33,712 nt of DNA from Muribaculaceae bacterium (lineage in GTDB: Bacteria; Bacteroidota; Bacteroidia; Bacteroidales; Muribaculaceae): assembly GCA_017427945.1 (NCBI GenBank), contig JAFRRT010000034.1:1-33712 (forward strand), read 5' to 3'. Below the pieces are notes generated by a model. The model was not told the origin of the DNA. It saw nothing but the letters and a program-made list of their open reading frames with translations, and did not search any database. How positions within the stretch are numbered: the first letter of the stretch is position 1; each line of letters begins with the position of its first letter. Both the position numbers and the translations under genes were made by a program. Shown here piece after piece: positions 1 to 33,712 of this stretch.

Positions 1-74
1 CCAGAGTGGCCAAATGGGGCAGACTGTAAATCTGCTGCGTCATCGCTTCGGTGGTTCGAATCCATCTCTACCCA
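1..74 (+). tRNA. tRNA-Tyr (GTA), 5' end cut off by window start
   Basis: The visible part folds as a tRNA from the D arm onward. The anticodon loop reads TGTAAAT, giving anticodon GTA (tyrosine). A long variable arm follows (GCGTCATCGCTTC region), as expected for tRNA-Tyr. The T arm (GGTGG/TTCGAAT/CCATC) and the 3' acceptor strand TCTACCC with discriminator A end at 74. CCA is not encoded. The 5' acceptor strand lies before the window. It heads a Tyr-Gly-Thr tRNA cluster upstream of tuf. Confidence 0.93.
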
Positions 75-82
75 CATGTTTT

Positions 83-155
83 GCGGAAGTAGCTCAGTTG
101 ATAGAGCATCAGCCTTCCAAGCTGAGGGCCGCGGGTTTGAGTCCCGTCTTCCGCT
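83..155 (+). tRNA. tRNA-Gly (TCC)
   Basis: The acceptor stem GCGGAAG/CTTCCGC is perfectly paired. The anticodon arm TCAGC-CTTCCAA-GCTGA gives anticodon TCC (glycine). The T loop is TTTGAGT with a closing G-T pair in its stem. The discriminator base is T and CCA is not encoded. It is the second tRNA of the cluster upstream of tuf. Confidence 0.95.
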
Positions 156-171
156 CGAGAACAACGACATT

Positions 172-243
<72 letters not shown>

Positions 244-365
244 CAACGATGTAAGACGCTTCGCCTCTCACTGATTGCGGGTTAAGTTATCACAAGAGGT
301 GGAGTGTATTACGCAATAAAGTAGAGTAATATTATCATACAATTTTTCAATAACAACTTACAGTT

Positions 366-1565
366 ATGGCTAAAGAGCATTTTGAAAGAACAAAACCGCA
401 TGTTAACATCGGTACCATTGGTCACGTAGACCACGGTAAAACTACCCTGACCGCTGCTATCACCACCGTGCTTGCAAAGGACGGTGACATCGCCGGCGAC
501 AGCGTTCGTTCGTTCGACTCGATCGACAACGCCCCCGAGGAGAAGGAGCGCGGTATTACTATCAACACCGCTCACGTTGAGTATGAGACCAAGAATCGTC
601 ACTATGCTCACGTTGACTGCCCGGGCCACGCTGACTATGTGAAGAACATGGTTACTGGTGCCGCACAGATGGACGGTGCTATCGTAGTTGTTGCTGCAAC
701 CGACGGCGTTATGCCGCAGACTCGCGAGCACATCCTGCTCGCCCGTCAGGTGAACGTTCCCCGTCTGGTTATCTTCCTGAACAAGTGTGACTCCCCCGAC
801 GTTGACGAGGAGATGATCGAGCTCGTTGAGATGGACGTTCGCGACCTTCTCTCAGAGTATGAGTTCGACGGTGACAACACCCCCATCATCAAGGGTTCTG
901 CACTGGGTGCCCTCCAGGGCGATCCTAAGTGGGAAGACACTGTTCGTGAACTGATGGCTGCTGTCGACGAGTGGATTCCTCTGCCCCCGCGTGATCGTGA
1001 CAAACCCTTCCTCATGCCTATCGAGGACGTGTTCACCATCACTGGCCGTGGTACCGTTGCTACCGGTCGTATCGAGACCGGTGTCGTTAAGATCAGCGAC
1101 GAGGTTCAGATCATGGGTCTGGGTGCCGAGATGAAGTCGGTAGTTACTGGTGTTGAGATGTTCCGCAAGATCCTCGACGAGGGTGAGGCTGGTGATAATG
1201 TAGGTCTGCTGCTCCGCGGTATTGACTACAAGACCATCAAGCGCGGTATGGTTATCTGCCACCCGGGCGTTATCAAACCCCACGATCACTTCAGAGCTTC
1301 TATCTACGTTCTGAAGAAGGAAGAGGGCGGTCGCCACACCCCGTTCCACAACCACTATCGTCCCCAGTTCTACATCCGCACCCTGGACGTGACCGGTGAG
1401 ATCATGCTCCCCAACGGTGTTGAGATGGTAATGCCTGGTGACAACGTCGAGATCGATGTCAAGCTGATCACCCCCGTTGCTTGCAGCGAAGGTCTGCGTT
1501 TCGCTATCCGCGAAGGTGGCCGCACCGTAGGTTCGGGTCAGATCACCGCCATCATCGAGGACTAA
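366..1565 (+). CDS. tuf: Elongation factor Tu
   Basis: EF-Tu is the GTPase that carries aminoacyl-tRNA to the ribosomal A site. The 399-aa product has the usual length. G-domain motifs are intact: GHVDHGKT at residues 19-26, the switch I sequence RGITIN near 62-67, DCPGH at 84-88 and NKCD at 139-142. Domains 2 and 3 follow ([12 protein letters not shown], then a C terminus ending in [11 protein letters not shown]). The start ATG at 366 gives the canonical [12 protein letters not shown] opening. It sits between the tRNA-Tyr/Gly/Thr cluster and tRNA-Trp-secE, a conserved gene order. A strong hairpin with a T-run follows at 1626-1659. I see no clear TAnnTTTG promoter in the 120 bases before it, so it may be co-transcribed with the tRNAs. 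Confidence 0.99.
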
Positions 1566-1625
1566 TCCAATAGGCCTCAATCCTTGACCGCCGCTCCGCG
1601 CGGCAGTCGATGGCAAAAAAAAGAT

Positions 1626-1659
1626 AAAAGGTCTGGCTGCATGCCAGCCAGACCTTTTT
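1626..1659 (+). terminator. Rho-independent terminator after tuf
   Basis: The stem AAAAGGTCTGGCT (1626-1638) pairs with AGCCAGACCTTTT (1646-1658) around a 7-base loop and runs into five T residues. It lies only eight bases before tRNA-Trp, so some readthrough, or a promoter I cannot see, is needed to express the downstream operon. Confidence 0.85.
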
Positions 1660-1666
1660 ATCAATT

Positions 1667-1739
1667 ACGGGAATAGCTCAGTTGGTAGAGCGACGGTCTC
1701 CAAAACCGTAGGTCGTGAGTTCGAGCCTTACTTCCCGTG
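1667..1739 (+). tRNA. tRNA-Trp (CCA)
   Basis: The acceptor stem ACGGGAA/TTCCCGT is fully paired. The anticodon arm ACGGT-CTCCAAA-ACCGT gives anticodon CCA (tryptophan). The discriminator is G and CCA is not encoded. It sits 25 bases upstream of secE, so it is probably processed from a shared transcript with the secE-nusG-ribosomal protein operon. Confidence 0.96.
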
Positions 1740-1764
1740 CAAAAAGAGATAGACAAATAAACAA

Positions 1765-1971
1765 ATGAAGAAGTTTTTTAATAACAGGCTTACGGATATC
1801 AAGGAATCTTATAACGAACTCGTTCATAAGGTTTCTTGGCCAACTAAGAGTGAACTGGCCAACAGCACTATCGTCGTTATGGTTGCTTCCATCATAGCGG
1901 CTTTGGTCATTTGGGTAATCGACCTCTGCATCAACGAAGTGATGCATCTCGTTTACGGCGTGGCTGCCTGA
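1765..1971 (+). CDS. secE: Preprotein translocase subunit SecE
   Basis: SecE is the small essential subunit that clamps SecY in the SecYEG inner-membrane translocon. The 68-aa product is the short single-span form found in most bacteria. An amphipathic N-terminal helix contains the family signature around residues 23-27 (KVSWPT). It is followed by one hydrophobic membrane segment at about residues 35-57. Its position between tRNA-Trp and nusG is the classical arrangement. The ATG at 1765 gives MKKFFNNRL, with no upstream alternative that improves the family match. Confidence 0.97.
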   Translation: MKKFFNNRLTDIKESYNELVHKVSWPTKSELANSTIVVMVASIIAALVIWVIDLCINEVMHLVYGVAA

Positions 1972-2064
1972 TAAGGCAAGACGCGTCATTAGGGCACTCT
2001 TGAGTGCTGGCGTTACACAATCCAACACATTTTTAACGAACTGTCACAGCACAAAGTCACAACT

Positions 2065-2619
2065 ATGTCTCAAGGTAAGCATCAATGGTACATCCTGCGC
2101 ACCATTTCGGGCAAGGAGATGAAGGTCAAGGAAATGATCGAGGGTTACAGGAAGAACAATCCTGTGTACGCCGAGAACATCTCCGAGATTCTCGTACCTA
2201 CTGAGAAAGTTTACACGACGCGCGCCGGAAAGAAGGTTCTCAAGGAGAAAGTCATGTTCACCGGCTACGTGTTTGTTAAGCTGATGCTCACCCCCGACAT
2301 CGAAGTGACCTTGCAGGATACCACCAACGTGGTGAACTTTGTGCGCAGCAGGGAAGGAGAACACCGCCCCGAGCCCGTCCCCGAGCAGCAGATTCTGACG
2401 ATGCTCGGACAGGCCGAGGTCCGCGAGATGGCGGCAGCCGACGCTGTCAGCGACTATGTCGTTGGCGAGTCGGTCAAGGTGAACTTCGGTCCCTTCAGCG
2501 GTTTCATCGGTGAGATCAAGGAGATCAACCGTGAGAAGCGCGAGCTTACCGTGATGGTCAAGGTGTTTGGACGTGAAACGCCGCTCAAGTTGGATAATTC
2601 GCAAGTCGAGCGCGAGTGA
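2065..2619 (+). CDS. nusG: Transcription termination/antitermination protein NusG
   Basis: NusG binds the clamp of RNA polymerase, suppresses pausing and links polymerase to Rho or ribosomal protein S10. The 184-aa product has the usual two-domain layout. The N-terminal NGN domain begins with WYILRTISGKE, and FTGYVFVK lies near residue 70. A KOW domain follows, with the signature FGPFSGFIGEIKEIN at about residues 140-155. It follows secE by 93 bases and precedes rplK by 73 bases, the standard order. Confidence 0.98.
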   Translation: MSQGKHQWYILRTISGKEMKVKEMIEGYRKNNPVYAENISEILVPTEKVYTTRAGKKVLKEKVMFTGYVFVKLMLTPDIEVTLQDTTNVVNFVRSREGEHRPEPVPEQQILTMLGQAEVREMAAADAVSDYVVGESVKVNFGPFSGFIGEIKEINREKRELTVMVKVFGRETPLKLDNSQVERE

Positions 2620-2692
2620 TGCCAAAGTCGATGTTACGCAACAGCGGCATCGCTTGCAATGTTTTAATTACCATATTAATTGAATTTGTACA

Positions 2693-3136
2693 ATGGCTAA
2701 AGAAATTGCTGGACAGATCAAATTGCAGATTAAAGGCGGGGCTGCAAACCCCTCGCCCCCTGTAGGCCCCGCGCTGGGTTCTAAGGGTATCAACATCATG
2801 GATTTTTGCAAGCAATTCAACGCCCGTACCCAGGCTAAGGCCGGCAAGGTGTTGCCCGTAGTGATCTCTTACTACGCCGACAAGAGTTTTGACTTCATTG
2901 TCAAGACTTCTCCCGTGCCCGTGCAGTTGCTTGAGGCTGCCAAGATCAAGGGTGGTTCTGGTGAACCTAACCGCGTCAAGGTGGCATCGGTGACCTGGGA
3001 TCAGGTGAAGGAAATTGCCGAAGACAAAATGCCTGATTTGAACTGTTTTACATTAGCCTCGGCTATGCGTATGGTGGCCGGCACAGCAAGAAGTATGGGT
3101 ATCACTGTAAAGGGTCAATTCCCTGAGAACGTTTAA
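2693..3136 (+). CDS. rplK: 50S ribosomal protein L11
   Basis: L11 forms the GTPase-associated centre of the large subunit with L10 and L7/L12. The 147-aa product starts [13 protein letters not shown] and carries the proline-rich hinge [17 protein letters not shown] near residues 18-35. The C-terminal rRNA-binding domain includes GTARSMGI. It is 14 bases upstream of rplA, which suggests co-translation within one transcript. Confidence 0.99.
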
Positions 3137-3150
3137 AAACTTTATTGATT

Positions 3151-3846
3151 ATGAGTAAGTTAACGAAAAATCAGAAGTTGTACAACGCGAAGGTAGAAGC
3201 GGGGAAGGCTTACACCCTTGAGGAAGCTGCAGCATTGGTTAAAGAAATCACTTTCACCAAATTTGACGCTTCAACTGATATTGACGTACGTCTTGGTGTG
3301 GATCCCCGTAAGGCCAACCAGATGGTTCGTGGCGTTGTATCGCTGCCTCATGGCACTGGCAAGCAGGTTCGCGTTCTGGTCCTCTGTGGACCCGAGGCCG
3401 AAGCTGCCGCTAAGGAAGCCGGAGCAGAATATGTCGGTCTTGACGAGTACATCGACAAGATTAAAGGCGGTTGGACCGACATTGACGTGATTATCACTCA
3501 GCCCCAGATCATGGGCAAGGTGGGTCCCTTGGGTCGCATCCTTGGTCCTCGTGGCCTCATGCCTAACCCCAAGAGTGGCACCGTTACCCCTGATGTTGCT
3601 AAGGCTGTGAAAGAAGTGAAACAAGGTAAGATCGACTTCAAGGTCGATAAGGGTGGTATTGTACACACCTCAATCGGTAAGGTGTCCTTCAGCCCCGAGC
3701 AGATTCGCGACAACGCTGCCGCGTTCATCAACACGCTCATCAAGCTGAAACCCGCAGCCGCTAAGGGTACATATATCAAGAGCATTTATCTTTCGAGCAC
3801 CATGAGCAAGGGCATCAAGGTTGATCCCAAGTCGATTGAGGCTTAA
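3151..3846 (+). CDS. rplA: 50S ribosomal protein L1
   Basis: L1 forms the mobile stalk of the 50S subunit that helps release deacylated tRNA from the E site. In other bacteria it also represses its own mRNA. The 231-aa product matches the family length. The diagnostic segment [17 protein letters not shown] lies near residues 125-145. I chose the ATG at 3151 (MSKLTKNQK) over an in-frame TTG six bases upstream, because only the ATG gives the family N terminus. Confidence 0.99.
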
Positions 3847-3869
3847 ACATTTTAAATTGACTGAAAGAA

Positions 3870-4394
3870 ATGAAGAAGGAAGATAAAACCTTAATGATCG
3901 ACAAGATCAAAGAGACTCTTGACAAGTACAGTGTCGTGTATCTGGCTAACACCACATCGCTCAACGCCGAGAAGACCGTGGACTTGCGCCGCGCTGCTTT
4001 CAAGGCCGGTATCAAGATGATGGTTGTCAAGAACACCTTGTTGAAGAAGGCCATGGATGCTTGTGACATCGACTACAGTGGCCTCTATGACTCCCTGGCC
4101 GGCCCCACGACCCTGTTGCTCAGCGACACGGGTAACGCGCCTGCTAAACTTATCAAGGAATTCCGCGGCAAGAAGGAAACCATTCCCGCATTCAAGGCTG
4201 CTTTTGTTGAGGAGACCGTCTATGTTGGCGAGCAGAACCTCGACACCCTCGTGGCCATCAAGAGCAAGAACGAGCTCATTGCCGACGTTGTGGCATTGCT
4301 GCAGTCACCGGCAAAGAACATCATCAGCGCTCTCCAGTCGGGTGGAACGAAGATTCACGGAGTTCTGGAAACCTTATCCAAAAAAGAAAATTAA
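3870..4394 (+). CDS. rplJ: 50S ribosomal protein L10
   Basis: L10 anchors the L7/L12 dimers to the ribosome. The 174-aa product starts MKKEDKTLMIDKIKE. It contains the conserved core (VVYLANTTSLNAEKTVDLRR, then MMVVKNTLLKKA) and a helical C terminus that binds L7/L12 dimers. Only 23 bases separate it from rplA. There is therefore no room for a long structured L10 leader of the enterobacterial kind immediately upstream. Confidence 0.98.
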   Translation: MKKEDKTLMIDKIKETLDKYSVVYLANTTSLNAEKTVDLRRAAFKAGIKMMVVKNTLLKKAMDACDIDYSGLYDSLAGPTTLLLSDTGNAPAKLIKEFRGKKETIPAFKAAFVEETVYVGEQNLDTLVAIKSKNELIADVVALLQSPAKNIISALQSGGTKIHGVLETLSKKEN

Positions 4395-4433
4395 TCAACA
4401 AACAAAACAACAACATTTTAAATCCATACAATT

Positions 4434-4811
4434 ATGGCAGATTTGAAAGCTTTTGCAGAACAGTTGGTGAACCTTACCGTAAAGGAAGTTAACGAACTTG
4501 CACAGATTTTGAAAGACGAATATGGCATCGAGCCCGCCGCTGCAGCTGTTGCTGTTGCTGCTGGTCCCGCTGCTGGTGCAGCCGCTGAGGCCGAGGAGAA
4601 GACCTCTTTTGACGTTGTCCTCAAGGCCGCTGGCGCACAGAAGCTCCAGGTCATCAAGAAGGTGAAAGAGCTCCTCAGCCTGGGTCTGAAGGATGCAAAG
4701 GACCTCATTGACAAGGCCCCCGCAACCCTTAAGGAAGGCGCTTCCAAGGATGAGGCCGAAGCCCTCAAGGCCGAGATCGAGAGCCTTGGTGCCGAGGTTG
4801 AACTGAAATAA
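4434..4811 (+). CDS. rplL: 50S ribosomal protein L7/L12
   Basis: L7/L12 is the multimeric stalk protein that recruits translational GTPases. The 125-aa product shows the three standard parts. An N-terminal dimerisation helix pair spans residues 1-35. An alanine/glycine-rich hinge follows ([20 protein letters not shown]). The globular C-terminal domain contains [12 protein letters not shown] and [14 protein letters not shown] terminator-like hairpin and a second structured element separate it from rpoB, so relative expression of ribosomal proteins and polymerase is probably adjusted there. Confidence 0.99.
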
Positions 4812-4834
4812 TAGCACCTGTAAACGGGTGTTTG

Positions 4835-4874
4835 GGTTAAGAATTACCACCATAAGTGGGTTCTTAACCTTTTT
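4835..4874 (+). terminator. Attenuator-like terminator between rplL and rpoB
   Basis: GGTTAAGAA (4835-4843) pairs with TTCTTAACC (4861-4869), with a nested CCAC/GTGG hairpin inside, followed by five T residues. This fits a rho-independent terminator. As rpoBC lies downstream with no canonical promoter visible, it probably works as a partial terminator, as is known for the rplL-rpoB spacer in E. coli. Confidence 0.75.
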
Positions 4875-4902
4875 GTGTCAATTTTGACCTGCACTACATG
4901 AA

Positions 4903-4960
4903 TCAACGAGAGTAGCCCGCATTGCGGGGTCTTCCCTGCAATGCGGAAGCCCTCGGTTGA
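4903..4960 (+). promoter_or_regulatory. Long imperfect hairpin in the rplL-rpoB spacer
   Basis: A 13-bp stem (4917-4929 with 4934-4946, CCGCATTGC opposite GCAATGCGG) has a 4-base loop. It is enclosed by an outer pairing of TCAACGAG (4903-4910) with CTCGGTTGA (4952-4960), with one bulged G. No T-run follows, so it is not a simple terminator. A processing or mRNA-stability element is possible, by analogy with the RNase III site in the E. coli spacer; that is inference. Confidence 0.55.
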
Positions 4961-5072
4961 TTATTGACCTTCAAGCGTTTGCGCATATCCTGACTCTTCC
5001 CTTGTGTTGCGCAAAACAGACTATTATTTCGCATAACAACATCTCATTTGAGTTCACAAAACTTCATTGTCA

Positions 5073-8876
<3,804 letters not shown>

Positions 8877-8888
8877 TAGCTTCCCGAT

Positions 8889-11800
8889 ATGGCTTTCAAG
8901 AAAGATACAAAGATAAAGAACAATTTCACCAAGATTTCTATCAGTCTTGCATCTCCTGACGAAATCCTGGAGAATTCGCATGGTGAGGTCCTCAAGCCCG
9001 AAACCATCAACTACCGCACCTACAAGCCCGAACGTGATGGACTCTTCTGTGAGCGCATCTTCGGTCCGGTTAAGGACTATGAGTGTCATTGCGGCAAATA
9101 CAAACGTATTCGCTACAAGGGCATCGTCTGCGACCATTGCGGTGTGGAGGTAACTGAAAAGAAAGTGCGTCGTGAGCGCAGTGGACACATCGAGTTGGTA
9201 GTTCCGGTGGCACACATCTGGTACTTCCGCTCACTGCCCAACAAAATCGGTTATCTGCTGGGTATTCCTACCAAGAAGCTCGACATGATCATCTACTACG
9301 AGCGTTATGTCGTGATCAACCCCGCAGGTGTCAAGTATGACAACGGAACCGAGACCCGTGAACTGCAGAAGTATGACCTCCTCAACGAGGACGAGTACGT
9401 TGCAATCATGGAGAAGTTGCCGAAGGACAACCAGTTGTTGGAGAATGATAATCCCGACAAGTTCATCGCCAAGATGGGCGCTGAGGCCATCTATGACCTC
9501 CTTGCCGAGCTTGACTTGGACACTTTGGCAAACACCCTGCGCGACAGGGCTTATAAAGAGAATTCACAGCAGCGCAAGACCGAGGCCCTCAAGCGCCTGC
9601 AGGTTGTTGAGTCGTTCCGTGCCAGCAAGGGCATGAATCGTCCCGAATGGATGATCCTCAAGGTCATCCCGGTGATTCCGCCCGAGTTGCGCCCGCTCAT
9701 CCCGCTCGATGGTGGACGATTTGCAACCAGTGACGTGAACGACCTGTATCGTCGCGTCATCATCCGCAATACCCGCTTGAAACGACTCATCGAGATCAAG
9801 GCTCCCGAGGTCATCATGCGCAACGAGAAGCGCATGTTGCAGGAAGCTGTAGACTCACTGCTCGACAACTCGCGCAAATCAAGCGCTGTAAAGAGCGATT
9901 CCAACAGGCCCCTCAAGTCCTTGAGCGACAGTCTCAAGGGTAAGCAGGGACGATTCCGTCAAAACTTGCTCGGTAAACGTGTGGACTATTCGGCCCGCTC
10001 GGTTATCGTTGTAGGTCCTGAGTTGAAGATGGGTGAGTGCGGTATCCCCAAGGATATGGCGGCAGAACTCTACAAACCTTTTGTCATTCGCAAGCTCATT
10101 GAGCGCGGTATCGTGAAGACCGTAAAAAGCGCCAAGAAGATTGTGGACCGCAAGGAACCCGTCGTCTGGGACATCCTCGAGAACGTGATGAAGGGTCATC
10201 CCGTGCTCCTGAACCGTGCCCCGACACTGCATCGCCTCGGTATCCAGGCTTTCCAGCCTAAGCTTATCGAGGGTAAGGCAATTCAGCTCCACCCGCTGGC
10301 ATGTACCGCATTCAACGCCGACTTCGACGGTGACCAGATGGCAGTTCACCTGCCGCTGGGTAACGAGGCCGTTGTCGAGGCCCAGATGCTGATGCTCGAG
10401 CCCCACAATATCCTCAATCCCGCCAATGGCGACCCCGTGACCGTGCCTTCACAGGATATGGTACTCGGTTTGTACTACATCACCAAGCTGCGCAAGGGCG
10501 ACAAGGGCGAGGGACTCAAGTTCTACGGTCCTGAAGAGGCTCTGGTGGCTTATAACGAGGGTAAGGTGGCTATGCACGCCATCATCAGCGTCGTTGTTGA
10601 CGTGGTGAATGAGAACGGTGAGCATGAACAGAAGCTCGTTGAGGAAACGTCGGTTGGACGTATCATCTTCAACAACACCGTGCCTTATGAAATTGGTTAT
10701 GTAAACGAACTCATCTCCAAGAAGTCGTTGCGTAATATCATCACACGCGTAATCCGCAACTGTGGTGTGCCCAGGTCTGCCAAGTTCCTTGACGATGTCA
10801 AGAACATGGGTTACTACATGGCCTTCAAGGGTGGTTTGTCATTCAACCTGAACGATGTGCTCATTCCCGACAGGAAGGCTCAAATCATTGCCGACGGTGA
10901 TGCCAGGGCCGAGCAGATCAAGATGGACTATGACATGGGTGCTATTACCGATAACGAGCGTTACAACCAGGTCATCGACATCTGGACCAACGTCAATACC
11001 GAGCTCACCAACGAGCTGATGAAGCAGATTACTGCCGACAAGCAGGGCTTCAACTCGGTATTCATGATGCTCGATTCCGGTGCTCGTGGTTCTAAGGACC
11101 AGATTCGTCAGCTCTCAGGTATGCGTGGTCTGATGGCTAAGCCTCAGAAGTCAGGCGTCGAGGGCGGACACCAGATTATCGAGAACCCCATCCTCGCGAA
11201 CTTCAAGGAGGGTCTGTCAGTGCTTGAGTACTTTATCTCTACTCACGGTGCCCGTAAGGGTCTTGCCGATACCGCATTGAAGACCGCCGACGCAGGTTAC
11301 CTGACACGTCGTCTCGTCGATGTGGCACACGATGTCATTATCAACGAGGATGACTGCGGTACACTGCGTGGCCTCGTTTGCCGTGAAGTGCGCAATGGTG
11401 ACCGCGTTGTTGCAACGCTGGGTGAGCGCATCCTGGGCCGTGTTTCGGTTCACGATGTTATCGATCCCACGACCGGTGAGGTGATTGTAGAGAGTGGTGA
11501 AGAAATCACCGATGCCATTGCGGCACGCATCGACAATTCGCCCATCGAGTCTGTTGAGATTCGTTCAGTCCTCACCTGTGAGGCTAAGCGTGGCGTCTGC
11601 GCCAAGTGCTATGGCCGCAACCTGGCTTCGCACCGCATGGTGCAGCGTGGTGAGGCTGTCGGCGTGATTGCAGCACAGTCTATCGGTGAGCCTGGTACAC
11701 AGCTGACCCTGCGTACCTTCCACGCTGGTGGTGTGGCAAGCAACGCATCGGCTGTATCCAATATCTCATCCAAGTATAACGGTCGCATTGAGATCGAAGA

Positions 11801-13187
11801 TCTCCGCACTGTTAAGGATAAGGATGGCGTTGACATCGTTGTTGGCCGTATGGCTGAGATGCAGATCAAGGATCCCAACACCAATATGGTCCTCACGCAT
11901 GCTCCCATCGAGTACGGTTCCAAGTTGTTCTTCAAGCCCGGTGACACCGTGGCCGAGGGCGACAAGATCTGTGAGTGGGACGCTTTCAACGCTGTGATTG
12001 TCAGCGAGGTAGGCGGCACGCTGAGGTTCAGGAACCTGATTAAGGATGTGACCTTCCGCGAGGAGTATGATGAAATTTCGGGTAATGCCGAGATCTTCAT
12101 CATCGAGACCAAGGACCACAACCGCATTCCCGAGGCCGAGGTAATCGATGCCGAAGGTAATGTCGTGAAGTCCTACTCCTTGCCCGTACGCGCACACCTC
12201 ATGAAGAAGGATGGTGAGGAAATCACCGCCGGTGAGGTGTTCGTTAAGATTCCGCGCTCGTTCTCAGGTGGTGCCGGTGATATCACCGGTGGTCTGCCCC
12301 GTGTAACCGAGCTGTTCGAGGCCCGTAACCCGTCCAATCCCGCTATCGTTAGCGAGATTGACGGTGAGGTGACCTTCGGACGCATCAAGCGCGGTAACCG
12401 CGAAATCACGGTCAAGAACCGCATTGGTGAGGAGAAGAAGTACCTCGTGCCCTTGTCCAAGCAGATTCTTGTGCAGGAGAACGACTTCGTACGCGCCGGC
12501 ACTCCGCTGTCTGATGGCGCCGTGACTCCCGCCGACATCTTGCGCATCAAGGGCCCGACGGCCGTTCAGGACTACATCGTTAACGAGGTTCAGGACGTTT
12601 ACCGCACCCAGGGTGTGAAGATCAACGATAAGCACTTCGAGGTTATCGTTCGCCAGATGATGCGAAAGGTTCGCATCATCGATCCCGGCGACACCCGATT
12701 CCTTGAGGAGCAGACCGTTGACAAGCGTGACTTCATGGAGGAGAACGACCGCATTTGGGGCAAGAAGATTGTCACCAACAAGGGTGACAGCGACGAGGTC
12801 CAGAACGGTCAGATCCTTACCGCTCGCCGTCTGCGCGACATCAACTCGTCGCTCAAGCGCCGTGATATGAAGCTCGTCGTTGTGCGCGATGCCGTGCCCG
12901 CGACCAGTGAGCAGATTCTGCTGGGTATCACCCGTGCTGCTCTGCAGACCAGCAGCTTCATGTCGGCAGCTTCGTTCCAGGAGACCACGAAGGTCCTCAA
13001 CGAGGCCGCCATCAACGGTCGCGTCGACTATCTCGAGGGTATGAAGGAGAACGTTATTTGCGGTCACCTCATCCCCGCCGGTACCGGTCTGCGTGAATAC
13101 CAGACGCTGGTAGTCGGTGACAAGAACGAGATGGCGCTTGCCGAGCAGGCACGCATGGAGCGTGAGATGGCAGAGAAGGACGATTGA
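8889..13187 (+). CDS. rpoC: DNA-directed RNA polymerase subunit beta'
   Basis: This is the beta' subunit, which carries the catalytic magnesium site. The 1432-aa product has the N-terminal zinc-binding cysteines ([19 protein letters not shown], near residues 60-80). The active-site loop NADFDGD lies at residues 476-482, with three aspartates at 478, 480 and 482. The trigger-loop and bridge-helix area includes [19 protein letters not shown]. The second zinc site contributes [13 protein letters not shown]. The C terminus ends in an acidic/charged tail ([15 protein letters not shown]). It is the last gene of the operon, followed by a strong terminator at 13277-13314. Confidence 0.99.
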
Positions 13188-13276
13188 GATGTGAGCACTT
13201 CACATTTCAACCAACCTGAACAAAACTGGAAATAATTGAAAAAATTATATTTTCCATAGTTAATTTGTTTATTGAG

Positions 13277-13314
13277 ACTCCAGTTCGCAGCGATGCGCAC
13301 TGGAGTTTTTTTTT
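13277..13314 (+). terminator. Terminator of the rpoBC operon
   Basis: ACTCCAGT (13277-13284) pairs with ACTGGAGT (13299-13306). An inner CGCA-GCGA-TGCG hairpin has a GNRA-type tetraloop, and eight T residues follow. This is a textbook rho-independent terminator. It insulates rpoC from the riboswitch operon. Confidence 0.93.
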
Positions 13315-13345
13315 CTTATTCAATTCTCATAATCACAATTTGTTG

Positions 13346-13353
13346 TATCTTTG
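13346..13353 (+). promoter_or_regulatory. Promoter -7 element (TATCTTTG) of the btuB operon
   Basis: TATCTTTG matches the Bacteroidota -7 consensus TAnnTTTG. It lies about ten bases before the first riboswitch helix, which is where transcription should start. The -33 element is not a clear TTTG. The same octamer occurs at the same relative place before the second riboswitch at 24808. Confidence 0.7.
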
Positions 13354-13360
13354 CGGCGTG

Positions 13361-13547
13361 ATTTGGTGTCCGGGGTTACGGCCCTGGGTGAAAAGGGAAC
13401 CGGGTGGGAATCCCGGACAGACGGTGCTGCTGTGTGCCCCCTGTAGTGAAATCCCGCATCTGTTCACTGTGCGTAGGCTCTTGAAGGAGTGCAGCATGGG
13501 AAGGACAGAGCAATGAACGGGGTAGGGGCGAGTCAGAAGACCTGCCA
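13361..13547 (+). promoter_or_regulatory. Cobalamin riboswitch controlling btuB-btuG
   Basis: Conserved aptamer segments appear in order: AAAAGGGAA at 13391, GGTGGGAATCCCGGACAG, the GCTGCTGTG core, a TCACTG block, and the B12 box AGTCAGAAGACCTGCC at 13531-13546. These define the adenosylcobalamin riboswitch family. The btuB ATG follows 26 bases after the B12 box, with no terminator hairpin between. B12-bound RNA therefore probably blocks translation initiation, a mode known in Bacteroidota; the mode is inferred here. Confidence 0.93.
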
Positions 13548-13572
13548 AATTGTAACATAGAAACCCGGAATA

Positions 13573-15660
13573 ATGCGTAGAACGTTAGTCATAGCATTTT
13601 TGGCCCTGTCGTGTGTCCTGTGCGCCCGTGCCCAGGAAGGCGTGCTTGCGCACCAGGCCGACTCGGTCATGGCGCCTGTTGGACATGGCCGCCTTGACTC
13701 TATGCAGTATATCCAGAATGTCATCATCTATGGCCGCCGCCCCTATGAGGATGTCATCCCCGCCCAGGAACTCACAGGCAAGCAGCTCGAGGGACTGAAC
13801 AGTCACTCGGTGGCCGATGCTGTGCGCTACTTTGCCGGTGTGCAACTCAAGGACTACGGCGGCGTGGGCGGACTTAAGACGGTCGATATTCGCTCGATGG
13901 GAACTAACCACATGGGCGTATTTTATGATGGCATCCAGATTGGTAACGCTCAGAACGGTCAGGTTGATTTGGGTAAGTTCTCGCTCGACAACATCGAGGC
14001 GATTTCGCTCTATAACGGACAGCGCAGTAACATCTTCCAGAGTGCTAAGGACTACGGCTCGGCAGGCACCATCTATCTGCGTACACGTCGCCCCAAGTTC
14101 GCTGTTGGCAAGCGTGATAACCTGAATGTGTCGTTCAAAACCGGCTCTTTTGGGCTTGTCAACCCCAGTGTGCGTTGGGAGCATAAGCTGAGCCGTTCGG
14201 TGAGTCTATCTTTCAATAGTGAGTTTACTTATGCTACGGGTCGTTACCGCTTCCGCTACATGCGTCATTACAGCGACGGCTCACTGGCGTGGGACACGAC
14301 AGCCGTGCGTCAAAACGGCGAGGTGCGCTCCTATCGAGTCGAGGGTGCAGTCTTTGGCGTGATGCCCAGCGGCAAGTGGCATGTCAAGGCCTACTTCTAT
14401 GACAGCAGCAAAGGCATTCCCGGTGCCATCGTCAACAACGTGTGGAAGCATGCCCAAAAACAATGGGACAGCAACTTCTTTGTGCAGGGAGCCTATCAGC
14501 GCAAGTACACCGACCGCTACGAGATGATGTTTAACGCCAAGTACTCGCGCGACTATCTCCACTACCTCAATCCCGACACCACGTTGATGTATATCGACAA
14601 TAAGTTCTGGCAGGACGAGATTTACCTCTCCACCGCCAACAAATACACCATTCTCACTGACTGGGACGTGAACCTCTCGGTGGACTACCAGTGGAACAGC
14701 CTTGACGCCACCTTGACAGGCTTCGGCTATCCCATCCGCCACACCGTGCTCACCGCTTTGGCAACGGCTTGGACGTGGCATGGCTTCAAGGCGCAGGGCA
14801 GTCTGCTCTACACGATGGTCAACGATCGCTCCTCGGCCCGTTTCAATGGCCAGGTGGTCGGCAAGATGAGCAAGTACTTGAACAAGGTGACGCCTGCCGT
14901 CTTCCTCAGTTGGCAACCCTGGCTGGAGCGTGATTTCAACCTGCGCGCCTACTATAAGCGCATCTTCCGTATGCCCACCTTCAACGACCTGTATTACACC
15001 GACATGGGCAACATCACGCTCGACCCCGAATATGCCACGCAGTATAATGTGGGATTTCTTTATCGTCTGTTGGCCAACCGCGGTTTGCTTGAGGGTATCA
15101 AATTGAGTGCCGATGCCTACTACAACTACATCACCGACAAAATCATTGCTGTCCCCAAGGGAACAGGCCAGTACCGCTGGATGATGATGAACGTGGGAAT
15201 CGTGAAAATACGCGGAATTGATGTGTCGGCACGCACTACCTTGCGTTTTCCCGCCGATGTGATTCTTGATATCAACCTGAGTTACACCTACCAGAAAGCG
15301 CAGGATTACACCAATCCTGCCGACAATGGGGACGGTGGCACCTACAAGGGGCAGCTTGCCTATATCCCTTGGCATAGCGGCTCGGTTGTGGGGCATGCCG
15401 CTTGGCATGACCTTGACGTGAACTACAGTTTCATTTATGTGGGTGAGCGCTACCACACCAGCGCCAATACCCGCGAGAACCATGAGCAGCCGTGGTACAC
15501 CCATGACCTCTCGGCTGGCTATCTCTTCCGTTTGGGCAAGAGCAGGACATTAAAAGTGTCGGCCGAGGTCAACAACCTCTTTAACCAGTACTACGACGTC
15601 ATCCTCAACTATCCCATGCCGGGACGCAACTACAAACTCATCCTCAAATTCGACATCTGA
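13573..15660 (+). CDS. btuB: TonB-dependent vitamin B12 outer-membrane receptor BtuB
   Basis: This is an outer-membrane beta-barrel that imports cobalamin using TonB energy. The 695-aa product has a cleavable signal peptide (MRRTLVIAFLALSCVLCARA). A plug domain spans about residues 45-170 (DIRSMGTNHMGVFYDGIQIG, then EAISLYNGQRSN). A 22-strand-type barrel region ends in a terminal strand (NYKLILKFDI). Motifs typical of TonB-dependent receptors include the late NNLFNQYYD segment. There is no N-terminal carboxypeptidase-like domain of the SusC type, which supports a vitamin or siderophore receptor over a glycan one. The assignment to B12 rests on the riboswitch directly upstream and on the BtuG-like lipoprotein that overlaps its stop codon. 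Confidence 0.88.
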   Translation: MRRTLVIAFLALSCVLCARAQEGVLAHQADSVMAPVGHGRLDSMQYIQNVIIYGRRPYEDVIPAQELTGKQLEGLNSHSVADAVRYFAGVQLKDYGGVGGLKTVDIRSMGTNHMGVFYDGIQIGNAQNGQVDLGKFSLDNIEAISLYNGQRSNIFQSAKDYGSAGTIYLRTRRPKFAVGKRDNLNVSFKTGSFGLVNPSVRWEHKLSRSVSLSFNSEFTYATGRYRFRYMRHYSDGSLAWDTTAVRQNGEVRSYRVEGAVFGVMPSGKWHVKAYFYDSSKGIPGAIVNNVWKHAQKQWDSNFFVQGAYQRKYTDRYEMMFNAKYSRDYLHYLNPDTTLMYIDNKFWQDEIYLSTANKYTILTDWDVNLSVDYQWNSLDATLTGFGYPIRHTVLTALATAWTWHGFKAQGSLLYTMVNDRSSARFNGQVVGKMSKYLNKVTPAVFLSWQPWLERDFNLRAYYKRIFRMPTFNDLYYTDMGNITLDPEYATQYNVGFLYRLLANRGLLEGIKLSADAYYNYITDKIIAVPKGTGQYRWMMMNVGIVKIRGIDVSARTTLRFPADVILDINLSYTYQKAQDYTNPADNGDGGTYKGQLAYIPWHSGSVVGHAAWHDLDVNYSFIYVGERYHTSANTRENHEQPWYTHDLSAGYLFRLGKSRTLKVSAEVNNLFNQYYDVILNYPMPGRNYKLILKFDI

Positions 15661-16805
15661 TGAAAAGAACGCTATATATTATATTACTGCTGACGGTGCT
15701 TGTAGGATGCCGCGAGGAAGTGACGATTTTCCTGCCCGAGCACGTTGCTGTGGCGCAGCCCGAATTCACCGACATCGAGGGCTTTTACCTGCTGTGCGAG
15801 GGCAACATGGGGTGGAACAAGGCAACGCTTGACTATTATGAGTACAGCAGCGGCGAGTACATCCGCAACATCTTCTCCTATGCCAATCCCACCGTGCCCA
15901 AGGAGATGGGCGATGTGGGTAATGACATCGGCATTTACGGCAGTAACATGTATTGCGTCATCAACTGCTCCAACAAGGTGGATGTGCTCGACAAGTACAC
16001 CTGCCGCAAGAAGTACCAGATCAATATCCCCAACTGTCGTTATATCCGCTTCTATGGCGGCTATGCCTATGTTACCAGCTATGCTGGCCCGGTGCAAATC
16101 AACCCCAACTACGAACAGCGTGGCTATGTCGCCAAAATCGACACGGTGACGATGCAGGTCGTGGACACTTGTCTGGTTGGCTTCCAGCCCGATGAACTGG
16201 AGATTGTCGAGGGCAAGATTTATGTCGCCAACTCGGGCGGCTACATGGTGCCGAATTATGAGAATACCGTATCGATTATCGACTTGGCGACTTTCAAGGA
16301 AGAGCGTCGCGTGCCCATCGCCATCAACCTTTCGATGGTCAAGAGCGACAGCCGCGGTGTGCTATGGGTGGCGTCGCGCGGTGACTACTATACCCACGGC
16401 AGCAAGATTTATGCCTATGACACCCGCAAGCAGCAGCTGGTCGATAGCATCGACTGCCCTGTCAGCAACATGTGGCTCGACGGAGATTCGCTCTATGTGG
16501 TGAGCACTGAGTGGAGTTATGTGTCGATGCACAACTCATTCTCCTATGCCGTCATCAACACCTTGACGCATGAGAAGGTGAGCGATAACTTCATCACCGA
16601 TGGCACCGACAAGGACATTGTCATCCCCTATGGCGTGGCGGTGAATCCGATCACCAAGGACATCTATGTGACCGATGCCAAGGACTATGTCTCCCCGGGC
16701 CGACTGTACTGTTTTGACCGTTACGGCAACAAGAAGTGGGACGTGCGCACGGGCGACATACCAGCACATTTCGCTTTTCTTGGAACCAATATCAATGAAA
16801 GATAG
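15660..16805 (+). CDS. btuG: BtuG-like surface lipoprotein (beta-propeller, B12 capture)
   Basis: In Bacteroides, BtuG is a surface lipoprotein that caps BtuB and binds cobalamin very tightly. This 381-aa product has a lipoprotein signal peptide with lipobox LVGC and Cys17 as the lipidated residue. The following REE fits the acidic Bacteroidota signal for export to the cell surface. The rest is a YncE/DUF5074-type seven-bladed propeller, with repeating strands such as LCEGNMGWNKATLDYYEY, YCVINCSNKVDVLDKYT and IYVANSGGYMVPNYENTVSI. Its ATG shares one base with the btuB stop, indicating translational coupling. The family call is firm; cobalamin binding is inferred from family and locus. I cannot confirm binding residues. 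Confidence 0.8.
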   Translation: MKRTLYIILLLTVLVGCREEVTIFLPEHVAVAQPEFTDIEGFYLLCEGNMGWNKATLDYYEYSSGEYIRNIFSYANPTVPKEMGDVGNDIGIYGSNMYCVINCSNKVDVLDKYTCRKKYQINIPNCRYIRFYGGYAYVTSYAGPVQINPNYEQRGYVAKIDTVTMQVVDTCLVGFQPDELEIVEGKIYVANSGGYMVPNYENTVSIIDLATFKEERRVPIAINLSMVKSDSRGVLWVASRGDYYTHGSKIYAYDTRKQQLVDSIDCPVSNMWLDGDSLYVVSTEWSYVSMHNSFSYAVINTLTHEKVSDNFITDGTDKDIVIPYGVAVNPITKDIYVTDAKDYVSPGRLYCFDRYGNKKWDVRTGDIPAHFAFLGTNINER

Positions 16806-16831
16806 TTTTCAGCAATTATATATAGATGATT

Positions 16832-18043
16832 ATGAAAAAACAAAGGAATATCGCAGCATTGGTGCTGCTCGTAATGACACTTACAATGTGGGCCAACCAT
16901 CCGTGGCTGACGCGCGTGTTTGACTACCGCCCCGCTCCGGGACAGTTCATCAACACCATGCCCCTGTGCAGGGTGGGGGAACCTATCGACAGCGTGCTGG
17001 CGCGTTGTCAGGCAAGTATCTGTGGCCATGTGGATACCATAACGACCACTTTTCATGGACAGACCATCACCCGCATCGACACCGTGTGGGCCGAGAGCAT
17101 GATTTCCCTCGGCGGCTATGGCGGCTATGTCATCGTGGCATTCGACCATCCCGTGGTCAATATGCACGATTATGACTTCGAGATTTGGGGCAATGCTTTT
17201 GTCAGCGACCGCGAGACAAATGGCGGTAGCAGCGAGCCTGGCATCGTCATGGTGGGTGTTGATATGGATGGTGACGGTGTGCCCAGCGATGCCGATAAGT
17301 GGTACGAGCTGGCGGGAAGCGAGTATGCTCATCCCAAGACTCAGCACGATTACACCATTACCTATTACCGCCCCGACGAGGGCAAGCAGCGTACACCCAG
17401 CCAAGTGAATCCGTTCCTGAATGACACGACCTACATCCACTGGACCAGCAATGATGTCAACCCCGACAGCGTCAGCGGTTACATGAGCCGCAATACCTAC
17501 CACAACCAGCCTTATTGGCCCTTGTGGCTGCAGGGCGAGGAGACGATGACCTTCAGCGGCACTAAGCTGCGTTGTAATGCGGTTGACTTGGGTGGTGATG
17601 ACGGCAATTCCTATTTTGTGCAATACTTCTTTGATTGGGGCTATGTCGATAACCTGCCGAATAACAATGAATTTGCCGTTCAAGGCGACGGCATTTGCAA
17701 TCCTGGTTTCAAGATCGATTGGGCAGTGGACGAACAAGGCCGTCATGTGAATCTCACGCATATCGACTTCATTAAGGTTTACAATGCCATGAACCAGTAT
17801 TGCGGATGGATGGGAGAGTCTTCTACCGAGGTCGCCGGAGGTATCGACTTCCACCCCGATGCAGAATTGCCCGCAACACTGCGTGGTGATGTGAATGGTG
17901 ACGACGAGGTGAACATTGCTGACATCAATGCCGTTGTTGACGTGATTTTGGCGGGCACTTTCCTTCAGGCTGCCGATGTAAGCAGTGATGGTGAGGTGAA
18001 CGTGGCCGACATCAACGCTGTCATCGATAGTATCTTGCAGTAA
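16832..18043 (+). CDS. Secreted GGYGGY-domain protein with dockerin-like tail, B12 operon
   Basis: Third gene of the riboswitch operon, 26 bases after btuG. The product is 403 aa. I preferred the ATG at 16832 (MKKQRNIAALVLL) over one six bases upstream, because it begins the signal peptide. No lipobox cysteine is present, so it looks soluble or non-covalently retained. Residues about 25-345 form one conserved domain, marked by RPAPGQFINTMP, SLGGYGGYVIVAFDHPVVN, an acidic DMDGDGVPSD loop, NQPYWPLWL and IDFIKVYNAMNQYCGW. Similar domains are often annotated as 'cell surface' or PKD-like proteins in Bacteroidota. Residues 348-403 form two EF-hand dockerin-like repeats (DVNGDDEVNIADINAVV and a second copy). 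The same N-terminal domain is fused to a propeller in the gene at 25183. Biochemical role unknown; a part in corrinoid capture is inferred from context. Confidence 0.8.
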   Translation: MKKQRNIAALVLLVMTLTMWANHPWLTRVFDYRPAPGQFINTMPLCRVGEPIDSVLARCQASICGHVDTITTTFHGQTITRIDTVWAESMISLGGYGGYVIVAFDHPVVNMHDYDFEIWGNAFVSDRETNGGSSEPGIVMVGVDMDGDGVPSDADKWYELAGSEYAHPKTQHDYTITYYRPDEGKQRTPSQVNPFLNDTTYIHWTSNDVNPDSVSGYMSRNTYHNQPYWPLWLQGEETMTFSGTKLRCNAVDLGGDDGNSYFVQYFFDWGYVDNLPNNNEFAVQGDGICNPGFKIDWAVDEQGRHVNLTHIDFIKVYNAMNQYCGWMGESSTEVAGGIDFHPDAELPATLRGDVNGDDEVNIADINAVVDVILAGTFLQAADVSSDGEVNVADINAVIDSILQ

Positions 18044-18063
18044 ATAACGAATTTATTCTATCT

Positions 18064-18108
18064 ACACGCCCAGACATTCTAAATAATGAGTGTTTGGGCG
18101 TGTTTGTG
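18064..18108 (+). terminator. Terminator of the first B12 operon
   Basis: ACACGCCCAGACA (18064-18076) pairs with TGTTTGGGCGTGT (18091-18103), 13 bp with one G-T pair, followed by a T-rich stretch TTGTGTT. It closes the riboswitch-btuB-btuG operon. Confidence 0.8.
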
Positions 18109-18117
18109 TTGAATGAT

Positions 18118-18149
18118 TTTGCAGAATTAGAAAAACACCTCTATCTTTG
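18118..18149 (+). promoter_or_regulatory. Bacteroidota-type promoter for the 18233 gene
   Basis: TTTG at 18118-18121 and TATCTTTG at 18142-18149 are separated by 20 bases. This is close to the canonical TTTG-N19-TAnnTTTG. It lies about 85 bases before the start codon, directly after the preceding terminator. Confidence 0.75.
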
Positions 18150-18232
18150 TACCATGATTCTGCCATTGATTGTTAGGCAGCATGAATCAGTTATTGTTAT
18201 CAACTACTAATAAATACATTAAACCGTTTATG

Positions 18233-19822
18233 ATGAAAAATTTTAAACTCTTGACTGTCGCGCTGATGACACTGGCAATGTTTGTGCCCGCTCATGCCGA
18301 CGAACTCACCGTGTTTGAGGGCACCGATGTGAGCGAGAATGTGCCCATCCGTAGCTACTATTATGATACTCAAGACCATAAGGTGCAGACGATTCTGCCT
18401 GAATCAGAATTTCTCTCAATTGTGGGCGCTTCCATCACTTCGATGAAGTTTTATATAGCCGACGCTGCCGGTAACCAGATGAACGGTGGTAAACTGGCTG
18501 TCTCGATTGGCCAAACTGCCCTGAACTCGTTCCCGAGCTTTGACCCATCGTTCAGCAGCGAGGAACTCACCCAGGTTGCTGAAATTACCATGACTCCTGG
18601 TGGAACCGAGGTTGTCATCGATTTTGATGAGCCCTGGGTTTATGAGGGTGGTAATATCATGATCCAGACCACTGTGGTTGAAACCGGTAATTATCCCCAT
18701 GTGTTTTTCCTGGGCCAGCAGACAAGTGTATTGAATGCTGTTTATGGCAAGGGCGTTATTGGTGCTACAGGTTTCTATCCCATGACCACTTTCACCTATA
18801 CTGGCGGTGTTGAGGACCTGGCAAGTGTTGCTCCTGCCGAAATCAACTTTGGCGAGCTCTATCCCGAGGAACAGGCTGTCGAAGCCATCACCGTGAAGAA
18901 CATAGGTAAGAATGCATTCACCCCCGTCTTCAGCGGCATCCAGGCACCCTTCAGCATTGAGGATGCAACCGAGGTCGCTTCTGGTGAGACCAAGACTTTT
19001 AACGTGACCTTCGCTCCCACTGCCCTGGGTGAGTACAACCAGACGCTGACTATCGACTGCGGCGCTGCCGGTCAGTTCGAAGTAGCCCTGAGTGGTGCAC
19101 AGATTGAGGTCCCCACCGTTGTGGTTGTTGCCGACGGCAATGCTCTGAACAGCTATCTGCCTGTTTACTCTTACTACTATGACACCCCCACCAGCCGTGC
19201 ACAGATGATTTATCCTGACGAGATGCTTGCCAGTCTCGATGGCAAGAAGATTTCGACGGTTACATTCCATTCCAATGGTCCAATCGACTTTGGTGGCGGT
19301 AAGCTTCAGCTGTCCTTCAAGGAAGTTGAGCAGGTTGGTTTTACCGGCTACACTTTAGTAACTGATCTCACTACAGTGGCTACCCTCGTTCCTGCTAAGG
19401 GCGATGCCGACCTTACCTTCGTCCTTGATGAGCCTTATGAGTACAATGGTGGCAACCTCTTGATCGAATGTTTGATGCTTCAGCAGGGCTCCTACGGTAA
19501 CGTGAAGTTCATTGGCGTGAATACTGACTACTATCCCAGTTTGTACTACTATGGAAGCAGTTCAAGCGATGTTGACCACTTCTTGCCTAAGGCAAGCTTT
19601 AGCTATGTAAATGAAGACACGCCCGAGCCTCAGCACCTGCGTGGTGACGTGAACGGTGACGAAAGGGTAAGTATCGCCGACGTGACGGCCCTCATTGATT
19701 ACCTGCTTGGTGTGGCTCCTGAAATTGATCCTGCAGCCGCCGACTGCAGCCTTGACAACAAAGTAAGCATTGCCGACGTGACGGCCCTCATCGACTACCT
19801 GCTCTATAAGTCTTGGGATTGA
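18233..19822 (+). CDS. Secreted multidomain protein with ASH-like and dockerin-like domains
   Basis: I do not recognise a specific function. The product is about 529 aa from the ATG at 18233; an adjacent ATG at 18230 is equally possible. The signal peptide runs MKNFKLLTVALMTLAMF to VPAHA. A beta-rich domain with a YYYDT motif occurs twice, at about residues 23-190 and 295-460 (VPIRSYYYDTQDHKVQTI and LPVYSYYYDTPTSRAQMI). Between them, about 194-290, is a segment like the ASH/choice-of-anchor D fold (PAEINFGELYPEEQAVE, then TFNVTFAPTALGEYNQTL). The C-terminal 60 residues are two dockerin-like EF-hand repeats, each with IADVTALIDYLL. The two DNA copies of that repeat are nearly identical, suggesting recent duplication. 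It is paralogous to the next gene. It probably acts in the periplasm or at the cell surface. Confidence 0.75.
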   Translation: MKNFKLLTVALMTLAMFVPAHADELTVFEGTDVSENVPIRSYYYDTQDHKVQTILPESEFLSIVGASITSMKFYIADAAGNQMNGGKLAVSIGQTALNSFPSFDPSFSSEELTQVAEITMTPGGTEVVIDFDEPWVYEGGNIMIQTTVVETGNYPHVFFLGQQTSVLNAVYGKGVIGATGFYPMTTFTYTGGVEDLASVAPAEINFGELYPEEQAVEAITVKNIGKNAFTPVFSGIQAPFSIEDATEVASGETKTFNVTFAPTALGEYNQTLTIDCGAAGQFEVALSGAQIEVPTVVVVADGNALNSYLPVYSYYYDTPTSRAQMIYPDEMLASLDGKKISTVTFHSNGPIDFGGGKLQLSFKEVEQVGFTGYTLVTDLTTVATLVPAKGDADLTFVLDEPYEYNGGNLLIECLMLQQGSYGNVKFIGVNTDYYPSLYYYGSSSSDVDHFLPKASFSYVNEDTPEPQHLRGDVNGDERVSIADVTALIDYLLGVAPEIDPAAADCSLDNKVSIADVTALIDYLLYKSWD

Positions 19823-19855
19823 TTATTATATTTTATTGATAATGAAGTCTTAATG

Positions 19856-19886
19856 CAAGGCGGGATCGGTATTCGGTCCCGCCTTG
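19856..19886 (+). terminator. 3' hairpin after the 18233 gene (first copy)
   Basis: CAAGGCGGGA (19856-19865) pairs perfectly with TCCCGCCTTG (19877-19886) around an 11-base loop. The stem is strong but only TTG follows, with no T-run. It may act as a weak terminator or 3'-end stabiliser. A copy with one loop change follows the paralogous gene at 21480. Confidence 0.65.
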
Positions 19887-20007
19887 TTGCGCCAAGGGGC
19901 ACTGGCTATACTTAGTTTGCATTTGTTTCGGAGGCATGGGCGCGTAACCCCCTGATTGATGCTATTTTTGACCTGATGATAAAAATGCAAAAAAATACAG
20001 AATATTT

Positions 20008-20038
20008 TTTGGTATTTCGGCAAATGGTTGTACTTTTG
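20008..20038 (+). promoter_or_regulatory. Canonical Bacteroidota promoter for the 20091 gene
   Basis: TTTG at 20008-20011, then 19 bases, then TACTTTTG at 20031-20038: an exact fit to TTTG-N19-TAnnTTTG. The start codon follows about 50 bases later. Confidence 0.8.
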
Positions 20039-20090
20039 TGAATTGAGTTATTTTTGTGTTTTCTATAAATCATCTAAAACTTTATTGATT

Positions 20091-21443
20091 ATGAAGAAAT
20101 TTTTAACTTTAATCGCTGTGGCCGCGATGGCATTTGCCGCACAGGCCGCTGAGGTAACCGTTGCCGATGGCACCACTACTGGTGAGTACGCTCCCGTCTA
20201 TGGTTACAACTTCGAAACCGATCAGCACAACCAGATGCAGTATCCCGCTGCTGAACTGACTGGTATTGCTGCTGGCAGCGAAATCACTGCCTTGAAGTTC
20301 TATACCAGCACCCCCGATGCAGTAAATGCTCTGGGTGGCACTGTTAGGGTTTCGTTGGGTAACATGGAGGAGGCTACTCCTTGGGGTGTTGACGGTTATG
20401 GTTATATTTCCGGCAACTTGCTGGATGCTGAGGTAACATCTGTTGCTACTGTAGCTCCTGCTGCCGATGCCGATGGCGTTTGGACCATTACCTTCGATGC
20501 TCCCTTTACTTATACTGGTGGCGCTTTGTTGGTAGATGTTCAGACCGTTGCTGGTGAGTATAAAAGCACCTACTTCTATGGTAAGGAAATGGATTCATAC
20601 TTAGTGATGAGTACTTATGGCTACGCTGGCACTAAGAAGGGTCAGACCCTTCTTCCCAAGGCTACCTTTACCTATGAGGCTGGCGGTGAAGAACCGGGTA
20701 TCGCTACTTTGGCACAGGCTAACGCACTGGAGGACGCTGCTGAGTTCACCTTCGGTGGCGACGCTGTTGTTACCGTTTGCAAGAATGGCTACGTGTTCCT
20801 GCGCGACGAGAGCGGCTATGGCATGATTGAGGACGTTAACGGTACATTTGAGAACGGTCAGGTGCTGAACCAGGGCTGGACTGCCACTAAGACCACCATT
20901 GTTGAACCTTGGGTTAAGTACACCAATGCTGCAAACCTCACTGCCAGCGGTGTCAGCAATTCCGCACTGGCTGCTGCACAGAAACTCACCGAAGCCCCCG
21001 ATGAGACCATGCTCAACGCCTATGTTTATATCGAAAATGCATTGCCAAGTAGTGGCGGTATGCCAATGCTCCCTCAACACTATTTTACGCTGCCTGACAA
21101 CTCGAAACTTTATGTGACCGACTACTTGTGGGCATCAAGTTGGGATGCCAACGGGAATTACAATGTCTATGGTGTTCTTTGCAAAGAAGACGGCAAAGTG
21201 AAGATCGATATCATTGGATTCGAGCCTTATGAAGAGCCTCAGCCTCAGGGCCTGCGTGGTGACGTGAACAAGAGTGGCGATGTAACCATTGCTGACGTAA
21301 CCGCTCTGATCGACTATCTGCTTGGCGTGGTTGACGAACCCGACGTTGATCCGGTAGCAGCCAACTGCAATCTTGACGATAAGGTTTCTATCGCCGACGT
21401 AACCGCTCTGATTGACTACCTGCTCAATAAGACTTGGGATTGA
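20091..21443 (+). CDS. Secreted protein with YYYDT-type domain and dockerin-like tail
   Basis: No specific function recognised. The product is 450 aa from the ATG at 20091 (MKKFLTLIAVAAMAFAAQA), which starts a clear signal peptide; the longer upstream reading frame is not needed. Residues about 21-200 match the repeated domain of the preceding gene (YAPVYGYNFETDQHNQMQYP, then GSEITALKFYTST). Residues about 205-385 are a different, strand-rich segment (VCKNGYVFLRDESGYGMIED, later DNSKLYVTDYLWASSWDANG) that resembles OB-fold modules of secreted Bacteroidales proteins; this is tentative. The last 60 residues are two dockerin-like repeats ending in NKTWD, almost the same as the KSWD end of its neighbour. 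It has its own promoter and 3' hairpin, so it is a separate unit produced by tandem duplication and divergence. Confidence 0.75.
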   Translation: MKKFLTLIAVAAMAFAAQAAEVTVADGTTTGEYAPVYGYNFETDQHNQMQYPAAELTGIAAGSEITALKFYTSTPDAVNALGGTVRVSLGNMEEATPWGVDGYGYISGNLLDAEVTSVATVAPAADADGVWTITFDAPFTYTGGALLVDVQTVAGEYKSTYFYGKEMDSYLVMSTYGYAGTKKGQTLLPKATFTYEAGGEEPGIATLAQANALEDAAEFTFGGDAVVTVCKNGYVFLRDESGYGMIEDVNGTFENGQVLNQGWTATKTTIVEPWVKYTNAANLTASGVSNSALAAAQKLTEAPDETMLNAYVYIENALPSSGGMPMLPQHYFTLPDNSKLYVTDYLWASSWDANGNYNVYGVLCKEDGKVKIDIIGFEPYEEPQPQGLRGDVNKSGDVTIADVTALIDYLLGVVDEPDVDPVAANCNLDDKVSIADVTALIDYLLNKTWD

Positions 21444-21479
21444 TGATTATTCAGTTTTACTGATATTAACGTCTTAATG

Positions 21480-21510
21480 CAAGGCGGGATCGGCATTCGG
21501 TCCCGCCTTG
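21480..21510 (+). terminator. 3' hairpin after the 20091 gene (second copy)
   Basis: CAAGGCGGGA (21480-21489) pairs with TCCCGCCTTG (21501-21510). The loop differs from the copy at 19856 by one base (GGCATT against GGTATT). The preceding CTTAATG is also shared. No T-run follows. The 364-base spacer to nrdD otherwise holds only the nrdD promoter and a second shared motif at 21555-21571. Confidence 0.65.
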
Positions 21511-21696
21511 TTGCATATAGACCCCTCCTCCCTCCTCTATGTTAATGTGGGTATGTAAACCCCTAATTGATACAATTTTATGGCGGTGTCTAATATAAAA
21601 GTTGTCCAGAAAAATTCTTAAAAATCAGTAAATCAGCAAATTAAATTTTTACTTAGTCCAAAAAGTTTTCCAAAACGAAAATATCATGGAAAATAA

Positions 21697-21727
21697 TTTG
21701 CCGTTTCAGTTCTATTGTTTACTTTTG
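21697..21727 (+). promoter_or_regulatory. Canonical Bacteroidota promoter of nrdD
   Basis: TTTG at 21697-21700, a 19-base spacer, and TACTTTTG at 21720-21727 match the consensus exactly. It is about 80 bases before the nrdD start, so nrdDG is independent of the flanking B12 riboswitches. Confidence 0.8.
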
Positions 21728-21807
21728 CAAACCGAATATAGGTCTTCGGACTTTGGACGATAGCAATAGACAATTAACCTACACAATAATTACTTGAAAA
21801 ACGGGAT

Positions 21808-24015
21808 ATGATTCAGACTGTACTGAAGCGTGATGGTCGCGTCGTCGGCTATAACGAAGAAAAAATCAAAGCTGCAATCCGCAAAGCCATGCTCGCCACC
21901 GAAATGGGTGAGGACGAGAGCTTGATTCAGCGCATAGCCGACCGCATCGGACAACGCGGTCGCGCACAAATGAGTGTCGAGGACATTCAGGACCAAGTGG
22001 AACTGGAACTGATGAAAAGCCCCCGCAAGGAGGTGGCGCGTTGCTACATCAACTATCGCCAGAAGCGCAGCGTGGCTCGCAAGGCCAAGACGCGTGACCT
22101 TTTCCTGGAAATCATCAATGCCAAGAACAACGACGTCACACGCGAGAACGCTAACATGAATGCCGACACCCCTGCCGGCATGATGATGAAGTTCGCGAGC
22201 GAGACGACAAAACCCTTCGTCGATGATTACCTCTTGAGCGAGGAAGCACGTGAGGCGGTGCGCGGCAATTACCTTCACATCCACGACAAGGACTATTATC
22301 CCACCAAGAGCCTCACCTGTGTCCAGCATCCGTTGGATAAGGTACTGGAGCAGGGATACATGGCGGGCCATGGCGAGTCGCGCCCTGCCAAGCGCATCGA
22401 GACGGCAGGCGTCATTGCCTGCATCACGATGGAGACCGCCCAGAACGAGATGCACGGTGGTCAGGCTATCCCGGCATTTGACTTCTATCTGGCTCCTTAT
22501 GTCCGTCTCTCGTTCATCGAGGAAGTGAAGAATCTTGAGGAAATCATGGGACAGGACTACAGCCGCCTTTATGATGCGAAACTCGACGACTTCATCGAGC
22601 GTGACCTGGACTTCCTGCAGGGCGACGAGCGCATCCTGCAACATGCCGTCAACAAGACGGTGCGCCGTGTTCACCAGGCGATGGAGGCCTTTATCCACAA
22701 CATGAACTCCATTCACTCGCGCGGAGGCAACCAGGTGGTCTTCAGCTCCATCAACTATGGCACCGACACCAGTGCCGAGGGGCGCTGCATCATCCGTGAA
22801 CTGCTCAACTCCACCTACGAGGGTGTGGGCAACGGCTCTACCGCCATCTTCCCCATCCAGATTTGGAAAAAGAAGACCGGCGTGAGCTACAAGCCCGGGG
22901 ATCCCAACTACGACCTCTACCAGCTCGCCTGCAAGGTTACGGCACGCCGTTTCTTCCCCAACTTCGTCAACCTCGACGCCACTTACAACCAGCATGACCT
23001 GTGGCGTGCCGACGATCCCAAGCGCTACAAGTATGAGTTGGCGACGATGGGCTGCCGCACCCGTGTGTTCGATAACCGCTTTGGCGAGAAGACCTCCATC
23101 GGTCGCGGAAACCTCTCGTTCTCGACCATCAACATTGTGCGCCTTGCCATCGAGTGCATGGATATCAAGGACAAGCAGGAGCGCATCGACAGCTTCTTTG
23201 CGAAGTTGGACAATATGTTGGAAATCACCGCCCGTCAACTCAATGACCGCTACCAGTACCAAAAGACCGCCATGGCCAAGCAGTTCCCCCTGCTCATGTC
23301 GCAGCTATGGATTGGTGCCGATGAACTCAACCCCGACGACAAGGTCGAGAGCGTCATCAATCAGGGTACGCTGGGTATCGGTTTTATCGGTCTGGCCGAG
23401 TGCTTGATTGCCCTTGTTGGTCATCACCACGGCGAAAGCGACGAGGCACAGCAGCTGGGTGTCAAGATCATCACTTACATGCGTGACCGTATCAACGAGT
23501 TCAGTGAGCGCTATCAGCACAACTATAGTGTGCTCGCCACGCCTGCCGAGGGCCTTGCCGGCAAGTTCACCCGTCGTGACCGCAAAGACTTCGGCGAAAT
23601 TCCTGGCGTGACCGACAAGATTTACTATACCAACAGCAACCATGTGCCTGTCTATTACAAGTGCTCACCCAAGCACAAGGCCGAGGTCGAGGCGCCTTAT
23701 CATGCCCTTACTGGTGGCGGTCACATCTTCTATGTCGAGATTGACGGCGATGCCACCCACAACCCCGAGGCCATATCCAATGTGGTGGACCTGATGGACA
23801 AGTACAACATGGGCTACTGCTCGGTGAACCACAACCGCAACCGCTGCATGGACTGTGGTTATGAGGATGCCACCGAGGGCCTCGAGGAATGCCCCAACTG
23901 CCACAGCCACAACATCGATCGCCTGCAGCGCATCACCGGCTACCTAGTCGGCACTACCGACCGTTGGAACAGCGGCAAACTTGCCGAACTCAAGGATCGC
24001 GTCGTCCACAAATAG
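21808..24015 (+). CDS. nrdD: Anaerobic ribonucleoside-triphosphate reductase (class III)
   Basis: NrdD reduces ribonucleoside triphosphates to deoxy forms under anoxia using a glycyl radical, and needs no cobalamin. The 735-aa product starts with an ATP-cone regulatory domain (VLKRDGRVVGYNEEKIKAA, residues about 5-95). The catalytic ten-stranded barrel follows, with SLTCVQHPLDKVL and the MNSIHSRGGNQVVFSSINYG region. The C terminus has a zinc site of four cysteines (680, 683, 695, 698) and the glycyl-radical motif RITGYL with Gly711. nrdG follows 39 bases later, so they form an operon. Length and motifs are complete and nothing suggests inactivation. Confidence 0.97.
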   Translation: MIQTVLKRDGRVVGYNEEKIKAAIRKAMLATEMGEDESLIQRIADRIGQRGRAQMSVEDIQDQVELELMKSPRKEVARCYINYRQKRSVARKAKTRDLFLEIINAKNNDVTRENANMNADTPAGMMMKFASETTKPFVDDYLLSEEAREAVRGNYLHIHDKDYYPTKSLTCVQHPLDKVLEQGYMAGHGESRPAKRIETAGVIACITMETAQNEMHGGQAIPAFDFYLAPYVRLSFIEEVKNLEEIMGQDYSRLYDAKLDDFIERDLDFLQGDERILQHAVNKTVRRVHQAMEAFIHNMNSIHSRGGNQVVFSSINYGTDTSAEGRCIIRELLNSTYEGVGNGSTAIFPIQIWKKKTGVSYKPGDPNYDLYQLACKVTARRFFPNFVNLDATYNQHDLWRADDPKRYKYELATMGCRTRVFDNRFGEKTSIGRGNLSFSTINIVRLAIECMDIKDKQERIDSFFAKLDNMLEITARQLNDRYQYQKTAMAKQFPLLMSQLWIGADELNPDDKVESVINQGTLGIGFIGLAECLIALVGHHHGESDEAQQLGVKIITYMRDRINEFSERYQHNYSVLATPAEGLAGKFTRRDRKDFGEIPGVTDKIYYTNSNHVPVYYKCSPKHKAEVEAPYHALTGGGHIFYVEIDGDATHNPEAISNVVDLMDKYNMGYCSVNHNRNRCMDCGYEDATEGLEECPNCHSHNIDRLQRITGYLVGTTDRWNSGKLAELKDRVVHK

Positions 24016-24054
24016 GCGTTAGGCATTAGGCTCCTAACACCTAAAGCCTAAGAA

Positions 24055-24537
24055 ATGCTTCGCATTTTACATATCGTTGAAGGCACCAGTGTCGATGGGC
24101 CAGGTATGCGCACGTCAATTTACATGGCGGGCTGCAACCACCGTTGCCCTGGCTGTCACAATCCCCAGTCTTGGGATTTTAAGGGTGGGGAAGAGCGTAC
24201 TCTCGACGAACTGATGGCGGTCATTGCCTACAATGAGGCACCCGTCACCCTCTCGGGCGGCGACCCACTGCAGCAGCCCGACGGCACCCGCGCCCTCATT
24301 CACCGCATCAAGCAGGAGTTGGGCTACAACGTCTGGTGCTTCACTGGCTACACGTGGGAGGAAATCATGGAAGACCCCGCCCTTATGGCTGTCGTCCGCG
24401 AACTCGACGTCCTCGTCGATGGCCCTTTCATGCAGGCCGAGCGCGATACCACGCTCCGCTTTCGAGGCAGCCGCAACCAGCGCCTCATCGACGTCCAGAG
24501 CACCCTATCTACTGGCACCATCACTCTCTGGACCTGA
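24055..24537 (+). CDS. nrdG: Anaerobic ribonucleotide reductase activating protein
   Basis: NrdG is the radical-SAM activase that generates the glycyl radical on NrdD. The 160-aa product is of normal length. It carries the cluster motif CNHRCPGC with cysteines 27, 31 and 34, and the SAM-contacting TLSGGDPLQQP segment near residues 62-72. It ends with the ITLWT tail. It is downstream of nrdD on the same strand. A short GC-rich hairpin (CGCCCGCAGGGCG) about 30 bases after the stop may end the transcript. Confidence 0.96.
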   Translation: MLRILHIVEGTSVDGPGMRTSIYMAGCNHRCPGCHNPQSWDFKGGEERTLDELMAVIAYNEAPVTLSGGDPLQQPDGTRALIHRIKQELGYNVWCFTGYTWEEIMEDPALMAVVRELDVLVDGPFMQAERDTTLRFRGSRNQRLIDVQSTLSTGTITLWT

Positions 24538-24807
24538 TTCCTTCAGACTTTTAATGTCGTCTGTTTAATTTCCCGCCCGCAGGGCGTTTAAATATTGTAC
24601 GCGGCAGCCAATTAGTTAAATTAGAGAAATTAGCATTTGCCCCGCAGGGTTTGCGACAGCCATCTTGTTGTTCGCGCAATTAGTAGTTTATTTTCAGTTA
24701 TTCTTTTGTTGAATAACGAAAATTGATGAATCGTTGCCTTCGGTGAAGATAGGCTGCGCCTCAACAAAAAAAAAGAAAAATCTCTTTTTTATGTGCTCGG
24801 CTTGCAC

Positions 24808-24815
24808 TATCTTTG
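24808..24815 (+). promoter_or_regulatory. Promoter -7 element (TATCTTTG) of the second B12 locus
   Basis: TATCTTTG fits TAnnTTTG and is the same octamer as before the first riboswitch. It lies about 20 bases before the aptamer. The -33 area is T-rich, without a clean TTTG. The stretch 24538-24807 before it shows nothing else I can name beyond the small GC hairpin after nrdG. Confidence 0.65.
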
Positions 24816-24836
24816 CAGCGACAAATTGAACGTGTC

Positions 24837-25023
24837 AAGGTTCCCTGCCCTTCGAGAGGGACAGGGATGAAAAGGGAATCAGGTGAGAATCCTGGACAGT
24901 ACCCGCTGCTGTAACTCCCCGCGACACATTGCGCGGCACGCATGCCACTGGTTGCAAACTTAACGTCTGCATCATCACCGGGAAGGCGCCGACGCGATGG
25001 GGGAGAAGTCAGAAGACCTGCCT
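24837..25023 (+). promoter_or_regulatory. Second cobalamin riboswitch
   Basis: A CCCTGCCCTT/AGGGACAGGG hairpin is followed by AAAAGGGAATCAGGTGAGAA, TCCTGGACAG, CCCGCTGCTGTAA, the GCCACTGG block and the B12 box AGTCAGAAGACCTGCC at 25007-25022. The B12 box is identical to that of the first riboswitch. The aptamer core is closer to the family consensus than the first copy. Unlike the first, 160 bases separate the B12 box from the chosen start codon. Confidence 0.95.
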
Positions 25024-25182
25024 TCGCACGGCCAACTCTCGTGGTTCACGCGGCATTTGAACCCTGGCGAAGTAGATGATGCAGAGCAATACGCTCACAT
25101 TCTCAAATTTTGACCAATGCACAACCGGTGCAGTTTCATGTCGCATGATTCACAACAAATTGTGGAATTAATGAAATGTGAT

Positions 25183-27756
25183 ATGAAAAAATCAGTTCTT
25201 TCGGCAATTGTAGCTATGGCAGCATTGACTGCTCTGGCTGCCAATTCGCCTTATATCGCTCACGTATATGACTTTTTGCCCGCTCCGGGTCAGTTTGTAA
25301 ATGTGTTCCCGTCTTATTCACCGGGTTATACCCAGGACAGCATCAACGCACAACTGGAGAATGCTTTGTGCGGTAAGCTGGGGGGTACGGTCAGCCTGGG
25401 TAGCTACGGCGGCTACATTGTCTTTGGCTTTGACCACCCCGTGATCAACAAGCACGGCTATGATGTGAAGATCTATGGTAACGCCATGCAGAGCAACGCC
25501 GTTCCCGATCAGGCTGGAGGCAGCTGCGAACCGGGCATCATCATGGTGGGTGTTGACATGGATGGCGATGGTGTGCCCAGCGATGGCGATAAATGGTATG
25601 AAATAAAGGGCTCCGACTACGACCGTTGTCAGCATGGCTTTGAGGTGACTTACTATAAGCCCGACGAAAACAAAGAACGGGTGCCTCATGCCAGCTGGAG
25701 GTTCATCAACGACATCGAGTATGTCTATTGGACAAGTAATGACCAGAACCCCGACAGCACCAGCGGCTATGTATGGCGCAATACCTTCCGTAACCAACCT
25801 TATTGGCCCCTGTGGATTGAGGATACGGTGCTCACCTTCCGTGGCACTAAGTTGCCCAATACTTCCATCGACATGAGCGGTGGCAATGGCAATAACTGGT
25901 TCCAGCCCTTCTTTGGCGAGGGCTATGTGGACAACCTGCCCAATGGTAATGAGTCTGGTTTCATGATCGACTGGGCGGTTGACGAGGACGGCAATCCCGT
26001 CACACTCGACCACATCGATTTCATTAAAGTGTATAGCGCCCAATTCGACTATTGCGGTTGGCTGGGTGAGGTGTCAACCGAGGTTTGCGGAGCCGAGGAC
26101 CTGCACCCTGATGCCGAGCCTGATGTGCCCGGTCCTGGCCCCGACGATTTCACGTTCACCAATGGCGTTATCTTCATCAACGAGGACCGCTATGGGGCTA
26201 ACCAGGGCTCTATCAACTTCTACAATTACGACTATGACGAGATGGAGTATAACGTGTTTGCCATGGTCAACCCTGGCGTGAAGCTGGGTGTGACCTCGCA
26301 GCACGGGCAGCTCTTTGGCGGACGACTCTTTGTGGTAAGCAAGCAGGCCAACAGCAGCGAGGCGTCTGGCAGCACGGTGGGCTCACGTTTGGCAGTGCTC
26401 GATGCCGCTACGCTCAAGCAGCAGGGCAGCATCTTGCGCTTTGGCGCCACGCCCGACAGCGTGTATGATGGCCGTGCCTACTGTGCGGTCAACAACGATA
26501 AGGGATATGTCTCGACCAATGCCGGCATCTTTGTAGTGGATGTAGCCTCTTTGGCTGTCAGCGGCCCCATCGACGGCACGCAGTCCAGCGCCAAGGGCGA
26601 CTACAACAGCCTCTATTATGATCAGTGCGGCGACATGGTGCGCTTCGGTCAATATGTTTTTGCCGTGCAGCAGGGCAAGGGACTCCATGTGATTGACCCC
26701 GTTACCGATGCGGTTGTCACCACCTTGCCGTTCCCCGATATCGTCACGGTGTTTGTCACGGCTCAGGGACACCTGTTTGTGGCGAACAACAACCGTGAAG
26801 TCTATGACTTCGGCACTGGCCCTTATGAGGCCGATTTCACCCAGATTGACCCGGTGACTTTCGAAACGCTAGCCGTCCACCAGATTGATGGCGATAAAGG
26901 TGCCCTGTGTGCCTGGGGCGCTTGGCATGCCCGCATGTTGTGCGTGGATCCCAATGCCGAACGCGTGTATTACAACCACGAGGAATACCAGAACTTCATC
27001 AGTTGCTATGATATTACCACGCATGTGTTGACCGACCACTGTATCGACCTGCCCGACGGTGTGGAAATCAACTGGGACGGAACGCACAACGTTCAGGGGC
27101 TTTATGCTTCGGCCCTGAGTTTTGACCCGCACACCGGTGACCTTGTTGTACAGACCACCGAGGCGGCACCGATGTATGCCTATCAGAATTTCAATCACAA
27201 CTGGGTGCTGTTCTATGACGCTGCAACCCTTGAGCTCAAGCGCCAGGTGCGCCTTCAGGACGCTTATTGGTTCCCGGCAATGGCGGTTTACCCTGACGTG
27301 TGTGACCCGACGATTGCCATCGGGAACATGACACTGAACAAGGGAGCCAGTCAGGTCATCGATTTGACTGACGTGATTCAGGATGCAGACAACATGGCGG
27401 CTCTTGCCGTGACGGTAGCCAGCAGCGCAAACAATGCTGTGGCAAGTGCCGAGGTGAGTGGCTTGAACCTGATTATTGAGGGCCTGGCAAAGGGTACCAC
27501 CGAGGTAAATGTCACAACCGACAGCAATGGCAAAACAGCAAGCTGCACATTCACCGTAACGGTGACCTCAATGCCCGGCGATGTGAATATGGACGGTGTG
27601 TTGAGCATTGCTGATGTGACAAGCCTCATTGATGTGCTGCTGGGCTCAGGGCTCGATATCTACGACCTGGCGGCTGCCGACGTTGACGGCAACGGCAGTG
27701 TCACCATCGCCGATGTCACAAAACTCATTGATATCTTGTTGACCGGCAATCACTAA
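25183..27756 (+). CDS. Secreted fusion: GGYGGY domain + BtuG-like propeller + Ig-like + dockerin-like
   Basis: First gene behind the second riboswitch, 857 aa from the ATG at 25183, which opens the signal peptide (MKKSVLSAIVAMAALTALAA). Upstream in-frame ATGs exist from 25117 but would bury the signal. There is no lipobox cysteine. Residues about 22-312 match the third gene of the first B12 operon (LPAPGQFVNVFP, SLGSYGGYIVFGFDHPVIN, MDGDGVPSD, NQPYWPLWI, IDFIKVYSAQFDYCGW). Residues about 320-705 look like a DUF5074/YncE-type propeller (GVIFINEDRYGANQGSINFY and later blades), related in kind to BtuG but clearly divergent. Residues about 708-795 are Ig/bacterial cadherin-like. Residues 796-857 are two dockerin-like repeats (GDVNMDGVLSIADVTSLI). 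Corrinoid capture is inferred from riboswitch control and fold; it could instead bind another corrinoid-related ligand. Confidence 0.8.
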   Translation: MKKSVLSAIVAMAALTALAANSPYIAHVYDFLPAPGQFVNVFPSYSPGYTQDSINAQLENALCGKLGGTVSLGSYGGYIVFGFDHPVINKHGYDVKIYGNAMQSNAVPDQAGGSCEPGIIMVGVDMDGDGVPSDGDKWYEIKGSDYDRCQHGFEVTYYKPDENKERVPHASWRFINDIEYVYWTSNDQNPDSTSGYVWRNTFRNQPYWPLWIEDTVLTFRGTKLPNTSIDMSGGNGNNWFQPFFGEGYVDNLPNGNESGFMIDWAVDEDGNPVTLDHIDFIKVYSAQFDYCGWLGEVSTEVCGAEDLHPDAEPDVPGPGPDDFTFTNGVIFINEDRYGANQGSINFYNYDYDEMEYNVFAMVNPGVKLGVTSQHGQLFGGRLFVVSKQANSSEASGSTVGSRLAVLDAATLKQQGSILRFGATPDSVYDGRAYCAVNNDKGYVSTNAGIFVVDVASLAVSGPIDGTQSSAKGDYNSLYYDQCGDMVRFGQYVFAVQQGKGLHVIDPVTDAVVTTLPFPDIVTVFVTAQGHLFVANNNREVYDFGTGPYEADFTQIDPVTFETLAVHQIDGDKGALCAWGAWHARMLCVDPNAERVYYNHEEYQNFISCYDITTHVLTDHCIDLPDGVEINWDGTHNVQGLYASALSFDPHTGDLVVQTTEAAPMYAYQNFNHNWVLFYDAATLELKRQVRLQDAYWFPAMAVYPDVCDPTIAIGNMTLNKGASQVIDLTDVIQDADNMAALAVTVASSANNAVASAEVSGLNLIIEGLAKGTTEVNVTTDSNGKTASCTFTVTVTSMPGDVNMDGVLSIADVTSLIDVLLGSGLDIYDLAAADVDGNGSVTIADVTKLIDILLTGNH

Positions 27757-27800
27757 GACAATTATTCATTTTATTGTTTAACCGATAAATTTTTAATGAC

Positions 27801-28769
27801 ATGAAAAAGATTTTTACTTTGGCAATTGGAGCTTTGATGGCTTCGGCTGCATGGGCTGGTGTGATTACGCTTGACATGAACAAGGCGCTGAATCCCGAAA
27901 CGCTGACATTCGATGCGGTCGGCATGTGGACAGAGTGCTACAATGACGCGGACTACACATGGTTGGAGTTCGGAGATGCTAACGGAGAGTTCATGCTCTC
28001 ACACCTCATTGGCGGCGAAGGCTCGTCTTGGGGAGGATACTATTGGGAGGGCTTCTGCCCCGCCATCGGTGGTGACCAGACTGACTATAGCCAGACTGGT
28101 TGGACTAACAATCAGAGCGGTTGCATGGCTGGCGGCGGTTGCGTCATCAATGAAGATGGCAGCGTGACAGCCGATCCTGAGCAGCCCTATTTCGTGTGCT
28201 ACTACAGCTCTTGGTACGATGTTGATGGCAGCCTTCAGGTAATGTTCATGGATAAGAACGGCGCCACCACCTTTGAGCCGGTGGGCGTTTATGTCTGCAA
28301 CCACCCCTGGGCTTACTACGACTGCGAGCATGGTGAGGGTGTTGCCAGCGCATTTGAGGAAGGTGACTACTTAGAACTGACTGCTATTGGCGTGTCCGCA
28401 GATCGTGCCGAGACTAGTACCAGCATCCGTCTTGCCGAGTTTGTCGACGGTCAGCTCAACGTTGCCAACGACTGGACGTTCTTTGATCTCTCCAGCCTGG
28501 GCCAGGTCACAAAGGTTTACTTTACCCTGAGCTCGACCGATTCCGGTGACTGGGGCATGAACACCGCAGCCTACTTCTGCATGGACAAGTTCCAGGTGAG
28601 TGATGGAGAGCCCACATCTGTTAAGGATGTCAATGCCGAGAAGACTGTGGCTGGCGTGAAGTACGTGAACATGGCTGGCATGACCAGCGATAAGCCCTTT
28701 GATGGTGTGAATGTAGTCGTTACTACCTACAGTGATGGCTCTACCACCACCGCAAAGGTAATCAGGTAA
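27801..28769 (+). CDS. DUF4465-type secreted protein of the second B12 locus
   Basis: The product is 322 aa with a signal peptide (MKKIFTLAIGALMASAAWA). Residues about 30-275 match the DUF4465 pattern: a WEGFCPAIGGDQTDYS-like segment, GGGCVINEDGS, VGVYVCNHPWAYYDC, and the strong C-terminal block WTFFDLSSLGQV to DWGMNTAAYFCMDKF. DUF4465 proteins occur near B12 uptake genes in Bacteroidota; I do not know the molecular function and cannot say if this equals BtuH. The last ~45 residues (GVKYVNMAGMTSDKPF to STTTAKVIR) resemble beta-strand sorting tails of the type IX secretion kind; this is tentative. It lies 44 bases after the fusion gene with a terminator behind it, so it is probably under the same riboswitch. 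Confidence 0.78.
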   Translation: MKKIFTLAIGALMASAAWAGVITLDMNKALNPETLTFDAVGMWTECYNDADYTWLEFGDANGEFMLSHLIGGEGSSWGGYYWEGFCPAIGGDQTDYSQTGWTNNQSGCMAGGGCVINEDGSVTADPEQPYFVCYYSSWYDVDGSLQVMFMDKNGATTFEPVGVYVCNHPWAYYDCEHGEGVASAFEEGDYLELTAIGVSADRAETSTSIRLAEFVDGQLNVANDWTFFDLSSLGQVTKVYFTLSSTDSGDWGMNTAAYFCMDKFQVSDGEPTSVKDVNAEKTVAGVKYVNMAGMTSDKPFDGVNVVVTTYSDGSTTTAKVIR

Positions 28770-28815
28770 TGGAAATGAAAAGCGCATAATATAGTAGTAT
28801 ATAGTAACCGTGATT

Positions 28816-28869
28816 GAAGGTGCGTCCCGCGGCAATACAGGCCGTCAGGACGCACCTTCTGCTTTTTTT
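28816..28869 (+). terminator. Terminator of the second B12 locus
   Basis: GAAGGTGCGTCC (28816-28827) pairs perfectly with GGACGCACCTTC (28848-28859), 12 bp, followed by TGC and a run of seven T residues. It marks the end of the fusion-DUF4465 transcript. Confidence 0.93.
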
Positions 28870-28995
28870 AAGAGGTAAAATGCCATGCCTACTAAAAACG
28901 GTAGTTTTACTACACACATTAATAATAATATTATTAAAAATGTGTATGATGAAAAAATCTTCCCTTTTGGGGCTCTCTATCTCGATTTATTGACT

Positions 28996-29003
28996 TACCT
29001 TTG
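28996..29003 (+). promoter_or_regulatory. Possible -7 element (TACCTTTG) of topA
   Basis: TACCTTTG fits TAnnTTTG and is 32 bases before the topA start. The nearest upstream TTTG (28966-28969) is 26 bases away, longer than usual, so the -33 part is uncertain. Confidence 0.5.
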
Positions 29004-29034
29004 CAGCCGATTTTTAAAAAGTGTTGAAAAACGT

Positions 29035-31401
29035 ATGGCAAAGAACCTTGTAATTGTCGAGTCTCCAGCTAAGGCTAAAACCATCCAGAAGTTCCTGGGT
29101 GCTGATTATAAAGTGATGTCAAGTTTCGGTCACATCCGCGACTTGCACAAGAAGGATTTCAGTATCGATGTGGAGAATGGCTTCAAGCCGCTCTACGAAA
29201 TTCCCGATGACAAAAAAGAACAGGTAAAGAAACTCAAAGAAGAGGCTGCAAAGGCCGAACTCGTGTGGCTCGCAAGTGATGAAGACCGCGAGGGAGAAGC
29301 CATTGCATGGCACTTGTTCGAGGTGCTTGAACTCAAGGCCGAGAACACGCGGAGAATCGTTTTTCACGAGATTACCGAACCGGCTATCCTGGATGCCATC
29401 AAGCATCCGCGCGACATCGACCTGAACCTCGTTGACGCTCAGCAGGCACGACGTGTGCTCGACCGCATCGTGGGATTTGAGCTCTCGCCGGTACTGTGGC
29501 GCAAAATCATGCCGGGACTCTCGGCAGGACGCGTGCAGAGCGTGGCAGTGCGACTTGTCGCCGAACGCGAGAAGGAAATCAAGGCTTTCAAGTCCGAGCC
29601 CTATTACCGTGTCAATGCTATCTTCACGGGCAAGGGTGGGGTGGACTTCAGCGCCGACCTGAATTGCCATCTCAAGGACAGCAAGGCTGCTACCCAGCTG
29701 CTCGAGGATTGCAAGCAGGCCCAGTTCAAGGTCAAAGACGTGGCTGTTAAGCCCGTGAAACGCACTCCGGCTCCTCCTTTCACCACCAGTACCCTGCAAC
29801 AGGAAGCAGCACGCAAGCTCGGCTTCTCGGTCAAGCAGACAATGAGGCTGGCACAGCGTCTGTACGAGGAAGGTCTCATCACCTACATGCGTACCGACTC
29901 GGTCAACCTGAGCAAACTGGCCCTGGGTGCCATCAGCAAGGAAATCAAGGAGAACATCGGTGAGCGTTATCTCAAGCAGCGTCACTACCGCACGACGAGC
30001 AAGGGCGCTCAGGAGGCACACGAGGCCATTCGCCCCACCTACATCAGCAACCATGCCATCAACGGCACGCAGCAGGAGAAGAAGCTCTACAACCTGATTT
30101 GGAAGCGCACAATCGCCTCACAGATGGCCGATGCCGAGCTCGAGAAGACGACGGCCAACATCGACATCGTCGGCAGGAAAGAGTACTTTGTGGCCGAGGG
30201 CGAGGTAGTCAAGTTTGACGGTTTTCTCAAGGTGTACATCGAGAGCACCGACGATAACGCTGCCACCACGACCGATGTGCACACCCTTCCCCCGTTGGAA
30301 AAAGGCGAGGAACTCACTGCCAAGACCATTACGGCGCTCCAGCGTTTCACCCAGCAGCCCAACCGATACACCGAGGCTTCGCTCGTGAGAAGGCTCGAGG
30401 AACTGGGAATCGGCAGGCCTTCCACCTATGCGCCCATCATCTCGACCATTCAGGAACGCAACTATGTCGAGAAAGGTGAGGACAAGGGACAGAAGCGTGA
30501 CTGCGAGGTCATCACGCTCAAGGATGGCAAGATCACCACAGGCAAGAAGACTGAGCTCTACGGTGCCGAAAAGGGCAAACTCGTGCCGACCGACGTGGGT
30601 ATGGTCGTCAACGATTTCCTCGTGAAATACTTCCCGGGCATTTTGGACTACAACTTCACCGCCAAGGTGGAGAATGAGTTCGATGAGGTTGCACAGGGTA
30701 AAGTCGTTTGGAATAAGGAAATCGCCGACTTCTACGATGGCTTCCATCCCAGCATCAGTAAGGTGTCAACCCTGCGGTTGGAGCACAAGGTGGGTGAGCG
30801 CCTTCTCGGCAATGACCCCGAGACGGGACTGCCCATCATGGTCAAGATCGGACGCTATGGACCCCTCGTGCAGATGGGTACCGCCGACAACAAGAACAAG
30901 CCCCGCTTCGCATCCCTGCAGCGCGGACAGAGCATCGAGACCTTGACGCTCGAAGAGGCCATCAAGCTCTTTGACCTTCCCCGCACACTGGGCGAGTTCG
31001 AGGGTGCCGAGGTGACCATCGGCGTGGGACATTATGGACCCTATGTGAAGCACAACGGCAAGTATGCTTCAATTCCCAAGGAGATGTCTCCCACGGCCAT
31101 CACGCTCGAGGAGGCCATCGACATCATCAAGGCACAGCGCGATAGCGATGCCAAGAAAGTCCTCAAGACTTTTGAGCAGGAGCCTGACCTCATGGTGATG
31201 AATGGCCGCTATGGTCCTTATATCGTCTACAAGAAGCAGAATGTGAAAATTCCTAAGGGCAAGGACGCCGAGTCTCTCACGCTCGAGGATTGCATGGAGA
31301 TTGTTTCCGACGAGTCGAATATCTCGAAGAAGGGCGCAGCTCGCAAGAGGGCATCCAAGCCTCGCGCAACCGCTGTTACAAAGACAGCTAAGAAGAAATA
31401 A
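29035..31401 (+). CDS. topA: DNA topoisomerase I
   Basis: TopA is the type IA topoisomerase that relaxes negative supercoils by transient single-strand cleavage. The 788-aa product starts at 29035 (MAKNLVIVESPAKAKTIQ); a longer in-frame extension to 28885 lacks family similarity. The Toprim domain has Glu9 and the DEDRE acidic motif at residues 82-86. The catalytic Tyr284 lies in EGLITYMRTDS. Instead of zinc fingers, the C terminus has three GxYGP repeats, near residues 606, 665 and 724, as in many Bacteroidota enzymes. A lysine/arginine-rich tail (KKGAARKRASKPRATAVTK) follows, likely to bind DNA. It is a monocistronic unit, closed by a long inverted repeat. Confidence 0.98.
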   Translation: MAKNLVIVESPAKAKTIQKFLGADYKVMSSFGHIRDLHKKDFSIDVENGFKPLYEIPDDKKEQVKKLKEEAAKAELVWLASDEDREGEAIAWHLFEVLELKAENTRRIVFHEITEPAILDAIKHPRDIDLNLVDAQQARRVLDRIVGFELSPVLWRKIMPGLSAGRVQSVAVRLVAEREKEIKAFKSEPYYRVNAIFTGKGGVDFSADLNCHLKDSKAATQLLEDCKQAQFKVKDVAVKPVKRTPAPPFTTSTLQQEAARKLGFSVKQTMRLAQRLYEEGLITYMRTDSVNLSKLALGAISKEIKENIGERYLKQRHYRTTSKGAQEAHEAIRPTYISNHAINGTQQEKKLYNLIWKRTIASQMADAELEKTTANIDIVGRKEYFVAEGEVVKFDGFLKVYIESTDDNAATTTDVHTLPPLEKGEELTAKTITALQRFTQQPNRYTEASLVRRLEELGIGRPSTYAPIISTIQERNYVEKGEDKGQKRDCEVITLKDGKITTGKKTELYGAEKGKLVPTDVGMVVNDFLVKYFPGILDYNFTAKVENEFDEVAQGKVVWNKEIADFYDGFHPSISKVSTLRLEHKVGERLLGNDPETGLPIMVKIGRYGPLVQMGTADNKNKPRFASLQRGQSIETLTLEEAIKLFDLPRTLGEFEGAEVTIGVGHYGPYVKHNGKYASIPKEMSPTAITLEEAIDIIKAQRDSDAKKVLKTFEQEPDLMVMNGRYGPYIVYKKQNVKIPKGKDAESLTLEDCMEIVSDESNISKKGAARKRASKPRATAVTKTAKKK

Positions 31402-31455
31402 GCGTCCTTCTCGAGGAAACCGCGCCATAACCGGTTTCCATAGGATTTAGGACAC

Positions 31456-31493
31456 TATTTGAGGGGACATGAGCCGTCATGTCCCCTCAAATA
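31456..31493 (+). terminator. Perfect 17-bp inverted repeat after topA
   Basis: TATTTGAGGGGACATGA (31456-31472) is the exact reverse complement of TCATGTCCCCTCAAATA (31477-31493), with a 4-base loop GCCG. It has A/T-rich flanks on both sides, so it can act as a terminator in either direction. It most likely ends topA. Confidence 0.85.
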
Positions 31494-31835
31494 TTTAAAG
31501 CATTACTTTGGGGTTAGGTGGGCAACATTCTTGTAGCCAAAATCTTGTGTTCAACGTCTTATTTTAAGGTCAAAAAATAATCAATCCAAATATCGTTTTT
31601 TTTCACTTTTTAGGACCTGTATTAAAAAAAATCATCGTAACTTTACCGACTGGAGAGAAATCCAATGGCTTTTACCATGGAAATTATTTCCGCCGCCCAT
31701 AGCTCATTTATCTGTAAGCGTGATGCTTGAGATATAAAAGTTCAAGCAACTTTTAGGTTTTTGATACAACCTTGGACGGCAATTAAAGAGAGACAACAAC
31801 AAAAAAACAAACCAAACTAAAACAACTGAAGAATT
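31494..31835 (+). other. Long AT-rich spacer/leader before the coiled-coil gene
   Basis: This 342-base stretch has no convincing reading frame. It is AT-rich, with TAACTTTA at 31638-31645, one base away from the TAnnTTTG consensus but without a matching -33 element. Small possible hairpins include GCTTGA/TCAAGC and AAAGTT/AACTTT near 31728-31757. The final 60 bases before the start codon are almost free of T-runs and very A-rich, like an unstructured 5' leader. Confidence 0.4.
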
Positions 31836-33227
31836 ATGTCATTTTGGAAATCAATCAAGAACGCTTTTGGCTCAGATAACGATGACTTTGACGTTTATGG
31901 CCAGCCCACATCATTCGTAAACCCCTTCAGCAAGGACAAGAACGTTGCCGAGCGCGATGCCGATGATGCGCAGTTCGAGGTGAATGTGCAGGAAGAGTAT
32001 GCTATCGACGCCGAGTTCGCCGACAAGGCCGCAAGGCTCATGAACGACCACACCCAGGCCGTGATCGACATGATCAAGGGCGCTTGGAAAACCGAGAAGG
32101 AGGAACTCTTGAAGACTGTAGAGGAAGCCCACAAGGAGGTCGAGGAGATGAAGGAGAAGATGCAGGCCAACGAGGCTAATCGTCGTCAGGCGCAGACGCG
32201 CGCCAATGACCTCTCGGCCAAGGTCGCTGAACTTGAGGCAGAGCAGGAAAAGATTGATATCGAGAGAAAGAGCCTCGAGAGCAGGCTCAAAGCAATGGAG
32301 GTGCGCACCGAGAACACCGACGAGTTGAATGGCAAGGTGGACGAGCTGAATTCTACCATCGACGGCCTGCGTCAACAGCTGGCTGAGAAAGAGGCCGAAA
32401 TCGAGCGCCGTGACAACATGCCTTTGCCGGTAGATGACGGCCCCACCATCGAGGAACTGAAGCAGCAGATTGAACAACGCGACGAGCTCATCGAGAACCT
32501 TCGTGGCAATAACTCCGAACTAGAGGAAAGGCTCAACAGCGCAGCCGAGGAACTCAAGGCTGCCGAGGAGCTGCAGGAGGCAGTAAAGCAGGTCGAGGAA
32601 TTCAAGGACAAGAAGAACTCTGAGATTTCATCGCTGCGTCAGCAGATCATCGACCTCCAGAAGGTCGCTTCAGAGTTCGATGAGCTCCGCAAAAAGCACA
32701 TCGTGCTCAACGATGAGAATGAGACGCTCCGCAAGCATATCGACCAGCTTGAGCAGACAGCCAAGCAGAATGCCGAGGTTCAGAATCGTCGCAGCATCGA
32801 GACCGGTAACCTTATCGACGGCCTCAAGCAGCAACTCGCTTCGGTCAATGCCGTGGCCGAGGACTACAAGCGCAAGTACAACTCCCTCAGCGTCGACGGC
32901 AACGAGAAGGCCGCAAGCTTCGCCAAGATTACAGCTGAGCGAGACGATGCCAAGGCCGAGCTCAAGCGCACTCAGGTGAACCTGCAGCGCAAGCAGCACG
33001 AGGCCCAGGCCATGACCGATGCCCTCGCCGAGAAGGATCGTCGCATCGCTTCCCTCATGAAGCAGGTTGAGGAATTGGGTAAGGGCAATGCTGCAGGACA
33101 GGATCCCGCTCTGCCCGACATGCAGGACGACCCCGCGCTGGGTGTCATCGATGACATCGACTGGGTTGATGACGGCAACATGCCTCCTCATCCCGGAGAA
33201 GACCCCCGTCAGCTCTCTCTCTTCTGA
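31836..33227 (+). CDS. Unrecognised coiled-coil protein ending in a clamp-binding-like QLSLF
   Basis: I do not recognise the family. The 463-aa product has no signal peptide or membrane segment, so it is cytoplasmic. A short N-terminal region (MSFWKSIKNAFGSDNDD, then an FVNPF motif) precedes a long charged coiled coil, about residues 60-420. It is rich in Glu, Lys and Leu with heptad spacing (ELKQQIEQRDELIENLRG, LRKHIDQLEQTAKQNAE). An acidic, proline-containing linker (about 425-455) leads to a terminal QLSLF at residues 459-463, which matches the bacterial sliding-clamp-binding consensus QL[SD]LF. Its neighbour is topA, but a terminator separates them, so it is a separate unit. A role tied to DnaN or chromosome organisation is inference from the last five residues; general structural or phage-shock-like coiled-coil proteins remain alternatives. 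Confidence 0.85.
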   Translation: MSFWKSIKNAFGSDNDDFDVYGQPTSFVNPFSKDKNVAERDADDAQFEVNVQEEYAIDAEFADKAARLMNDHTQAVIDMIKGAWKTEKEELLKTVEEAHKEVEEMKEKMQANEANRRQAQTRANDLSAKVAELEAEQEKIDIERKSLESRLKAMEVRTENTDELNGKVDELNSTIDGLRQQLAEKEAEIERRDNMPLPVDDGPTIEELKQQIEQRDELIENLRGNNSELEERLNSAAEELKAAEELQEAVKQVEEFKDKKNSEISSLRQQIIDLQKVASEFDELRKKHIVLNDENETLRKHIDQLEQTAKQNAEVQNRRSIETGNLIDGLKQQLASVNAVAEDYKRKYNSLSVDGNEKAASFAKITAERDDAKAELKRTQVNLQRKQHEAQAMTDALAEKDRRIASLMKQVEELGKGNAAGQDPALPDMQDDPALGVIDDIDWVDDGNMPPHPGEDPRQLSLF

Positions 33228-33253
33228 TTTAGGCTGGTGGCGCAACACAGCGC

Positions 33254-33291
33254 CTCTGCCTCCAGTGTGCTAACGTGCCTTGGGGGCAGAG
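33254..33291 (+). terminator. Hairpin downstream of the coiled-coil gene
   Basis: CTCTGCCTCCA (33254-33264) pairs with TGGGGGCAGAG (33281-33291), 11 bp including one G-T pair. There is no T-run afterwards, so termination is uncertain. The following bases to 33480 contain no reading frame I can support. Confidence 0.45.
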
Positions 33292-33486
33292 ACGATGCCG
33301 CCCCGCTCCCTGAAAGCTGACTGGCCCGTTTGGGCGCAGTCACAGCCACGGGCGCCGATGTTGAGGCACCATGTCATGGGCTAGCCATGGCGAGATGTGA
33401 TGATATTAATAATTAATGTGTGAACTGACATTCGTACCTAAAAAGTATTAAAAAAGGTTATTTTCAGATTTTTTTTCGATTTTTGT

Positions 33487-33517
33487 TTTGTCAGTTTCGG
33501 AAACGGTTGTAATTTTG
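33487..33517 (+). promoter_or_regulatory. Canonical Bacteroidota promoter near the window end
   Basis: TTTG at 33487-33490, 19 bases, then TAATTTTG at 33510-33517: an exact match to TTTG-N19-TAnnTTTG, preceded by an AT-rich tract. It drives transcription to the right, out of the window. Confidence 0.8.
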
Positions 33518-33524
33518 CAACGCT

Positions 33525-33712
33525 TTTCGACTCACAAGATGCAAATTGCGTGAGCGATTTTTTTGACGCCATAAGGGGCGGGGTCGGAGGGCCGATGGAA
33601 GAGTTCATTGAAATGTTTGCAATGAGGAAATTGACAGTGCAGAGACAAGGAAGGGAAACTCCCGGGTCCACACGTCAAGATTCCGAAGACAGGTAGATAC
33701 ACGAGCACAGCG
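33525..33712 (+). other. Non-coding leader, possibly of an rRNA operon beyond the window
   Basis: No sustained reading frame follows the promoter: a frame from the ATG at 33595 stops after about 33 codons and is not convincing. Around 33601-33625 the sequence GAGTTCATTGAAATG and a CATTG/CAATG pairing resemble the conserved leader seen before 16S rRNA genes in Bacteroidota. This rests on my recall of that leader type and on the strong promoter; another structured RNA or a long 5' UTR is possible. Confidence 0.35.

Follow-up and report, generated by a model that had tools for sequence, protein, structure and literature searches.

The described systems closest to the locus reported here are the vitamin B12 uptake proteins of Bacteroides thetaiotaomicron (B. 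theta). In this species, BtuG1 (BT_1490) carries a BtuH domain C-terminal to its BtuG propeller, and its cryo-EM structure with BtuB1 has been reported (PMC10404256). The protein has been renamed BtuGH, and both of its halves bind cobalamin (PMC12751083). We read the PDB entry 8blw as the BtuB1-BtuGH complex, judging from its chain size and content. A second protein, BtuH2 (BT_1956), has been solved with B12 (7biz; PMC10404256, PMC8941943). The BtuH domain has been experimentally shown to bind B12, and in BtuH2 it clasps the corrin ring and the nucleotide loop, with little contact to the lower ligand (PMC8941943). BtuG2, whose apo form is the entry 3dsm, binds several corrinoids, and a narrowing of its ligand cavity has been ascribed to three residues, Trp194, Trp272 and Tyr316 (PMC10404256). 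The riboswitch operons of B. theta rise without B12, and BtuH, BtuG and BtuJ (DUF4465) bind the vitamin, as does BtuK1, while the similar BtuK2 does not; since BtuH and BtuG hold opposite faces of B12, a hand-over between the two has been proposed (PMC12751083).

Both the BtuH domain as a B12 binder and a natural BtuG-BtuH fusion are therefore already known (PMC10404256, PMC12751083). Here we describe a fusion which, like BtuGH, combines a BtuH B12-binding domain with a propeller in one polypeptide under a cobalamin riboswitch. Unlike BtuGH, in which G precedes H and which is lipid-anchored and clamped on BtuB1, the present protein has H before the propeller, is secreted and carries a dockerin; moreover, its operon contains no BtuB, and its propeller is of another subfamily. 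For these fused-type DUF5074 propellers we use our own label K, with a profile derived from 32 of them. What is new here is the reversed order with the BtuH domain first, the K subfamily in place of BtuG, and the dockerin instead of the lipid anchor. That is, the BtuH domain has been joined to a propeller in two ways, as G-H in Bacteroides and as H-K here, and such repeated joining makes the proposed B12 hand-over between accessory binders directly testable.

Two riboswitch operons in the window

The window is the whole stretch of DNA analysed, 33,712 nucleotides from a Muribaculaceae bacterium, and all features given below are on its forward strand. The preliminary description had placed both loci behind cobalamin riboswitches, which agrees with the RF00174 matches at 13347..13563 (84.4 bits, operon 1) and 24821..25039 (107.3 bits, E 3.4e-26, operon 2). 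These two are the only cobalamin riboswitches found in the source genome, which is 96% complete, and all of the genome's matches to the BtuH domain (H, 2), DUF5074 (2), DUF4465 (1) and the cobalamin riboswitch (2) fall inside the window. No paper on a cobalamin riboswitch in Muribaculaceae was found in the literature.

The first gene of operon 1 is btuB at 13573, which corrects the preliminary description. Its product (13573..15660) is a TonB-dependent transporter with a Plug domain, whose TIGR01779 match (E 2.6e-31) is far below the equivalog cut-off. It is followed by the lipoprotein propeller BtuG (15660..16805, Cys at residue 17), for which a profile of 17 relatives, i.e., BtuG neighbours, matches 8ptf (E 1.3e-55) and 8blw_B (E 9.5e-55), with 8ptd also in the range of 1e-54 to 1e-55. 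Next comes a stand-alone BtuH of 405 residues with a dockerin tail (16826..18043; 8blw_B E 9.2e-53, 7biz E 3.4e-37; PF00404 29.8 bits), and the propeller and the "GGYGGY" protein are indeed separate neighbours in this operon, as first reported. A terminator-like hairpin with a 16-pair stem and a subsequent T-rich tail lies 3' of btuH (18064..18103), such sites as a class being no commoner there than in shuffled sequences.

Operon 2 consists of two genes, the fusion and a DUF4465 gene, with no btuB. The reading frame 25117-27756 is open, and a start at 25183, 143 bases after the end of the riboswitch, yields 857 codons (25183..27756). The next gene (27801..28769) encodes a secreted DUF4465 protein of BtuJ type (PF14717 115.1 bits, cut-off 25), which matches 9fct (BtuJ1, E 6.4e-11) and 9i2l (BtuJ2, E 7.8e-6) and contains MNTAAY, fitting the MNTxxY motif of BtuJ / DUF4465 (PMC12751083). 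It is thus of the same B12-binding family as BtuJ1 and BtuJ2, but unlike them it has no lipobox and shares a two-gene operon with the fusion.

The fusion protein and its BtuH domain

For the 857-residue protein, a "GGYGGY" domain, a propeller, an Ig-like part and a dockerin had been described from the letters alone. This architecture is confirmed by the open reading frame, the signal peptide, Pfam and solved relatives, although the Ig-like part is weak. The first residues, MKKSVLSAIVAMAALTALAA before NSPY (25183..25242), form a typical signal peptide as judged by eye rather than by a predictor, and contain no lipobox cysteine, in contrast to the BtuG at 15660. They are followed by the BtuH-type domain (residues 21-308, 25243..26106), a Pro/Gly linker defined from an alignment of 24 fused rows (26107..26160), the K-type propeller (residues 327-704, 26161..27294) and a weak Big_2 Ig-like domain (residues 715-789, 27325..27549; 19.8 bits, below the cut-off of 22.8). 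The dockerin-like tail (residues 798-852, 27574..27741) scores 27.4 bits for Dockerin_1 (PF00404), above the curated cut-off of 22.9, and was found at the same bases by a profile scan of the genome.

Read letter by letter, the fusion has GSYGGY in place of GGYGGY. Residues 2-312 are 50% identical to the 405-residue neighbour of operon 1 over 345 columns (E 2e-114), so that the close match claimed earlier between the two is borne out. The domain matches both 8blw_B (E 1.1e-53) and 7biz_A (E 1.8e-31) and is, by this homology, the B12-binding domain of BtuH, corresponding to the C-terminal domain of BtuH2. The earlier view that it has no assigned function is ruled out by these two matches, as the function of the BtuH domain is established (PMC8941943). 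BtuH2 differs from the fusion in that it lacks a propeller and instead carries PKD domains at its N-terminus, along with a lipid anchor. The anchor of the B. theta BtuH proteins is a trait of those proteins and not of the domain, and it is absent from the fusion.

We have compared eight contacts of the pocket, using the contact-residue list of PMC8941943 and the alignment with 7biz. Five of them (Q333, N399, W511, W577 and L578) are identical in the window's fusion, and also in all 37 H domains of its named relatives (23 fused, 14 alone). At the other three, the window's domain has Arg for His476, Asn for Tyr510 and Met for Phe401. At the His476 position, Arg is shared by the window's domain and 2 of the 23 fused rows, the remaining rows having His, and the Tyr510 and Phe401 positions are variable across the genus. 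Overall, the B12 pocket of BtuH2 appears to be largely, or at least partially, conserved in a domain that sits in a cobalamin-riboswitch locus.

The K propeller and its association with B12 loci

Residues 327-704 of the fusion match DUF5074 (PF16819) at 247.3 bits (E 3e-73, curated cut-off 27.2), and the search of the source genome places the match at the same bases, while the neighbouring BtuG of operon 1 reaches 39.9 bits. By its sequence this middle region is related to propellers, and its predicted structure consists almost entirely of beta structure (mean pLDDT 85.7, pTM 0.89). The K profile finds 9s6c as the best solved match (E 4.8e-41), and then BtuG-type chains such as 8baz (E 5.3e-22) and 3dsm, at about 5e-22 to 3e-21. 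A profile-profile comparison makes the propeller of the fusion a remote relative of the operon 1 BtuG (E 4e-20, 19% identity). In a survey of 198 order genomes, 13, among them the source genome, have K scores of 340 bits or more, and no score exceeds 144 bits in the rest. As the first solved matches differ and the scores leave such a gap, K is set apart from BtuG, and these comparisons assign it to a BtuG-related but distinct DUF5074 subfamily. Together with the DUF5074 scores, they rule out that K arose here by divergence from a copy of the BtuG next door. The preliminary description took a separate subfamily for a diverged BtuG (39.9 versus 247 bits), and its claim that the fusion joins the same partner types as operon 1 is imprecise.

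The same score gap also speaks for the idea that K binds another corrinoid, a precursor or a breakdown product, with the fusion widening the cobamide range rather than relaying one molecule. The slight contact of BtuH2 with the lower ligand fits this idea as well (PMC8941943). Nevertheless, BtuG2 by itself already binds several corrinoids (PMC10404256), and we consider such a widening improbable.

The closest solved chain, 9s6c, is a single domain that covers nearly the whole of K at about 21-27% identity over long alignments, and its entry is named only 'Quinoprotein amine dehydrogenase-like protein'. So bare a name leaves room for K being the BtuK of Bacteroides under another name, and for the fusion being a BtuH-BtuK protein. 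Weaker K-like proteins (108-141 bits) adjoin BtuB, BtuG and mostly BtuH in the loci L192-L195, just as BtuK1 and BtuK2 do in operon 1 of B. theta (PMC12751083). Against this, no publication was found that links 9s6c to BT_1486/BT_1487, and the word propeller is absent from the main text of the BtuK paper (PMC12751083). The identity of K with BtuK, which is compatible with the capture function proposed below, has in our estimation a little less than an even chance.

The ligand cavity provides a further comparison. We have taken 8baz to be BtuG2, since its residues bear the BtuG2 letters of PMC10404256 at an offset of 45. In the HMMER alignment, the position of BtuG2 Trp272 is Trp in 31 of 32 K rows and that of Tyr316 is Tyr in all 32 (Trp581 and Tyr641 in the numbering of the fusion), while no counterpart of Trp194 was found in K. 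The conserved cavity aromatics support corrinoid binding by K without establishing it. K is thus like the BtuG2-type propellers (8baz, 3dsm and others) in its detectable homology and in two matched aromatics, and unlike them in its subfamily, in the missing Trp194 and in its surroundings: the true BtuG adjoins btuB in operon 1, while K in operon 2 is not encoded beside btuB and lacks a lipobox.

We have further surveyed 198 genomes of the family, and found H in 157, DUF5074 in 184 and a cobalamin riboswitch in 191 of them. The PF16819 model, among 14 controls, also matches in E. coli and Methanosarcina acetivorans, so weak DUF5074 matches mean little and DUF5074 alone is not a mark of B12. The co-location sample comprises every third genome of the family (65 genomes, G003 to G195) and PF16819 matches of at least 180 bits, weaker ones being omitted. 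It contains 45 strong K matches in 31 genomes. A same-strand riboswitch lies no more than 13 kb upstream of 33 of the 45, a position that simple arithmetic (138 riboswitches in 65 genomes of ~2.6 Mb each) gives to ~0.5% of genes by chance. Counted among the H matches listed, at least 30 of the 45 have an H domain within 6 kb, and at least 39 have a riboswitch and/or H. The other 12 of the 45 are without a riboswitch in reach, some of them near contig ends, and at L082, L084, L097 and L098 neither recognised Btu neighbours nor a riboswitch were found.

In the wider order, strong K is present in only 13 of the 198 genomes, the source genome included. In 10 loci from 10 of the 11 strong-K genomes of other families, chosen by K score, H and BtuB occur in all 10, BtuG in nine and a riboswitch in eight. 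One of these loci, L183, also bears a true G-H fusion of 679 residues adjoining BtuB. A riboswitch was also found at 34 of 40 H/K loci, which were picked by hand and are not a random sample. Overall, K itself is tied to B12 loci, and the strong association of both "GGYGGY" and K proteins with such loci agrees with the functional link first suggested. A corrinoid is the most likely ligand, as had been supposed. The DUF5074 K propellers appear to be a component of B12 scavenging loci of which we found no description in the literature searched; they are common in this family and also occur in several other families of the order.

Being encoded in a B12 locus is no proof of binding, as BtuK2 binds no B12 (PMC12751083). 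Accordingly, the BtuH domain alone might bind B12, with K as a module that has no ligand of its own and serves in docking or presentation, be it for BtuB, for BtuG or for a different surface protein. The contrast between BtuK2 and its B12-binding relative speaks for such a module (PMC12751083), as do the missing Trp194 and the occurrence of K in very large proteins, of which four were scanned, one with LRR repeats and one with two K domains. However, the two matched BtuG2 cavity aromatics map to the most conserved K positions, and K is in some loci (e.g., L070 and L073) the first and only recognised gene behind the riboswitch. We regard a K without its own ligand as unlikely.

Fused and split forms and the proposed capture of corrinoids

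Of 101 genomes of the genus, 48 have a K match with an E-value of 1e-30 or lower; 38 of these are at least 74% identical to the window's K, and the other 10 are 33-36% identical. Read from frame length, which was confirmed for the loci whose sequences were examined, the 38 close K genes comprise 23 fused (857-990 residues) and 13 split ones (557-577 residues), besides one of 608 and one of 621 (contig end). In a set of 38 K loci, the DUF4465 gene lies directly downstream in 37 and the dockerin is kept in 37; the sole exception in both respects is L144, a locus truncated by the end of its contig.

Among 39 loci of named relatives, 37 were retained, and two (L162 and L163) were dropped since they match the tail only. 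These relatives are uncultured Bacteroidales titled Muribaculaceae, Prevotellaceae, Porphyromonadaceae or only Bacteroidales, with goat, water buffalo, roe deer and sheep as sources where given. The fused form occurs in 23 of them and the split form in 14, with H and K genes adjacent in every split case; all 37 relatives therefore have H and K either fused or as neighbours, which supports the earlier suggestion that the two domains belong together. A riboswitch lies directly upstream in all 10 fused loci tested of the 23 named.

In the split forms, the H gene has its own dockerin at the end and the K gene its own signal peptide at the start, and the two genes overlap in some species. The fused genes have neither this dockerin nor this signal peptide, and a Pro/Gly linker instead, which is exactly PGPGP in 16 of 24 fused rows and a similar Pro/Gly-rich run in the others. 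A single clade of all fused genes is rejected (p-AU 3.2e-4, in a test that presumes a group named before the tree is seen) and was thus ruled out. Well-supported branches force at least two changes between the fused and split states. On the best tree there are three, whose individual directions are not read from it since its outgroups are very distant. That is, the state has changed repeatedly in the genus.

Such alternation on the tree might suggest a chance joining of neighbouring genes with no functional meaning, the more so as a deletion can fuse H and K genes that are adjacent and sometimes overlapping. But frames of fusion length make up 23 of the 38 close K genes, and the Pro/Gly linker also argues against mere accident, as does the fact that the dockerin of H and the signal peptide of K have both been lost cleanly. 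We consider a meaningless joining very unlikely.

Cobalamin riboswitches allow expression when B12 is scarce. In the reading that we prefer and hold to be probable, the fusion is a riboswitch-controlled, secreted, two-site corrinoid-capture protein, which feeds the BtuB-BtuG transporter of operon 1. Under B12 scarcity, the riboswitch would permit expression of operon 2, i.e., of the fusion and the DUF4465 gene. The BtuH domain would then clasp the corrin ring and the nucleotide loop, as has been shown for BtuH2 of B. theta, and the K propeller may bind the other face of the corrinoid within its central cavity. The short Pro/Gly linker could, as is suggested by the analogous BtuGH, let the vitamin pass between H and K, and the vitamin would end at the lipid-anchored BtuG lid on BtuB.

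The weakest step concerns the dockerin, which may take the place of the lipid anchor, either by docking on a cohesin-bearing partner or by sorting the protein outside the cell. Cohesin candidates are weak and patchy; the one in the source genome is a 375-residue protein in which two cohesin-like domains were found, both weak (25.6 bits together with its neighbour, against a cut-off of 24.1).

Several observations count against the capture reading. Three of the eight BtuH contacts are changed, one of the three BtuG2 cavity aromatics is missing, and the cohesin candidates are weak; also, 12 of the 45 strong K matches have no riboswitch in reach, lone K loci exist, strong K is confined to 13 of 198 order genomes, and DUF5074 matches occur in controls. 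In addition, a published map of BtuB1G1 obtained in the absence of B12 shows the H domain of BtuG1 docked in a pose unable to bind B12 (PMC10404256).

As a more speculative extension of the capture reading, K may represent an unrecognised class of corrinoid-binding propellers, and H-K a self-contained relay free of lipid fixing. The protein would be a dockerin-tailed or freely secreted 'corrinophore', which takes hold of a single cobamide first by one face and then by the other and delivers it to BtuG-BtuB, with a third binder of BtuJ type coming from the same two-gene, transporter-less riboswitch operon. We put this forward tentatively, and it is on balance rather doubtful. The available text of the literature on BtuG/BtuH/BtuK, DUF5074 and cobalamin yielded no description of an H-then-propeller fusion. 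On DUF5074 itself one paper was found, which concerns an outer-membrane-vesicle proteome (PMC9431301).

Genes between the two B12 operons

Two more dockerin-tailed secreted proteins are encoded in the window (18170-19822 and 20028-21443), and they are placed between the terminator-like hairpin of the first B12 operon and the enzyme genes that come next. The frames and Pfam domains of the window showed no connection of these two proteins with B12. The genes at 21808-24537, by resemblance probably those of anaerobic ribonucleotide reductase (nrdD/nrdG), also fall in the stretch that separates the B12 operons, and they stop short of the second riboswitch.

Dockerins and cohesins

In the genome of the window organism, at least 136 dockerin_1 matches were found, with 150 of the 221 candidates scored. 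On another contig of this genome, a single secreted protein of 375 aa (L166:6148-7275) carries two weak cohesin-like domains together with its own dockerin. Across the genus, cohesin matches over the cut-off are patchily distributed (37 of 101 genomes). For the group of the window organism, a dockerin-based display system seems possible.

DUF5074 propeller and BtuH-type proteins of relatives

The riboswitch-led K-type DUF5074 propeller proteins of 413-437 aa (L069:11585-12826, L070:2480-3736, L072:5147-6460 and L073:3412-4668, loci from relatives' genomes) have a C-terminal tail matching that of the DUF4465 protein, and this sequence match suggests a sorting tail common to both.

Very large K-type DUF5074 proteins of 1548-2099 aa also occur in B12 operons, one with BspA-type leucine-rich repeats (L075:5492-11791), one with two K-type domains (L076:5915-10561), and a third at L103:5534-10927. 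Divergent BtuH-type domains lie within proteins of 1060-1435 aa (L077:1781-5911, L078:2885-6346, L079:1-3182, L092:1-4307 and L190:3945-8177), which follow the K-type DUF5074 protein in B12 operons.

In another family, a 679-aa protein adjoining BtuB (L183:14390-16429) is a true BtuG-then-BtuH fusion, and two K-type DUF5074 proteins are found in the same stretch.
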